Shown here piece after piece: positions 1 to 64,000 of a stretch of DNA of 64,000 nucleotides. How positions within the stretch are numbered: position 1 is the first letter of the stretch; each line of letters begins with the position of its first letter. The stretch is from Anaerorhabdus furcosa (GTDB taxonomy: Bacteria; Bacillota_I; Bacilli_A; Erysipelotrichales; Erysipelotrichaceae): positions 372,001 through 436,000 of the forward strand of contig NZ_FUWY01000001.1 of the NCBI RefSeq assembly GCF_900167375.1, in the 5' to 3' direction. The notes under the pieces were generated by a model. The model had not been told where the DNA came from. It did not search any database and worked only from the letters and a program-made list of their open reading frames with translations. Made by a program: the position numbers and the translations under genes.

Positions 1-1860
1 TAATTCATAATCTATTTTGAATTTATCCAATTGTTTTGAATAATTGTCAGTAAAGACAATATTTACTTTTTCTAATCCTTCATCATTTTGAAGTTCAATG
101 ATTTCATCACCTTTAACAAAATAACTTTTTTCTATGTGGCGAACTAGGTATGTTGAATTTCTCAATTCTTCTAGGTATTGATTATATCCACCTTCTACTT
201 TTACCCAATCAGCTGCAAAATATTTATTCTCTTGATTCGTTTTAAATTTGCATTTTCCGACAATTTCATTATTCAGTTTATATGCATAAGGCAATTCACC
301 TTTTTTGATATTATCACCATAGTTTCTAGAGAATGAATTTCTATTCAGATTATCCGTTTTTTCTCCTACTGTGATTTCTGTGACATATTCTTGATTAGGT
401 ATAACAATACTACATACATTTATGTTCTCATCTATGTTTTCTTCTGTTATTTCTTCCCCCAAATAAGCCATTCTAAATTTATTTTTCATATCAACAAATA
501 CATTTACTCTCATGTCTTCATGATAATAGATTCCATAAGCATTATTTAAGAAAAATATGGATTCAAAATCATCTAATGGGATTATATCATTCGCTGCATC
601 ATCAAATGGTTTGTCTAGTTTAACTACAGCCATTTTTACTTCTACATCACGATTATATCCATTTTTTGCTCTTGCAATAAATGTTGTATACTCTAGGTTA
701 GAATCACTTTTATTCTCAATAGTATCAATTACTATTTGATCACTTTTTGCAAAGATAAGTTGAATATCATCATAAAATGTATAGTCAATCATATCCTCGG
801 TTTCTTTTATTTTAACATTTTCCCCTACCGTTTTTTGTTGACTGCATGATACTAAAGAAGCAACCATACTCACTAGTAGAAGTGACAAAACGATAATTTT
901 TATTCCTTTTGATTTCTTTCGCATATCAACTAACATACTAAATCTCTCCTTCACTACTTTTTTATCTCCATTAAAACTTGTGGTTAATTCTGATGATTGC
1001 TTTATTGAACTTGATTTTAGTAATGCAAGGATTGTATCACCATATTCTCTTCTAAAACTTACGGATGAATTTGTAAGAACTTGTTCATCACATGAGAATT
1101 CAATATCCTTATTTGCTTCATTTACCATCAGGTAAACAACTGGGTTAAACCAATGAATACTTCTTACAATCAACAACATGAGTTTAAAATACAAATCATG
1201 TCTTATGTGATGCACTAACTCATGTTCTAGTATTATTTTTTGTTGATTCAAAGGTAACTGCGAGTCATTAATAATAATCATTGGATGTATAAATCCAATT
1301 AACATTGGACTTGATATGTTTGGATTTTCATATACTTGAATATTTGAACGGCGATGGTATTTGTCTTCTATTTCATTTAAAACTGCATCATAGTTAATCA
1401 AACTTATATGTGTCGTACTTTTTACAGTTTTCAAAAATATAAAATATTTGCAGAGCTGATAACCAAGTGTCAGTAGACAACCAACTAACCATATGCCAAG
1501 TCCTAAATCCCATAGTGAAATTGTATTGACTGATGATATTGGTGGAGCAGTATTTTTTACTGTTACTGCTTGTGCATTAGAAGTATCAATCTTTATTGGA
1601 TCGTTTGTTACTAAAGGTTGTTCTTCATAGTTTATTGGCATTATAAATGTTGTTTTATTTGAAGGAACCTGAATTTCTACTGCTTTAGGAAATGATATAT
1701 TAATCGGAATTAACAGGCGTATTGTAATAAATAACCAAATAAAATATCTCATCTTAACACCATATTTTTTGTTAAATAAAGGTTTAAGTAAAATCATTCC
1801 AACAATTACAATTGATGTCATTAATGAAATTTCTAGTAGCATCATGATTATTTTTTCCAT
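1..1860 (-). CDS. BlaR1-like M56 family membrane metallopeptidase (3' end off the left edge)
   Basis: The frame is open from an ATG at 1860 to base 1, giving 620 residues without a stop. The N-terminus is hydrophobic (MEKIIMMLLEISLM). A zinc-protease motif HELVH lies at residues 213-217, followed by WFNPVVYL and an E-x-x-CDE segment, the usual order in the M56 domain of BlaR1/MecR1. After the protease domain there is another hydrophobic stretch ending in VASLVSC and then a long soluble, probably extracytoplasmic, sensor region. The family cleaves or triggers a BlaI/MecI-type repressor in response to envelope stress. No such repressor lies upstream, where it usually sits; one could lie beyond the left edge. 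The start is supported by GGAGG shortly upstream. Confidence 0.85.
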   Translation of the reverse strand, partial: MEKIIMMLLEISLMTSIVIVGMILLKPLFNKKYGVKMRYFIWLFITIRLLIPINISFPKAVEIQVPSNKTTFIMPINYEEQPLVTNDPIKIDTSNAQAVTVKNTAPPISSVNTISLWDLGLGIWLVGCLLTLGYQLCKYFIFLKTVKSTTHISLINYDAVLNEIEDKYHRRSNIQVYENPNISSPMLIGFIHPMIIINDSQLPLNQQKIILEHELVHHIRHDLYFKLMLLIVRSIHWFNPVVYLMVNEANKDIEFSCDEQVLTNSSVSFRREYGDTILALLKSSSIKQSSELTTSFNGDKKVVKERFSMLVDMRKKSKGIKIIVLSLLLVSMVASLVSCSQQKTVGENVKIKETEDMIDYTFYDDIQLIFAKSDQIVIDTIENKSDSNLEYTTFIARAKNGYNRDVEVKMAVVKLDKPFDDAANDIIPLDDFESIFFLNNAYGIYYHEDMRVNVFVDMKNKFRMAYLGEEITEENIDENINVCSIVIPNQEYVTEITVGEKTDNLNRNSFSRNYGDNIKKGELPYAYKLNNEIVGKCKFKTNQENKYFAADWVKVEGGYNQYLEELRNSTYLVRHIEKSYFVKGDEIIELQNDEGLEKVNIVFTDNYSKQLDKFKIDYEL

Positions 1861-1874
1861 AAGATTCCTCCTTA

Positions 1875-1921
1875 CTTACGTTTGTCAGTGTAAGCATATA
1901 TCTAATACCGACATTTGTCAA
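1875..1921 (-). promoter_or_regulatory. promoter of the M56 gene with repeated half-sites
   Basis: On the minus strand TTGACA (1916-1921) and TATGCT (1893-1898) are separated by 17 bp, a near-consensus sigma-A promoter. TTTGTCA occurs twice on the plus strand (1881-1887 and 1914-1920). A dyad CTTAC...GTAAG (1875-1894) overlaps the start of transcription, and GACA..TGTC (1910-1919) overlaps the -35. These could be binding sites for a BlaI-like repressor; that link is inference. Confidence 0.6.
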
Positions 1922-1950
1922 TATGAATTATTGTTTTTGTTTTAACCAAA

Positions 1951-1974
1951 AGAAAAACTGCCATTTCTGGCAGT
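1951..1974 (-). terminator. terminator of the ATP synthase operon
   Basis: Perfect 7-bp stem ACTGCCA / TGGCAGT (1957-1963 with 1968-1974) and a 4-base loop, followed on the minus strand by a run of T. It lies just after the last gene of the operon. Confidence 0.85.
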
Positions 1975-1977
1975 ATC

Positions 1978-2199
1978 TTATAATACTCTATAAGCAAGGC
2001 TTAATAGGAAATCTCCAGCAAGTTTTGCAATTGCAAGTGCTACTAACAAATATAAAACTTGTGCGGGAATTACTTTTCCCTTTTTTATAAACTTCTCATA
2101 ATTCACACTACTTAATCCATACATTGTTGCTGCAAAACACGCTAAGTAAACAAGTGTACGAACTATAAATGGAATTAGATTTAAATTAATACTATTCAC
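1978..2199 (-). CDS. DUF1146 (YwzB-like) small membrane protein
   Basis: About 73 residues with two hydrophobic helices (IPFIVRTLVYLACFAATMYGL and a second near the C-terminus) around a basic loop FIKKGK. The length, the two-helix plan and the position directly after atpC match YwzB (DUF1146) of Bacillus, whose function is unknown. The first codon is unclear: GTG at 2199 and TTG at 2202 both overlap the end of atpC and neither has a strong Shine-Dalgarno, so translational coupling is likely. It is co-transcribed with the ATP synthase genes and ends just before the operon terminator. Confidence 0.75.
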   Translation of the reverse strand: MNSINLNLIPFIVRTLVYLACFAATMYGLSSVNYEKFIKKGKVIPAQVLYLLVALAIAKLAGDFLLSLAYRVL

Positions 2200-2584
2200 C
2201 AACTACTTTAAGTCGATTCATTGCGCGCTTTAATGATAGCTCTGCGCGTTTGATATCAACGCTTTCGTCTTTACTATTAAGAAGACTTTCAGCTCTTGCT
2301 TTTGCTGCTAATGCACGTTCTTTTTCGATTTCTTTTTTATTTTCAATTGAGTCTACTAATATCATTGCCTCATTCTCTTTGAAATACAACAAACCGCCAC
2401 CAATTGCATATTCTTCTCTTTCACCGTTTTCAACAGTTGTCATTTTTGATATTTCTAGCATTGTGACAATCGGGACACGATTTGGGAGAATACCCATTTC
2501 TCCAACACTATTTCTAACATTTAGAATTGGTGTTTCTAGCTCTTTATATTTACCAAAGGGGGTTACAATCTTGCATAGAATCAT
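2192..2584 (-). CDS. atpC: ATP synthase F1 subunit epsilon
   Basis: 130 residues, usual for the family. The N-terminal half has the beta-sandwich character of epsilon (KIVTPFGKY, GEMGILPNRVPIVTML, YAIGGGLLYFKENEAMILVD). The C-terminal half is an Ala/Lys/Glu-rich helical hairpin (EKERALAAKARAESLL, KRAELSLKRAMNRL) that in the family can extend and inhibit ATP hydrolysis. It sits in the F1 central stalk with gamma and contacts the c-ring. The gene is 4 bp after atpD and overlaps the DUF1146 gene. Confidence 0.97.
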   Translation of the reverse strand: MILCKIVTPFGKYKELETPILNVRNSVGEMGILPNRVPIVTMLEISKMTTVENGEREEYAIGGGLLYFKENEAMILVDSIENKKEIEKERALAAKARAESLLNSKDESVDIKRAELSLKRAMNRLKVVGE

Positions 2585-2588
2585 AAAT

Positions 2589-3992
<1,404 letters not shown>

Positions 3993-4002
3993 CTAATCCT
4001 TT

Positions 4003-4851
4003 CTACAAGGCATCTGCGCCCGCAACAATTTCTGTAATCTCTTGGGTGATTGCAGCTTGTCTTGCTTGGTTATATGCTAGTACAAATTTATCATTTAATT
4101 CAGTTGCATTATCTGTTGCATTTTCCATGGCTAAACGACGTGATCCTTGCTCAGCTGTTTTTGTTTGCATCCAAATACTATACACAACATTTTCAAGCAT
4201 CATTGGAATCAATGAATTAAGAATTTCATTTGGACTTGGTTCAAAATCTGTTGCTACTGTACTTACTTCTTTTTTCAAATCCTCTTTTTTTGCAAAATAA
4301 GGAAGAAGTGTTTCCATAACTGGATTAAATGTAACAGTATTTACAAATTCTGTATAAAGTATTTGAATTCCTGATACTTCATCTTTTTTAAACATTTCAA
4401 TTGCTTGATCCACAAGATCTTTCAATTCAACAAATGTAATATTATCTGAACTTATATATTCATTAATAACATTGAATTTTCTCAGTTCCATCCAATGAAT
4501 TTGTTTTGTTCCAATAAGAAATACTGGATCATCCGGATTAAGAACTTCTTGTGCTAATCGCATCATATTTGAATTGTAACCACCACACAAACCAAGGTCG
4601 CTACAAAATATGAATGTGCATCTTTTATCTGATTTCTTTTCTTGTAAAAACTGGTTATCTAATCCTTGATTATTCGCAAGAATTTCTCCAACTGTTTTCT
4701 TTAAAACATTTGCATATTCACGATTCTTCTCCATCAAATTTCTTTGTTTTTGAAGTTTTGAATTTGCAATTAATTCCATCGCACTGGTAATCTTCTTTGT
4801 TGCATTGATTGAACGAATTCTTTGTTTTAAGGCTTGTTTTCCTAGTGCCAT
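4003..4851 (-). CDS. atpG: ATP synthase F1 subunit gamma
   Basis: 282 residues. The N-terminal helix carries the typical RIRSINATKKITSAMELIANSK, a segment GLCGGYN follows in the central domain, and the C-terminal helix has NATDNATELN and NQARQAAITQEITEIV, the signature of the rotor shaft. Gamma couples c-ring rotation to conformational change in the three beta subunits. It starts 3 bp after the atpA stop and ends 13 bp before atpD, so the three genes are one transcript. Confidence 0.98.
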   Translation of the reverse strand: MALGKQALKQRIRSINATKKITSAMELIANSKLQKQRNLMEKNREYANVLKKTVGEILANNQGLDNQFLQEKKSDKRCTFIFCSDLGLCGGYNSNMMRLAQEVLNPDDPVFLIGTKQIHWMELRKFNVINEYISSDNITFVELKDLVDQAIEMFKKDEVSGIQILYTEFVNTVTFNPVMETLLPYFAKKEDLKKEVSTVATDFEPSPNEILNSLIPMMLENVVYSIWMQTKTAEQGSRRLAMENATDNATELNDKFVLAYNQARQAAITQEITEIVAGADAL

Positions 4852-4854
4852 AAA

Positions 4855-6375
4855 CTATGCCTCATTCATTAAATGATATTGTTCTAAGAAGACCTTCATT
4901 GCGTTTTGAATATTTGTTTCTAACTCTTCAGTTAAAACACCACTCTTTTCAAGTTCATTTACTAGATTAGAATGTTCTGTTTTAAAGAATTTATGCATTT
5001 GCTCTTCAAATACTTTTACATTTTCAACTGCAACTTCTTTTAAGAAACCATTCTTTGCTGCATAAAGTGATAACACTTGATATGCCATGCTAAGTGGTGA
5101 ATATTGTCCTTGTTTTAATAACTCAGTTAAACGAGCTCCATGATCAATTGATGCTTTTGTTGTTGCATCTAAATCACTTCCAAATTGAGTAAACGCAAGT
5201 AATTCATGATATTGAGCTAAGTCTAGTTTCAATGAACCTGACACTTTCTTCATTGCTTTTGTTTGAGCAGCAGATCCTACACGTGATACAGATAATCCAC
5301 TATCTACTGCAGGACGTACACCTGAATTAAATAATTCAGTTTGTAAGAAAATTTGACCATCAGTAATAGAGATTACATTGGTAGGAATATATGCTGAGAT
5401 ATCTCCTGCTTGTGTTTCAATAATAGGAAGTGCTGTAATAGATCCTGCACCTAATTCATCATTTAACTTTGCTGCACGTTCCAATAAACGAGAATGCAAA
5501 TAGAATACATCTCCTGGATATGCCTCACGTCCTGGTGGACGACGAATAAGTAGTGACATTGTACGATAAGCTACCGCATGTTTACTTAAATCATCATAAA
5601 CAATAAGTACATCCTTACCTTGTTCCATCCATTCTTCACCAATAGTGCATCCTGCATAAGGTGCAATGAATTGAAGTGGTGCAAGTTCACTTGCTGTTGC
5701 TGCAACAATTGTTGTATATTCCATCGCACCATGTTGTCTTAATTTTTCAACGATTTGCGCTACTGTACTTGCTTTTTGTCCAATTGCTACATAAATACAA
5801 TTTACATTTTGTCCTTTTTGATTCAAGATTGCATCAACTGCAATCGCTGTTTTTCCTGTTTGTCTATCTCCAATAATTAACTCACGTTGTCCTTTACCAA
5901 TTGGAATCATTGAGTCAATAATTTTTAATCCTGTCATTAAAGGTTGATGTACACCTTTTCTAGTCATAACACCAGGTGCTACACGTTCAATTGGTCTAGT
6001 TTTAGTTGAGATAATCTCACCTTTACCATCAATCGCTTGCCCCAGTGCGTTTACAACTCGTCCTAGCATTCCATCCCCTACAGGTACTTCAACAATACGG
6101 CCAGTACGCTTTACTTCATCGCCTTCTTTAATACCTGTATCATTACCAAGTAATACGGCAGCAACATGACTTTCTTCTAAGTTTAAAATCATTCCATAAA
6201 CGTCGCCTGGAAACAATAGTAGTTCACTTGACATTGCACGATCTAAACCTTGAATTAACGCAATACCATCTCCTACACGGATAACAGTACCCACATCGTT
6301 GGATTCAATTTTATCATGATAGTGTTTAATCTGTTCTTTGATTAACGCACTTATTTCTTCAGGTCTTAACTCCAT
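4855..6375 (-). CDS. atpA: ATP synthase F1 subunit alpha
   Basis: Non-catalytic nucleotide-binding subunit of F1, 506 residues from this start. The N-terminus [16 protein letters not shown] matches the family, and the P-loop GDRQTGKT and the segment [22 protein letters not shown] (here [16 protein letters not shown]) are present. A GTG at 6384 is in frame and overlaps the atpH stop, but ATG at 6375 begins the conserved sequence and has GAGGTG six bases upstream, so it is preferred. Part of the eight-subunit operon reading right to left. Confidence 0.97.
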
Positions 6376-6380
6376 TCCTT

Positions 6381-6914
6381 TCACCTCGCTCCTTTTAGTA
6401 ATTCACGTTTCATATTCATAATTCTATTCTTCATTGACGTGTCTACTACTTCATTATCAATTACAACTTTAAATCCCGATATTAAACGTGCATCGATACG
6501 ATTAATAAGTTCACACTGAAAACTAGTTTTCTTCGACATAACTTCTTCAATTTCGTGAATTTGATTTTCTGTTAAAGGTCTTGCCGAATACACAAATCCT
6601 TCTTTAATATTTTTTGATTGATTACAAGATGAATTAAAACTAGTTAATATTGAATGAACTTGAGTAAAGCGATGATGATCCACAAGTAAGCATACAAAAT
6701 CTAACATACGTGGACTTAAGACATCTTTAAATGCTTTAATCAATACTTCTTTCTTTTCTTCTTTTGTAATTTGTTCAGCTACAAAGAATTTATTCATATC
6801 TGGTGTTAAAGTAACTTGAATTACCTTAGCTTGTTTTTGCCATTCATTAACTTGATTTTCTTCCATCGCTAACTCAAAAAGCGCTGTTCCATAACGTTCA
6901 GCTAATTGATCCAT
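6381..6914 (-). CDS. atpH: ATP synthase F1 subunit delta
   Basis: 177 residues, typical length. The N-terminal domain starts [16 protein letters not shown], which binds the top of F1, and the C-terminal part has [21 protein letters not shown], the usual OSCP/delta signature. It holds the peripheral stalk (b subunits) to the F1 head. The gene overlaps atpF by 17 bp, and its stop lies just upstream of the atpA start, consistent with translational coupling. Confidence 0.97.
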
Positions 6915-7425
6915 TATGATTACTCATTTCTTTAACGAAATTTTCAATGGTTTTTTGATCATAGGTACTATCTACTTTTTCACTGATTAGCTTTTCAGTT
7001 GCAAGCATTGCGACAGTAACCATTTCATCAACCATTCCTTCACGCATTTGACTTTTCTCAATTGCGATTTCTTCACGTGCTTTTTCGAGTTTTGATGTTG
7101 CTTCATTTTTTGCTTGTTCAAGAATATCTTCTTTAACAGCTTTAGCTTCATTTTCTGCCTTAGCTATTATTTCCTGTGATTTGTGATATGCATTAGAAAC
7201 TTCATCATGAGCTTTTTGTCTTTCAGACCTAGCTTCTTGTAGACTTCTTTCTGCTTCACTTAACTTTGTATGTACAAAATCCGAACGCTTTGCAAGAAGT
7301 GCACGCGCTGGATCCCATAAAAATTTATATGCAAAGAAAAATAGAACACCTGTTGCACATAATTGTATAAACATTGTTAACGGATTAGGAAATAACTGTT
7401 GGGCGATATCGATATCGATCATCAT
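6898..7425 (-). CDS. atpF: ATP synthase Fo subunit b
   Basis: 175 residues. One N-terminal transmembrane helix (MFIQLCATGVLFFFAYKFLW) is followed by a long charged coiled coil rich in Ala, Glu, Lys and Arg (SEAERSLQEARSERQKAHDE), the peripheral stalk. Two adjacent ATGs are possible; the first has AGGAGG five bases upstream and is chosen. Only one b-type gene is present, so the stalk is presumably a homodimer. Confidence 0.97.
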   Translation of the reverse strand: MMIDIDIAQQLFPNPLTMFIQLCATGVLFFFAYKFLWDPARALLAKRSDFVHTKLSEAERSLQEARSERQKAHDEVSNAYHKSQEIIAKAENEAKAVKEDILEQAKNEATSKLEKAREEIAIEKSQMREGMVDEMVTVAMLATEKLISEKVDSTYDQKTIENFVKEMSNHNGSIS

Positions 7426-7461
7426 TCATTCCTCCTTCGTGATCAATTAGGCAAATCCATC

Positions 7462-7725
<264 letters not shown>

Positions 7726-8442
7726 CTATTCTTGTGGTAATTCGTTTCCGATAAATACCATTGTTAATGTTATAAAGATAAACATTTGTATAAAGCCACT
7801 AAATACATCAAAGTATGCATGAAGCACTGGTGCTAGTAATGGACCTAAGAAATTTAGGAAATCTAAACCAGATGCCGAGAACAATCCTAAGATCGTACTT
7901 GATATAAATCCTGTAAATGTATAAACAAGAGACATAATAATTGCACCACTAATTACATTCCCAAACAAACGCAAACTCATGGAAATTAATGGGGCAATTC
8001 TACCAAAAATATTCGGTATAATTAGAAATGCAAAGGGCTCAATATACCCATGCAAATAAGCTTTAAATCCATTTTCTTTTATACTTGTATACTGAATCAT
8101 AATCCAAGTAATAAGCGCCAAGGTAAGGGTTACACTATAATTTTGTGTTGGTGTAAAGATTCCAAATAAGCCACTTATGTTTGATAAGAAAATGTAAATC
8201 GCAATCGTTCCAATATAAGGTGCAAGTCGTCTAACATGTTTTTTGTCAACGGTACTTCCAACTGTATTGTCAATCAGTTCAACTAACCAGCAAGCAAGCA
8301 TTACAATACCTTTTGGTTTTTCAAGTGGATCAGTCTTCTTGATTTTATTCCCTATCCATACAAACGAAACACATAAGAGTGCAACGATTAGGATGATATA
8401 AGGAACTTCTTTTTGAAGCGTTAAATGAATTGTTCCAATCAA
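7726..8442 (-). CDS. atpB: ATP synthase Fo subunit a
   Basis: 238 residues with five to six membrane helices. The essential arginine is in SLRLFGN, and the C-terminal helix pair has HAYFDVFSGFIQMFIFITLT, the usual Asn/Gln-bearing helix facing the c-ring. Subunit a forms the two half-channels that feed ions to the c-ring. Translation probably starts at TTG (8442), with GGAG seven bases upstream. It is 4 bp from the AtpI-like gene and 30 bp from atpE. Confidence 0.97.
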   Translation of the reverse strand: MIGTIHLTLQKEVPYIILIVALLCVSFVWIGNKIKKTDPLEKPKGIVMLACWLVELIDNTVGSTVDKKHVRRLAPYIGTIAIYIFLSNISGLFGIFTPTQNYSVTLTLALITWIMIQYTSIKENGFKAYLHGYIEPFAFLIIPNIFGRIAPLISMSLRLFGNVISGAIIMSLVYTFTGFISSTILGLFSASGLDFLNFLGPLLAPVLHAYFDVFSGFIQMFIFITLTMVFIGNELPQE

Positions 8443-8446
8443 TTTT

Positions 8447-8794
8447 TCACTCCTTTCTTCTTAAATTCATTGAATAAATAATTACTTTATTCAACAATAA
8501 GCCTACAGCTGCACCAATAAAATCAAAGAATTGTGGTAATACAACAGCAAGCATAAGTGGAATCGCCAACAGAATTAAATCTGTTAGAAACATAAATATC
8601 CATCCACCAATTTTCTTTTTGTTTTCTAATCCAAGTGTAATATTTCTTTCTAATCGATACAAATGAAGAATAGAAATAATGGTTCCTACTAAAACACCTA
8701 AACTAAATCGATAACCAAAGAATAAACCAATAACCATCACAACCCCACATAGAATTAATGTTGGTTTTATTGTTTTACTAATTTCAATATTCAT
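8447..8794 (-). CDS. atpI: ATP synthase subunit I-like membrane protein
   Basis: 115 residues with four hydrophobic segments and a basic stretch in the middle (ENKKKIGG). Size, topology and position between an AtpZ-like protein and subunit a identify it as an AtpI/ATP-synthase I protein, a helper for c-ring assembly and ion supply rather than a structural subunit of the final enzyme. Sequence conservation in this family is poor, so the call rests mainly on context. It overlaps the preceding atpZ-like gene by 4 bp. Confidence 0.8.
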   Translation of the reverse strand: MNIEISKTIKPTLILCGVVMVIGLFFGYRFSLGVLVGTIISILHLYRLERNITLGLENKKKIGGWIFMFLTDLILLAIPLMLAVVLPQFFDFIGAAVGLLLNKVIIYSMNLRRKE

Positions 8795-8976
8795 TTTTTC
8801 ACCACCATTGCATAAAGCGTCAAAAACGCACTAACTGTTCCACATAGTATTCCAATAATCATAAAAATTGGTTTGGTGCCTAACCATACATCTAAGCCAT
8901 AGCCAACCAGTGTACCTAAACCAATATTTGCGATAATTGTAAATCCAAGTGACAACGCTTGAGCAATGCTTTTCAT
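8791..8976 (-). CDS. atpZ: AtpZ/AtpI-like small membrane protein (ATPase_gene1 family)
   Basis: 61 residues, two hydrophobic helices joined by GYGLDVWLGTKPIFM, the G-x-x-LD motif of the ATPase_gene1 (AtpZ) family. These proteins stand at the head of many bacterial atp operons and, with AtpI, have been linked to c-ring assembly and to divalent cation transport. The start ATG shares one base with the upp stop codon, so translation is coupled to upp. Confidence 0.82.
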   Translation of the reverse strand: MKSIAQALSLGFTIIANIGLGTLVGYGLDVWLGTKPIFMIIGILCGTVSAFLTLYAMVVKK

Positions 8977-9596
8977 TATTTTGTTCCGAAAATTCTATCT
9001 CCAGCATCACCTAAGCCTGGAACGATGTATCCTTTTTCATTTAGTTTTTCATCTAAAGCCGCCAAATAAATATCAACATCTGGATGTGCTTCTTCAACTG
9101 CCTTAACACCTTCTGGTGCACCAACTAAACAAACAAGTTTGATAATTTTAGCTCCTCTTTTTTTGATATTTTCAATTGCAGCTACTGCACTTCCCCCAGT
9201 CGCAAGCATTGGATCTAATACCATAGTCACTGCATCTGGCATTGTGCTTGGGAATTTTGCGAAATATTCATGAGGCATCAAAGTTTCTTCATCACGATAC
9301 AACCCAATAAATCCTACTTTAGCTGTTGGAATTAAATCGGTAATCCCATTCACTAATCCAAGTCCAGCTCTTAGAATTGGAACTAAAACTATTTCTTTTG
9401 ATAATTCAAAAGTTTTACATTCAGAAACCGGTGTCATCACCGTTACTTCTTTTACTGGTAAGTCACGACAAATTTCATAAGCCATTAACCCTGCAATTTC
9501 ATCTAAGTTTTGGCGAAAATCTTTTGTTCCCGTTTCAACTTTTCTCATTTGTGCAAGTTTATGCGTTATCAAAGGGTGATTCATTACATTTAACAT
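8976..9596 (-). CDS. upp: uracil phosphoribosyltransferase
   Basis: 206 residues. The PRPP loop [16 protein letters not shown] is intact, as are RAGLGLVNG and the C-terminal [13 protein letters not shown] that binds uracil. It converts uracil and PRPP to UMP in pyrimidine salvage. The start at 9596 is chosen because [14 protein letters not shown] is the conserved N-terminus and a GAGGG lies upstream. It is the first gene of the ATP synthase transcript, the same order as in Bacillus. Confidence 0.98.
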
Positions 9597-9625
9597 TATA
9601 TTTCCCTCTTCTTTCATTCTTTGTA

Positions 9626-9634
9626 ATTATAACA
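9626..9634 (-). promoter_or_regulatory. extended -10 promoter of upp-atp operon
   Basis: TGTTATAAT on the minus strand (9634-9626) is a perfect extended -10 element about 30 bp before the upp start codon. No good -35 is seen at 17 bp, as expected for extended -10 promoters. Confidence 0.6.
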
Positions 9635-9689
9635 TTTACATATCTAAAGTTCTATAATTGTATATGCGAAATATACTATATTCCTAAGT

Positions 9690-9713
9690 AATTTTTCATT
9701 AAAAATGAAAGTG
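9690..9713 (-). terminator. weak terminator after the cation antiporter
   Basis: An AT-only hairpin TTTCATT / AATGAAA followed by T-rich sequence on the minus strand lies directly after the antiporter stop. The stem contains almost no GC pairs, so efficiency is doubtful. Confidence 0.35.
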
Positions 9714-9715
9714 CG

Positions 9716-10951
9716 TTAATCAAGCAAAATTCCATCACTTTGTGATTGATTAAATTCATTTGCTAATTCAAATCCTTTTTTCGCTGCAATTACTGCAATA
9801 ATCTCATTTATAACAGCCGCAGCTGCAATTGTACCTTGGATAATTACTGCTTCCTCTGGTGCAGGTCCTTGTAGTACAGAGACCGCAATACCAGTAAAAA
9901 TAAGAGAAACTCCAGAATGAGGAAGAAGTGTAAAACCCAAATATTTTTGTACTGTAACCGGCATTCTTGTTAAGGTTGCACCAACTCGTGCTCCTGTATA
10001 TTTTCCTATTGCACGTACCACAATATAAACCACTGTAAATAATCCTGCACCAAAAACTGCTTTATAATCCAAAGGTGCACCTAAATTCAAAATAACAATA
10101 ATCATTGATATCCCTAAAATTGGGTTGAAATCTTGTAGAACTTTATGCAACTGTTTACTTGGCACAATATTAGAAAATGCCGCAGAAAAAGACATCCCCA
10201 TCAACATAAAGTTTAAAACAGGTGATGGCATAACAACTTCATTGAAGAAATACCCAACACCAGCAGTCACTAAAATCATCATAATCAAAATTGCTAAATT
10301 GCTTCCTTTTGAGTGACTTTTCTTTAATAAAAATCCAGTAGGAATCCCGGTAATCACACCTATTACAAGTGGTAATAAAATCATGACTGGAATCATATAG
10401 AGTGGCATAGGTTGTCCTGAAATAGAACGAGCTACAAACGCTATGACTGTAAAAAAGACGACAACACCCACAATATCATCCAAAGCAGCCATTGGAATAA
10501 GTGTTTTAGTTACTGGACCATCTGTCTTATATTCTCTAACAATGGATAATGCAGGAGCAGGAGCGGTTGCAAGTGCAATCCCTCCAAATACAAAAGCAAG
10601 ATAAATTGGCAAATTCATCACATAGAATATCAGCGCAAAAACAAGTGATACAAGAATAAATGTACCTAGTGATTGTGTCAGTGTCGTAATTATCAATGAT
10701 GTTCCACTTTTTTTGATTTGCTTCCAGACCAATTCACTTCCTATCATTAGACCAACCGCACATTCTAATACATGCAAAATTGTTTCATACCAAGAAACAT
10801 GCATTAGTTCATTAGACATCAATCCAAAAGCATTTGGACCAATTATCATCCCCGCAATTAACCAACCCAAAATTGCTGGTAATTTTATTTTTGATACTAG
10901 TTTCCCTACCACATAGGCAAACCCAATACTTACTATCCAATTTAATATCAT
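9716..10951 (-). CDS. cation:proton antiporter (monovalent cation:proton antiporter family)
   Basis: 411 residues and about 12-13 membrane helices. Helix-breaking Pro/Gly segments (LPAILGWLIAGMIIGPNAFG), ALATAPAPALSIVREYKTDG and the paired acidic residues MAALDDIVG are the hallmarks of CPA-type sodium or potassium/proton antiporters. There is no C-terminal TrkA-N domain, which argues against a Kef channel. It lies 4 bp after the TetR regulator and is probably controlled by it. A role in ion or pH homeostasis is likely; the ion is not readable. It could complement the predicted sodium-type ATP synthase next door, but that is speculation. Confidence 0.85.
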   Translation of the reverse strand: MILNWIVSIGFAYVVGKLVSKIKLPAILGWLIAGMIIGPNAFGLMSNELMHVSWYETILHVLECAVGLMIGSELVWKQIKKSGTSLIITTLTQSLGTFILVSLVFALIFYVMNLPIYLAFVFGGIALATAPAPALSIVREYKTDGPVTKTLIPMAALDDIVGVVVFFTVIAFVARSISGQPMPLYMIPVMILLPLVIGVITGIPTGFLLKKSHSKGSNLAILIMMILVTAGVGYFFNEVVMPSPVLNFMLMGMSFSAAFSNIVPSKQLHKVLQDFNPILGISMIIVILNLGAPLDYKAVFGAGLFTVVYIVVRAIGKYTGARVGATLTRMPVTVQKYLGFTLLPHSGVSLIFTGIAVSVLQGPAPEEAVIIQGTIAAAAVINEIIAVIAAKKGFELANEFNQSQSDGILLD

Positions 10952-10955
10952 TTTT

Positions 10956-11558
10956 CTACCCCCTATTTGCTATTCCGTACAACATAAAATCAATCATCTT
11001 CAATAAATAATCCTCATGCATCATCACCCATTCATCTTGCGATAAGCTTTGATATGTTGGACTACTAAAATAACCATTGAACATCGCTTGCATAATCGAA
11101 AAATAATTCATTGCATTCTTTTTTGTAACACCTTTTCGCAATGTAAGGGTCGATAAGATCCCTTGATAAATTTGAATATTGAGTTGATCAAATTGTTCTT
11201 TAATCAATTCAATTTCTTTTTTCAATTGATGTGGCGGTTGCAAAATCGCCTCGAAAAATATTCTTCCATGATTTGGATACGTTTGAAAAAATTGCAAACG
11301 AGCCTCCATATATTTTTTTGGATCTGTACCAATTTCTTGATTTTTTATGTATGTGATTAATTTATCAAATGATTCCTTAACACACTCTAGATATAATACA
11401 TCTTTACTTTCAAAGTTATGGTAAAGTAATCCTTTTGAAATACCCTCTTTGCATATGGTATTAAGCGAAGTTCCCAAATACCCATTTTCTCCGAATTCTT
11501 CAAGTGCTTTAGCCATAATTTTATTTTTAGTGATTATTGTTTTTTGTTCTTTTTTCAT
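10956..11558 (-). CDS. TetR family transcriptional regulator
   Basis: 200 residues from ATG 11558. The N-terminal helix-turn-helix KIMAKALEEFGENGYLGTSLNTICKEGISKGLLYHNF is the TetR_N signature (quoted here only as its region, residues about 14-50). The ligand-binding C-terminal domain is family-typical but not diagnostic. An upstream in-frame start at 11645 would place the leader across the promoter, and the chosen ATG has GGAGG just before it. The antiporter follows after 4 bp, so regulator and transporter form one autoregulated unit (see the operator). Confidence 0.9.
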   Translation of the reverse strand: MKKEQKTIITKNKIMAKALEEFGENGYLGTSLNTICKEGISKGLLYHNFESKDVLYLECVKESFDKLITYIKNQEIGTDPKKYMEARLQFFQTYPNHGRIFFEAILQPPHQLKKEIELIKEQFDQLNIQIYQGILSTLTLRKGVTKKNAMNYFSIMQAMFNGYFSSPTYQSLSQDEWVMMHEDYLLKMIDFMLYGIANRG

Positions 11559-11573
11559 ATACCCTCCACTATT

Positions 11574-11618
11574 ATAGACTATACGGTCTATTATAGTTAA
11601 ATCTATCTCGTTGGTCAA
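11574..11618 (-). promoter_or_regulatory. promoter and TetR-type operator of the tetR-antiporter unit
   Basis: On the minus strand TTGACC (11613-11618) and TATAAT (11590-11595) are spaced 17 bp. An inverted repeat ATAGAC-N6-GTCTAT (11574-11591) begins at the -10 and covers the transcription start. Its size and position fit an operator for the TetR protein encoded just downstream. Confidence 0.7.
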
Positions 11619-11646
11619 CAAAAATTCTTTTATAATTTGTTGCATT

Positions 11647-11676
11647 AAAAAAACCTCACACTGTTTGTGTAAGGTT
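11647..11676 (-). terminator. terminator after the PAS-GGDEF gene
   Basis: A 10-bp stem AACCTTACAC / GTGTGAGGTT with one G-T pair is followed on the minus strand by seven T. It separates the diguanylate cyclase gene from tetR. Confidence 0.8.
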
Positions 11677-11699
11677 CTCTAACTTTCTTTACTACAATT

Positions 11700-13283
11700 T
11701 TATTGATTATCTTTGTAAACACGGCATTGCGATTTACCTATTGATTTTGCTTCATAAAGAGCTTTATCTGCATGCAAAATCAAAATATCTGTTTTCGCAT
11801 TTAAATTATCATTAGTCGCAATTCCAGCACAAGTTGAAAGCAATTTAAAATGATCATCTTTCTTAAATTCTTCCTCTATATAATTAATAAAATACTTAAC
11901 ATCTTTTTCTACTTCATCAAGATTGAACCCATCAAAATATGTAACAACAAACTCATCTCCACCTACTCGTGTTACCACAGCCTCTTCAAAATATTCTCGG
12001 AGTAATGCAGCCATAAGCATGAGTGCTCTATCTCCTTCTTGATGACCATAAGTATCATTTATATTTTTAAATTTGTCTAAATCAAAATAGACAACACATA
12101 GAGGTTTAACTTTAATTTCATTTGTAATTCTTTCATAAAGAAATCTACGATTGTACAAACCAGTTAAGAAATCTGTATTTGCATTCTCCATAATTTCGTT
12201 TTGAAGTTGACTTTCTTTTGTTACATCCAAGGCAATGAAGAAATGTCCAAAGTGATTACCGAAAATATCTGTAATACTTTGTTGCTGAATTCGATACACT
12301 CTTGTTTTGTTATGCTGACTAAGTGTTACTTCTGTTAATGTAGTATTCTCAAGTTCTTCAACTGACATCCCTAATATATTTTTACAAAAGCTTGTATAAG
12401 TGGTTTTAGTTAATTCTTCTGTTGTTAGTGAAAAATATTCATTGAATTTAATGTTACTATAAACACTATTGCCTAAATGATCTACAACAAGTGTAGCAAA
12501 TGGAATACTTTCCAAGATGATTTCCATTTCTTGTCCTATATTTTGTAAGTCAGTAACATCCTTTGCAATACCTACAGTACCAAACATTCTATGTTTCTTG
12601 TCATATAAAGGAGACTTGTAAGTTTTGAATTGGCGAAGTCCACTTTTACTCAATACCTTTTCATCAAATAAGCATGTTTCTCCTCGTTCAATAACTTCTT
12701 GTTCCGTTTCAAGACAAACATATTCACCATCTGCATACTCATCTGGCTCAATATCCCAAATATAATAGTGCCCACGATTTTCACATTGCTCTTTTGTTTT
12801 TCCTACCGCCTTACAAAATGCATCATTAATCTTTAAATGGGAGCCTCTTAAATCTTTAAACCAAATTAAATCCGGAACACTGTCTATTAACGTATTCAAA
12901 AAGATTTGATATACTTCATCTTCTTTATTTTTTTTGAATTGATTCATAAATTGATTCATTTGAAACTCAAATAAATCTTCTGTTTTTGCATCAATCCAAA
13001 AAAGTAAATCACTACAATTTGAATGAATACTCAATAGTTGTTTCATCTCATCTTCAGTTGCAATAAGTGCTGATGTCATCGCACTCAATTGTTTCATTTT
13101 ATCTTGAGGCAATACAGTTAACCCATCAAAAATAAACCCATCGTACTCTTCAAACAACACATTGGAAAATGCACTTGAAGTTTCTAATCTTATTTTATTT
13201 GTATCAATAAATTTTGTCATCATTTCTTGAATTGCACAACTTTTCGAAATAATAACTAATTTGTAAATGACTTCTTCTAACAT
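11700..13283 (-). CDS. PAS-PAS-GGDEF diguanylate cyclase
   Basis: 527 residues. Residues 1-110 have no recognised fold. Two PAS-like regions follow (about 120-240, with LIWFKDLRGSHLKINDAFCK, and about 250-360, with LVVDHLGNSVYSNIKFNEYF). The C-terminal GGDEF domain begins TDFLTGLYNRRFL and has the intact active-site motif GGDEF at 441-445. No RxxD inhibitory site is evident. It should make cyclic di-GMP in response to a signal sensed by the PAS domains. No transmembrane helix is seen, so it is cytoplasmic. It stands alone with its own terminator. Confidence 0.9.
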   Translation of the reverse strand: MLEEVIYKLVIISKSCAIQEMMTKFIDTNKIRLETSSAFSNVLFEEYDGFIFDGLTVLPQDKMKQLSAMTSALIATEDEMKQLLSIHSNCSDLLFWIDAKTEDLFEFQMNQFMNQFKKNKEDEVYQIFLNTLIDSVPDLIWFKDLRGSHLKINDAFCKAVGKTKEQCENRGHYYIWDIEPDEYADGEYVCLETEQEVIERGETCLFDEKVLSKSGLRQFKTYKSPLYDKKHRMFGTVGIAKDVTDLQNIGQEMEIILESIPFATLVVDHLGNSVYSNIKFNEYFSLTTEELTKTTYTSFCKNILGMSVEELENTTLTEVTLSQHNKTRVYRIQQQSITDIFGNHFGHFFIALDVTKESQLQNEIMENANTDFLTGLYNRRFLYERITNEIKVKPLCVVYFDLDKFKNINDTYGHQEGDRALMLMAALLREYFEEAVVTRVGGDEFVVTYFDGFNLDEVEKDVKYFINYIEEEFKKDDHFKLLSTCAGIATNDNLNAKTDILILHADKALYEAKSIGKSQCRVYKDNQ

Positions 13284-13315
13284 ATCTTTTCCCCTTCTCC
13301 CTATTACCTAAATAT

Positions 13316-13341
13316 TAAAAAAACAGATTAAAATCTGTTTT
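13316..13341 (-). terminator. terminator of glyA
   Basis: 9-bp stem AAACAGATT / AATCTGTTT with a two-base centre and a T run on the minus strand. The stem overlaps the last codons and stop of glyA. Confidence 0.8.
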
Positions 13342-14554
13342 ATTCGAAGATAAATTTCTCAGTAAGTTCTACTACTTCTTGTTTTACTTTCGCAATATTG
13401 TCCTCTGATGGGTTCTTCAAAACATCGGCAATCCATCTTCCGACTTGCTTGAACTCTTCTTCTTTGAACCCTTTTGTAGTCATAGCTGCAGTCCCTAAAC
13501 GAATGCCACTTGTTACAAATGGTTTCTCAGTGTCAAAAGGTATCGTATTCTTATTACAAGTGATATTAATTTCATCTAATAATTTTTCAGCTTCTTTACC
13601 TGTCATACCAATTGATTTAACATCAACAAGTATTAAGTGATTATCTGTACCACCAGTAACAATTCTAAATCCTTCTTTCGTTAATTCATCTGATAATGCT
13701 TTACAATTGACTACAACTTGTTCAATGTAGTCATGAAATGATGGATCCAACGCTTCATAGAAACACACTGCTTTTCCAGCTATGACATGCATCAATGGTC
13801 CACCTTGAATTCCAGGGAATACCGTTTTATCTAATGCAGCTGCATATTTTTCTTTACATAAAATAATACCGCCACGTGGTCCTCTTAATGTTTTGTGTGT
13901 TGTACTTGTTACAAAGTCTGCATAAGGCACGGGTGACATATGATGTCCTGTTGCAACCAATCCTGCAATATGCGCCATATCCACCATAAGGTAAGCGCCC
14001 ACTTCATCTGCAATCTCTTTGAATTTAGCAAAATCTATTTCACGAGGATAAGCACTTGCACCACATACTATCATTTGTGGTTTTACTTCTTTTGCCACTC
14101 TTAAAACATCTTCATAGTCAATCATTTCTGTTTCTTTGTCGACACCATAACTATGAAATTCATAGAGTTTACCAGAGAAGTTTAAGCTATGCCCATGTGT
14201 TAAATGTCCTCCACTACTTAAATCCATACCCAGTACTTTATCACCAGGATTTAGCACTGTCATATAAACAGCCATGTTTGCTTGAGACCCTGAATGAGGT
14301 TGAACATTTGCATGCTCTGCATTAAAAAGTTTACACAAACGATCTCTTGCGATATTTTCAATAATATCTACATCTACGCAACCCCCGTAATAACGTTTAC
14401 CCGGGTATCCTTCAGCATATTTATTCGTTAGAATTGAACCTGTAACTTCACGTACATCTCTTGATACAAAGTTTTCAGACGCGATTAATTCAATATTGTG
14501 GCGTTGTCTTTGGGTTTCAAGGTCTAATGCATTTAAAATTTCTAAGTCTTTCAT
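13340..14554 (-). CDS. glyA: serine hydroxymethyltransferase
   Basis: 404 residues, normal for bacterial [15 protein letters not shown], the PLP-lysine segment [14 protein letters not shown] and the folate-site region are intact. It interconverts serine and glycine with transfer of a one-carbon unit to tetrahydrofolate. The start at 14554 has GGAGGAT upstream, lying inside the end of tsaC; the upstream in-frame start at 14569 lacks such support. It follows tsaC as in the Bacillus chromosome. Confidence 0.98.
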
Positions 14555-14558
14555 TTTT

Positions 14559-15167
14559 CTATCCTCCAATTTTATTTATTATATCTTCTAATGTAATTGG
14601 TCCCTGTCTTAGTACAACCAACTCACTTTGTGTACAATCTAGTATGGTGCTTGCTTGAGCATCACGATGTTTTCCATCCAGTATACAATCTAGCTTATCG
14701 CCTAATCGAACCTCTACTTCATTTGCATCTAAGCAAACTGGTTCCCCCGATAAATTAGCGCTAGTTAGAAATAAAGGAACTCCTACATCTTGTATTAGTT
14801 CACTAATTCCTTCACCTTCAATCATGCGAATCGCTAAGGTATCTTTTCCCTGATTAACTCTATTTGGAACACTTTCTTTCTTTTTAAGAATTAGCGTTAG
14901 TGCTCCTGGAAGAAACGCATTAAATATTTTTCTGGATCGCTCATCCAGTTTACATAGAGTTTCACATTGTTCTAAACTGCCTACAACAAGTGGAAATGGT
15001 TTTTCTTCAGGTCTTCCTTTGCAATGAATTAATCTTTCTTGCGCATCTTCATTATCATAGCGACAAGCTAAACCATAAACTGTATCCGTTGCAAATGCAA
15101 TAAGTCCACCTTGTCTTACAATTTCACTCGCAGTTTTCCAATCTTTTATTGAAATTACCTTACTCAT
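14559..15167 (-). CDS. tsaC: L-threonylcarbamoyladenylate synthase (YrdC/Sua5 family)
   Basis: 202 residues covering one YrdC-like domain: [39 protein letters not shown] and [11 protein letters not shown] are the family signatures. It makes threonylcarbamoyl-AMP from threonine, bicarbonate and ATP for the t6A modification of tRNA position 37. The C-terminal Sua5 extension of longer homologues is absent. The 3' end contains the ribosome binding site of glyA, so the two genes are coupled. Confidence 0.95.
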
Positions 15168-15270
15168 TATATCGCCTCACATTACAACTATTTTATCATA
15201 GTTTCCCAAAGAGTCACGACTACATTTTGCTATCAAGTATGATTATTTTACTTATATTTAATATTTCTTC

Positions 15271-15298
15271 TTGCATTTTGCTCAAACATCTTTAAAAT
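15271..15298 (+). promoter_or_regulatory. candidate promoter of the carB leader
   Basis: TTGCAT (15271-15276) and TAAAAT (15293-15298) spaced 16 bp. The transcript would start near 15305, just before the ribosome binding site of the leader ORF. The -35 is a poor match, so this is a tentative call. Confidence 0.4.
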
Positions 15299-15320
15299 TA
15301 ACATAGAATACACGGGAGGT

Positions 15321-15404
15321 ATGGCTATGACAATGTTGGTTACTTTAAGAAAAACTAACTCATCTCTTGCTATCTTTCCTATTTATTCATTTTATTATTC
15401 CTAA
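15321..15404 (+). CDS. 27-residue leader peptide upstream of carB
   Basis: An ORF (MAMTMLVTLRKTNSS followed by LAIFPIYSFYYS) starts 1 base after a strong GGGAGGT and, in frame, has a second ATG at 15327 at ideal spacing. It stops at 15404, the very base where the attenuator hairpin begins. Codons 14-27 are read from an extremely pyrimidine-rich, mostly U, tract. Leader ORF, U-rich tract, intrinsic terminator and then a pyrimidine gene is the arrangement of the Escherichia coli pyrBI leader, where slow RNA polymerase at low UTP lets the leader ribosome block the terminator. That this leader works the same way is inference. Confidence 0.6.
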   Translation: MAMTMLVTLRKTNSSLAIFPIYSFYYS

Positions 15405-15435
15405 AACTGTTAACATTTGTTATCAGTTTTTTTTT
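15404..15435 (+). terminator. attenuator terminator between leader peptide and carB
   Basis: Hairpin AAACTG-T-TAAC / GTTA-T-CAGTTT with loop ATTT (15404-15429), followed by nine T (15427-15435). It lies 32 bp before carB and after the leader stop codon, so transcription of carB must read through it. The stem is AT-rich, but the T run is long. Confidence 0.7.
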
Positions 15436-15466
15436 GGAAAATTAATTGCACACGGGAGGTAAAATT

Positions 15467-18400
15467 ATGCCAAAAAGAGAAGACATTAAAAAAGTATTAG
15501 TTATCGGTTCAGGTCCAATTATTATTGGTCAAGCTGCTGAGTTTGACTACGCAGGTACTCAAGCTTGCTTAGCTTTGAAAGAAGAGGGATATGAAGTTGT
15601 TCTTATCAATTCTAATCCCGCTACAATTATGACAGATACCAACATGGCAGATAAAGTGTACATGGAACCTTTAACCCTTGAGTATGTTGCAAGAATCATC
15701 CGTATGGAAAGACCAGATGCAATTGTTCCAGGTCTTGGTGGACAAACTGGTTTAAATCTTGTTATGCAACTTCATAACAAAGGTATTCTTGAAGAATGCC
15801 AAGTAGAGATTCTAGGTACATCCATCGAATCAATTCAAAAAGCAGAAGATAGAGAATGCTTTAAAGAAATGTGTGTATCTATCAATGAACCTGTTATTGC
15901 ATCTAAGATTGCGAATAATTTAGAGGAAGGTATTCTTGCTGCAGAAGAGATTGGCTACCCTCTTGTTCTACGCCCTGCTTTTACGCTAGGCGGAACCGGC
16001 GGTGGATTCGTTGATACGAAAGAAGAATTCATTGAACTCATGAAACACGCATTATCACTGAGCCCAACTCATCAAGTTTTAGTAGAGAAAAGTATTAAAG
16101 GCTACCAAGAAATAGAATTCGAAGTTATGCGTGATAAAACAAACAAAGCCATTGCAATATGTGATATGGAAAATATGGATCCTGTAGGTATTCATACAGG
16201 AGACTCTATTGTTTTTGCACCCTGCCTTACATTATCAAGTAAACAATATACCATCTTAAAACAAAGTGCTTTGAAAATAATCCAAGAGTTAAAAATTGAA
16301 GGAGGGTGCAATGTTCAATTCGCATTAGAACCAAATACATCCAACTATTTTTTAATCGAAGTTAACCCCCGAGTTAGTCGTTCAAGTGCACTTGCATCAA
16401 AAGCTACTGCTTATCCAATTGCACGCGTCACTGCAAAAATTGCAGTAGGCTATACTCTTGATGAAATTGATATTAGTGGAATTGCAGCATCTTTAGAACC
16501 AGCAATTGATTATATTGTTTGTAAAGTTGCTCGTTTCCCATTTGATAAATTCCAACATGCAAGCAATACTTTATCAACACAAATGAAAGCCACTGGTGAG
16601 GTCATGAGTTTAGGTGTTACTGTGGAAGAAGCATTACTTAAAGCACTACGTGGATTAGAAGTTGGTTCACCATATCCTGTTTCTAATAAGTTTATTACAA
16701 TGAGTAAAGAAGAGCTTCTATCTTATATTGTTATACCAACAGATGATCGTATCTTTGCATTGTTTGAAGCACTACGCAAAGGTGCAAATACAAAAGAAAT
16801 TGCAGAAGCTACAAAAATTACAGAATTCTTTATTCAAAAAATAGAAAATATTGTTACTTTTGAAAAGAAGCTACAAGCATCTAAAAATAATTTAGATTTA
16901 TTACAAGAAGCTAAACAATTTTCTATCGCAGATAGTTACATTGGATCATGTTGGGGACTAAGTGATATCGAAGTATACCAATTAAGAAAGAAGAATCAAA
17001 TTTATCCAAATTATAGAATTGTTGATAACTTCAAACACAAACAAAACTATGTACCTTATTTTTACTCAACTTATTCAAGTAGTGATGAAAACCATGTAAC
17101 CGATAATAAAAAAGTCATCGTTTTAGGAAGTGGTCCAATTCGTATAGGTCAAGGAGTTGAATTTGATTATTCAACTGTTCACGCCATTTGGGCAATCAAA
17201 GAACTTGGATATGAAGCCATTATCATCAATAACAATCCAGAAACTTTATCTACTGATTTTACGATTGCCGATAAGTTATATTTTGAACCCCTTATTCTTG
17301 AAGATGTAATGAATGTTATTGATCGTGAAAAACCGATAGGTGTCATTGTTACTCTTGGTGGACAAACCGCTGTGAATCTTGCAGAGAAATTAACAGCGTG
17401 CCATGTTCAAATTCTTGGAAGTGATTTAGAAGCGATAGAGAAAGCTGAGAATAGAGATGCTTTTGAAAAAGTAATGAATCAATTACAAATTCCTCAACCC
17501 AATGGAAAAGCAGTACACACAATTGAAGATGGATTAAAGATTGCAAATATGATTGGTTATCCAGTACTTGTACGCCCTAGCTATGTACTTGGAGGACGTG
17601 CAATGCAAATTGTAAACGATGATAACCAGTTAAAAACATATTTGCTAACTGCTGTTCAAGTTGATGAAAAACAACCTGTTCTTGTTGATAAATATATCGT
17701 AGGAAAAGAATTAGAAGTAGATGCTATTTGCGATGGTGTCGATGTCTTTATCCCTGGTATTATGGAGCATGTTGAAGAAACTGGAGTTCATTCTGGTGAT
17801 TCCATTAGCGTATATCCAACAATGTCCATATCCAATAAAACAAAAGAACTTATTACCTACTACACAAATAAGCTTGGTTTAGGACTTGGAATTAAAGGTT
17901 TATTCAACATACAATTTATTGTTGATGAAAACGAAAATGTTTATGTAATTGAAGTCAATCCTCGATCATCAAGAACTGTTCCATTCCTTTCAAAAGTTAC
18001 TGCTATACCAGTATCCAATATCGCAACAAAAGTAATGCTTGGACAATCACTGAAGAGTCAAGGATATGGAACATTTACTCAACCTATTGGTCATCGTTGG
18101 TATGTTAAAGTTCCTACATTCTCATTTGCAAAAATTGTTGGTTTAGATGCTGTCTTATCTCCTGAGATGAAATCCACTGGAGAAGTTATTGGATATGATG
18201 ACAACATGAATAGAGCCTTATACAAAGCACTTCAAGCTAGTGGTTCAACAGTATGCAATTATGGAACTGTATTTGTAACTATTTCAGATTCTACAAAGTA
18301 TGCAGCATTACCTTTGATTAAACGTTTCTATAAATTAGGATTTAACATAGAAGCAACTTATGGTACTGCAGAGTTCTTAAAACGAAATGGAATTAAAACT

Positions 18401-18640
18401 CGAATCAGACAAAAAATTAGTGATGGATCAAATGAAATAATTGATTCATTGCGAGGTGGACATATTACATATGTTGTAAATACTGTTTCATCAGAAAGTA
18501 ATCACTCGCAATGCGATGGAGCGATTATACGTCGTACTGCAGTAGAAAACGGAATTACCATGTTTACTTCTTTATCTACTGTTAATGTATTACTAAATGT
18601 ATTAGAAGAAATTACAGTTGGTGTTCATCCAATTAAATAG
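15467..18640 (+). CDS. carB: carbamoyl-phosphate synthase large subunit
   Basis: 1057 residues, full length. Two homologous ATP-grasp halves are visible: the first begins KKVLVIGSGPIIIGQAAEFD, the second KVIVLGSGPIRIGQGVEFDY near residue 550. The C-terminal allosteric domain is present. It makes carbamoyl phosphate for pyrimidines and arginine, using ammonia delivered by CarA. The start at 15467 has GGGAGGT and the conserved MPKRED. No carA is adjacent: tsaC is divergent upstream and prmC convergent downstream. The glutaminase subunit must be unlinked or absent. Expression appears to be controlled by the leader and attenuator upstream. Confidence 0.98.
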   Translation: MPKREDIKKVLVIGSGPIIIGQAAEFDYAGTQACLALKEEGYEVVLINSNPATIMTDTNMADKVYMEPLTLEYVARIIRMERPDAIVPGLGGQTGLNLVMQLHNKGILEECQVEILGTSIESIQKAEDRECFKEMCVSINEPVIASKIANNLEEGILAAEEIGYPLVLRPAFTLGGTGGGFVDTKEEFIELMKHALSLSPTHQVLVEKSIKGYQEIEFEVMRDKTNKAIAICDMENMDPVGIHTGDSIVFAPCLTLSSKQYTILKQSALKIIQELKIEGGCNVQFALEPNTSNYFLIEVNPRVSRSSALASKATAYPIARVTAKIAVGYTLDEIDISGIAASLEPAIDYIVCKVARFPFDKFQHASNTLSTQMKATGEVMSLGVTVEEALLKALRGLEVGSPYPVSNKFITMSKEELLSYIVIPTDDRIFALFEALRKGANTKEIAEATKITEFFIQKIENIVTFEKKLQASKNNLDLLQEAKQFSIADSYIGSCWGLSDIEVYQLRKKNQIYPNYRIVDNFKHKQNYVPYFYSTYSSSDENHVTDNKKVIVLGSGPIRIGQGVEFDYSTVHAIWAIKELGYEAIIINNNPETLSTDFTIADKLYFEPLILEDVMNVIDREKPIGVIVTLGGQTAVNLAEKLTACHVQILGSDLEAIEKAENRDAFEKVMNQLQIPQPNGKAVHTIEDGLKIANMIGYPVLVRPSYVLGGRAMQIVNDDNQLKTYLLTAVQVDEKQPVLVDKYIVGKELEVDAICDGVDVFIPGIMEHVEETGVHSGDSISVYPTMSISNKTKELITYYTNKLGLGLGIKGLFNIQFIVDENENVYVIEVNPRSSRTVPFLSKVTAIPVSNIATKVMLGQSLKSQGYGTFTQPIGHRWYVKVPTFSFAKIVGLDAVLSPEMKSTGEVIGYDDNMNRALYKALQASGSTVCNYGTVFVTISDSTKYAALPLIKRFYKLGFNIEATYGTAEFLKRNGIKTRIRQKISDGSNEIIDSLRGGHITYVVNTVSSESNHSQCDGAIIRRTAVENGITMFTSLSTVNVLLNVLEEITVGVHPIK

Positions 18641-18664
18641 AAAAAGACCTCACGGTCTTTTTTT
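18641..18664 (+). terminator. bidirectional terminator between carB and prmC
   Basis: Stem AAAGACC / GGTCTTT with loop TCAC (18643-18660), flanked by A on the left and T on the right, so it can serve carB on the plus strand and prmC on the minus strand. Confidence 0.85.
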
Positions 18665-18667
18665 CAT

Positions 18668-19516
18668 TTATCTAAAGTAAACAAACAACATTCTGTCTTT
18701 ACCATTTATATCTTGTAGTACTTCTGCTTCTGCATTAGGTAAATACTCTTTGACAAGATTTAACATGACTGTCTTTTGATCCCATCCCATTTCAAAAGCC
18801 ATAAATGCTTTTTCATTAAGAATTTTTTGACAATTTTCAAAAATAGTACGATAGAACTTGAGCCCATCTTCACCACCGAATAATGCAACGTGCGGTTCAT
18901 AATCAATGACAGATGTTTCTAATGCTTCATGTGATGGAATATAGGGAGGATTACTTATAAGTACATCCACTTTTATTCCAAGATCAATTATTGGTGCTAG
19001 CATATCTCCTACAAAGAATTCTACATTCGCTTCATTATCCATAGCATTTTGTTTTGCAACTTCAATTGCTTCTTCACTTATATCAGTTGCATACATTTTT
19101 ATATGCTCCTCTTCATTCGAAACACTAATCGCGATTGCTCCACTACCCGTTCCAATATCCACTGCACTAATATTTTGTTGCGGAAACATTTCATCAACTC
19201 GCGATAAAATGTACGATACTAATTCCTCTGTTTCAGGTCTTGGAATTAATACATTTGAATTGACTTTAAACTTGTAACCATAAAACCAAGAGTAACCCAA
19301 AACATGTTGCATTGGTTCATGATTTAAAATTCGTTTCATTCCTATCTCAAAACTTTCTAAAACATCACTTGGAACTTCTTGATCAAATTTCATATACAAA
19401 TCAATACGCTTTTGTTGAGTCAATTCCACAAGATAGGTTAATGCAGTTTGTTCAGGTAAATCGAGTTGATCACATTGAAGTGAATACTCATGCAATAATT
19501 GTTTAAAAGTTGGCAT
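18668..19516 (-). CDS. prmC: peptide chain release factor N5-glutamine methyltransferase
   Basis: 282 residues. The SAM-binding loop AVDIGTGSGAIAI is at about 118-130 and the substrate-glutamine motif NPPY at 189-192. It methylates the GGQ glutamine of release factors RF1 and RF2. The start ATG shares one base with the stop of prfA, whose product is its substrate, so the two are translationally coupled. Confidence 0.97.
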   Translation of the reverse strand: MPTFKQLLHEYSLQCDQLDLPEQTALTYLVELTQQKRIDLYMKFDQEVPSDVLESFEIGMKRILNHEPMQHVLGYSWFYGYKFKVNSNVLIPRPETEELVSYILSRVDEMFPQQNISAVDIGTGSGAIAISVSNEEEHIKMYATDISEEAIEVAKQNAMDNEANVEFFVGDMLAPIIDLGIKVDVLISNPPYIPSHEALETSVIDYEPHVALFGGEDGLKFYRTIFENCQKILNEKAFMAFEMGWDQKTVMLNLVKEYLPNAEAEVLQDINGKDRMLFVYFR

Positions 19517-20589
19517 TAATTTTCTCCTGCCAACTTTTGTCTTTGTTCTTCTTGTAATAACCCTGCAATAACATCATCCATTTTACCTTCCATGATGCGA
19601 TCAAGTTGGGTAATTGTTAATCCAATACGATGATCCGTTACACGATTTTGTGGATAGTTGTATGTACGAATTTTTTCTGAACGATCTCCAGTACCAAGTT
19701 TGCTTTTACGCTCTTTACCTTTTGCTTCATCTTCAATACGTTTCATTTCTGCATAAACTTTAGCACGTATTGTATTTAATGCTGTAGCACGGTTTTCGAT
19801 TTGACTACGTCCATCTTGACACTTAACAAATATCCCTGTAGGAATATGAGTAATACGAACTGCTGAGTCAGTTTTATTAACGTGTTGTCCACCCGCACCA
19901 CTTGCACGCATTGTTTCAATTTCTATGTCATTCATATTCAATTCATATTCGTCTTCTGCAATTTCAGGGCTTACTAAAACTGTTGCCGTTGAAGTATGAA
20001 TACGCCCTTGTGTTTCTGTCTTTGGAACACGTTGTACACGGTGTGATCCACTTTCAAATTTAAGTTGACCATAAGCACCATCACCTTTTACGATAAATGA
20101 TACCAAGGTAAATCCTCCAGCTTCAGCTTCCATCATTTCAATGATGTCAGTCTTCCATCCTTGTGTTTCTGCATAACGAGCATACATACGATATAAATCA
20201 CCCGCAAAAATATTGCCTTCATCGCCACCTGCTGCTCCACGAATTTCAACAATTGCATTGTTGTCATCAACTGGATCTTTAGGTATCAATAACACTTCAA
20301 TTTTTTCTAATAATTCTTCTCTTAGTGGTTCACATTCTTCAATTTCCAAATGCGCCATTTCCTTAATTTCATGATCATCTTCCTTTAGTAACTGATGTGC
20401 TTCATCAATTCTTGAATTCAGTGATTTTAATTCTTCATATGCATCTACTGCTTGTTTCAAACCTGCTTGTTCCTTTGCAAGTTTACCCATTAATTTAGGC
20501 TGAGAAATAATCTCATCACTTATCAGTAAATCATTTATTTCATTATAACGATCTTCAATCTTTTGAAGACGCTCTATAATTGCACTCAT
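19516..20589 (-). CDS. prfA: peptide chain release factor 1
   Basis: 357 residues. The stop-codon recognition tripeptide P-K-T at 189-191 (RVPKTETQGRIHTS) identifies RF1, which reads UAA and UAG; GGQ at 233-235 is the peptidyl-hydrolysis motif. The N-terminal coiled-coil domain is normal. It lies about 80 bp after tdk and overlaps prmC by one base, the same order as in Bacillus. Confidence 0.98.
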   Translation of the reverse strand: MSAIIERLQKIEDRYNEINDLLISDEIISQPKLMGKLAKEQAGLKQAVDAYEELKSLNSRIDEAHQLLKEDDHEIKEMAHLEIEECEPLREELLEKIEVLLIPKDPVDDNNAIVEIRGAAGGDEGNIFAGDLYRMYARYAETQGWKTDIIEMMEAEAGGFTLVSFIVKGDGAYGQLKFESGSHRVQRVPKTETQGRIHTSTATVLVSPEIAEDEYELNMNDIEIETMRASGAGGQHVNKTDSAVRITHIPTGIFVKCQDGRSQIENRATALNTIRAKVYAEMKRIEDEAKGKERKSKLGTGDRSEKIRTYNYPQNRVTDHRIGLTITQLDRIMEGKMDDVIAGLLQEEQRQKLAGEN

Positions 20590-20669
20590 TGTAAATCCTC
20601 CTTTTGTTTTTACTACTCAATCTTATTTAAATAAAACTCAACAACATTTTCCCCTCATACTCATCCCCG

Positions 20670-21275
20670 CTACAATCCTAATTTAGATGGTTTATCTTTT
20701 ACTTCATGACAGTGCCTGCAACGTGCTTCATAACTTTCAGATGCACCCACTAAAATTAATGGATCATGATAGCTTGCTGGTAAACCGTCAACTAAACGTT
20801 GTGTTCTTGTTGCCGGTGAACCACACTTATTACACACAGCTGTTAACTTTGTAACAAATTCTGCTTCAGTAATAAGAATCGACATCATACCAAAAGGTTC
20901 ACCTTTAAAATCTGTATCAAGTCCTGCACACATTACACGTTTTCCTTTTTTAGCTAAGTAATCGCAAACTTCCGCAATTCCTTCATCAAAGAATTGTACT
21001 TCATCAATCGCAATAACATCTGTTTCTTCTGTTACATGATCTAAGATTTCTTGTGATGAATTAACGACAATACTATCTACCTTACTACCTGCATGTGATA
21101 CAACTTGATTATCACTATAACGATTATCGATTGCTGGTTTAATTACCAATATATTCTTTTTCGCAAATTCAAGCACCTTAATTCTACGAATTAATTCTTC
21201 TGTTTTTCCCGCAAACATACAGCCTGCAATTACTTCTACCCATCCTGGGCGATATTGATTATACATCATACTCAT
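20670..21275 (-). CDS. tdk: thymidine kinase
   Basis: 201 residues, type II thymidine kinase. P-loop GCMFAGKT at 18-25, the second acidic motif [11 protein letters not shown], and a C-terminal zinc site CNKCG...CRHCH with all four cysteine/histidine pairs. It phosphorylates thymidine in nucleotide salvage. The ATG at 21275 has AAGGGG upstream. A palindromic AAGCGCTT lies about 75 bp upstream; it resembles half of a catabolite-response element, but two conserved positions differ. Confidence 0.97.
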
Positions 21276-21355
21276 ACTTGATACCCCTTCTATAAAATTC
21301 CTTTACTATTCTATCACAGTCAGTGCTTATTGAGAATGATTTAAAGCGCTTAAAC

Positions 21356-21380
21356 AAATAAAAATCCATTTTCATGGATT
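21356..21380 (-). terminator. terminator after the 208-residue lipoprotein gene
   Basis: 7-bp stem AATCCAT / ATGGATT with loop TTTC and a T-rich tail on the minus strand, directly after the stop at 21388. Confidence 0.8.
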
Positions 21381-21387
21381 CTTACAT

Positions 21388-22014
21388 TTATTCAATATTA
21401 CTGAAAATTTTCATAGCTTCCTCAAATTCTGCAGGATTATCCGAATTCACCGTTAATGTCAAAATAATTACATAATCTTTTTCAATTCGAACTGCATTCA
21501 TCCCAAAATAAGAATCCTCTGAGTTCGAAGCTGTTTTTGCCTCATAAGTAAACATTTTAAAGATTTTACCATCTATCGTTAAATCCTTCATATCCGATAC
21601 TACAACATCATCACCAGCCCATTTTTTCGCAGCTTCTACTTGCTCTGCAAGAACATCCTCAATTGTTGGTTTGCTTGAACGAGTTGATGTATCTTCAATT
21701 AAAATGCCACTAAAATTCTTCCCTTCATTGGATTCTAATGCTAAATCCCAAAAATAATTTGTATTTTGGGCACTCTTGCATTCTTCAAAGGTTTCCATCC
21801 ATTCCTCACCCTCAACAAGCTGACACCCATACAGGAAAGCTACTGAATCTTTACCTGTTTCCACCCAATTTGTTGGATAATTTAGTTCTAATTCAAAGAA
21901 TGTATTTTTATAAACACCTTCCGTGAAGGTTCCTCTTTCAAACTGTTTTGTTGCACATCCACTTATGCATAAAAGACATAAACTCAAAAACATTAAACTT
22001 AGTTTCTTAATCAT
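21388..22014 (-). CDS. putative lipoprotein of unknown function
   Basis: 208 residues from ATG 22014. The N-terminus MIKKLSLMFLSLCLLCISGC is a type II signal peptide ending in a lipobox, so the mature protein should be lipid-anchored on the outer face of the membrane. The mature part starts ATKQFERGTFTEGVYKNTFF, a pattern of surface-exposed beta strands with LNYPTNW; I do not recognise a named domain. Longer in-frame starts up to 22143 would read through the promoter. AAGGAG lies upstream. Transcription starts from a promoter covered by a perfect palindrome (22040-22072). Confidence 0.8.
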   Translation of the reverse strand: MIKKLSLMFLSLCLLCISGCATKQFERGTFTEGVYKNTFFELELNYPTNWVETGKDSVAFLYGCQLVEGEEWMETFEECKSAQNTNYFWDLALESNEGKNFSGILIEDTSTRSSKPTIEDVLAEQVEAAKKWAGDDVVVSDMKDLTIDGKIFKMFTYEAKTASNSEDSYFGMNAVRIEKDYVIILTLTVNSDNPAEFEEAMKIFSNIE

Positions 22015-22039
22015 ATCATTTCTCCTTTTAACAAAAATC

Positions 22040-22072
22040 ATTATACGCCAATAGTTGACATAGTCAACTATT
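22040..22072 (-). promoter_or_regulatory. promoter with perfect 10-bp-arm palindromic operator
   Basis: AATAGTTGAC-ATA-GTCAACTATT (22050-22072) is a perfect palindrome with 10-bp arms. On the minus strand it contains the -35 TTGACT (22062-22067), 16 bp from TATAAT (22040-22045). A dimeric repressor bound here would block the lipoprotein promoter. No cognate regulator can be assigned. Confidence 0.65.
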
Positions 22073-22077
22073 ATCTC

Positions 22078-22109
22078 AAAATAAAAGAAACTGAATAATT
22101 CAGTTTCTT
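22078..22109 (-). terminator. terminator of the merR (TipAS) gene
   Basis: 12-bp arms AAGAAACTGAAT / ATTCAGTTTCTT around one central base, with a T-rich tail on the minus strand. It separates the MerR gene from the downstream lipoprotein promoter. Confidence 0.8.
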
Positions 22110-22120
22110 CGAGCATTGGT

Positions 22121-22852
22121 CTATTTATTGTTTGCGTAAACAAGCATAGCCTTGGATAAGAATAGTGCTAAACCTTCTCCATATTTGTCTATATTCTTTG
22201 TGAATCGCTGATCAGATACATACATTTGACCAAGGTTTTTAAAAGCCTCTATTGAATAATGGTATCCAAAATTCGCATTCATCTGCTCATACATTTTATC
22301 TATTTCTCTTTGTGCTATTTCTGATTCTGGATCTTCATTTTTTATTTTGGCTAAATCTTTAAATAATTGATCCATTTTGTTTGTAATCTCATCTTGGTCT
22401 TGTTTTGATAAATTCATAATATAGTTTTTGCTTTGCTCAACTTTTTCTTTACCCCACAAACGAATCGCTTCCTCTTCATAAGGGTTATTTGAAAAGTCAA
22501 AATCTTCTAATTTTTCTTTCATCGTCATTACTCCTCCATGTTTTACTGTTTTATCAAGTAGTGCAATCATCTTCTCGATACGTTTCTTTTCGAATTCTAA
22601 TGCCTTGCGTTGTATCTCAAATGCTTTTACTCGATTAAATTCAGAACTACTGATCAAACTTTGTATCTTTGAAAGAGAGAATCCACATTGTCTAAAGAAT
22701 AAGATTTGTTGAAGAATGTCGACATCTTCTTCGCTGTACTCTCGATATCCATTTCCCGGGTTACGAGAAGGACATAACAATCCAATCTGATCATAATGGT
22801 GTAGTGTCCGGACACTTATCCCTGTTAAGTTAGCAATTTCTTTTGCATTCAT
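22121..22852 (-). CDS. MerR family regulator with TipAS drug-binding domain (Mta/TipA-like)
   Basis: 243 residues. Residues 1-75 form the MerR winged helix (MNAKEIANLTGISVRTLHHYDQ, NGYREYSEEDVDILQQI), then a coiled-coil dimerisation helix to about 125. The C-terminal part (ALRLWGKEKVE-like AIRLWGKEKVEQS, then YIMNLSKQDQDEI and a segment ending YGEGLALFLSKAM) is the TipAS antibiotic-recognition domain seen in TipA and Mta. Such proteins activate drug-efflux or self genes after binding thiopeptides or other hydrophobic drugs. The gene has its own promoter with a 19-bp spacer, so it probably activates itself; its other targets are not evident here. Confidence 0.9.
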   Translation of the reverse strand: MNAKEIANLTGISVRTLHHYDQIGLLCPSRNPGNGYREYSEEDVDILQQILFFRQCGFSLSKIQSLISSSEFNRVKAFEIQRKALEFEKKRIEKMIALLDKTVKHGGVMTMKEKLEDFDFSNNPYEEEAIRLWGKEKVEQSKNYIMNLSKQDQDEITNKMDQLFKDLAKIKNEDPESEIAQREIDKMYEQMNANFGYHYSIEAFKNLGQMYVSDQRFTKNIDKYGEGLALFLSKAMLVYANNK

Positions 22853-22873
22853 TGTATTCCTCCTTCTATTACT

Positions 22874-22904
22874 ATCATAAACTATAACGTTACGTGAGTG
22901 TCAA
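22874..22904 (-). promoter_or_regulatory. MerR-type promoter with 19-bp spacer
   Basis: TTGACA (22899-22904) and TATGAT (22874-22879) on the minus strand are separated by 19 bp instead of 17. Over-long spacers containing the operator are diagnostic of MerR-activated promoters. The spacer holds the sequence CACGTAACGTTATAGT with imperfect dyad symmetry. Confidence 0.75.
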
Positions 22905-22910
22905 ATAATA

Positions 22911-22934
22911 AAAAAAAGAAGAATTAATCTTCTT
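22911..22934 (-). terminator. terminator of rpmE
   Basis: Stem AAGAAGA / TCTTCTT (22916-22922 with 22928-22934) followed by T on the minus strand. It overlaps the last codons of rpmE and abuts the -35 of the next promoter. Confidence 0.7.
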
Positions 22935-23136
22935 TCTTCATGCCAAATTTCTTATTGAACTTTTCAATACGTCCTTGAGCAGCAGCGAAACGTTGTCTTC
23001 CTGTATAGAAAGGATGGCAGTTTGAGCAAGTATCCACTTTGATTTCTTTCTTAGTTGAACCTGTTTCAAATTCATTTCCGCAACTTGTACATACAACTTT
23101 ACATTTGTTGTATTCTGGATGAATTCCTTGTTTCAT
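22924..23136 (-). CDS. rpmE: 50S ribosomal protein L31 (zinc-binding type)
   Basis: 70 residues from ATG 23136, which begins the conserved [10 protein letters not shown]; an upstream in-frame start would add 22 unrelated residues. Four cysteines (C-x15-like first pair CKVVCTSCG and [12 protein letters not shown]) make it the C+ form that holds zinc. It bridges the two ribosomal subunits. Position between murA/lipoproteins and tdk agrees with Bacillus, but rho, usually beside it, is not here. Confidence 0.97.
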
Positions 23137-23247
23137 AGTTTTTATCTCCTTCCGCCTTAAACTTCTTATCAGTTTAAAGTAAGTGCTTATACATAATATC
23201 ATGACATTTCAAAGAAATCAACACTTAATCTTTCTTTAAAAAAACGC

Positions 23248-23604
23248 CTATTTAATTGCTAATTTAAGACTTTTTGGTTCAATCTCCACAAGACAATCAC
23301 TGCAAATTACATCATTGAGATATTGATACCCTAAAATGATTTCGCATTCCGTATTTCCAGCTTTACAATTTGCCATATCCATAATTACCTCAATATCTTC
23401 TTTTGTGAGTTCAATCGAATTTGTTGATGTTATCTTCACCTTTACAAGTGGTGATACATCACCTATATCAAAGTTCAATTTATCATGATTATTGATATAT
23501 TGTATTGGTATTTCTTCAAATACAGCTTCTGTTTTCTCTTTTCTAGGGCTAGAACAACCTAAAATCAAAAATAATGAAATTAGAATTAAGAATATCTTTT
23601 TCAT
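23248..23604 (-). CDS. small putative lipoprotein of unknown function
   Basis: 118 residues. MKKIFLILISLFLILGC is a clear lipoprotein signal peptide; the mature protein begins SSPRKEK. Four further cysteines lie near the C-terminus (CKAGNTEC and CSDCLVEIE), suggesting disulfides or metal binding outside the cell. I do not recognise the family. The 17 bases around the start codon and ribosome binding site are identical to those of the other lipoprotein gene at 22014. Confidence 0.7.
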   Translation of the reverse strand: MKKIFLILISLFLILGCSSPRKEKTEAVFEEIPIQYINNHDKLNFDIGDVSPLVKVKITSTNSIELTKEDIEVIMDMANCKAGNTECEIILGYQYLNDVICSDCLVEIEPKSLKLAIK

Positions 23605-23682
23605 ATCATTTCTCCTTATTTCCTCATTATACCTATCGATTGTGTATTAATTGTGTAATTATTTTAAAATAATTCTCACATT

Positions 23683-24486
23683 TTAATTTATGATTTCAGA
23701 ACTATTTATAATTCTAATAAATTCTTCTATTTGTTTTTCGTTTAATTGATAATACTTTATGTTTAAGTCATAGATGCCGTTTTGTACTTCTAATATTCCA
23801 TAATTATTTTTATCTAACAATAAATTAATACTATATGCATCTTCTTCAAAACACCCGTATTTTTTATTAAAATGACTCTCCGCTCTAGCGAAATATATAA
23901 ACTGTCTTTCATTATTAACTCGAATCGATTCTTCCTCAGGAAAAATTTCTTCATAACTTTGAATAAGCTCTAATACTTTATAAGGATCATAAGTTGCATC
24001 ATCTAGCCATTTACTTTTTCCTTCGATATCAGCAATACTCACTTGAATCATTGCATCTTTACTTTCAAGAGACTTATCATAAGCCATTAAATCTTTCTCA
24101 GCATTTAATTTATAAATACTTGCTTCTCCTTTACCCTTCATACAGGAGATGGTTTGTTCAGGTACAATCAGTTTTCCATCTTCATAAATATTATACGAAG
24201 AGAATTGATCCAAATAGTAATAATGGATTCCATCTTTTGATTGAATACTTCCCAATTGTTCTCCAGGTCCATAAGAAATAATGCCTTGTTTCAATTGAAT
24301 ATAGACTGTCCCTTCCCCAAACATATATTCATAAACTTCTGTTTCTCGATCTTCAATAATAATTGTATCAATTAATTTAGAGGTTTCTTTAGGGATATTT
24401 TTATCAATGACTTCTTTTAATCGCACAGCATTACATCCTGTTAAAACTAATAAAAACACAACACTCATCGAAATTAGTTTTTTCAT
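23683..24486 (-). CDS. putative lipoprotein of unknown function
   Basis: 267 residues from ATG 24486, which has GGGAGAAG upstream. MKKLISMSVVFLLVLTGC is a type II signal peptide. The mature protein is acidic, predicted to be rich in beta strands (VYEYMFGEGTVYIQLKQGI, GIHYYYLDQFSSYNIYEDG). No named domain is recognised. It sits between murA and the smaller lipoprotein gene, an island absent from the Bacillus gene order. Confidence 0.72.
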   Translation of the reverse strand: MKKLISMSVVFLLVLTGCNAVRLKEVIDKNIPKETSKLIDTIIIEDRETEVYEYMFGEGTVYIQLKQGIISYGPGEQLGSIQSKDGIHYYYLDQFSSYNIYEDGKLIVPEQTISCMKGKGEASIYKLNAEKDLMAYDKSLESKDAMIQVSIADIEGKSKWLDDATYDPYKVLELIQSYEEIFPEEESIRVNNERQFIYFARAESHFNKKYGCFEEDAYSINLLLDKNNYGILEVQNGIYDLNIKYYQLNEKQIEEFIRIINSSEIIN

Positions 24487-24543
24487 TTGCTTCTCCCTTG
24501 TTTTTTTCATTATAACACGTTTCAATAAACATTATCGTCATAC

Positions 24544-24574
24544 AAAAAACTCCTTACATATTGTAAGAAGTTTT
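24544..24574 (-). terminator. terminator of murA
   Basis: 11-bp stem AACTTCTTACA / TGTAAGGAGTT with one G-T pair and a three-base loop, then a T run on the minus strand. Confidence 0.85.
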
Positions 24575-24586
24575 CTCATTTATTAT

Positions 24587-25849
24587 TTATTCTATTTCTT
24601 CACGCCAAATCACAGCACCGAGTTGCTTTAATTTGCCATCTAAATCATCATATCCACGATCAATATGATTTACATCATGAATTTCAGTTACGCCATCCGC
24701 GATTAACCCTGCAATAACTAAACTTGCTCCGCATCTTAAATCCGTTGCAGTTACACTATCACCATATAATTTTGTAGGTCCATGAATCACACTTAAGCCT
24801 TGTCCAACTTCAATATCTGCACCCATCCGTTGTAATTCAGTACAATGCTTAAATCGTTCTGGATAAATTGTTTCTTTTACTGTAGAATCACCTGTTGTTT
24901 GTGTTAGTAGGGCAGTTAGTGGTTGTTGAAGATCTGTTGCAAATCCTGGATAAGGAAGTGTTTTAATATCGACTGCTTTTAACTTATCTGATTTTTCAAC
25001 AGTAACACAATCGACATCCACATCCATCTTAACTCCCATTTCTTGAAGTTTTGATAATAAACTCTCTAAATGCTGAGGGATAATATTAGATATTTTCATT
25101 TTCTCTGCAGCAGCTGCAGCCATTACAATAAATGTTCCCGCTTCAATGCGATCTGGAATAATTTCATGGAAACATCCACCTAAGTCTTCAACACCATCAA
25201 TAGTAATTACATTGGTTCCAGCTCCACGAACTTGAGCACCCATTTTATTTAATAAAGTTGCTACATCAATAATCTCTGGTTCTTTTGCAGCATTTTCAAT
25301 TGTTGTTCTACCTTCAGCATAAACCGCAGCCATCATAATATTAATTGTAGCTCCAACTGAAGAAACATCTAAAAATATTTTTGCACCAACCAATTTATCA
25401 GCTTTAATGAGGTAACTACCTTCAACATATTCAATTTGAGCTCCTAAAGCTTCAAATCCTTTAAGATGTAAATCAATTGGACGAGGGCCTAAATAACATC
25501 CTCCAGGCATTTTCATCTTTACTTCACCATATTTCCCAAGCAATGCTCCCATGAAATAATAAGAAGCTCTAAGTTTTGTAACTGCTCTATGATCCAATGG
25601 CTTATTTTCCATATTTGTAGGATCAATAATAATATGATCTTTTGATTTATGAATTACCGATACATTTAACTCATTTAAAAGTGTCGATAATGACTCAACA
25701 TCTGATATATTTGGAACACCTACTATTGTTACTGGTCCCTTTGCAAGTATAGCTGCAGGTATTAGTGCAACTGTTGCGTTTTTAGAACCACTTATTCTTA
25801 CTTCACCATTTAATAAATGTCCACCTTCAATTTTTATTACTTGTTCCAT
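24587..25849 (-). CDS. murA: UDP-N-acetylglucosamine 1-carboxyvinyltransferase
   Basis: 420 residues from ATG 25849, preceded by GAGGA. N-terminal [16 protein letters not shown], the catalytic loop [10 protein letters not shown] with Cys118 (equivalent to E. coli Cys115), and [13 protein letters not shown] are all family hallmarks. It transfers enolpyruvate from PEP to UDP-GlcNAc, the first committed step of peptidoglycan synthesis. Because the cysteine is present the enzyme should be sensitive to fosfomycin. Low-GC Gram-positives often have two copies; only one is in this window. Confidence 0.98.
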
Positions 25850-25884
25850 AGTATTCCTCATTTCACGAAGTTATTGTATCATTT

Positions 25885-26529
25885 CTAAACCCACTTCTCA
25901 ATGAGTTCCTTGACTTCATCTAAGTGGTCAACAATGATATCGGCTTCATCTTGTTTATTGTGTAAACGGTGATCACAAAGTGCAATAACTTTCATCCCTG
26001 CTGATTTCCCAGCTTCTATTCCATATTGTGAGTCTTCAACAACAACACAATCTGTAGGGTTTAATCCCAAAACCTCTGCTGCATGAAGATAAATTTCAGG
26101 ATTTGGTTTACTTTGTTTAAATTGTTCTCCACTTACAATGAAATCAAGATAAGGTTCAAAACCACAACCTTTCACCGCTGCATCAATACTTTTTGAACTT
26201 GATGATGAACATAGTGCTAATTTTAAACCAAGTTCTTTACAACGTTTAAGTAAGTTAATTGCTCCTGGCTTTGCAATTGTTTCATATTGTAAAGGGTGAT
26301 TCTTAAAATAAGTTTCGTTTTTCTCTTGAACAAATTCTATAGAATACTGATTGTCTAACATATCCACAATCATTTCATAAGTTACTTGCATTGTTGTACC
26401 AATTATTTCGCACACTTCTTCAAATGTTCCTGTAAAACCTAATTCTCGCATCCATTCTAATGTACCTTCCATATAGAAAATCTCAGAATTAATTAAGACG
26501 CCATCCATATCAAATAAAACTGCTTTCAT
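25885..26529 (-). CDS. HAD family hydrolase (beta-phosphoglucomutase-like)
   Basis: 214 residues from ATG 26529, with GGAGGAC upstream. Motif I DMDGVLINSE, motif II CSSSSS, motif III lysine in FKQSKPNPEIYL, and motif IV VVEDSQYGIEAG are in order. The helical cap inserted after motif I puts it in the subfamily with beta-phosphoglucomutase and phosphoglycolate-type phosphatases. The substrate is not predictable. It lies between murA and the MFS pump, close enough to be co-transcribed with both. Confidence 0.9.
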   Translation of the reverse strand: MKAVLFDMDGVLINSEIFYMEGTLEWMRELGFTGTFEEVCEIIGTTMQVTYEMIVDMLDNQYSIEFVQEKNETYFKNHPLQYETIAKPGAINLLKRCKELGLKLALCSSSSSKSIDAAVKGCGFEPYLDFIVSGEQFKQSKPNPEIYLHAAEVLGLNPTDCVVVEDSQYGIEAGKSAGMKVIALCDHRLHNKQDEADIIVDHLDEVKELIEKWV

Positions 26530-26573
26530 ACCTGTCCTCCCAAACTCATGGGTACAGTATAACATAAGAAAAC

Positions 26574-27764
26574 CTAATTTTTTAACGCTTTACTAAAATG
26601 AAATATTCCTGCTGAACAAATCACCAAAATCCCTGCAACCACAAGTATCACCTCAACAGGAATGATATCTGCAAGGGGTCCATAAAACATCATCCCAAGT
26701 GGTAACATACAAGACGTTGTTATTTGCATAAAACTAAATACTCTTCCTTGCATGTTTTGTTCAACTCTTTCTTGAATTGATACAGTAATTGGTGTGTTGT
26801 AGCATGGGCTAACTAAACCAATACAAGTATTAAATATTAAATACAATAAAAACCATGGTGATGCACCTAGGCTAATCATAAACACACCATAGAGTGTCCC
26901 TGCAAGTAACGTAGTATTCAATCGATTCTTAAATCCACCCCATGTCGTGATTAATATTCCACCTAGAACCATCCCTAAACTATATGTCATTTCACTTGCG
27001 GTTAAGCGCCACACTTCATCACCAAATCGTCTTGCGATCATTAAAGGTGTTAAAAATGCTGAAGGACTAATCATAAACATCGATACCATTTGAAAGATTA
27101 ATAAGTTTAAGATGAACTTATTATTTTTAACATAACTAAATCCTTCTTTCATATTTTGAATCATTGTTTTCTCATTACTTAATTGATCAATTAATTTCTT
27201 AACTTTAACAGTTGATGTAATACTAACTCCTATAATTGCAGTAATCACATCAATAAATAAGGTTACTTCTAATGAAAATACCGATAAAATAGCACCACTA
27301 ATTGCAGGTGATAAAAACATCATAATTGAATTGCATGTACTCAATATGCCATTGACTTTCATCAAATTCTCTTGAGGTACAATTTGAGGTAATATCGCAT
27401 TGACTGCCGGTGTTTGTAACCCCGTTCCAGCAGATCGAATCATAAGTACAATAAATAATACCCAAATGTTTTTGTTTCCTGATAAAAAGAGTAACGCTAA
27501 AAATAATGTTGCACATGCTATCATACTATCTGATAACATAATTAATTTTTTACGATCATACTTATCAATCCATGAGCCTGCAAATAAGGAAACACAGATT
27601 TGTGGTAAAAACCCACAAATTGTTGATATTGTAAGCATCAGTCCTGATGATGTTGATAATGTAACATACCAAACGATGGCATATTGCACTAGTGATGATC
27701 CAAATAATGATATTGTTTGTGCACTAAGAAAGCGCACTGTATTGTTTTTCCAATTGTTTTCCAT
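26574..27764 (-). CDS. MFS transporter, MefA-like drug efflux type
   Basis: 396 residues, about 12 membrane helices. N-terminus NWKNNTVRFLSAQTISLFGSS and the loop GSWIDKYDRKKLIMLSD (MFS motif A) resemble macrolide/other drug pumps of the MFS_3 (Mef) group. ATG 27764 is preceded by GGAGAG; the longer in-frame GTG start at 27821 has no ribosome binding site. Upstream is a structured leader with a short arginine-rich ORF, the arrangement used for drug-inducible mef and erm genes. The substrate is not known. Confidence 0.85.
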   Translation of the reverse strand: MENNWKNNTVRFLSAQTISLFGSSLVQYAIVWYVTLSTSSGLMLTISTICGFLPQICVSLFAGSWIDKYDRKKLIMLSDSMIACATLFLALLFLSGNKNIWVLFIVLMIRSAGTGLQTPAVNAILPQIVPQENLMKVNGILSTCNSIMMFLSPAISGAILSVFSLEVTLFIDVITAIIGVSITSTVKVKKLIDQLSNEKTMIQNMKEGFSYVKNNKFILNLLIFQMVSMFMISPSAFLTPLMIARRFGDEVWRLTASEMTYSLGMVLGGILITTWGGFKNRLNTTLLAGTLYGVFMISLGASPWFLLYLIFNTCIGLVSPCYNTPITVSIQERVEQNMQGRVFSFMQITTSCMLPLGMMFYGPLADIIPVEVILVVAGILVICSAGIFHFSKALKN

Positions 27765-27835
27765 AATTTCTCTCCATTTCTTCAAAATAAAACGACGAAC
27801 AACATTGCCCATCGCTTGCACTTAAAATGAAGTTC

Positions 27836-27939
27836 TCAAGTAATATGAAAATACGTAAAAATTACGTTCTCAACCTATTACTTGATGAATCTTATTTGAG
27901 CTCTGCACAATGTTTCATCATACCTGTTTGTACAGAGCT
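27836..27939 (-). promoter_or_regulatory. structured 5' leader of the MFS pump
   Basis: Three hairpins can be read in the transcript: a 12-bp stem with one G-U pair (27899-27910 with 27928-27939) that lies inside the leader ORF, a 9-bp stem TCAAGTAAT / ATTACTTGA (27836-27844 with 27877-27885), and inside its loop a 6-bp stem (27853-27858 with 27862-27867). No T run follows, so control at translation is more likely than transcription termination. Confidence 0.6.
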
Positions 27940-27981
27940 AATTCGTCTTCTAATCGAACAGAATCTAATAACTAATTTCAT
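27892..27981 (-). CDS. 29-residue leader peptide upstream of the MFS pump
   Basis: ORF MKLVIRFCSIRRRISSVQTG plus nine further residues, started by ATG 27981 with AAAGGGTG seven bases upstream, an excellent ribosome binding site. It contains three consecutive arginines (residues 11-13). Macrolide-dependent ribosome stalling is known to favour Arg/Lys-x-Arg/Lys motifs in leaders of erm and mef genes. The distal half of the ORF forms one strand of the first leader hairpin, so a stalled ribosome would change the fold. The protein itself is unlikely to be functional. This ORF was identified by eye. Confidence 0.55.
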   Translation of the reverse strand: MKLVIRFCSIRRRISSVQTGMMKHCAELK

Positions 27982-28223
27982 TATGCTTCACCCTTTCTAT
28001 ACAATAGTTTAACACAATGATTCCAAAATATATAATAATTATGAAAAAATTATTAATTATCACTTCTTTAAATTCAGATTCTTTTTTAGATTCTTGGGTA
28101 GGTTTAATGCTTGCTTCACTTTCAGATGTAGGCGTCAGTTTACTTATTTGTTTTTCATCTGTATTCTTCGAACTCCCCAACAAACATTAGAAAAACTAGT
28201 ATTCCAATTAATATTTTATTCAT
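27982..28223 (-). pseudogene. remnant of a lipoprotein gene
   Basis: From ATG 28223 the frame reads MNKILIGILVFLMFVG, a lipoprotein signal, then leaves frame; the +1-shifted frame continues LGSSKNTDEKQISK and a Ser/Thr/Glu/Lys-rich linker typical just after a lipobox cysteine. Removing one base restores LMLLGSSKN, in which the lipobox Cys would be Ser (TGT to AGT). The linker then runs into AT-rich sequence with no domain. This looks like a decayed, truncated lipoprotein gene. Coordinates of the right-hand end are certain; the left end is approximate. Confidence 0.4.
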
Positions 28224-28279
28224 CACAATACTTCTACATTGGAAAACTTATTGCATTTCTTCTCTCTAGTCGTCTAAGC

Positions 28280-28312
28280 AAAATAAAAACTTGAAGTTTT
28301 CACCTCAAGTTT
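28280..28312 (-). terminator. terminator of fba
   Basis: 8-bp stem AAACTTGA / TCAAGTTT (28287-28294 with 28305-28312), then T-rich sequence on the minus strand, 14 bp after the stop of fba. Confidence 0.8.
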
Positions 28313-28325
28313 ATTTATTTATTGA

Positions 28326-29192
28326 TTAAGCTTTGTTTGCTGAACCAAATTGATTCATCATTGCAACCACTTTAGATTGGATTGCTTTAGCACCTGGAGC
28401 TAATAGTTTACGAGGATCGTATCCTTTACCTTCTTGGTCTTTACCTGCAACGATATATTCACGAGTTGCATCAGCAAATACTAATTGAAGTTCTGTATTA
28501 ACGTTGATTTTAGAAACTCCTAATGAAATAGCTTTAGCTACTTGATCAGCTGGAATTCCTGAACCACCATGTAATACAAGTGGTTTACCATTTGTAGCAT
28601 CTTGAATTTTTCCAAGAACATCAAAGTTTAAACCAGCCCAGTTTGCAGGGTATTTACCATGAATATTTCCGATACCTGCTGCTAAGAAGTCTACACCTAA
28701 GTTAGCGATAGTAGCACATTCTTGAGGATCTGCGAATTCACCCATACCTACAACACCATCTTCTTCTCCACCGATTGAACCAACTTCACATTCAACTGAG
28801 ATACCTTTTGAATGAGCAAGTTCAATGATTTCTTTTGATTTTTCTAAGTTTTCTTCAAACCCATAGTGTGAACCATCAAACATAACTGAAGTAAATCCAG
28901 CAGCGATAGCTTCTTTTGCACCTTCATATGAACCATGGTCTAAGTGAATTGCAACTGGAACTGTAATTCCCATGAAATCATGTACTTCTTTAACCATAGC
29001 TACAACTGTTTTGTAACCAGCCATGTATTTTCCTGCACCTTCAGATACACCAAGCATAACTGGAGATTTAGCTTCTTCAGCTGCTGCAAGAACTGCTTTA
29101 GTCCATTCTAGGTTATTGATGTTAAATGCACCAACTGCATAGTGGCCTTCATGTGCCTTTTTAATCATTTCTGTTGCTGATACTAATACCAT
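28326..29192 (-). CDS. fba: class II fructose-bisphosphate aldolase
   Basis: 288 residues. GAFNINNLEWTKAVLAAAEE, the zinc histidines in VAIHLDHGSYE and the later LVLHGGSGIP, and INVNTELQ are the class II signatures. It splits fructose 1,6-bisphosphate in glycolysis. GGAGG precedes the ATG, and upstream TGGTATAGA provides an extended -10 promoter. Position near rpoE and murA matches the Bacillus chromosome. Confidence 0.98.
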   Translation of the reverse strand: MVLVSATEMIKKAHEGHYAVGAFNINNLEWTKAVLAAAEEAKSPVMLGVSEGAGKYMAGYKTVVAMVKEVHDFMGITVPVAIHLDHGSYEGAKEAIAAGFTSVMFDGSHYGFEENLEKSKEIIELAHSKGISVECEVGSIGGEEDGVVGMGEFADPQECATIANLGVDFLAAGIGNIHGKYPANWAGLNFDVLGKIQDATNGKPLVLHGGSGIPADQVAKAISLGVSKINVNTELQLVFADATREYIVAGKDQEGKGYDPRKLLAPGAKAIQSKVVAMMNQFGSANKA

Positions 29193-29284
29193 ATTAAATT
29201 TTCCTCCTAATTTTTTAACACTTTCATTCTATACCATAAAGTACCAAATGAAAAGTAAATTGTATAGAATAATGCTCTATGATT

Positions 29285-29293
29285 TGCTATAAT
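29285..29293 (+). promoter_or_regulatory. extended -10 promoter of the DUF1846 gene
   Basis: TGCTATAAT (29285-29293), a consensus extended -10, 27 bp before the start codon of the next gene. Confidence 0.6.
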
Positions 29294-29319
29294 TAAAAAG
29301 GTTTGTGAGGAGATCAACT

Positions 29320-30807
29320 ATGAAAAAAATTGCATTTGATAATGACAAGTATATCTCGATGCAATCAAAACACATCGAGGAAAGAATTGCCCAATTTGGT
29401 GGCAAGCTTTATCTAGAATTCGGCGGCAAACTATTCGATGATTTCCATGCAGCTCGCGTATTACCAGGTTTTATGCCAGATAGTAAGGTTAAGATGCTCG
29501 AACAAATGAAAGAGAAAGTAGAGCTAATTATCGTAATAAGCGCGAATGACATTGAGAAAAACAAGGTGCGTAGTGATTTAGGTATTACTTACGATCTTGA
29601 TTGTCTTCGTTTAATTGACGCATTTAGAAGTATTGATTTTTATGTAGGTAGTGTAGTAATAACACATTACGCTAAACAACCTACTGCTGATCAATTCAAA
29701 AAGAAATTAGAAGGGTTAGGCATTAAAGTAGCCCTACACTATCCAATTCAAGGATACCCCGCTAATGTAAGCCATATCGTTTCTGATGAAGGTTATGGTT
29801 TAAATGATTATATCGAAACAGAAAGAGAGTTAGTTGTTGTAACAGCACCAGGGCCTGGATCAGGTAAGATGGCAGTTTGTTTATCCCAACTATATCATGA
29901 TTCAAAAAGAGGGATTAAGTCAGGATATGCTAAATTTGAAACATTCCCAATCTGGAATATTCCATTAAAACATCCTGTTAACTTAGCCTATGAAGCTGCT
30001 ACCGCTGATTTAAATGACATCAATATGATTGATCCATTTCATTTAGAAGCGTATGGTATTCAAGCAATTAACTACAACCGTGATGTTGAAGTATTCCCTG
30101 TGCTCAATACGTTATTCGAAAAAATACAAGGCAATTCACCCTATAAATCACCAACAGATATGGGCGTAAATATGGTAGGTAATTGTATTATTGACAATGA
30201 CGCAGCATATAAAGCAAGTTACGAAGAAATTGTACGTAGATATTACAACGCTCTTGTTGATTTAAGAAAAGATCGTGGTACAGAAGAAGCCGTTTCAAAA
30301 ATTGAACTAATTATGAACAAAGCAGGCATCACTGCTACAGATGTTAGACCTGTAGTAAAGGCTGCATTAGATAAAGCAGAAGAAACTGGCGGTCCTGCGG
30401 TTGCAATTGAACTTGAAGATGGAACAATTGTAACCGGAAAAACTTCACCACTACTTGGAGCATCAAGTGCATGTTTACTAAACGCGCTAAAAATATCTGC
30501 TGGTATTGATGATAATGTTCATTTGATTGCAAGAGAGGTTATTGAACCAGTTCAAAAATTAAAAACTGATATCTTAGGAAATCGCAATCCACGATTGCAT
30601 GTCGATGAAATACTCATCGCTCTGTCTATTACAGCGATTAATAATCCTGTAACTCGTAAAGCATTAGAACATTTAAAAAAATTACAATGTTGCGAAGTAC
30701 ACTCTTCTGTAATTCTTGCAGAAATTGATGTACTGACATTTAGAAAATTAGGTTTCAATTTAACTCAAGAACCTAAATACAATACAAAGCGTTTGTATCA
30801 TAAATAA
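29320..30807 (+). CDS. DUF1846 family protein
   Basis: 495 residues from ATG 29320, with GAGGAG upstream. Sequence hallmarks are [33 protein letters not shown], the glycine-rich [21 protein letters not shown] (a nucleotide-binding-like loop; only its core is meant) and [14 protein letters not shown]1846 proteins are conserved, cytoplasmic, about 500 residues long and widespread in Firmicutes. Their function is not established, although the glycine-rich loop resembles a P-loop and a role with nucleotides or phosphates has been considered. It stands alone on the plus strand with its own promoter and terminator. Confidence 0.9.
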
Positions 30808-30845
30808 AAAGAGTCGAGAACTAAATTAAAGTTCTCGGCTCTTTT
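30807..30845 (+). terminator. strong bidirectional terminator
   Basis: 16-base arms AAAAGAGTCGAGAACT / AGTTCTCGGCTCTTTT with one mismatch around an AT loop. It serves the DUF1846 gene on the plus strand and forms the 3' end of the HAD phosphatase gene on the minus strand, overlapping its last codons. Confidence 0.9.
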
Positions 30846-31467
30846 CTATTGCCTCTACTAAATTATCTACAACTAGCACTCCTGTTTGCTCTAAAATATG
30901 TCTAGGTTGATGTCCTTGCGCTACTAAAATACAATGTGTACCACACTCTTTAGCACATTCAAAATCATGAACACTATCACCGATCCAAACAACATCACTT
31001 GCCTGTATATTTGATTTACTAATAAAGTCTTTCGCAAGTTCAACTTTTGAATGAGCATAAATATTATCAAGTCCTAGTATTTCTTGAAAGTATTGATCAC
31101 ACTTATACTCAGTTGCTTGTTTCTTTAGAATATCAATTTGTGATGCAGAGAGTAAAACATTCATAATTCCATTTTCTATATTGTTTTGTAAGCAATCAAT
31201 TGCTTGTAAATGCAAAGGATATTTTAAATATGTCGCTTGATAACCTTGCGTATATTCAATTGATAAATCTTCAAATGACTCCTTTTCAAAATCAAATCCT
31301 AATTGTTGATAAACACGGATTACAGGAAAACAAAATATACTTCGATATTCATCAACACTTTTTAATTGTTTTAGATTTCTTTTTTTACATAAATCATTTA
31401 ATACATGGAAACAACATTCAGCATCATTAAGCAATGTTCCATTCCAATCCCAAATCATCATCTTCAT
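30826..31467 (-). CDS. HAD family hydrolase (phosphoglycolate phosphatase-like)
   Basis: 213 residues. Motif I WDWNGTLLNDAE, motif II LSAS, the lysine in SKVELAKDFI, and motif IV VWIGDSVHDFECAKECG are present. The second Asp of motif I is replaced by Asn (DWNGT rather than DxDGT), which is common in one branch of the Gph-like group. A small helical cap follows motif I. The substrate is unknown. The 3' end overlaps the terminator shared with the DUF1846 gene. Confidence 0.88.
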   Translation of the reverse strand: MKMMIWDWNGTLLNDAECCFHVLNDLCKKRNLKQLKSVDEYRSIFCFPVIRVYQQLGFDFEKESFEDLSIEYTQGYQATYLKYPLHLQAIDCLQNNIENGIMNVLLSASQIDILKKQATEYKCDQYFQEILGLDNIYAHSKVELAKDFISKSNIQASDVVWIGDSVHDFECAKECGTHCILVAQGHQPRHILEQTGVLVVDNLVEAIEKSREL

Positions 31468-31487
31468 TTTTCTACCTCTTGTTGTAA

Positions 31488-31510
31488 ATTAAAAGGCAGT
31501 TTATCTGCCT
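31488..31510 (-). terminator. terminator of rpoE
   Basis: Stem AGGCAG / CTGCCT with loop of about five bases (31494-31499 with 31505-31510), then TTTTAATTT on the minus strand. It overlaps the stop codon of rpoE. Confidence 0.75.
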
Positions 31511-31844
31511 AGTAATCATCATCTGAAAAATCACGTTTTGTATCTTCTTCATCTTCTCCGTCTGCAAATTCATCATCGAAGTCCTCATCATCGATTTCTT
31601 CAACTTCTACATGAATTTCGTTATATAAGTGACGAGATCTTAAATCCCACTTATTATCAGCTAATGAAGCAAATCTTGTATCAAGCATAAGCTCTGTGTA
31701 AAACTGTGCAATTTTTCTTTGTTGAACTGTTGTATCAAATCCTAATGTGTCTGACACTTCAGACCAAAGTTTATTAAATTCAAGTCCTTTTTTCTTCTTT
31801 GTTAAAACATTATGTGCTACGTCGGTCATTGATTGGTAAGTCAA
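31509..31844 (-). CDS. rpoE: DNA-directed RNA polymerase subunit delta
   Basis: 111 residues. The N-terminal HARE-HTH-like domain (MTDVAHNVLTKKKKGLEFN, RFASLADNKWDLRS) is followed by a strongly acidic, probably disordered tail (EIDDEDFDDEFADGEDEEDT). Delta is found only in Firmicutes; it speeds RNA polymerase recycling and affects promoter selectivity. The tail is shorter than in Bacillus. GGAGG precedes the ATG. A TTGACA box lies about 85 bp upstream with a TGTGTT-N5-AACACA dyad between it and the gene. Confidence 0.95.
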   Translation of the reverse strand: MTYQSMTDVAHNVLTKKKKGLEFNKLWSEVSDTLGFDTTVQQRKIAQFYTELMLDTRFASLADNKWDLRSRHLYNEIHVEVEEIDDEDFDDEFADGEDEEDTKRDFSDDDY

Positions 31845-31949
31845 GTGTATTCCTCCTATACTATATCAATTAAATAGATAAAATCTTTGTTTTCATGTGT
31901 TATTAAAACACATTTCCAACATATGTCAACTACTTTTACTCATCATTCA

Positions 31950-32327
31950 TTAGTTTTTGAATATACAATATTCTATACGAGTGTGAATCGTGATTGCATC
32001 CTCGGAAAAAATCTTATATTCTATGCACCATGAATCTGATTTTAAATCGTATTCTTCAATTTTTGTAGTGAAATGCAACTCACCATATTCACTGATTACA
32101 CGTGCGTTTCCTTGTTTTTCCTTATAAAGATTTACTTCTGTTTTAACTTCACCATCTCTAAGAATAATCATTGAATTCTCATCAAAAAAGAATTCTTGTT
32201 TACCTAACTCATTTGTGTACGTCAAATACCCAAGTTTACTAAACACTTCTCCTTCATAAAGTACGGTTTGTGTGTTATCAATGCAGTCTGTTTGCAAAAA
32301 TCTACAACTTACTTTTGTGTGTTCCAT
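31950..32327 (-). CDS. DUF1934 (YwiB-like) protein
   Basis: 125 residues from ATG 32327, which has AAGGTGAG upstream. The sequence is a run of predicted beta strands (FLQTDCIDNTQTVLYEG, KQEFFFDENSMIILRDG, ARVISEYGELHF), as in the YwiB/DUF1934 beta-barrel family. In Bacillus ywiB neighbours argS and rpoE; here rpoE is next and argS is missing, which supports the call. Molecular function is unknown. Confidence 0.8.
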   Translation of the reverse strand: MEHTKVSCRFLQTDCIDNTQTVLYEGEVFSKLGYLTYTNELGKQEFFFDENSMIILRDGEVKTEVNLYKEKQGNARVISEYGELHFTTKIEEYDLKSDSWCIEYKIFSEDAITIHTRIEYCIFKN

Positions 32328-32471
32328 TTTTCTCACCTTCATAGATTATACTTAACCTTCTACAAGAGTCAAGCAGAATAATTTCATTCCTTCTAACCAC
32401 TTGATTCTAATCAACTCATACATCCAATATAAGCCACTTTTAAACCATAATAATTAATTGACCAAATAAAG

Positions 32472-32560
32472 AAAAAAAGCCATCTCCCATGACTTTATTC
32501 CCAATGCTCTGAATTCTAATCTCTCTTGCGTGCATCTCCCTGCACTACCAGCTAAATTAT
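32472..32560 (-). ncRNA. small RNA B (predicted)
   Basis: Predicted from promoter and terminator only. The transcript would start near 32560, about 7 bases after the -10 box (32567-32572), and end in a terminator with stem AAGTCAT / ATGGCTT (32477-32495) and seven T. It contains a hairpin GTGCA-GGGAGA-TGCAC (32530-32545). The loops of both hairpins carry GGGAG, so the motif is exposed twice. An ORF starting at the ATG of the first loop would run through the terminator and has no proper ribosome binding site, so non-coding function is preferred. Confidence 0.45.
32530..32545 (-). promoter_or_regulatory. hairpin with GGGAGA loop in small RNA B
   Basis: Perfect 5-bp stem GTGCA / TGCAC closing the loop GGGAGA. 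The same GGGAG appears in the loop of the terminator hairpin. Confidence 0.5.
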
Positions 32561-32566
32561 ATAATT

Positions 32567-32599
32567 ATTATAGGACTCAATGCTTACACAACGCTTACA
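32567..32599 (-). promoter_or_regulatory. promoter B with two 11-bp-phased TGTAAGC repeats
   Basis: On the minus strand TGTAAGC occurs at 32599-32593 and 32588-32582, starts 11 bp apart, and TATAAT (32572-32567) begins 9 bp after the second copy. No -35 box is needed in this layout. Heptamer repeats 11 bp apart next to the -10 are how SARP-type activators bind; a SARP-type response regulator is encoded 1.6 kb upstream. Confidence 0.65.
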
Positions 32600-32679
32600 A
32601 AGAATCCAATAATTAAAATTTTGCATTAATCTTTTTGCGATAAATCATATTTCAACATGAGTTAAATTGTAAACAATAA

Positions 32680-32760
32680 AAAAATGAGCAAGATTTATTT
32701 CTCACTCACTTCTTCGAACATTATTTGCTCTCTCCCTAAATTCTTTGGACAATGATGTCC
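32680..32760 (-). ncRNA. small RNA A (predicted), with an 8-residue ORF
   Basis: Predicted start near 32760 after the -10 box at 32767-32772. The 5' end forms a hairpin TGGACA / TGTCCA (about 32744-32761). The terminator has an 8-bp stem TGAGTGAG / CTTGCTCA with two wobble pairs (32701-32708 with 32685-32692) followed by a T run. A short ORF lies between. It could be a peptide mRNA or a regulatory RNA. Confidence 0.45.
32695..32721 (-). CDS. possible 8-residue peptide ORF in small RNA A
   Basis: ATG 32721 opens MFEEVSEK followed by TAA. AGGGAGAG lies eight bases upstream, an unusually good ribosome binding site for such a short frame. The coding part overlaps the 5' arm of the terminator hairpin, so translation would interfere with termination. 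The peptide has no signal sequence. Whether it is made, or is simply chance, cannot be told from sequence. Confidence 0.35.
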   Translation of the reverse strand: MFEEVSEK

Positions 32761-32766
32761 ATCATT

Positions 32767-32799
32767 AGATTAACGCTTCCTGCTTACTCCATGCTTACA
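32767..32799 (-). promoter_or_regulatory. promoter A with two 11-bp-phased GTAAGC repeats
   Basis: TGTAAGC (32799-32793) and AGTAAGC (32788-32782) are 11 bp apart, and TAATCT (32772-32767) begins 9 bp after the second. Every element is exactly 200 bp from its counterpart in promoter B. Confidence 0.62.
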
Positions 32800-32864
32800 A
32801 ATTTGTTTGTTATTAAAAGAATTTATACTATACTTATTTGCCATGAAGTATATCAATTATTCAT

Positions 32865-34166
32865 TTATGGAATTAAAATTTTAACCTCGGTTCCATTACC
32901 TATTTCGCTAAACACTTCAACTCTACCCTGACAATTCTCTTCAATCATTTTCTTAACTGTTCTAAGTCCTATATGATGAAAATCTATTGCAGATTTTCTA
33001 GCCAAATCAAACCCAACACCATCATCCTTTACACTTATAATAATTTCATTATTCTTACGGATTGTGGAAATGATTATTTTCCCTTTCTCTACTTTTTTTG
33101 CAATACCAAATTGGATTGCATTGTGAACAGGAATATACAAAGAGAGTGAAGGCAACAGAAAATTATCTACTTCAAGATTCCATTCAACACTAAAGTGATT
33201 TGCATGTTGTATTTGTTCCAAAAATAAATAATCCTTTACATACTCTACCTCTTTGTTAAATGAAGTTAAATCAGAATTTGTTAATGCATTTAAATTTCCT
33301 CTTAAGTAATAAGAGAAATGTTCCAGTGCTTCTGATGCTACTTTTGAATTAGATGAACACAAGTTTTTAATATTCGTTAAACTTTCTTGCAAGAATACTG
33401 GTTGTATTCGTGACATCATCATAGCATTTTTATTTTTTTCTAATTCCATTTTATTTGCATAATACATATGTGACTGATTAAGTAATATGAAAATATAAAT
33501 CCCAATGATTACTATTGTAGCAACTGGGAATAAATACCAATTTTCTGTTGTAATCAATTGATAGACAAGTGCGATAAGAGGAAGACCAATTAGAATAAGA
33601 AATGAAAGTTTTTCTCGTTTAGTAAATTTATCTAAGTTTTTTAACTGTACAACAAACAGAGGAACTAAACAAATTACCCCCATAACATTACTTACCCAAA
33701 ACCATTCTCCTTCCACATATAGATTATTTACATTTACCCAATAATAACTCTTGGTCATTGTAAACAAGAATGTCATAAGAATTGAAACGATGACTAATAC
33801 TTCAATTACCTTTTGTAAATTATCTACAAGTATTTCTTTTTGTTTTAGATAACTAATATAAAATTTAGAAAAAGGCAACATCGCAATATATGCAAAAATA
33901 AAAACCATGAAGTTTGATGCGTAAACAATATAATAAGAAATTTCACTTTGATTCCCATCTACCAAACAAGCTATCATATTTGAGACATTAAAAAAAATAC
34001 ATATAGTAATGAATTTTGAATAAAACATATCCAACTGATTTTTGTTTTTCTTAAATATGTTCAAAAATAAAATTAGCATCAATGACAATGCAATACTATA
34101 AGATAACAAACATACACTCAAATATGTATCTACACTTAGATAAGAACCAATACTAAAAAAATTCAT
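32865..34166 (-). CDS. sensor kinase paralogue lacking the phosphoacceptor histidine
   Basis: 433 residues from ATG 34166 (GAGGAG upstream; longer starts overlap the response regulator). About seven membrane helices (1-230) are followed by a LytS-type His_kinase region and an ATPase domain. It is clearly a paralogue of the kinase at 35010: both have ALEHFSYYLRGNL and YVxDYLFLE. In the phosphorylation motif QPHFLYNS of the paralogue, this protein reads QPVFLQES, with Val257 instead of His, and the N-box ENAVRHG is HNAIQFG (N349 kept, catalytic Glu lost). The G-box DDGVGFD is intact. It probably binds ATP but cannot be phosphorylated on the usual residue, so it may act as a regulatory partner of the intact kinase. 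Confidence 0.88.
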   Translation of the reverse strand: MNFFSIGSYLSVDTYLSVCLLSYSIALSLMLILFLNIFKKNKNQLDMFYSKFITICIFFNVSNMIACLVDGNQSEISYYIVYASNFMVFIFAYIAMLPFSKFYISYLKQKEILVDNLQKVIEVLVIVSILMTFLFTMTKSYYWVNVNNLYVEGEWFWVSNVMGVICLVPLFVVQLKNLDKFTKREKLSFLILIGLPLIALVYQLITTENWYLFPVATIVIIGIYIFILLNQSHMYYANKMELEKNKNAMMMSRIQPVFLQESLTNIKNLCSSNSKVASEALEHFSYYLRGNLNALTNSDLTSFNKEVEYVKDYLFLEQIQHANHFSVEWNLEVDNFLLPSLSLYIPVHNAIQFGIAKKVEKGKIIISTIRKNNEIIISVKDDGVGFDLARKSAIDFHHIGLRTVKKMIEENCQGRVEVFSEIGNGTEVKILIP

Positions 34167-34201
34167 GAAGTATTCTCCTCTCCCAAAGATATACTTATTT
34201 T

Positions 34202-35008
34202 TTACATTTTTTGATAAACTTCTTGTTGACGAATTAATTCTCCTACTGTAAACTCTGACCAACTATAATTGCTCATGTACTCTCCAGTAAATGTATTAAT
34301 TATTTGTGAATCTTTATTAAGGAAACGATAATAATCACAATCAACCATACTCACATTTATTCCAATTTCTTTATGGTGTTTGATTATGATATCTTGGATA
34401 CCTTCTTCCTTAAGTGTTTGCATTATAGAGAATATAATCTGATGAATATTATTTTGTGTCGTTCGATCATAAAGTTTATCTTCCCACAAAATTGCAGCTA
34501 ACTCTCGCAAAGCCACCATCGCACCTTTTCTGTCAACTAGATAAGCTAAACACTCCTTGCATCTACTTCTAGGAAATTCCAACGGTTTGCCATCCACAAA
34601 TACTTCGAAATTACCAAACGTTTGAATTCTTACCCGTGACTGATCTGTCTTTATCGGATATCTTAGATTTGCTAATTCTCTTCTTAAATCTTGTTCACGA
34701 ACTGGTTTCAACAAATAGCCACTTGCATGCAATTTAAATGCATCCAGTGAATATTGAGAATGTCCTGTCACGAATATAATATTGATTTGTGGACAAACCT
34801 CTGTAAATTTTCTAGCCAATGCTAATCCATCCATTTCACTCATTTCTATATCAAGAAACGCAATATCAACATGATTTGCTTCAATATATTCAAGTGCACT
34901 TTCTACATCAAAGAACCCTACACCTTTGTAGTTAGGATCTGTTTTCAGTAGTGTACCAATAAGATTTTCAACAGCAAGTCTTTCATCATCAACAACAATG
35001 AATTTCAT
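34202..35008 (-). CDS. response regulator with SARP-type DNA-binding domain
   Basis: 268 residues. The receiver domain spans 1-120 with D53 (AFLDIE) as phosphoacceptor and conserved acidic D7/D8 and K101. The C-terminal region starts RIQTFGNFEVFVDGKPLEF, followed by CLAYLVDRKGAMVALRELAAILWED and a helical part with FTGEYMSNYSWSEF, the winged helix plus BTAD-like helices of SARP activators (as in the 'SAPR' response regulators of Clostridia). It lies 1 bp after the intact kinase gene. SARPs bind direct repeats 11 bp apart beside the -10; two such sites lie just downstream of this operon. Confidence 0.92.
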   Translation of the reverse strand: MKFIVVDDERLAVENLIGTLLKTDPNYKGVGFFDVESALEYIEANHVDIAFLDIEMSEMDGLALARKFTEVCPQINIIFVTGHSQYSLDAFKLHASGYLLKPVREQDLRRELANLRYPIKTDQSRVRIQTFGNFEVFVDGKPLEFPRSRCKECLAYLVDRKGAMVALRELAAILWEDKLYDRTTQNNIHQIIFSIMQTLKEEGIQDIIIKHHKEIGINVSMVDCDYYRFLNKDSQIINTFTGEYMSNYSWSEFTVGELIRQQEVYQKM

Positions 35009-35009
35009 T

Positions 35010-36296
35010 CTAATTACCTTTTAAGGGAATATATAGCTTTACTTTAGTTCCCTCTCCTTTTTTACTCTCTATTATTACATTTCCATTACACTCAGCAAGT
35101 ATGCGTTGCTTTACATTTCTAATACCTATGTGTGTTTGTCCATCATCCAAACTTTGATTCACATCATAGCCTACTCCTGTATCTTCTACACTGACACAAA
35201 CTTGATTTTTTATTTTTTCAACGGAGATTCTTATTGTTCCTCCCTCTTTCTTTTTCATAACACCATGACGAACTGCATTTTCTACGATAGTTTGCAACGT
35301 CAATGTTGGTATTAGAAAATCTTCATATTGAATATTATATTCAATTTGCAATCTATCTTCAAACCTCATCTTTTCAAGAAATAAGTAATCTTCCACATAT
35401 TCAAATTCCTTTTCGAATTCAATAAGACTTGTATTTGATAATGAATCTAAATTCCCTCTTAAATAATAAGAAAAATGTTCTAGTGCAACTGCTGCTTTTT
35501 TAGGTTCTGTATCACATAGTTGTTTTATGCTGAGCAAACTATTGTACAAAAAATGAGGCTGAATTTGAGCTATGATCATTGCAGATCTAGTTTTTTCAAG
35601 TTCTAACTCTTTCTCGAAATATAACTGAGTTTGCTCAGACTGTATAAAGACATAAATCCCAATAACTACAACCGTAGTTACAATATGTAATGGGAATGCT
35701 TTCCCTGTCACTACTGTATAGATTAAAGCGATGAATGGTGCGGAAATATATAACAAGAAAGAAAATCTCTCATTACCACTAAATCTCTTCCAGTTTTTAA
35801 ATAAAGCACTGGTAGGTGCCAACACTAACAAAATACCCATTAGTCCAGAGAGCCAATAGAAGTTGCCCCGAGAGTAAATATTGTATGCATCAATACGATA
35901 GTATATTCCAGTAAATAGTGATAAGACAACCAAGACTTCGGATACAATTAGAGTAACTCTTGCAAAAATTATTTCTTTTCCAAAAACACCATTTTTCTCT
36001 TTTAAGAACGTAAAGAAATATCTACAAAATGTTCCAATCAATAAATAAGATAAGGCATACATTAAAAATGTTGATATGTGTGCAATCAGCATTGAAGCAA
36101 AGTCATCTTTTCGATCAAATAACCAAGACAAAACATTGCATGTTTGAAGTAACACATTGCACATTACAAACTGAGTATACAAAAAGTCTAAATAACTTTT
36201 ACGAATCTTAAAAATTCGAAGAAAAAGAATGATGATGATTGAAACGAGAATACCAAAAACTTGGAGTGATATGCTTATATATGCCTCAGTGCTCAT
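35010..36296 (-). CDS. LytS-type sensor histidine kinase
   Basis: 428 residues. Residues 1-220 form about seven membrane helices with short loops and no large sensor domain outside the membrane, which suits a small, membrane-soluble or peptide signal. The phosphorylation motif QPHFLYNSL has His248; the ATP-binding domain has the N-box VENAVRHG (N340) and G-box DTGVGYD. It should phosphorylate the SARP-type regulator encoded 1 bp downstream. AGGAAAAG precedes the ATG. Confidence 0.92.
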   Translation of the reverse strand: MSTEAYISISLQVFGILVSIIIILFLRIFKIRKSYLDFLYTQFVMCNVLLQTCNVLSWLFDRKDDFASMLIAHISTFLMYALSYLLIGTFCRYFFTFLKEKNGVFGKEIIFARVTLIVSEVLVVLSLFTGIYYRIDAYNIYSRGNFYWLSGLMGILLVLAPTSALFKNWKRFSGNERFSFLLYISAPFIALIYTVVTGKAFPLHIVTTVVVIGIYVFIQSEQTQLYFEKELELEKTRSAMIIAQIQPHFLYNSLLSIKQLCDTEPKKAAVALEHFSYYLRGNLDSLSNTSLIEFEKEFEYVEDYLFLEKMRFEDRLQIEYNIQYEDFLIPTLTLQTIVENAVRHGVMKKKEGGTIRISVEKIKNQVCVSVEDTGVGYDVNQSLDDGQTHIGIRNVKQRILAECNGNVIIESKKGEGTKVKLYIPLKGN

Positions 36297-36376
36297 TGAC
36301 TTTTCCTACTTTCATGAATCAACAATAGTTTACCATTTCTTATAAGTTTATTGTATTTCATTCTCATTGAAATAGA

Positions 36377-36414
36377 AATAAAAAAATGCTCTATCCCATA
36401 GGATAAAACATTTT
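36377..36414 (-). terminator. terminator of the HD hydrolase gene
   Basis: Nested stem AAAATG...CATTTT with inner TATCC / GGATA; T run on the minus strand. It contains the stop codon of the gene. Confidence 0.7.
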
Positions 36415-37602
36415 CTCTTCATTTTTATTTTCACCATGGACAAGTGAATGCACTATATTGCTTGCTTCTGACAATTCTTTTGTCGTTCCATCATTCATCG
36501 CAATCCATATAGCTGAATATTCATCTTCACGATAAGGTTGATATGGTCTTTGAATTACCTCATCCGTTTGAAAGTAGTACCGTATATCATATTTCTTACT
36601 AACTTTTACTTTCTTCTTTTCAATCATTTTAGAATTTATAATATCCTCATATTTAAATAAATCACGATTCAATAATCTACGCGATAAATCCCTTAGTATC
36701 TCATCCTCACAATTTGATAAACAGGTAAACCCATAAAAACAAGTATTCTCATCCATTAAGAAATGATCTTTAATGGAAATATTCTTATTTCGAATAAACG
36801 ATCCAAACATAGGAACACATTTAAGTACTGCAGGATTCTCTTTCTTACAATCCCTTAGTCTTTCAAATAATTTTGTTAAGATAATTTCATAACTTCTAGC
36901 TGTTGGATGAAAGTAAACTTGCCAATACATATGATATCTTGCCATGATGTAATCTTCTACAGTATGAATTCCAGTTTCTTTGACTACAATTTTATTATCT
37001 TTAACACGTAGTGTTCTTAATACTCTCTCAAGGTCAAATTCTCCATATTTTGTTCCTGTAAAATAAGCATCTCTTAACAAATAATCCATACGATCAGCAT
37101 CCAATTGCCCACTAATCATTTGTGTTAGTAATCCATTGGGATGCGTATGGTTAATGATACTGGCAACAATCTTTGATAATCCTGGTTGTGTTTTTTCTAT
37201 GATTCGATGTACTTCACTATCTTCTAATAAGATTTTCTCAGTAAACTCTTCATGATTGGTTTGACACACTGATTCAAAAGCATGACTAAATGGACCATGC
37301 CCAATATCGTGAAGTAATCCTGCCAATAAGACAGCCACTGAATCTCGTTGTGATATCGCTATTTTAATATCTTCATTCTCCGCAATCATTCTACGCACAA
37401 TTTCATACACACCTAAAGAGTGCGCAAAACGAGAATGCTCCGCAGTATGATAAACCATATACGATGCACCTAATTGTTTGATACGACGTAATCGTTGAAA
37501 CTCGCGACTATTGATACACTTCCAAATTACATCATATTCAACATGGATATAGCCATGAATCGGATCTCTTAATACTTTGATTTCATCTATTCTTTTAAAC
37601 AT
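36391..37602 (-). CDS. HD domain phosphohydrolase (YwfO-like, dGTPase-related)
   Basis: 403 residues. N-terminal VLRDPIHGYIHVEYDVIWKCINSREFQRLRRIKQLG is the signature of the YwfO/dGTPase-like HD group (positions about 10-45); metal ligands are H61 (RFAHSLG), H98-D99 (LLHDIGHGPFSHAFE) and the Asp in QLDADRMDYL. Proteins of this group hydrolyse nucleotides such as dNTPs; YwfO of Bacillus acts on deoxynucleoside triphosphates. It is cytoplasmic and single-gene, with terminator at its 3' end. Confidence 0.9.
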   Translation of the reverse strand: MFKRIDEIKVLRDPIHGYIHVEYDVIWKCINSREFQRLRRIKQLGASYMVYHTAEHSRFAHSLGVYEIVRRMIAENEDIKIAISQRDSVAVLLAGLLHDIGHGPFSHAFESVCQTNHEEFTEKILLEDSEVHRIIEKTQPGLSKIVASIINHTHPNGLLTQMISGQLDADRMDYLLRDAYFTGTKYGEFDLERVLRTLRVKDNKIVVKETGIHTVEDYIMARYHMYWQVYFHPTARSYEIILTKLFERLRDCKKENPAVLKCVPMFGSFIRNKNISIKDHFLMDENTCFYGFTCLSNCEDEILRDLSRRLLNRDLFKYEDIINSKMIEKKKVKVSKKYDIRYYFQTDEVIQRPYQPYREDEYSAIWIAMNDGTTKELSEASNIVHSLVHGENKNEEKMFYPMG

Positions 37603-37674
37603 GAGAAATCCTCCACTATTAGTATTTTACACTATTTACATCGAAATATACAAAAGAAAGGAGCGAACCCCTTT

Positions 37675-38475
37675 CTATTTACTAATTGGTATTTGTACCT
37701 CTGTTAGCCATTCATTTTCATCCTCTTTATTCCATATGCCATCAATGTAACTTTCTCGAGGATAACCATTCATTAAATAACCATTTTTCTCTACCCAATC
37801 AATTGCATAAGCAAATGCTAAACGAAGAGTGTTATAACTTCCTTTGTGCATCACTGAAACAACCTGTATAGGCTCACTTTCACGAAATTCAATTTCTTCA
37901 CATCCAATACCCATTCTATCTACCGCTTCACAATATTCTACTTCCCATTTTTTACCCTGTTCAATATCACCTAAATAAGAGATATAACAATATTCAGGGG
38001 TTGCACATTTCAATGTAGGATTTAATTCAGCTAACTTTTCCCCAATTTGTGGAATCTTATCTAGATATTCATCATAACTTGAAACTACTAATTTTTTGGC
38101 ATATATAATTTGTCGTGGTATTTCCTTTAAAATTGCTTTGTATTTTGAATTCATTTTTTCTTTATTTAAAATTAAGTCAATCTGTTTATGTTGTTGACTC
38201 AATTCTTTCAACCTTTCCTCAATTTCTTTTTGTCTGTTTATTAATATATCCATTGTTTCACTGTCTTTCAGTATTTGTTTTATCTCTTGAAGTGAACATC
38301 CAATTTGGCGATAAAATTGTATTTCATGCAAAATTACTAATTGTCTTGTTGTGTAATAACGATAGCCTGATACAATATCAATTTCCTCTGGTTTCAAGAT
38401 ATTAACTTCATCATAATACCTTAAAGTTTTGATTGAAACTTGTCCCATTTTAGAAAATTCACCAATTCGATACAT
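37675..38475 (-). CDS. MerR family regulator with GyrI-like ligand-binding domain
   Basis: 266 residues. The MerR helix-turn-helix is at 1-70 (MYRIGEFSKMGQVSIKTLRYYDE, VSGYRYYTTRQLVIL), a coiled coil to about 115, and the rest is a GyrI/SOUL-like effector domain (ATPEYCYISYLG, EIEFRESEPIQVVSVMHKGSY) as in BltR and related multidrug regulators. It is the third gene of an operon after an ABC ATPase and permease; the promoter of that operon has a 19-bp spacer, so the protein probably activates its own operon when it binds a drug. Confidence 0.92.
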   Translation of the reverse strand: MYRIGEFSKMGQVSIKTLRYYDEVNILKPEEIDIVSGYRYYTTRQLVILHEIQFYRQIGCSLQEIKQILKDSETMDILINRQKEIEERLKELSQQHKQIDLILNKEKMNSKYKAILKEIPRQIIYAKKLVVSSYDEYLDKIPQIGEKLAELNPTLKCATPEYCYISYLGDIEQGKKWEVEYCEAVDRMGIGCEEIEFRESEPIQVVSVMHKGSYNTLRLAFAYAIDWVEKNGYLMNGYPRESYIDGIWNKEDENEWLTEVQIPISK

Positions 38476-38482
38476 AACTACC

Positions 38483-39220
38483 TTACTCCCATCTAAATAA
38501 TTTCATTGAACCTACGATACTTATAATCGCAATAATCGCTAAATAAATCACTTGCATTGTAACATTAGTTGCATCTAAATTCATAGATGTTGTTTTCAAT
38601 AAATCAATTCCGATTGTAAGTGGCAAAATCTTAGCACCCGTTTGAATCCAGGTAGGGAAGATTTCAAAAGGAATTGATGCTCCTGATAATAGTAGCATTG
38701 GGAAGTAAACTAATGTACAAACCAAATTCGCAACTTTTGTGGTCTTACACAAACTTGCCATGAACATACCTAAACCATACATCGCTGTCATTGTTAGAAG
38801 ATAAGAAAAGATGACCAAGTAGACATTACCTTGAATAGTAAATCCCCAACCAAAATGTAGAAACAAGTAAACACAAATTGCTGAAATCGTAGAAATTAAT
38901 GCACAAATAATAACATTAACCCACAACAGTAAACTTGGCTTAGCTGGTGTGATAAAGAATTGTTTTAGTATTTTCTTTTCACGATAATCCGCTATAGTTA
39001 ATGGTAATCCCATGAACGCTGTCGCACATACCCCTACTGTGATTAACGCACCAAATGAACCTTGTATCAAAGAGTAGCCACCACTTGTTAATTCATTCCC
39101 TGAGGTTAACCCAATTAAACCCACAATACCAAGTGGCATCAATATCCCAAAAAACACCCCATCAACACTTCTAATTGATAATACAAATTGTATTTTAAAA
39201 TAAGTCATCCATTTCTTCAT
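38483..39220 (-). CDS. ABC-2 type transporter permease
   Basis: 245 residues, six membrane helices. GVFFGILMPLGIVGLIG and FPMLLLSGASIPFEIFPTW are typical of the ABC-2 family of drug/polysaccharide exporters. It overlaps the ATPase gene by 4 bp and lies 7 bp before the MerR gene. Together with the ATPase it should form an exporter whose substrate is not readable. Confidence 0.88.
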   Translation of the reverse strand: MKKWMTYFKIQFVLSIRSVDGVFFGILMPLGIVGLIGLTSGNELTSGGYSLIQGSFGALITVGVCATAFMGLPLTIADYREKKILKQFFITPAKPSLLLWVNVIICALISTISAICVYLFLHFGWGFTIQGNVYLVIFSYLLTMTAMYGLGMFMASLCKTTKVANLVCTLVYFPMLLLSGASIPFEIFPTWIQTGAKILPLTIGIDLLKTTSMNLDATNVTMQVIYLAIIAIISIVGSMKLFRWE

Positions 39221-39933
39221 ATTAACTCTTCTTCCCCCATATACCATAAATAAGCTTGTTCCATTGTTTTGTAAGGTGATGTTTGAATCACTTGTTCTAC
39301 GGTGTCTTGTATCAATTGTTTTCCTTGTTCTAAAATGAGTATGCGATCACACAACGCCTCAACTTCATCCATAAAATGAGATGTTAGAATAATACTCTTA
39401 CCTTTTTTCTTTAGATTACTAAGGTACTTCCATACCTCGCGTCGTGCCACTGCATCAAGTCCTGTTGTAAGCTCATCAAGAAAGAGAATGTCTGGATCAT
39501 GAAGAGACGCAAGCATAATTGATAATCGTTGCTTCTCTCCACCAGACAAAGATTCCACTTCTTTATTTTGAAATGACTCCAAATTAAATTCCCTTAGTTT
39601 TTCTATAATGTTTATTTCCTTATCATACAAAACAGCTCTTTCTTTACAGGCCTCGATGACTTTAATTTTGTCTTGAAAGGCAGACTGTTGCAGTTGTGCT
39701 CCTACATTTTGAAATAATTGTGGCTTGTGAACACTCATATCGAAGCCTTTTAATGTAATATTTCCTTCAAACTTCTTAAGGCCTAGTATTGATTCAACAA
39801 GAGTTGATTTGCCTGCACCATTGTGGCCTAATATCCCTAAGCACTCCCCCTCTTTTACACTAAATGTGATATCATCCACTACTTTTCTAGTACCATAACT
39901 CTTTGATACATGATTTACTTCTACTACCTTCAT
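39217..39933 (-). CDS. ABC transporter ATP-binding protein (drug exporter type)
   Basis: 238 residues from ATG 39933, eight bases after GGGGG. Walker A GHNGAGKST, signature LSGGEKQRL, Walker B ILFLDELTTGLD and H-loop LTSHFMDEVEALCD are all intact. Q-loop is in QNVGAQLQQSAF. It energises the ABC-2 permease encoded by the overlapping next gene. Confidence 0.94.
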   Translation of the reverse strand: MKVVEVNHVSKSYGTRKVVDDITFSVKEGECLGILGHNGAGKSTLVESILGLKKFEGNITLKGFDMSVHKPQLFQNVGAQLQQSAFQDKIKVIEACKERAVLYDKEINIIEKLREFNLESFQNKEVESLSGGEKQRLSIMLASLHDPDILFLDELTTGLDAVARREVWKYLSNLKKKGKSIILTSHFMDEVEALCDRILILEQGKQLIQDTVEQVIQTSPYKTMEQAYLWYMGEEELI

Positions 39934-39957
39934 CCTCATATCCCCCTTGTGCACTTC

Positions 39958-39988
39958 ATCATAAAGTATCCAGTAATGGTAGAGTCAA
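39958..39988 (-). promoter_or_regulatory. MerR-type promoter of the ABC-merR operon
   Basis: TTGACT (39983-39988) and TATGAT (39958-39963) on the minus strand, spaced 19 bp. The spacer carries CTACCATTACTGGATA. The long spacer is the mark of MerR activation, and a MerR protein is the last gene of the operon. Confidence 0.75.
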
Positions 39989-40001
39989 GAGGTACTTGAG
40001 T

Positions 40002-40037
40002 AAAAAAACAGATAGACTCTATATCCTCGTCTATCTG
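40002..40037 (-). terminator. terminator of the Bce-like operon
   Basis: 9-bp stem CAGATAGAC / GTCTATCTG (40009-40017 with 40029-40037) and seven T on the minus strand, after the permease gene. Confidence 0.85.
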
Positions 40038-40061
40038 CCTTCTATCAATCTTTGTAATTCT

Positions 40062-42020
40062 TTAATATTTTGAATTTACAATTTTATTATATGTCCTCGA
40101 TGTTAATGCATACACAATTCCATATACTAGTGTAAAGATAACAATGGTACCAATTGTACAAATAACAAACAATTGATCATTGTGCATGTTGAGCACAAAC
40201 AACACTCTTTTAATCATATTGAACGCAAACCCTATGTGTATTACTGCCATGATAATCGGTATAAAGAATACCATGAGCACTTGTCTTCGAATTGATGAAC
40301 TAACTTCTTTTTGACTCATTCCAACTTTTTTCATGATATCAAATCTTTTTGCATCTTCATAACCTTCAGATAATTGCTTGTAATAAATGATAAGTACTGT
40401 CGCCATTAAGAAGAGTGCTCCCAAGAAGATTCCTATGAATAAAAATGAACCATAGAGTTGCATAAAGTTTCCTCTACTTGTTTCTTGACCCTCTGCCATA
40501 CCGCTCATGATTTCACTTGCCTTAATGTCTTGATAGATACTATCAATTACATTGATTTGAGTTTCCGCTGGTGCATCCAAATCAAACATGTAAGTATATC
40601 GCTCATTCACATAACCGCTATCTCTTACTAAATTATTTAGGTGATAATAATCATTCACAAGAACTGTAACAACCGTATAGGTGTAATAAGAATAATCTTC
40701 AATACTATCATTATTTTTAACTTGTTCTTTTATACTATATTTTTCACCTAAAATATTTATCTCATCATATTCATAATTATTCTTGCCATAAATTACAATA
40801 ACTTCATCATCATTCAATGTGTAGTTAGAGCCAGCGAATCGATTAAAATCACTTACTGGGATTATGTTGAGATATCCACTAGGATTATCTTTAATCAAAT
40901 CAAATGAATTTCCATTAATTAAGAATGCTGCAAAAGTATTTCGATATTGAACTGAATTTAATGGAGCCACTTTGTATTCATTCATCACATCATTTACGAT
41001 ACGATCTGCTTCAATAACCGTTGCTTCATCTGTTCCTATTCCAGTTACAATTACATTTCGTTTAAATCTAGCACTTAATAAATCATCCATAGAGAAATAA
41101 AGTGATACTGTTGTTGAAAGCATAACCAATACACAAGTACTTAACAAACAAATGTTCGCAAGTCCTGCTGCATTTCTTTTCATTCGATAAATCATACCTG
41201 AAATTGAGGTAAAGTTTTTTGTTTTGTAATAGAAATTTTTATTTTTTCTCAATGCCTTTAATATAACAACACTACCTGATGTAAACAAACAGAACGTCCC
41301 AATGATTACCAAAATAACTGCAATAAAGAAATACATAATCGCTGCAACTGGATCGGTAATTGTTTGCGATATATAATATGCTGCACCTAGTGTGATAAAA
41401 CCCATAAGTGCAACTAACCAATTTGCTTTTGGTTCTTTTTCACCTGCTGATTCTTGACGTATTAATTCAATCGGTTTTGAACGCATAACAATCCAAATCG
41501 TATTCAATAATACTGCTAAGAACACACACGAATATAAGCCTATCGTTGTTACAATTGCTGTTAATGAAATTGTGAATTCTCTTGTTGGATCTATTTGAAT
41601 CAATTGAAATAAAAATAGTTGAGCTAATTTAGAAAATAAAACACCAAATAACAATCCTAAAACTAGTGAAATAACACTCGTAATAATCGTTTCAATACCC
41701 ACAATCATGGATATGTGTTTCTTCTCTAAACCGAGTACATTATATATTCCAAATTCCTTTAATCTCTTTTTAAGAAGAAAACCACTTGTATAGAAAATAA
41801 AGATAAAAGAGAATACAACAACTACACCTAATCCTAGCGAAAGAAATGTCGCTACTGTTGCTCCACCAAATCCTTCTAATATGAATGGTGAAAATGTAAG
41901 TGACATTAGAATGGAATACATCATGATTGTCACAACACATGTAAAGATATACGGGATAACAGTTCGATAATTCTTCTTTATATTTTGTATAGCTAGGCTA
42001 ACAAATAAAGACTTACGCAT
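40062..42020 (-). CDS. BceB-like ABC permease (peptide-antibiotic detoxification)
   Basis: 652 residues from ATG 42020. Ten membrane helices with a large extracytoplasmic domain of roughly 200 residues between helices 7 and 8 (about residues 300-510) are the plan of BceB/VraG permeases. FtsX-like segments are KRLKEFGIYNVLG and YEDAKRFDIMKKVGMSQKEV. In Bce modules the permease both removes peptide antibiotics such as bacitracin or lantibiotics from their lipid targets and signals to the cognate kinase. The gene overlaps bceA by 8 bp. Confidence 0.92.
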   Translation of the reverse strand: MRKSLFVSLAIQNIKKNYRTVIPYIFTCVVTIMMYSILMSLTFSPFILEGFGGATVATFLSLGLGVVVVFSFIFIFYTSGFLLKKRLKEFGIYNVLGLEKKHISMIVGIETIITSVISLVLGLLFGVLFSKLAQLFLFQLIQIDPTREFTISLTAIVTTIGLYSCVFLAVLLNTIWIVMRSKPIELIRQESAGEKEPKANWLVALMGFITLGAAYYISQTITDPVAAIMYFFIAVILVIIGTFCLFTSGSVVILKALRKNKNFYYKTKNFTSISGMIYRMKRNAAGLANICLLSTCVLVMLSTTVSLYFSMDDLLSARFKRNVIVTGIGTDEATVIEADRIVNDVMNEYKVAPLNSVQYRNTFAAFLINGNSFDLIKDNPSGYLNIIPVSDFNRFAGSNYTLNDDEVIVIYGKNNYEYDEINILGEKYSIKEQVKNNDSIEDYSYYTYTVVTVLVNDYYHLNNLVRDSGYVNERYTYMFDLDAPAETQINVIDSIYQDIKASEIMSGMAEGQETSRGNFMQLYGSFLFIGIFLGALFLMATVLIIYYKQLSEGYEDAKRFDIMKKVGMSQKEVSSSIRRQVLMVFFIPIIMAVIHIGFAFNMIKRVLFVLNMHNDQLFVICTIGTIVIFTLVYGIVYALTSRTYNKIVNSKY

Positions 42021-42780
42021 TTCTCTCACCACCTGTAGTGATTACAGTTAGTGCATCCGTTATCTTTTGATACATTTGATCATTGTTCATATTACCTTTA
42101 TAAATTTGATGGAATACTTCACCATCCTTGATAAATAAAACACGAGATGCATGAGATGCTGCCTTAATGCTATGAGTAACCATCAAAATTGTTTGACCAT
42201 GCGCATTAATATCATTAAACGCTTGTAAGAGATGATCAGTAGCCCTAGAGTCAAGTGCTCCTGTTGGTTCATCTGCCAAGATAATTTTTGGACTTGTAAT
42301 CAATGCACGTGCTACTGCAATACGTTGTTTTTGACCACCAGATATTTCATAAGGAAATTTATTTAAGATATCATTAATTCCCAATTGTTTTGCGATTGGT
42401 TTTAATGCATTTAACATTTCATCATATTTTTTACCCGATAATACCATTGGTAAGAAAATATTATCTTTGTTAGAAAATGTATCCAACAAATTAAAATCTT
42501 GGAATACAAATCCTAAATTATTTCGACGAAAAGCTGACATTTCTTTTTCTTTAATTCGCGCCATATTTTGACCCGCAAGTAATACTTCACCCGATGTTGG
42601 TTTATCTAATGAAGCCAGGATATTAAGCAAAGTAGTTTTACCAGATCCCGATTCACCCATAATCGCAACATACTCACCTTCTTCGACTACAAACGAAACA
42701 TTGCTTAATGCTTGAACACTATTACCTCCAAATCTTGTTGAGTATATTTTTTTTACGTTATTCACTTCTAACAATTTCAT
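42013..42780 (-). CDS. BceA-like ABC ATPase
   Basis: 255 residues. Walker A GESGSGKTT, signature ISGGQKQRI, Walker B IILADEPTGALDSR and H-loop MVTHSIKAA are intact. It belongs to the LolD/MacB/BceA type (EYVAIMGESGSGKTTLLNIL region about 35-55). It pairs with the BceB-like permease that follows with an 8-bp overlap. AGGAGG precedes the start. Confidence 0.95.
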   Translation of the reverse strand: MKLLEVNNVKKIYSTRFGGNSVQALSNVSFVVEEGEYVAIMGESGSGKTTLLNILASLDKPTSGEVLLAGQNMARIKEKEMSAFRRNNLGFVFQDFNLLDTFSNKDNIFLPMVLSGKKYDEMLNALKPIAKQLGINDILNKFPYEISGGQKQRIAVARALITSPKIILADEPTGALDSRATDHLLQAFNDINAHGQTILMVTHSIKAASHASRVLFIKDGEVFHQIYKGNMNNDQMYQKITDALTVITTGGERNA

Positions 42781-42804
42781 AATTGTTCCTCCTTTGACAC
42801 TATC

Positions 42805-42859
42805 ATCATAAGAAAAATGAGGCTTGCTTACCTTAACTTTGGCTTACAAAACCTCATTT
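42805..42859 (-). promoter_or_regulatory. promoter/terminator region before the Bce-like ATPase gene
   Basis: A hairpin with arms AAATGAGG / CCTCATTT (42815-42822 with 42852-42859) followed by T on the minus strand can terminate the kinase transcript. In its loop GTAAGC occurs twice, 16 bp apart, just upstream of a TATGAT (42805-42810). The -35 position has no consensus, which fits an activator-dependent promoter, presumably driven by the adjacent response regulator. Confidence 0.5.
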
Positions 42860-42863
42860 ATTC

Positions 42864-43844
42864 TTACGCTTTTGTAAGGATAGTATCCAACCCAATTTTA
42901 ACTACTGTACCTTCATTTACAGTTGAATCAATTACAAGTGTGTGCCCTAACTTATCACATATCGTCTTACATAAATATAAACCGATACCCGTTGATTTCT
43001 TATTATTTCGTCCATTATACCCTGTATATCCTTTTTCAAAAATACGTGGTAAATCTTCTCTACTTATACCAATACCACTATCGCGAATAACCAATGTATT
43101 AAACTCTTTTGTTATAGAAATTATCCCATGCTCTGGTGTATATTTAATTGCATTTGAAAGAATTTGTTCAATTACAAAACTTAGCCACTTTTCATCACTT
43201 ACACAGGTAATATGAACTGGTTCATAATTCAAACTAATTTTTTTACGTATGAAAGATTTTGAAAACTTACGCACAGCTTGCTTAATGATTTCATCACTAT
43301 CAAATCTTCTAAATAAAAAATCTCGATTAGGTTCATTCATCCTTAAATATTGAAGTACCATATCAACATATTGTTCAATTTTAAATAACTGTTCTTCTAT
43401 TTCACCTTTATCTTCATACTGACTTGTTTGTAGAACTAATCTCATTGCCGCAATGGGTGTCTTGATTTGATGCACCCACATTGTAAAATACTCCGTGTTA
43501 TCTGTAATTGTATTATTTAGTGCAAACTCCAAATCATTCTTACTTTCAATTAGTGACTGAATAATTTTTTGATATTCATCTTCATAAAACTCAACAGCTT
43601 TTGGCAAATTTTGCATCGATAGATTTGGATTACCTATACAATCAACTAGATTTAAACTTTTATTTCTAAAATAGGCAAAATCAACTGCAATAAAAAGACC
43701 AACAAATACACTACATAATAATAACCCATACGAAATCGCCGCTATATCTAATCGATATAGAAAAAGCACAATTCCTTGTATAATTAAGCAGCCTATAATT
43801 AATAGAATCGTTTTCAATTTTTGACGTAAATATCTTACAAACAT
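42864..43844 (-). CDS. BceS-like intramembrane-sensing histidine kinase
   Basis: 326 residues from ATG 43844. Two closely spaced membrane helices (12-30 and 36-58) with almost no loop between them define the intramembrane-sensing kinases. Phosphoacceptor His125 is in MWVHQIKTPIAAMRL; N-box SNAIKYTPEHG and G-boxes DSGIGIS and KSTGIGLYLC are intact. Such kinases sense flux through the partner BceAB transporter rather than the drug itself. A TTG at 43856 would overlap the regulator gene; the ATG 1 bp after its stop is taken. Confidence 0.93.
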   Translation of the reverse strand: MFVRYLRQKLKTILLIIGCLIIQGIVLFLYRLDIAAISYGLLLCSVFVGLFIAVDFAYFRNKSLNLVDCIGNPNLSMQNLPKAVEFYEDEYQKIIQSLIESKNDLEFALNNTITDNTEYFTMWVHQIKTPIAAMRLVLQTSQYEDKGEIEEQLFKIEQYVDMVLQYLRMNEPNRDFLFRRFDSDEIIKQAVRKFSKSFIRKKISLNYEPVHITCVSDEKWLSFVIEQILSNAIKYTPEHGIISITKEFNTLVIRDSGIGISREDLPRIFEKGYTGYNGRNNKKSTGIGLYLCKTICDKLGHTLVIDSTVNEGTVVKIGLDTILTKA

Positions 43845-43845
43845 A

Positions 43846-44520
43846 TTATTCTGCAATCCGATAACCGATTCCCTTCTTTGTAATTATAAAATTTTCTAAT
43901 CCTGCCTCTTCTAATTTTTTTCTTAGTCGAGCTACATTTACCGTTAATGTATTATCATCAATAAATTCATCTGTTTCCCAAAGTGCTTGCATCATTTCAT
44001 CTCTTGACACAAATCGGTTACTATTCTCCATTAATGTGGATAAAATACGTACTTCATTCTTTGTTAAATCAATCTTTTGATTTTCATAATTCAATGTTGT
44101 GTCATTAAGATTTAATACAGCACCATGAACTTCTAAATTATTTTGAACTGTAGAGAAATCATAAGTACGTCGAAGCAATGCTTGAACTTTGGCAATAAGT
44201 ACATTTAGATCAAATGGTTTTGCTACAAAATCATCACCACCCATATTCATTGCCATGATGATATTCATATTATCTGATGCACTTGAAATAAAGATTAGAG
44301 GTACTTTAGATGTTTTTCTAATTTCTGTACACCAATAGTATCCATTATAAAAAGGTAGCGTGATATCCATTAATACAAGATGTGGATCAAATTCATTAAA
44401 TTCATCCAACACATGATTAAAATCATGAATACCTTTACCAATATATCCCCATGTCTCTATTTGTTTGCATAAAGCTTTTGTAATAACTTCATCATCTTCT
44501 ACAATTAATATCCGAAACAT
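43846..44520 (-). CDS. BceR-like OmpR family response regulator
   Basis: 224 residues. Receiver domain with D52 (LVLMDITLP), acidic residues at 8-10 and K102; C-terminal winged helix with NEVRILSTLMENSNRFVSRDE and ENFIITKKGIGYR. Encoded immediately before its kinase and 18 bp after ispF. It should control the Bce-like transporter genes downstream. Confidence 0.95.
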   Translation of the reverse strand: MFRILIVEDDEVITKALCKQIETWGYIGKGIHDFNHVLDEFNEFDPHLVLMDITLPFYNGYYWCTEIRKTSKVPLIFISSASDNMNIIMAMNMGGDDFVAKPFDLNVLIAKVQALLRRTYDFSTVQNNLEVHGAVLNLNDTTLNYENQKIDLTKNEVRILSTLMENSNRFVSRDEMMQALWETDEFIDDNTLTVNVARLRKKLEEAGLENFIITKKGIGYRIAE

Positions 44521-44538
44521 TTCTCTCTCCCCTGTCTT

Positions 44539-45012
44539 CTATTTTTCTAGTAGAACTATTGCTTGTGCCAAGACACCTTCTTCTCTTCCAACAAATCCTA
44601 ATTTTTCCCCACGTGTTGCTTTAACACTAATTTGATCTTCTTCACAATGTAATGCCTTCGCAATATTATTTCTCATTTGATCAATATGGGGTGCCATTTT
44701 AGGTTTTTCTATCATAATTAATGAATCAACATTTCCTATTTTATATCCTTTTGATTGCATTATTTCATAAACTTCACTAAGAATTGTAAGCGAATTTGCA
44801 CCTTTATACTTTGGATCTGTATCTGGGAAATGTTTCCCCAAATCACCTAAAGCAAGTGCACCTAGAATTGCTTCTGATATCGCATGCAACAATGCATCGG
44901 CATCACTATGTCCTAGTAATCCTTTTGTATGTTCTATTTTAACTCCACCTAGGATGAGGTCTCTTCCCTCTACCAATTGATGAATATCACTTGATTGACC
45001 AATTCTTACCAT
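44539..45012 (-). CDS. ispF: 2-C-methyl-D-erythritol 2,4-cyclodiphosphate synthase
   Basis: 157 residues. Metal ligands D9 and H11 (SSDIH) and H43 ([10 protein letters not shown]), and [14 protein letters not shown] at the C-terminus. It catalyses the fifth step of the non-mevalonate (MEP) isoprenoid pathway. Its presence says the organism makes isoprenoids at least partly by the MEP route. It reads into the Bce regulator genes 18 bp downstream. Confidence 0.97.
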
Positions 45013-45077
45013 TTATATCACCTCGTATTTTTATTATAGCACGGTTATGTTATCATATTTTAAACGAGGTAAAAATT

Positions 45078-45893
45078 ATGAAGAATATTTTATTAATTGG
45101 TACATCAATGATAGATCAAGTCTTTTCATTAAAAGAAGTCTTTCCTAATCAATGCAACAAGGGTGTAATTTCAATTGGACATGGCGGTTCAATTCATAAT
45201 GTTTCCTATAACTTAGGATGCCTAGATTTAAACCCAATCTTCATCACCAAACTTGGTAACGATGCATTAGCTCAAGAGATTCAAGATAGTTTATCTTTGC
45301 AAGGAGTTGAAGTACACCCTATTATTTTAAATAAGGTAACTCCTATTTTCCAAAGTATACAAGCTTCCAATACACAATTCTTTTTATCCACAATCACGCC
45401 TGACTTCTTATTCCACGAGGAGGATGAAGTTGATTTCAGTCTATTTAAAGATTCTTATGTTGTTACAGATCAAAGAGATGAAAAGTTTCTTTTTAAACTT
45501 ATGATAAATTCTTCTTCATCAGAGTGGATTTTAAGTGGATTTATTCCATCAAAAGAGTTATTATCATATACAACTGGAATTGTACTCAACGAAGATGAAC
45601 TAGAGATGGATGCAATTGATTTCTCTACAGGATTAAAATGGGTACTTATTACTCGTCATGATGGGGCTACCTTATTAACATCTACTGGCAAAGTATTTAT
45701 TCCATGTCCCGTTGTTGATACACTCAACACATTAGGCGCTGGAGATGCTTTCTTATCTGGATTACTTTATGGACTATTAAGAAATCTTACACTTGTTGAC
45801 TGCGTCAATATTGGACATAGAGCAAGTAAAATCATTCTACAATCCCCAAGTGCCACGAATCCCGATCTGCAAAATCTAACCCATCTTATCTAA
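45078..45893 (+). CDS. PfkB family carbohydrate/nucleoside kinase
   Basis: 271 residues from ATG 45078, with ACGAGGT upstream. N-terminal GGSIHNVSYNLGCL is the substrate-side glycine motif, and C-terminal DTLNTLGAGDAFLSGLLYG holds the anion hole and catalytic Asp (GAGD). This is the ribokinase fold. Length and short lid are closer to sugar or pseudouridine kinases than to 6-phosphofructokinase; the substrate is not predictable. Divergent from ispF; the two ribosome binding sites form an inverted repeat. Confidence 0.85.
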   Translation: MKNILLIGTSMIDQVFSLKEVFPNQCNKGVISIGHGGSIHNVSYNLGCLDLNPIFITKLGNDALAQEIQDSLSLQGVEVHPIILNKVTPIFQSIQASNTQFFLSTITPDFLFHEEDEVDFSLFKDSYVVTDQRDEKFLFKLMINSSSSEWILSGFIPSKELLSYTTGIVLNEDELEMDAIDFSTGLKWVLITRHDGATLLTSTGKVFIPCPVVDTLNTLGAGDAFLSGLLYGLLRNLTLVDCVNIGHRASKIILQSPSATNPDLQNLTHLI

Positions 45894-45894
45894 T

Positions 45895-45917
45895 AGACAT
45901 TCAAATGAATGTCTTTG
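45895..45917 (+). terminator. terminator after the PfkB kinase gene
   Basis: 7-bp stem GACATTC / GAATGTC with loop AAAT, followed by TTTGATTT. Confidence 0.65.
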
Positions 45918-45937
45918 ATTTATATAGAGGATTTATT

Positions 45938-46630
45938 ATGAAGAGAAATGAACTTAAACATGCCTTTAAATTAGCTTTCCCCCATACAATACCTGTCCTT
46001 ACAGGATTTTTGATATTGGGTATTGCTTATGGTGTGTTGATGTCATCCAAAGGATATCCTGTGATTTATTCTGTCTTAATGAGTGCTATTGCATTTTGTG
46101 GTAGCATGCAATTTGTTGCTATCACATTATTAACCACTCTATTTAATCCACTAGAAGCATTTCTTCTTAGTTTAATGGTAAATGCTAGACACTTATTTTA
46201 TGGTATATCCATGTTAGAAAAATACAAAGGTTTTGGAAAGATAAAGAATTTCCTTATCTATACTCTATGTGACGAAACCTTCTCCCTTGTTTCCAGTGTT
46301 ACCCCTCCAGAAAATGTTGAAAAGAAATACTTCTATTTTGCCATTTCATTTTTGGATTATTCTTATTGGATAATTGGTACATTCTTAGGTGGTGTATTAG
46401 GATCATTTATTACATTCAATACAACAGGTCTTGATTTTGTATTAACAGCATTGTTTGTTGTTTTATTTATTGAACAAATTCGCATCAAACAAAATAGAGT
46501 TTATGGATTTTTGGGCATCGCATTAGGTATTTTATCGCTAATTCTATTTGGGGCTAGTAACATGGTTATCCCAACGATGATTTCAGTTCTTATTGTCTTG
46601 TTAGTTTGGAGGAAATGGGTATGCAATTAA
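45938..46630 (+). CDS. azlC: AzlC family branched-chain amino acid exporter, large subunit
   Basis: 230 residues from ATG 45938, with AGAGGA upstream. Six to seven membrane helices; the motifs PVLTGFLILGIAYGVLM, FCGSMQFVAITLL and NARHLFYGISML are those of AzlC. With AzlD it exports branched-chain amino acids and their analogues. The 3' end overlaps azlD by 10 bp. Confidence 0.94.
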   Translation: MKRNELKHAFKLAFPHTIPVLTGFLILGIAYGVLMSSKGYPVIYSVLMSAIAFCGSMQFVAITLLTTLFNPLEAFLLSLMVNARHLFYGISMLEKYKGFGKIKNFLIYTLCDETFSLVSSVTPPENVEKKYFYFAISFLDYSYWIIGTFLGGVLGSFITFNTTGLDFVLTALFVVLFIEQIRIKQNRVYGFLGIALGILSLILFGASNMVIPTMISVLIVLLVWRKWVCN

Positions 46631-46956
46631 CATCAATTGAAACACTTCTTATCATCTTGGCCGTAGCGCTAGGAACAATCATCACTCGTTTCACACCATT
46701 TATTCTATTTCCCGAATCAAAAGAGTTACCTCCTATCATCACATTTCTTGGGAAAACATTACCACCTGCAATGATGGGATTGCTTGTTGTTTATAGTTTA
46801 AAAAATGTCTCAGTTCTAGTTTCACCTTATGGAATACCCGAAGCAATTTCACTTGTTATTATCACGATATTGCATTTGTGGAAACGAAATGTATTATTGA
46901 GCATTGGTGTTGGAACACTGGTTTATATGTTTCTTATTCAGGTTGTTTTCCTATAA
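46621..46956 (+). CDS. azlD: AzlD family small subunit
   Basis: 111 residues, four membrane helices, ALGTIITRFTPFILFP and LPPAMMGLLVVYSLKN as in AzlD. ATG 46621 lies eight bases after GGAGG, better than ATG 46615 or TTG 46606. It is the partner of AzlC, with which it overlaps. A LysR regulator follows and may control the pair or the next operon. Confidence 0.92.
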   Translation: MQLTSIETLLIILAVALGTIITRFTPFILFPESKELPPIITFLGKTLPPAMMGLLVVYSLKNVSVLVSPYGIPEAISLVIITILHLWKRNVLLSIGVGTLVYMFLIQVVFL

Positions 46957-46957
46957 A

Positions 46958-47002
46958 TAGTCATCTCTTGTAACCAAACGTATAAGAAATGACTTTTTTT
47001 AA
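46958..47002 (+). terminator. terminator after azlCD
   Basis: Stem AGTCAT-C-TCTT / AAGA-A-ATGACT with one mismatch, followed by seven T. Confidence 0.75.
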
Positions 47003-47050
47003 AGATAAATCAAGATTAGCAAATGATAAAATAAATAAGAGGTGTATTTC

Positions 47051-47968
47051 ATGGACTTGAAAGCATTAAAATATTTTATTGAAGTTGCTAATCAAAAAAG
47101 TATAAACAAAGCTGCTGAAGTTCTATATGTTAGTCAACCTAATTTGAGCAAAATAATGAGAAACTTGGAAGATGAATTAGGAGTTCCTATTTTTGTTCGA
47201 GATAACCATGGGGTTAAGTTGACAGAGTATGGCGAAAGTCTTTTTTTCTATGCGAAAGATATTGTTAATCAAATGACAACAATTGAAGCCATTGCTAAAT
47301 ATCGTCCACATGAATTAGTAAGTAAACTATCTGTGTCAATTGCTTATTTGTTTTTAAGAGATGATCTCATTCTAAAATACTATGATTCACAAATAAACAA
47401 TCATTGCATCGTTAATCTTAACGAAACATCCATTGAACTTGCAATTAAAGCAGTAGGAAACCTCGAATCTGAGATTGCGATTATTGTCGCTAATACAAAC
47501 CAATACGAATTAATCAAGCGAATGGTAGATTTCAGTTTTCTAACAATTGACGAAATAGGATGTTCCCCTTTAATGATTCATGTAAGCGATAAAAATGCTC
47601 TTTCAAAAAGAAAGAAAGTCACTGGTAAAGATTTACTTTCACTTACAAAACTTCAACTACCTACAAGTTATTTTGATCACATTAATACAATACAACTTTT
47701 TGGTGGTGTTTCAGCACATGAATTCAATAAAACTATTTCAGTTGATAACTACCATACATTTATTAACTTACTAAAACACAAAGATACATTTATTTGGGGG
47801 CACAAGTGGAATATGCAAGAATTATCAAAAGGTTCTATTGCATCAATTCCAGTTGAGGACAAAAAAATAAAAATGCATTTATTGATACTTTCTAGAAAGA
47901 AAGAAATTTTATCTGAACAAGCTAAAAGTTTTATTCATTTATTTAAAGAAGTATATGCCGAACTATAA
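47051..47968 (+). CDS. LysR family transcriptional regulator
   Basis: 305 residues from ATG 47051, with AGAGGTG upstream. The helix-turn-helix at 1-60 (LKALKYFIEVANQKSINKAA, SQPNLSKIMRNLEDELG) is canonical; the C-terminal effector domain is divergent. Neighbours are azlCD upstream and the TasA-like/SipW operon downstream, all on the plus strand, so either could be the target. Confidence 0.93.
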   Translation: MDLKALKYFIEVANQKSINKAAEVLYVSQPNLSKIMRNLEDELGVPIFVRDNHGVKLTEYGESLFFYAKDIVNQMTTIEAIAKYRPHELVSKLSVSIAYLFLRDDLILKYYDSQINNHCIVNLNETSIELAIKAVGNLESEIAIIVANTNQYELIKRMVDFSFLTIDEIGCSPLMIHVSDKNALSKRKKVTGKDLLSLTKLQLPTSYFDHINTIQLFGGVSAHEFNKTISVDNYHTFINLLKHKDTFIWGHKWNMQELSKGSIASIPVEDKKIKMHLLILSRKKEILSEQAKSFIHLFKEVYAEL

Positions 47969-48061
47969 CTTTCAGTTATAGCCTAGTTATAATAAATATA
48001 TATAAACACACTTTTTGTTTTAGTCTTAAAATAAAGATATAAACAAAAGGGAGAATATAAT

Positions 48062-48538
48062 ATGAATAAAAAAATAATTTCTTTACTAGCTACTGGAGCT
48101 GTAGTAGCTACTGCAGCAGGATCATTTGCTGCTTGGGATACTTTATCAGATTCAACCTCTGCAAATATTACATTTGGAACACCAATCGTTATTTCACCAA
48201 CTCTAGCTGGGGGACAAGCTGCACAGACGGCTCCTGGAGCTCTACCTGTTGCATCTGCTGATTTAGACATCAACACCACAGGTACAGTACCATCTGGAAG
48301 TAAAATTACTTTTGTTACTGAACTAAAGGATGGTTCAACAACAATTGACCCAAGTCTATATGACCTTGTAATTACGGATGACAATGATTCTAATAGTGTA
48401 GTTACTAGCGGAGACTTAGAAGTAACTAATGCAAACAACTATACAGTTAAAGTAACTCCTAAAGACAACTCTGCTGCAACTACTGCATTCCAAGGTAAAA
48501 CTATAGATCTAAAAATAACTGCAACACTTGGAAAATAA
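48062..48538 (+). CDS. TasA/CalY-like secreted protein with SipW-type signal peptide
   Basis: 158 residues. The N-terminus MNKKIISLLATGAVVATAAG followed by SFAAWDTLSDSTSA is the SipW-dependent signal peptide of TasA and CalY: the A-W-x-x-L-x-D pattern follows the cleavage site. The mature part (about 130 residues) is low in charge, rich in Thr, Ser and Asp and predicted as beta strands, consistent with fibre-forming matrix proteins. It has no cysteine and lacks sortase signals. The next gene encodes its probable peptidase. AAGGGAG precedes the ATG; a TTGTTT-N17-TATAAA lies 15-45 bp upstream, though its start site would be close to the ribosome binding site. Confidence 0.82.
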   Translation: MNKKIISLLATGAVVATAAGSFAAWDTLSDSTSANITFGTPIVISPTLAGGQAAQTAPGALPVASADLDINTTGTVPSGSKITFVTELKDGSTTIDPSLYDLVITDDNDSNSVVTSGDLEVTNANNYTVKVTPKDNSAATTAFQGKTIDLKITATLGK

Positions 48539-48576
48539 TAAGAATTAAGGATTAACTTTTAAGTTAAGGAAAGTCA

Positions 48577-49395
48577 ATGAGTAAGTCAATTAAAAGAATT
48601 TCTCACATTCTATTTAATATACTATTAGCTGTACTCTTCATGTACAGCTTTTTCTCATTTCTTTATCCAGAACAAACATATAAAATAATTGGGTTTAAAA
48701 TATTTTCTATATTAACAGATAGTATGGATCCCACTATTCCTCCTGGATCAATGGTATTAATAAAAAAGATAGATGATCCTAGTCGCCTTCCAATTAATAC
48801 AATCATTACCTTTAATGCAGATCGACTTGGTGAGAAAATCGTGTTAACTCATCGACTTGCTAAGATAGAAACTGAAGAAGATGGGAAAATACGATACTAT
48901 ACGCAAGCAGATGGTTATTACGGACTAGATTCTTATGAAACTTATGCTGATGATTTAATAGGACAGTACGTACTTCATATACCTTATTTAGGAAAAATAG
49001 GATTGTTTCTACAAAGTTTCTTTGCCCTAGTGATGATGTTTATCATTTTTATCATTTATCAAATTTATAATTATCTAATGAAAAAAGCAGACCGAGAAGC
49101 AATTTTAAAATTTGAGATTAGCAATCAAAGTTTTGAAACCAAGAACCTTGATCGAAAAGAATACGAAAATATCACAATTGTATCAGGTACACTCGTTAAT
49201 ATCACAGATTATCATTTTGATTATATTAAGATTCAACTTGCACTAGTAAATAAGAAACAAATTGTAACAATAAAAGAATACTTCATTAGTCAAATGAATC
49301 CTCACGAAGAAGTTAATTGGACTCTTTGGTTTGATACAATTGATTTTGATAGTGTTAAGGTAAAGATTACTACAAAACAAAATAAAGACTCCTAA
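48577..49395 (+). CDS. sipW: SipW-like signal peptidase I with C-terminal extension
   Basis: 272 residues. One membrane helix (10-30), the catalytic segment LTDSMDPTI with Ser49, His92 (THRLAK) and Asp112 (TQAD) as in ER-type (Ser/His/Asp) signal peptidases such as SipW, then a second helix at about 141-166. Residues 170-272 are an extra domain with alternating beta strands (VSGTLVNITDYHFDYIKIQLAL); SipW of Bacillus is about 190 residues and lacks this. The extra domain follows a positive stretch (YLMKKADR), which suggests it is cytoplasmic. It should process the TasA-like protein encoded just upstream. Confidence 0.85.
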   Translation: MSKSIKRISHILFNILLAVLFMYSFFSFLYPEQTYKIIGFKIFSILTDSMDPTIPPGSMVLIKKIDDPSRLPINTIITFNADRLGEKIVLTHRLAKIETEEDGKIRYYTQADGYYGLDSYETYADDLIGQYVLHIPYLGKIGLFLQSFFALVMMFIIFIIYQIYNYLMKKADREAILKFEISNQSFETKNLDRKEYENITIVSGTLVNITDYHFDYIKIQLALVNKKQIVTIKEYFISQMNPHEEVNWTLWFDTIDFDSVKVKITTKQNKDS

Positions 49396-49421
49396 GTGAA
49401 TACTTAATCGTCTTTATTTTT
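49382..49421 (+). terminator. terminator after the sipW-like gene
   Basis: Outer stem AATAAAGAC / GTCTTTATT with an inner TAAGT / ACTTA stem, followed by TTTG. It overlaps the last codons of the gene. Confidence 0.8.
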
Positions 49422-49573
49422 GTTATTTTAACAGATATATGTCCATTAACAAAGTGTCTTTCCTATGAATTAAACCACTGCTAGATTATAGAATAATTTG
49501 TAGGTTTTTAAATTATTAATTCTATTCCTACTTTATGTGATAAAATTATTTAAAATATTAACGGGAGAGAATA

Positions 49574-50224
49574 ATGGAATTTATTGATTTAATGCGGGAA
49601 ATATTATCTTACTTACCCCCTGAAAGTGCTTCATTTGTAAATATGATTAACGGGATTTTCCCTTGGATTGTTTTGACGATTTCGCTATTAGTTTGTTTGT
49701 TTGGCTATAAGATTCATCACATTTGGTCTGGATTTGTATTTTTCCTTATTGGTTTTTTGTTAGGTGCTGTACTTGGAACTCTCTTACCAAATATAGATAT
49801 ACGAATTATTTTAGCAATTTCTTTAGGACTTGGTTTTCTAGGAATCTTATTAACTCATAAACTAATCAAAATACAAATATTCTTGATTAACTTTTTACTA
49901 GTTTATTCTGTTTCACCTGATTTACTATCTAAAATTATTCCTGCGAATTATTCCTTGCTTGTTGGGTTAATTCTATCTATTCTTGTTGGATTAATCGCCG
50001 TGAAATACAAATATATTGTAACAATTATAACTACTGCCTATGCAGGTGCAACCTCTTCTGCACCCATCATTCTGTCTTTAATTACACAAATACCTGCATC
50101 CTCAAAAACTCTTTTAATTATTGTTATGATTGTCCTTGGAGTAAGTGTTCAATTTTACACAAAACACCTTTCTTCTAAGAAGAAACATAAAAAGCTAAAT
50201 AACGAAGCACAAACAATCGCTTAG
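49574..50224 (+). CDS. multi-pass membrane protein of unknown function
   Basis: 216 residues, about seven hydrophobic segments (IFPWIVLTISLLVCLFG, WSGFVFFLIGFLLGAVLG, GLILSILVGLIAVKYKY) and a basic, cytoplasmic tail (SSKKKHKKLN). The arrangement resembles DUF4203/TMEM198-like proteins. The function is unknown. ATG 49574 is preceded by GGGAGAG. Its 3' end meets the ABC exporter gene tail to tail with a 4-bp overlap of the stop codons. Confidence 0.65.
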   Translation: MEFIDLMREILSYLPPESASFVNMINGIFPWIVLTISLLVCLFGYKIHHIWSGFVFFLIGFLLGAVLGTLLPNIDIRIILAISLGLGFLGILLTHKLIKIQIFLINFLLVYSVSPDLLSKIIPANYSLLVGLILSILVGLIAVKYKYIVTIITTAYAGATSSAPIILSLITQIPASSKTLLIIVMIVLGVSVQFYTKHLSSKKKHKKLNNEAQTIA

Positions 50225-51960
50225 CTTTCAAACTGAGCATTAAATAATTTTGCATAGAAACCATGTTGCATCATGAGTTCATCATGGTTACCTGACTCAA
50301 TGATATTTCCTTGTTTTAGAACAAGAATAATATCAGCATTTTTTATTGTGGATAAACGATGAGCAATAACAAAAGATGTTTTTCCCTTACATAGTTTTAG
50401 CATTGCTTCTTGTATTTGCATTTCTGTTCTAGAGTCAACATTGCTTGTCGCTTCATCAAGAATTAACATTTTGCTTTCCGATAACATCGCTCTTGCAATT
50501 GTTAAAAGCTGTTTTTGTCCTTTTGAAATATTAACCCCATCATCTGTTAAAACCGTATCATATCCATCTTTTAGTGTTTCTATAAAATCATGCACATGGG
50601 CAGCTTTGCATACCTCTATGACTTCTTCTCGTGTTGCATTTTCTTTTGCATATGCTACATTTTCAAAGATAGTTCCACTAAATAGCCACGTATCCTGAAG
50701 TACCATTGCATATTGTTTACGCAATGATTCACGAGTACAATCAACACTTCTATATCCATCTACTTTAATCTCACCAGCATTGATATCATAAAATCTCATT
50801 AATAAGTTAATTATCGTAGTTTTTCCTGCACCTGTTGGGCCAACAATCGCAATCATTTTCCCCTCTTCAGTATAGAAATTTAGATCGTGTAAAATTTCTT
50901 TGCCTTCTACATATCCAAAACTAACATGTTTGCATTCAACTTCCCCTTTTACATTGACTAATTCATGGGCATTGATGATATCACTTAATTCACTTGGTTC
51001 ATCCAGCAATCTAAATACACGCTCTGCTGCAGAAATTGCTGACTGCAAATCAGATAATATATTTGCTGTTTCACTTATTGGACCTGAAAATTTTCTTGAA
51101 TATAAAACGAAGGATGAAATATTCCCAATTGTCATTGAACCAAATAAATAAAGCAAAGCCCCAAACATACTTACAAATGAAAGTGATAAGTTATTAATAA
51201 AGGTAACAGATGGTCCTACGACACTTCCTTGATAATCTGCCTCATAGTAAGCATCTACTGCTTCAAGATTTTCTGTATCAAATTTTGAGACAATGGTTTC
51301 TTCTTGACCATATGCTTTTATTGTTTTGTATCCCGATAACATTTCTTCTACAAATCCATTCAATTCTCCTAGCTTCCTAGAACGCTTCGAGAATAAAGGT
51401 TTTACTTTTTTAGTTCTATATCTTGTAAAGATAATAATTAGTGGGACAGTGACTACGAAAATAAGACACAATGTTGGTGAAATTGCGATCATCATGATTG
51501 CCGAACCAACAACTGTAATAATACCAGTAAATACAGTAATAATATCGCTTGATAACGAAGAGTTAATTGTATCAATATCATAGGAAATACGAGATATGAT
51601 GTCTCCAACTTGATTTCTATCGAAATATGATATTGGTAAGGATAATAAATGATTGAATACTTCTTCTCTCATTTTGAATGTAATACCACTTGATACATTA
51701 ATTAATATTCTTTGTACGATATAGGCAAGAATTGCACTTGCAACATAAACACATAACATCCAAATACAATATTTAATAACAATATTGAAATTTACATGCC
51801 CAACATTAGTCCCTATCGCATCAATTGCTAGACCTGATAATTGTGGTCCTACTAAAGCAAAATAATTACTAAACAGTGTTAGTACTAATGCAATAGCTAC
51901 AGGTAGTTTATGTGCCAGTAAGTATTTACCTATCCGTAAAACTGTTTTCTTCTTAGTCAA
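50221..51960 (-). CDS. heterodimeric ABC exporter subunit (catalytically competent ATPase half)
   Basis: 579 residues: six membrane helices (1-320) and an ATPase domain. Walker A VGPTGAGKTT and Walker B MLILDEATSNVD with catalytic Glu and H-loop IAHRLSTI are canonical, but the signature is NISKGQKQLL (Lys for the second residue of SGGQ). This is the usual partner of a subunit with a good signature and degenerate Walker B: BmrCD/LmrCD-type multidrug exporters. It starts with TTG (GGGAGG upstream) and overlaps the previous gene by 8 bp. Confidence 0.93.
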   Translation of the reverse strand: MTKKKTVLRIGKYLLAHKLPVAIALVLTLFSNYFALVGPQLSGLAIDAIGTNVGHVNFNIVIKYCIWMLCVYVASAILAYIVQRILINVSSGITFKMREEVFNHLLSLPISYFDRNQVGDIISRISYDIDTINSSLSSDIITVFTGIITVVGSAIMMIAISPTLCLIFVVTVPLIIIFTRYRTKKVKPLFSKRSRKLGELNGFVEEMLSGYKTIKAYGQEETIVSKFDTENLEAVDAYYEADYQGSVVGPSVTFINNLSLSFVSMFGALLYLFGSMTIGNISSFVLYSRKFSGPISETANILSDLQSAISAAERVFRLLDEPSELSDIINAHELVNVKGEVECKHVSFGYVEGKEILHDLNFYTEEGKMIAIVGPTGAGKTTIINLLMRFYDINAGEIKVDGYRSVDCTRESLRKQYAMVLQDTWLFSGTIFENVAYAKENATREEVIEVCKAAHVHDFIETLKDGYDTVLTDDGVNISKGQKQLLTIARAMLSESKMLILDEATSNVDSRTEMQIQEAMLKLCKGKTSFVIAHRLSTIKNADIILVLKQGNIIESGNHDELMMQHGFYAKLFNAQFES

Positions 51961-53671
51961 CTAGAGCACCTCCCATCTGTGAATCGCTTATGGAAGCATA
52001 AATATCACTTGTACTAACCAACTCTTCATGAGTACCCATTGCACTAATCTCACCTTGATCAAGGACGATTATTTGATCTGCGCTTTTAATACTAGATATT
52101 CGTTGTGCAATAATAACCATTGTTGTGTCTTGATATTTATCTTGTATCGCTTTTCTAAGTTTTGCATCTGTTCCATAATCAAGAGCACTACTTGAATCAT
52201 CAAGTAACATAAATTCTGGATGACTTGCAAAAGCTCTTGATAATAAAATACGTTGTCTTTGTCCACCAGATACATTGGTCCCTTTGCTAGTAAGATGATG
52301 ATCCAATTTCTCTTCTAATCCATAAATAAATTCTGACGCTTGTGCATCAACTACTGCAGCACCTAAATCATCATCTTCAATGTCACGACCAAAAGTAATA
52401 TTTTCTTTAATTGTATCGCTAAATAAAAAATCATTTTGCATCACAATTCCAAACATACTTCTTAATTCATGTTTAGGAATATTCCGAATATCTTTACCTT
52501 TAATATAAATAGCACCCTCATCAATTTCGTAGAATCGTAAAAGCAATTGCATAATCGTTGTTTTCCCAGATCCTGTTGCACCAAGGATGCCTAACGTTTC
52601 TCCTTTTCTTAACTTAAAACTTATATTTTTAATATTGTCCTTTACTTTTAAATAAGAAAACGAAACATTTCTAAATTCCAAATCATATTCTGGATTACCT
52701 TCTGGATATTGAATATCTTTACTTGATTTTTCATCAATACCCAAGACTTCTTGAATACGATTTGAGCTTGCCAAACCTTTTGATGTCATAACAAAAATAT
52801 TACTAATCGCAATTAAGGCATTGGATATAATTGTAAAATAAGACATGAACGCAATAATTTTTCCTGTTTCCGATAATCCTTGATTAACACGATATGCTCC
52901 TACCAAGATAACAAGCGTTAACCCGACATTTAATAACAATGTCATACTTGGATTAATCATAGCCATTTTGATATTCGCATGTTTTTCTTGGTTTCTTAAT
53001 TTATCATTACTATCAAAGTAGCGATTCTTTTCTGTTTTCTCTTTACTTAATGCCTTAATTACACGAATTCCTTGTATATTTTCACGTACTACTTGTACCA
53101 TTCGATCATTCGCTTTTTGAACCATATTAAATAAGGGTACCCCACGAGTTGATTTTTCATAGATGACCCAGGTAATAATGGGAAGAATAGCTAGGAAGAC
53201 TAATGCTAATGTAGGTTCTAGTATAAATGTCATGAATATACCACCAAAGGTTAATATTGGTGCTCTAACACCCATTCTTTGAATCATCCCTAACATACGA
53301 TGGACGTTGTATGTATCAGAGGTAAGTCTAGATTCTAATGATGGAATAGTCACTTCATCTGTTTTAGTACAACTTAGATACATTGTTTTGCTAAATAAAT
53401 CATGTCGAATATTTTCCGTAATATCGCGTGCTACCTTACTTGCTTTGCGATTTGCATAGACATTTAATCCCCATGCTGCTAAGGAGCATAAAACCATTAC
53501 ACCACCCCATACCAGTACTTGATTAATATCATTCTTTGGCACAAGTTCATCAATGATCATAGATAAAATAAAGGGTAAGAAAAGTTCAACTAAAGAGCCT
53601 ACTGCTTTAATCAGTAGGCCAATGAACATGGATAAGAAAAATGGTTTCGCATATTTCTTCAACATTTCCAT
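51953..53671 (-). CDS. heterodimeric ABC exporter subunit (degenerate ATPase half)
   Basis: 572 residues, six membrane helices and an ATPase domain. Walker A GATGSGKTT and signature VSGGQRQRILL are canonical. Walker B is FMLLDDSSSALD (Asp instead of the catalytic Glu) and the H-loop is IAQRISSI (Gln for His). In the heterodimer this gives one active and one degenerate site, as in TM287/288 and BmrCD. It follows the MATE pump by 14 bp. Confidence 0.93.
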   Translation of the reverse strand: MEMLKKYAKPFFLSMFIGLLIKAVGSLVELFLPFILSMIIDELVPKNDINQVLVWGGVMVLCSLAAWGLNVYANRKASKVARDITENIRHDLFSKTMYLSCTKTDEVTIPSLESRLTSDTYNVHRMLGMIQRMGVRAPILTFGGIFMTFILEPTLALVFLAILPIITWVIYEKSTRGVPLFNMVQKANDRMVQVVRENIQGIRVIKALSKEKTEKNRYFDSNDKLRNQEKHANIKMAMINPSMTLLLNVGLTLVILVGAYRVNQGLSETGKIIAFMSYFTIISNALIAISNIFVMTSKGLASSNRIQEVLGIDEKSSKDIQYPEGNPEYDLEFRNVSFSYLKVKDNIKNISFKLRKGETLGILGATGSGKTTIMQLLLRFYEIDEGAIYIKGKDIRNIPKHELRSMFGIVMQNDFLFSDTIKENITFGRDIEDDDLGAAVVDAQASEFIYGLEEKLDHHLTSKGTNVSGGQRQRILLSRAFASHPEFMLLDDSSSALDYGTDAKLRKAIQDKYQDTTMVIIAQRISSIKSADQIIVLDQGEISAMGTHEELVSTSDIYASISDSQMGGALVD

Positions 53672-53685
53672 AACTTAATACCTCA

Positions 53686-55035
53686 CTAACTACCTAATTT
53701 ATTTTTTGTAAGCCAGTGTGAGAAATGGTAATAGAGAGCTGTAAAGATAGCCGCACAACTCCACGTTAAACTATAGCCCCATGCAACAATATCAATGTGA
53801 TTAAAAATTGGCATTGCAATTGATAAATAAATTTGTCTTAAGAAGACAAAACTTATTATTGAAGTTATCATTGGTATTACAGTGTATCCCCCAGCTCTTA
53901 ATGCTCCTGAATATACTTGGTGGAATGTAAGTGCAGTATAGAATGGAATCATAACACGAATCATTGATGCACCTGCTGCTATAACATCTGAATCTCTAGA
54001 GAAGATTTCAATCGCAACATCCGCAAACAACCACAACGGTATTCCCAATAAAATTACTGAGATAATTCCCATTAAAATTGTCGTGTTGACACCTTTTTTA
54101 ACTCTATCTATTTTTAATGCACCCATATTTTGTGCAGAGAATGTAGTAATTGCTAATGCGAAACTGTTTACAGGCAAGGCAATAAAATTATCAAATTTAT
54201 TTGCACTACTAAAACCTGCAATTGCTGCAGCTCCAAAATTATTAACATACGACTGAACAATAACATTTGAAAAAGAAACTATCATATTTTGAAGTCCTGA
54301 TGGTATACCAATTTTAATAATTTGAATTAATGTCTTCATATCAATTCTTAATTTATTGAGTCTTAAATGATAACTCTCTTTCGACAATAATAAAACTATG
54401 ATAACAAGAACTGCCGATACTGCTTGAGCAATCAATGTTGCCCATGCAACACCTGCAACTCCCATATTTAATTGCGTTACAAAATACAAGTCTAAGATAA
54501 TATTGATAACACTCGCAACACCTAAAAAATATAATGGTCTTTTAGAATCACCTATAGCTTGTAGAATTCCTGTTCCTGCATTATATAATGTCACAAAGAT
54601 TACACCCAAGAAATAAATTTGTAAATACTCTACTGCTTGAGGTAAAACATCACTTGGTGTTTTCATCCACTCCAAGAATAATGGTGACATAAAATAACCT
54701 ATAATCATTAACACAATACCAAAGATAATTGAGAAGGTAACAAATGTATGAACCGTTACACTTAATTCTTCTTTACGATTTGCCCCAAAATGCCTTGCTA
54801 CAATTACGCCTGCCCCTACTGCAACTCCCATAAAGAAACCAATAATCAAGTTAATTAATGGTGTACTTGCACCTACTGCAGCCAATGCTGTTTTACCAAC
54901 ATATTGTCCAACCACAATCGAGTCAACTGTATTGTACAAAAGTTGAAATAAGTTCCCAAGTAATAATGGAATTGCAAAAAAGAGGATTCTTTTCCATATT
55001 GACCCTGTTGTCATTTTTGCCTCAACCATTGTCAT
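53686..55035 (-). CDS. MATE family efflux transporter
   Basis: 449 residues, 12 membrane helices in two halves. NLFQLLYNTVDSIVVGQYVG and GFSSANKFDNFIALP are MATE signatures (DinF/NorM branch). It exports cationic or hydrophobic drugs in exchange for sodium or protons. It is the first gene of an operon with the ABC exporter; GGGGGG precedes the ATG. Confidence 0.93.
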   Translation of the reverse strand: MTMVEAKMTTGSIWKRILFFAIPLLLGNLFQLLYNTVDSIVVGQYVGKTALAAVGASTPLINLIIGFFMGVAVGAGVIVARHFGANRKEELSVTVHTFVTFSIIFGIVLMIIGYFMSPLFLEWMKTPSDVLPQAVEYLQIYFLGVIFVTLYNAGTGILQAIGDSKRPLYFLGVASVINIILDLYFVTQLNMGVAGVAWATLIAQAVSAVLVIIVLLLSKESYHLRLNKLRIDMKTLIQIIKIGIPSGLQNMIVSFSNVIVQSYVNNFGAAAIAGFSSANKFDNFIALPVNSFALAITTFSAQNMGALKIDRVKKGVNTTILMGIISVILLGIPLWLFADVAIEIFSRDSDVIAAGASMIRVMIPFYTALTFHQVYSGALRAGGYTVIPMITSIISFVFLRQIYLSIAMPIFNHIDIVAWGYSLTWSCAAIFTALYYHFSHWLTKNKLGS

Positions 55036-55059
55036 GAAATATCCCCCCTTTTATTAATG

Positions 55060-55068
55060 TATTTTATT
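55060..55068 (-). promoter_or_regulatory. extended -10 promoter of the MATE-ABC operon
   Basis: TGGTATAAT on the minus strand, an extended -10, about 30 bp before the MATE start codon. A TTGATA lies 19 bp further upstream, so a MerR-type layout cannot be excluded. Confidence 0.55.
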
Positions 55069-55133
55069 ATACCACCACTTTAACTTTTATGCTTATCAAA
55101 GAAATGATAAAATAGACAAAAGAAGGTGAAGTC

Positions 55134-56336
55134 ATGGAATTATCTAAAGGTTGCCTACAATCTATTGAAATTTTGAATCATCATGGCTACAAAGCCTATC
55201 TTGTTGGTGGTGCAATAAGAAATTATTTACTTGGAAAACCTGTTCAGGATTATGACATTACGACAGATGCACTCCCTATTAATATCAAGGAATGTTTTAA
55301 GAATTACAAAACAATCGATATTGGTATTCAACATGGAACAGTTGCTGTTCTTATTGACCATGAACAAATTGAAATTACAACATTCCGCACCGAAAAAGAA
55401 TACATCAACCATCGTCATCCTAAAGAAGTATCATTTACAAGAAGTCTTCAAGAAGACTGTCTTCGAAGAGATTTCACGATTAACGCTATATGTTACCACC
55501 CTAAAGAAGGTTTTATAGATTTTTTTGGTGGTGAGTTTGATATTAAAAATAAAATCATCAAAGCTATTGGTAATCCTATTGATCGCTTTGACGAAGATGC
55601 ATTGCGTATTTTGCGTGCGATTCGTTTTAGTACGCAACTTGGATTTGTAATCGAACCCAATACAAGCAATGCTTTGTTTACATGTATGGATTATTTAAAA
55701 TCCATTTCATCTGAGAGAATTATGGATGAATTAACCAAGATTTTTTTATCACCTTCATGTGCTAACCAATGCTTTGAGTATCAAGATATCTTTGAAGTTT
55801 TTATACCTGAACTTAAGGAAATAAACTTTTACCCACAAAAAAAGAATCATGTTTATGATGCATTAACTAAATCGCATCCATCATTGCCTATCCGCTTTGC
55901 GATTTTAATACACCAATGCAATGAACCAGATTTATCCTGCAATGCTCAACAAATTATGAATCGACTTAAGTTTTCTAGAACACTTAAACTACAAGTAAAT
56001 ACTTTATTGTCTTCAATTAGAACAAACTTCGATTCGAAAATAGCAATTAAACAGTTTTTACAAAATTGCAAAATCGATTTCATGCATGTATGTGATTTTA
56101 AACAATGTATAGATTCCTCATTTAATATTGATACTATTCAACAACTTTATTATGAAATTATTGATAACCAAGAATGTTATACATTGAAACAACTCGCAAT
56201 CACTGGGCAAGATTTAAAAAATCTTGGATACAAAGATAAAAATATATCTTTGATTCTTAATGATATTTTAAACGAAGTTATAAAAGACAAATTAAACAAT
56301 AACAAAGAAGAGATCTTAAAATACATAAAAATGTAA
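55134..56336 (+). CDS. cca: CCA tRNA nucleotidyltransferase
   Basis: 400 residues, class II. N-terminal AYLVGGAIRNYLLGKPVQDYDITTDA carries the nucleotidyl-transfer motif GGxxR and DxD (Asp residues of DYD), then RRDFTINAICYHP and RFDEDALRILRAIRFSTQLG. It adds or repairs the CCA end of tRNA. The C-terminal half is Asn/Lys-rich and divergent. GAAGGTGAAG precedes the ATG; the gene stands alone. Confidence 0.95.
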   Translation: MELSKGCLQSIEILNHHGYKAYLVGGAIRNYLLGKPVQDYDITTDALPINIKECFKNYKTIDIGIQHGTVAVLIDHEQIEITTFRTEKEYINHRHPKEVSFTRSLQEDCLRRDFTINAICYHPKEGFIDFFGGEFDIKNKIIKAIGNPIDRFDEDALRILRAIRFSTQLGFVIEPNTSNALFTCMDYLKSISSERIMDELTKIFLSPSCANQCFEYQDIFEVFIPELKEINFYPQKKNHVYDALTKSHPSLPIRFAILIHQCNEPDLSCNAQQIMNRLKFSRTLKLQVNTLLSSIRTNFDSKIAIKQFLQNCKIDFMHVCDFKQCIDSSFNIDTIQQLYYEIIDNQECYTLKQLAITGQDLKNLGYKDKNISLILNDILNEVIKDKLNNNKEEILKYIKM

Positions 56337-56510
56337 TCTACACCAATAGACCTTTTCTTTTTTTTATGTTAGAATTTCATTAAGTGAGTACTCTATTCAT
56401 CATTTCCTCATATCTAGACTAACTACCTAGTAGACTCACATCTATTTATTGTTAGATTGTTATACCTAGTTACATCCTTGTCATATTACTGTGTATACTT
56501 TGGAGGCTTT

Positions 56511-57800
56511 ATGATAAAAAAAATAATACTGTTTCTCATGTGCCTAAGTTTAGTTGGTTGTGTGCCTGTTAAACAAGAGGAATTCACAACCACGACTATT
56601 GGTTTCGATCAAGCTGATGAAGAAGCTATTAAAAAACTAATCTATGATGAAAACTATTTTTTCCCATTTCTACTTCAACAAAAGTACATTTATACAAAGT
56701 TTAAGACGAATGGTATTTCTGTAAACTTCTATAATAATGCTAAATTTGATGCACTTTTCAATGTAGATGGTTCTTTTAACTATAATTTTAGTTTTCAACC
56801 AAATGAAATCAAGCTTAATGGAAAACTTGTCGCAACACTTTTAACATCCTATAGTTATGTTCCAGACTATTATGATTCTCATTTACTTGCCTACATTACA
56901 ATTGATGATAATTCAAACTACTATGAATTTGATCAAAATCGCGTAGAACTAGTTGATTATACAACAAAAGAAGTAGTAACAATTGATGATACTATACAAT
57001 CCTTTATTATTGAATTATTAAAGGAACAATGGAATCAAATGATGGAGTTTAGAGTTCTATGTGAAGAATTCAATATGTACATTACTCACATCGCTAATAC
57101 TGAAGACACCCTATTCACTAAAAGTAACTTACCGGTCCAAGGTTTTGTTGGTGAGTGGGAAGACAACTTAAATGGTGAAACAGGTATTTATGAGCCTATG
57201 GCCAATATTCCAATAATAGAACTCATCAAAATCAATAATGATGAAATAAAAAATAGTTCTTCTTTATCTCCTCTTGAATCTCTTGCCACGGTATTCTTCT
57301 ATATTGATGAGAGTATTGATTATGATAACCCAAGTTACGATCAAATATTAGGGTGGCTATTTAATAATTCAAACTTTGAAAATGAAATCACACTTGAAGA
57401 TTTTAATAAAATACTCAGTCATTCCTTTAATTTATCCCCAGCTACAATTGACTATGATTTAATTCTTAAAAATGGTATTACCCAAGATGATAAATCTCAA
57501 ACTTATCATGCGTCAATTATGCATGGCGTAACAAGTGACTATAGTGGATTGATTATGAAAGAAGAAAAACCCACTGAAGCAGGAACGGCTTATACTATTA
57601 TTCCTTATCAAGTGACCATTGATGCTTTAGGTAAAAGTAAAGTTACAATCAATAATATTGAATTTAGAAATGAAAAATCAACCGAAGAAGATATTGTTAC
57701 TTATTTAGAAAATAATATAGAAACACTTCCTCATTGGTACATTGAAATAGATAATGAAAAACAACCTAAACTTCTTTCTGCAGAATTAATTGCTGATTAG
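56511..57800 (+). CDS. putative lipoprotein, member 1 of a three-paralogue cluster
   Basis: 429 residues from ATG 56511, six bases after GGAGG. MIKKIILFLMCLSLVGC is a lipoprotein signal. The mature protein shares spaced motifs with the next two genes: LIYDENYFFPF in place of LIYTGGYFDD, KEQWNQMMEFRVLCEEFN, and a final strand pair near IIPYQVTI. It is the most divergent of the three. Mature part is acidic and beta-rich with Asn and Tyr; no named domain is recognised. Confidence 0.75.
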   Translation: MIKKIILFLMCLSLVGCVPVKQEEFTTTTIGFDQADEEAIKKLIYDENYFFPFLLQQKYIYTKFKTNGISVNFYNNAKFDALFNVDGSFNYNFSFQPNEIKLNGKLVATLLTSYSYVPDYYDSHLLAYITIDDNSNYYEFDQNRVELVDYTTKEVVTIDDTIQSFIIELLKEQWNQMMEFRVLCEEFNMYITHIANTEDTLFTKSNLPVQGFVGEWEDNLNGETGIYEPMANIPIIELIKINNDEIKNSSSLSPLESLATVFFYIDESIDYDNPSYDQILGWLFNNSNFENEITLEDFNKILSHSFNLSPATIDYDLILKNGITQDDKSQTYHASIMHGVTSDYSGLIMKEEKPTEAGTAYTIIPYQVTIDALGKSKVTINNIEFRNEKSTEEDIVTYLENNIETLPHWYIEIDNEKQPKLLSAELIAD

Positions 57801-57828
57801 ATGAGATTCACTTATAAGGAGATACTCT

Positions 57829-59262
57829 ATGAAAAAAATATTATTACTTATTTTAGCTTTATCACTTGTTGGTTGTAATAAAGTTGAACCAATTGAATTA
57901 ATTGATGATCCAAATCCTGAAGATGCACTTATCTTAAGTGATGAGCAAACTGAGCAGTTAGATAAACTAATCTATACAGGTGGTTATTTTGATGATGTTG
58001 TTGAATCTCAAGACGAGATTTTCTACTCTGTTGGAAAGAATGCTATTCATGTTCAACTCAGTGGTCTAACTAAAATAGAGATTGATTTTAACCTAGATGG
58101 TATTGCTTCCTATTCATATACCTTTAATCCTATTAAATTAGATTATAATGAAGAAGGTACAAATAAAACTGCTCAGCTTAATTCAGTTTTTATTAGAACT
58201 GAGGATTATGCTAACTCCAAGATAACTTCTTCCTTAGTTACAAATGATGATGTGTCTTATGATATTTGTTTTAATCAAGCAAACTACAAGATAGAAAATA
58301 ATAACGCTACTAAATCATCAGAAAATTTATCTCTTCCAGATTCATTAAATAACAAGTTATTCGATATCTATACGAATCAATGGAATACACTAATGGCATT
58401 TGATTCATTCATGCAACCATTAAACAAACAAATTAATGATCTTGTTATGAACTTTGATTCATATTCATATCGAAATCGAGATTCATTGACCTTAGTTAAT
58501 AACAATCAAGAAGTTGCTCGAACTGAAATTAACGCCCCTGCAACAACATACGAATTTACTGATTTCCCTTATTCAGCAAATAATCATAATTACCTTTATT
58601 GGTATACATTCAATGGTGAGCCTAAAAAGACATTCCCTGAAGCTTCTGCATATGAGCGTACATTATTCTTATTCTTCTTTTTAAACTCTAGAGATAGTTT
58701 TTCTATTGATGAACTTTCAAGTGCATTCTTAACAGTTGATAGTCAATATTATTGTTACAATGGATTCTGCTCAACAAATAAAGATGAAGTTAATCAAGGT
58801 AAATTTAGAGAGCATGAATTTTCATTAATGACACTTGATTATTTTAATCAATGCATCAATGATGTCTTTGGATTAAATCCCTATACATCGCTTGATAAAT
58901 ATAAATATTTAGACAGTGGTGTTTATGTAAGTCAATCTGAACAAACATTGATGTCTGATATGATATCAGGTCCTTGGGATATACACTATCATGGAGCGAG
59001 TGTTGATCATTATAATGAATCAGGTATCGATTATGTTACCTTCACTCCTTATATCGCTCAATATGGCGATTGTCGAAGTGGGCAAGAATGTACATATGAC
59101 CTGTATACAACAGAAGCTAATTTTGTTAAAGGCAGTATTCCAGAATCTAAAGTAAACGATTATGTAGTCAATAACAAATCAAAATTCTTTACTTGGGATA
59201 TTACACTGGCTCCAGGCAATAATCCTGATTTCTACCAAGTTCTATCTTATGAACAAAAATAA
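57829..59262 (+). CDS. putative lipoprotein, member 2 of the cluster
   Basis: 477 residues. MKKILLLILALSLVGC plus NKVEP is a type II signal. Shares with member 3 the motifs LIYTGGYFDD, NQWNTLMAFDSFMQPLNKQI, AYERTLFLFFFLNS, LDYFNQCINDVFGLN, GIDYVTFTPY and the end PGNNPDFYQVLSYE. Three cysteine pairs occur in the C-terminal half (YCYNGFCS, CRSGQEC), likely disulfides outside the cell. Function unknown. AAGGAG precedes the ATG, 28 bp after member 1. Confidence 0.78.
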   Translation: MKKILLLILALSLVGCNKVEPIELIDDPNPEDALILSDEQTEQLDKLIYTGGYFDDVVESQDEIFYSVGKNAIHVQLSGLTKIEIDFNLDGIASYSYTFNPIKLDYNEEGTNKTAQLNSVFIRTEDYANSKITSSLVTNDDVSYDICFNQANYKIENNNATKSSENLSLPDSLNNKLFDIYTNQWNTLMAFDSFMQPLNKQINDLVMNFDSYSYRNRDSLTLVNNNQEVARTEINAPATTYEFTDFPYSANNHNYLYWYTFNGEPKKTFPEASAYERTLFLFFFLNSRDSFSIDELSSAFLTVDSQYYCYNGFCSTNKDEVNQGKFREHEFSLMTLDYFNQCINDVFGLNPYTSLDKYKYLDSGVYVSQSEQTLMSDMISGPWDIHYHGASVDHYNESGIDYVTFTPYIAQYGDCRSGQECTYDLYTTEANFVKGSIPESKVNDYVVNNKSKFFTWDITLAPGNNPDFYQVLSYEQK

Positions 59263-59277
59263 ATACGGGGGAGTTTT

Positions 59278-60729
59278 ATGAGAAAGATTATCATCATTCT
59301 ATTATCCATTTTACTAGTAGGTTGTAATCAAGTTGAACCAGTTAAATTAATTGGTAATTCTACTTCATCACCCCTACCTGAGAAGAAAGAATATATTTTG
59401 GATGAGAAACAAATTGAGCAATTGAATATGGTAATCTATTCTGGTGGATTTTTTGATGATATTATTCATTCTACTGATGAAATCACTTATGTTGTAGATA
59501 ATGATACACTTCTTGTTACCCTCTCAGGTGAAACAAAAATGGATATTAAATTTACAGTAGATGCTTATGCAACTTATACCTATCCATTGAAAGATACTAA
59601 ATTTACTTACACAAAAAACAAACAAGATAAATCTGCTACACTCTCATCAAAATATACTCGCGCAATTAATTTGGATAATACAAGAATACGAACAACACTT
59701 ATAACTTCTGATAATCAAGAATACAAAATTGTTTTTAATCAGGAACGACATACTTTGGAGAATAATGGTACACCTGATTTAAACCCCGGTACTATGTCAT
59801 TCGTTGATTCATTAAGTACACAAATGTATGAGTACTATGAAAACTCTTGGAATGAAATCATGCTATTTGATTCTTATATGCAAACATTAAACAAGCATAT
59901 TTCAGATATTTTCAATAACAATGAATCTTACACTTTTAGAAACAAAGAAACGTTGATTGTTGATAATCGAAAAATGTATTCCTGGCAAAATGAGAAAAAA
60001 CAAAAAACTAATAAACAAGAATTTACTGAAACTCCAACCCGTACTTCCTTCATGTCTAGATTCTATTATTATGAATTCAATTCAGATGAAAGAATGTCAA
60101 TTAAAACAGCAACACCGTATCATCGAACCCTCTTCTTATTCTCATTTCTTACATCATCAACGGATTTCACGATTGATGAATTAGCTACTGCCTTTATCAC
60201 AGTATTAAGTGAATACAATTGTATGGGTAAAACTTGTAATAATAGAAGTAATAACTCAGAACTCACGATAAGTCAGGGTACAGAAGGTGAAGGATATTAT
60301 ACTGTTCTTACCTTAGATTACTTCAATAAGTGTATACAAGATGTTTTTGGAAGGGATACTTATTCAATTGATGAAACAAAGAAACTACCAAGTGGCATTG
60401 TTCAAGGTAAAGAAGAGAAAACATTTGTTGGAGAAGCTTACGCAGGTGATGGATACATTTCATACTATGGATCGATTTATAGCCATTACAAAGAAGATGG
60501 AATTGATTATGTAACATTAACTCCTTATTATGCATCACAAACTGATGGTGAAGGAATCGTTTATGACATCTATACAACCGCTCACGATAAAATTGGAAGT
60601 GGTATCAAAGAGAATAATGTTTATCAATTTGTAGAAAATAATAAAGAAAGTTTCTTAACTTGGGAAATAGCATTGACTCCTGGAAGTAATCCTGATTTTT
60701 ATCAAGTGTTATCTTATAAATTAAAATAA
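59278..60729 (+). CDS. putative lipoprotein, member 3 of the cluster
   Basis: 483 residues. MRKIIIILLSILLVGC plus NQVEP is a lipoprotein signal. Closely related to member 2 over its whole length (LPEKKEYILDEK, VIYSGGFFDDI, NSWNEIMLFDSYMQTLNKHI, YHRTLFLFSFLTS, PGSNPDFYQVLSYK), so a recent tandem duplication. It starts 15 bp after member 2 with GGGGGAG upstream. Function unknown. Confidence 0.78.
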   Translation: MRKIIIILLSILLVGCNQVEPVKLIGNSTSSPLPEKKEYILDEKQIEQLNMVIYSGGFFDDIIHSTDEITYVVDNDTLLVTLSGETKMDIKFTVDAYATYTYPLKDTKFTYTKNKQDKSATLSSKYTRAINLDNTRIRTTLITSDNQEYKIVFNQERHTLENNGTPDLNPGTMSFVDSLSTQMYEYYENSWNEIMLFDSYMQTLNKHISDIFNNNESYTFRNKETLIVDNRKMYSWQNEKKQKTNKQEFTETPTRTSFMSRFYYYEFNSDERMSIKTATPYHRTLFLFSFLTSSTDFTIDELATAFITVLSEYNCMGKTCNNRSNNSELTISQGTEGEGYYTVLTLDYFNKCIQDVFGRDTYSIDETKKLPSGIVQGKEEKTFVGEAYAGDGYISYYGSIYSHYKEDGIDYVTLTPYYASQTDGEGIVYDIYTTAHDKIGSGIKENNVYQFVENNKESFLTWEIALTPGSNPDFYQVLSYKLK

Positions 60730-60758
60730 CTCCTAGATTTTAGGAATTATTTTTTTTA
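60726..60758 (+). terminator. terminator after the lipoprotein cluster
   Basis: Stem AATAA-C-TCCTA / TAGGA-A-TTATT with a short loop, followed by eight T. The DUF3021 gene ends inside the region on the other strand, so it may serve both. Confidence 0.8.
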
Positions 60759-61189
60759 TAACTGCGAAGTGATTCATTTAGTTTATCTGTATTCGCTTCT
60801 TGCTCTAACTTTTCTCCCCATAACATCATGATTAATCCAATCAACATGGTAATCGTAAATATCCAATAATTTATATTAGGTAATCCCTTAAACCATTCAA
60901 ATGCTATGGCAGTTGCACTAAATATAATTGTGCAGATAAATAGCCATACCAATGATTTGGAAAAGAATATTCCTTTACTATAATCACATCTTGCATCCAG
61001 CATTGTTACTTGCAGTAAGGCAACTATCATACTTGCCATAATGCCTGTAAAGATGGTCAAAAATGTCATCTCATAAACACCTTGTACAAAATACATGAAT
61101 CCTGCCAAAAATATGACTGCAGAAAAATAAATACCCATATATAACTTCATATTCATTGACCATAAAAATATATCTCTAAATTTTTTCAT
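60740..61189 (-). CDS. DUF3021 family membrane protein (LytTR system inhibitor-like)
   Basis: 149 residues, four membrane helices (YMGIYFSAVIFLAGFMYFV; FLTIFTGIMASMIVALL; and two more) and a short charged cytoplasmic tail ending KKNNS. DUF3021 proteins are encoded beside LytTR regulators, as in the HdrRM and BrsRM pairs of Streptococcus mutans, where the membrane protein holds the regulator inactive. The gene follows the LytTR gene by 1 bp. Confidence 0.85.
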   Translation of the reverse strand: MKKFRDIFLWSMNMKLYMGIYFSAVIFLAGFMYFVQGVYEMTFLTIFTGIMASMIVALLQVTMLDARCDYSKGIFFSKSLVWLFICTIIFSATAIAFEWFKGLPNINYWIFTITMLIGLIMMLWGEKLEQEANTDKLNESLRSYKKNNS

Positions 61190-61190
61190 T

Positions 61191-61634
61191 TTATTTCTCT
61201 CCTTTTAATTTTTCTTTCAATAGTCGTGCATAATGCCGTGATACAACTAATAATTCTTCATTATCCATTGTTACAATGATTCTTCCATTCAACTGACTTT
61301 TTAGGCTCTCTACATGTTGAATGTTTATGATGAGGTTCTTAGCTCCTCTAAAGTAATCCGTGCCTTGGTATGTATCCTCTAACTCTTGTAGAGTCATCTT
61401 TAACTTGAATACGTTATCTGTTGTGTAAATATAAGTAATTCCATCCACACTTTCAATGTAAAGTACATCCATAGGGTGAACATATACTTTTTGATTTTGG
61501 TTACTCACTGCTTCTAGTTTTTGATTCTTGTTTTCAAGAAATTCAATTAACTTCTTTAGATCAGGGGTAACTTGTCTACATTGAATTGTTATTTCTTCTT
61601 CTTTTTCAATATCAATTACTACTTTTACTTTCAT
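61191..61634 (-). CDS. LytTR family transcriptional regulator
   Basis: 147 residues, no receiver domain. The N-terminal 45 residues are a small beta/alpha part; the LytTR DNA-binding domain runs from about 50 (VYVHPMDVLYIESVDGITYIYTTDN, positions 50-75) to LLVVSRHYARLLKEKLKG. The motifs agree with regulators of the HdrR/BrsR kind. The partner membrane protein DUF3021 is next. It probably activates its own operon, although no clear pair of LytTR boxes was found upstream. Confidence 0.9.
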   Translation of the reverse strand: MKVKVVIDIEKEEEITIQCRQVTPDLKKLIEFLENKNQKLEAVSNQNQKVYVHPMDVLYIESVDGITYIYTTDNVFKLKMTLQELEDTYQGTDYFRGAKNLIINIQHVESLKSQLNGRIIVTMDNEELLVVSRHYARLLKEKLKGEK

Positions 61635-61674
61635 CTCGCTACCCTCTTCTAAAAACTAGAATACATGGAATATC

Positions 61675-61706
61675 AAAAGAAAACAACCCACGATGAAGTG
61701 AGTTGT
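61675..61706 (-). terminator. terminator of gdhA
   Basis: 9-bp stem ACAACTCAC / GTGGGTTGT with one G-U pair (61683-61691 with 61698-61706), then TTTCTTTT on the minus strand. Confidence 0.8.
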
Positions 61707-61730
61707 CAAATGTTATGGTTAAGTTGCGAT

Positions 61731-63083
<1,353 letters not shown>

Positions 63084-63093
63084 CTATGTTCTT

Positions 63094-63122
63094 ATTTTAG
63101 ACTTATGTTTTTCAGTTGACAA
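63094..63122 (-). promoter_or_regulatory. promoter of gdhA
   Basis: TTGTCA (63117-63122) and TAAAAT (63094-63099) on the minus strand with 17-bp spacing, each five of six consensus bases, 25 bp before the gene. Confidence 0.75.
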
Positions 63123-63134
63123 GATTTTTCATCT

Positions 63135-64000
63135 CTAGTTTAGTAATTTATTTGCGCTCTTTTCAATCAGTATCGCACCAAGTGGTGCACTTACAAGAAT
63201 TGCCACAACTGCACCTGTTAATATGATATCACCACTTGCCAATCCCATCGCAAGTGGTAATCCTCCGATAGCAGCTTGCACTGTTGCTTTTGGAATATAG
63301 GCAATTGCACAAAATATTTTTTCTTTACTATTTAATTCGGTCTTAATTAAACTTACAAAAACACCGACTGATCTAACCACTAAGCACAATAGAATAACGA
63401 TGACTAAACTTATTCCACCCTTAAATGCAAGGCTAAGATTAACACTTGCTCCCACAAGCACAAATAAAAATATTTCTCCTGCTACCCATAGCTTATTGTA
63501 TTTACTTGATAAACGATTTGCGAGGGTTGGATAAAAAATATTCATTGATATCGCCATGGTCATCACACAAATTAAACTTGAGAAAGGAATGATTGTGTTT
63601 ATATTCTTCTCAAATCCAACAAACATAAAAGAGAAAGAAAGAATGAGAATCATCTTCACAGAGTCTCTCATATGAAATTTTTTAAAATAAATCTGCAATA
63701 CATATCCCCATGATAGTCCTACTAAAATACCTAGGATTATTGATACTGGGACTTGCAACACACTTGTAAAGTTAACGACACCTGATAATAGAAAAGTTGA
63801 TACTACTGTAAACAAAGAAATGACTACCACATCATCAAATGATGCCCCTGTTAAAATAAGTTGAGGAATCTTTTTATCTTCACCTTTTCCACTTTGAATT
63901 AGTTTAATCATGCTTGGTACAATAACAGCTGGTGAAACTGCTGCCAATACACACCCAAGTAACATTGCCTCTAGCGTGGTTAGTGGTAAAAAGATTGGCG
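63135..64000 (-). CDS. cation:proton antiporter (5' end off the right edge)
   Basis: The frame is open to base 64000 (reading ...PIFLPLTTLEAMLLG), so the visible part, 288 residues, lacks the N-terminus; the ATG at 63965 is internal. Membrane helices with VLAAVSPAVIVPSM and GASFDDVVVISLFT place it in the monovalent cation:proton antiporter superfamily (CPA1-like, acidic DD pair kept). It is not the same gene as the antiporter at 9716, with which it shares only the family pattern. gdhA follows but has its own promoter. Confidence 0.82.
   Translation of the reverse strand, partial: PIFLPLTTLEAMLLGCVLAAVSPAVIVPSMIKLIQSGKGEDKKIPQLILTGASFDDVVVISLFTVVSTFLLSGVVNFTSVLQVPVSIILGILVGLSWGYVLQIYFKKFHMRDSVKMILILSFSFMFVGFEKNINTIIPFSSLICVMTMAISMNIFYPTLANRLSSKYNKLWVAGEIFLFVLVGASVNLSLAFKGGISLVIVILLCLVVRSVGVFVSLIKTELNSKEKIFCAIAYIPKATVQAAIGGLPLAMGLASGDIILTGAVVAILVSAPLGAILIEKSANKLLN

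Follow-up and report, generated by a model that had tools for sequence, protein, structure and literature searches.

We present evidence for a local two-component relay in Anaerorhabdus furcosa, in which a sensor histidine kinase, acting through a SARP-type response regulator, probably controls two short regulatory RNAs. We give this reading a probability of about 0.72. Its components all lie on the minus strand of the 64,000-nt stretch of DNA that was analyzed (the window). In the proposed mechanism, kinase 1 would phosphorylate the regulator, which would then bind head to tail on a pair of TGTAAGC half-sites that are spaced by one helical turn and overlap the place of the −35 element. The bound regulator would recruit RNA polymerase to two promoters, A and B, each yielding an intrinsically terminated regulatory RNA of about 85 to 90 nt. 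These RNAs would presumably act by base pairing, without Hfq. We infer regulator binding, promoter activation, transcription, and RNA action from the features described below.

Promoters A and B are situated between the second kinase gene of the locus, which ends at 32865, and a DUF1934 gene, which starts at 32342, all on the minus strand. Promoter A (32767 to 32799) reads TGTAAGC-N4-AGTAAGC-N9-TAATCT, with its heptamers at 32799 to 32793 and 32788 to 32782, followed after 9 nt by the −10 box at 32772 to 32767. Promoter B (32567 to 32599) reads TGTAAGC-N4-TGTAAGC-N9-TATAAT, with heptamers at 32599 to 32593 and 32588 to 32582 and, again after 9 nt, the −10 box at 32572 to 32567. The two sites are offset by exactly 200 bp. 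An earlier note on this DNA had described the paired heptamers, their 11-bp phasing, the 9 nt to the −10 box, and the 200-bp offset; on direct reading, all of these are exact. The −10 box of site A (TAATCT) is weak, and a good −35 element at the usual spacing is absent from both sites, as expected of activator-dependent promoters. A weaker promoter-like sequence, TTGATA-N18-TATAGT (32856 to 32827), is found just upstream of site A, at chance level for an AT-rich stretch.

The earlier note had also proposed scanning the genome with the box motif. Throughout the genome (11 contigs, 2.41 Mb in total), GTAAGC-N5-GTAAGC-N7..11-TANNNT matches sites A and B alone, with no match for the reversed-pattern control. 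Allowing up to two mismatches in the repeat pair adds 27 matches genome-wide, all of them at that limit; the reversed control gives 29. When the −10 box is included and up to three mismatches are allowed, further matches in the genome occur at chance level only. A wider regulon was therefore rejected, as the genome holds no additional sites above the control level. Among 3000 dinucleotide-shuffled versions of the intergenic region, 1 had a pair of sites sharing a heptamer. Outside their boxes, units A and B differ from each other, which rules out a simple 200-bp duplication. The round figure of 200 bp is probably without meaning.

The response regulator (34202 to 35008, minus strand) comprises a receiver domain (residues 1 to 115; Pfam E = 7e-21) and, at residues 122 to 268, a SARP-type winged helix that continues into the opening part of a BTA domain. 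Its C-terminal half is barely seen by Pfam (Trans_reg_C, E = 0.017), and the regulator has no Pfam BTAD match. As a fold search with the whole protein was filled by receiver domains, the output domain was modeled and searched alone (AlphaFold2, 54-sequence alignment, pLDDT 95.9). The search returned EmbR (Z = 14.9, 145 of 147 residues) and AfsR (Z = 14.1 to 14.5), with EmbR and AfsR matches spanning 140 to 145 of the 147 residues, while ordinary OmpR/PhoB domains gave Z scores of at most 10.3 over ~93 residues. A sequence profile likewise matches the winged helix and first BTA helices to EmbR and AfsR. About 50 residues of the BTA domain are present, and the regulator is too short for the remainder. 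As modeled, the label SARP-type holds for the winged helix and for the BTA domain as far as it extends; the rest of that domain is missing. The regulator has 19 matches in its own genome, mostly confined to the receiver domain. No relatives of it were found in viral contigs.

Two kinase genes flank the regulator gene. Upstream lies the gene for sensor histidine kinase 1 (35010 to 36296, minus strand), which has His_kinase (PF06580) and HATPase_c domains and an intact phosphoacceptor motif, QPHFLYN. Downstream lies the gene for a second kinase (32865 to 34166, minus strand), a paralogue of kinase 1 (38% identity) whose phosphoacceptor histidine is replaced by valine (QPVFLQE). We infer that kinase 1 serves as the phosphodonor and that the second kinase, judged by its sequence, is probably an accessory protein or pseudo-kinase. 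This histidine-less tandem paralogue keeps its ATPase domain and sits between the regulator gene and the target promoters. The promoters had earlier been described as directly downstream of the regulator's operon. That placement is right, with the second kinase gene intervening.

Boxes of the same architecture are found beside related regulators. We collected 111 related loci from the bacterium's own family and from named genomes, including the locus of a paralogue (44% identity) encoded in the same genome. On the coding strand, the 250 nt after each regulator stop codon were scanned for a heptamer pair with a −10 box 7 to 11 nt on. Heptamers with 11-bp phasing and a −10 box occur at 32 of 112 loci (the relatives plus the window), compared with 0 to 3 loci at phasings of 8 to 10 and 12 to 16 bp. 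The window is not among the 32, because its own sites lie beyond the second kinase gene and fall outside the 250-nt scan. When the relatives are clustered at 60% identity, 16 of 55 loci have the 11-bp phasing, versus 0 to 3 for the others. The excess is absent in regions further downstream. On the opposite strand there is a smaller 11-bp excess (12 loci), as expected when the same direct repeats are read backwards. The half-sites vary by locus (TGTTGTC, TTGTTGC, TGTAACG, TTTGAGA, TTGGACA, and others), and their placement relative to the −10 box is nearly constant. The nearest relative, Hungatella effluvii (L097, 58% identity), also has the nearest box: TGTAAGA-N4-TGTAAGG-N9-TATAAT, 78 nt after the regulator gene.

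A 39-column matrix was built from the boxes of 21 non-redundant relatives, with the window excluded. This relatives-only matrix places site B at rank 1 of about 128,000 window positions (15.98 bits; next position, 12.02 bits), while site A scores 2.8 bits only. With leave-one-out matrices, the native site ranks first in 11 of 21 loci and within the top ten in 15 of 21; because the relatives' boxes had been preselected for repeats and a −10 box, the window offers an independent test of the matrix and the relatives do not. At loci without a called box, the 300 nt that follow the regulator gene have seven times the density of high matrix scores seen elsewhere. Within the non-redundant set, similarity of the recognition helix does not correlate significantly with similarity of the box (r = 0.13, P = 0.13).

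The earlier note had proposed that the SARP-type regulator drives both promoters. The EmbR/AfsR-like fold, the family-wide 11-bp boxes, the relatives-only matrix, and the lack of other targets in the genome scans all point the same way, and the assignment of promoters A and B to the regulator at 34202 to 35008 is well supported. The paralogous regulator in the same genome (L033, 6803 to 7600; G000:C4) has a candidate box of its own, CGACGCT-N4-CGACACT-N8-TATAAT, 179 nt downstream. Beyond that box, no gene is evident for about 585 nt, up to a glycosyltransferase-like gene.

Each promoter precedes a short unit that ends in an intrinsic terminator. Predicted small RNA A (32672 to 32760, minus strand) would be about 85 to 90 nt long, with its start assumed to lie about 7 nt after the −10 box. 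Its terminator is a 16-pair hairpin (32715 to 32678) followed by a T run, which largely accounts for the folding-energy z score of the unit (−3.3). Predicted small RNA B (32472 to 32560, minus strand; about 89 nt) has a hairpin, GUGCA-GGGAGA-UGCAC, a purine-rich linker, and a terminator, AAGUCAU-GGGAG-AUGGCUU with a T run (32495 to 32472). The terminator hairpin of B has seven to eight pairs, and the energy z score of the unit is −2.1. A simple terminator scanner lists only the terminator of A; that of B came from folding. In the two units, the distances from −10 box to terminator are 83 and 96 nt. Neither unit contains an open reading frame (ORF) of at least 25 codons with a Shine-Dalgarno (SD) sequence before its terminator, and the coding content of unit A is a single 8-codon ORF.

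Units A and B have no match in Rfam. They also have no convincing homologues among 273 genomes of the family, a weak test because other species of the same genus were not among them; the weak matches seen are short AT-rich pieces. Their sequences are thus under no demonstrated constraint. Elsewhere in the window, 27900 to 27947 on the minus strand matches the Rfam uup RNA (RF03060; 54.7 bits). RNAs read from the reverse strand, with UCUCCC loops, were considered because such a complement would resemble an anti-SD RNA; they were rejected, as the order of box and −10 and both terminators indicate the minus strand. Hfq has no match in the genome, and Hfq-dependent action was rejected. CsrA/RsmA (PF02599) likewise has no match in this 95.7%-complete genome, with positive controls. 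Titration of CsrA by units A and B was therefore dismissed as very unlikely, save for the case that the 4% of the genome not covered holds the gene. To judge by their layout, units A and B are likely csRNA-like small RNAs, and this is their best reading. The earlier claim that the main local outputs are two small RNAs is favored by promoters, lengths of 85 to 90 nt, terminators, and the lack of a convincing ORF, and is likely, although the RNAs, which are predicted from sequence, are without detected homologues.

Box-driven, terminator-ended units also occur in two other groups of loci. In the first (L168, 5467 to 6760, and L169), a SARP-type DNA-binding domain is fused to a nicotinamidase/isochorismatase-like domain, and a cognate-looking box lies 134 nt after the stop codon in L169. 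The unit of ~93 nt is near-identical from box to terminator between the two genomes, which diverge right behind the terminator. It has a C-rich ACCCCUCAAACCCCUCUCC segment, lies upstream of panBC-like genes, and has no match in Rfam. The second group (L148, 5995 to 11238, and L155) comprises radical-SAM-like peptide clusters with a precursor ending DAVSGGACTTEDEDHKKRKIDS and a peptidase-type ABC exporter. These clusters carry a pair of SARP-type regulator boxes, and the second one precedes a structured, terminator-ended unit of ~105 nt that could, from its sequence, be a small RNA or a leader.

Several findings count against the relay: the lack of homologues of the two RNAs, the weak −10 box at A, the relatives' boxes, which mostly precede protein genes, and the non-significant helix-box correlation. 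Most relatives' boxes drive genes for secreted, STAS-like, or RelA/SpoT-like proteins, further response regulators, or a peptide (named by eye). Promoters A and B might accordingly be remnants, in which a box-driven protein gene was lost, leaving behind box, start region, and terminator, with RNAs that are functionless. The missing homologues and the weak −10 box of A agree with such decay. Drift, however, would wear away boxes and terminators, whereas both boxes here retain the same or nearly the same heptamer, and in each case a terminator of its own lies 83 to 96 nt from the −10 box, and a conserved box-driven RNA unit exists elsewhere in the family. We thus consider decay of this kind unlikely.

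It is very unlikely that the units are leaders, with B an attenuator feeding the DUF1934 operon or A encoding the peptide MFEEVSEK behind AGGGAGAG. The DUF1934 gene, followed by a HARE-HTH gene, does start on the strand of site B, about 220 nt further downstream, and an SD-like sequence precedes the 8-codon ORF of unit A. However, between the terminator and the DUF1934 gene lies a near-consensus sigma-A-type promoter, TTGACT-N16-TATAAT (32345 to 32372, minus strand; matching the consensus at 11 of 12 positions), so there is no need for unit B to serve that operon, and an ORF of eight codons that runs into a terminator stem hardly speaks for a peptide. Finally, sites A and B could belong to another OmpR-family regulator, such as one resembling CiaR (TTTAAG-N5-TTTAAG), with the neighboring SARP-type regulator not cognate. 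Sites of the OmpR type, CiaR's included, share the 11-bp phasing and the 9 to 10 nt to the −10 box, and the 19 matches in the genome, mostly to the receiver domain only, show that response regulators are many. Against this, the sites adjoin the locus of the SARP-type regulator, a matrix from boxes beside such regulators picks out site B, and the nearest relative has the nearest box. We regard a foreign regulator as highly improbable.

Beyond this locus, the more general result is that, across the class, candidate cognate boxes are found beside the genes of SARP-type response regulators. We think it reasonably probable that these regulators are a widespread class, occurring in Firmicutes and in other gut and rumen bacteria and marked by a cognate 11-bp-phased box just downstream of the gene, and that in a subset, including the window, the box directly drives small regulatory RNAs in place of a protein. 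The targets of response regulators usually need experiments to be found. Here, for dozens of regulators with differing half-sites, the sequence adjoining the gene reveals the site, which makes a SARP-type DNA-recognition code testable. If the relay is real, this would be a second regulator family, beside CiaR, with a two-component output mainly via small RNAs, in a host whose genome has no match to Hfq or CsrA. A literature search that covered few subscription papers returned nothing on these regulators or on Firmicute REC-SARP regulators with RNA targets, which is weak evidence of novelty.

The system recalls three known ones. In Gac/Rsm, the direct output of a two-component system is a pair of small RNAs, RsmY and RsmZ. 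A pair is also predicted here, and RNA B has GGA in hairpin loops; unlike in Gac/Rsm, a CsrA/RsmA gene was not found in the window's genome. With the SARP activators (AfsR-afsS, EmbR, and PimR), the regulator shares the modeled fold of its DNA-binding domain and first BTA helices, and the sites share heptamer repeats spaced by one turn near the −10 box. The afsS gene adjoins afsR. The regulator differs from these activators in its receiver domain in front, its about 50 BTA residues instead of a full domain, its Firmicute host, and its target units without protein genes. SARP operators have repeats 11 or 22 bp apart, with about 8 bp between the 3′ repeat and the −10 box (PMC10936776); at A and B the repeats are 11 bp apart, with 9 nt to the −10 box.

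The streptococcal csRNAs of CiaRH are short, intergenic, terminator-ended RNAs of 51 to 202 nt, whose promoters read TTTAAG-N5-TTTAAG-N10-TATAAT and are followed by a terminator (PMC3091779). Here too, a two-component regulator is paired with 6-bp cores 11 bp apart, and TGTAAG-N5-TGTAAG-N10-TATAAT has identical geometry. The window's RNAs, predicted from sequence alone, would likewise be short, intergenic, and terminator-ended, and at both A and B an intergenic promoter is followed by a terminator in less than 250 nt. The half-site is TGTAAGC rather than TTTAAG: compared with NTTAAG-N5-TTTAAG, the core TGTAAG fits at four or five of six positions, with G instead of T at position 2. The output domain is SARP-type rather than plain OmpR-type, the kinases are of the PF06580 (LytS-like) kind, and, unlike in CiaRH, both targets adjoin the regulator. 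As half-site and regulator differ, the window's system is not a member of the csRNA group. By analogy, it may nonetheless work in the same way as a csRNA system.
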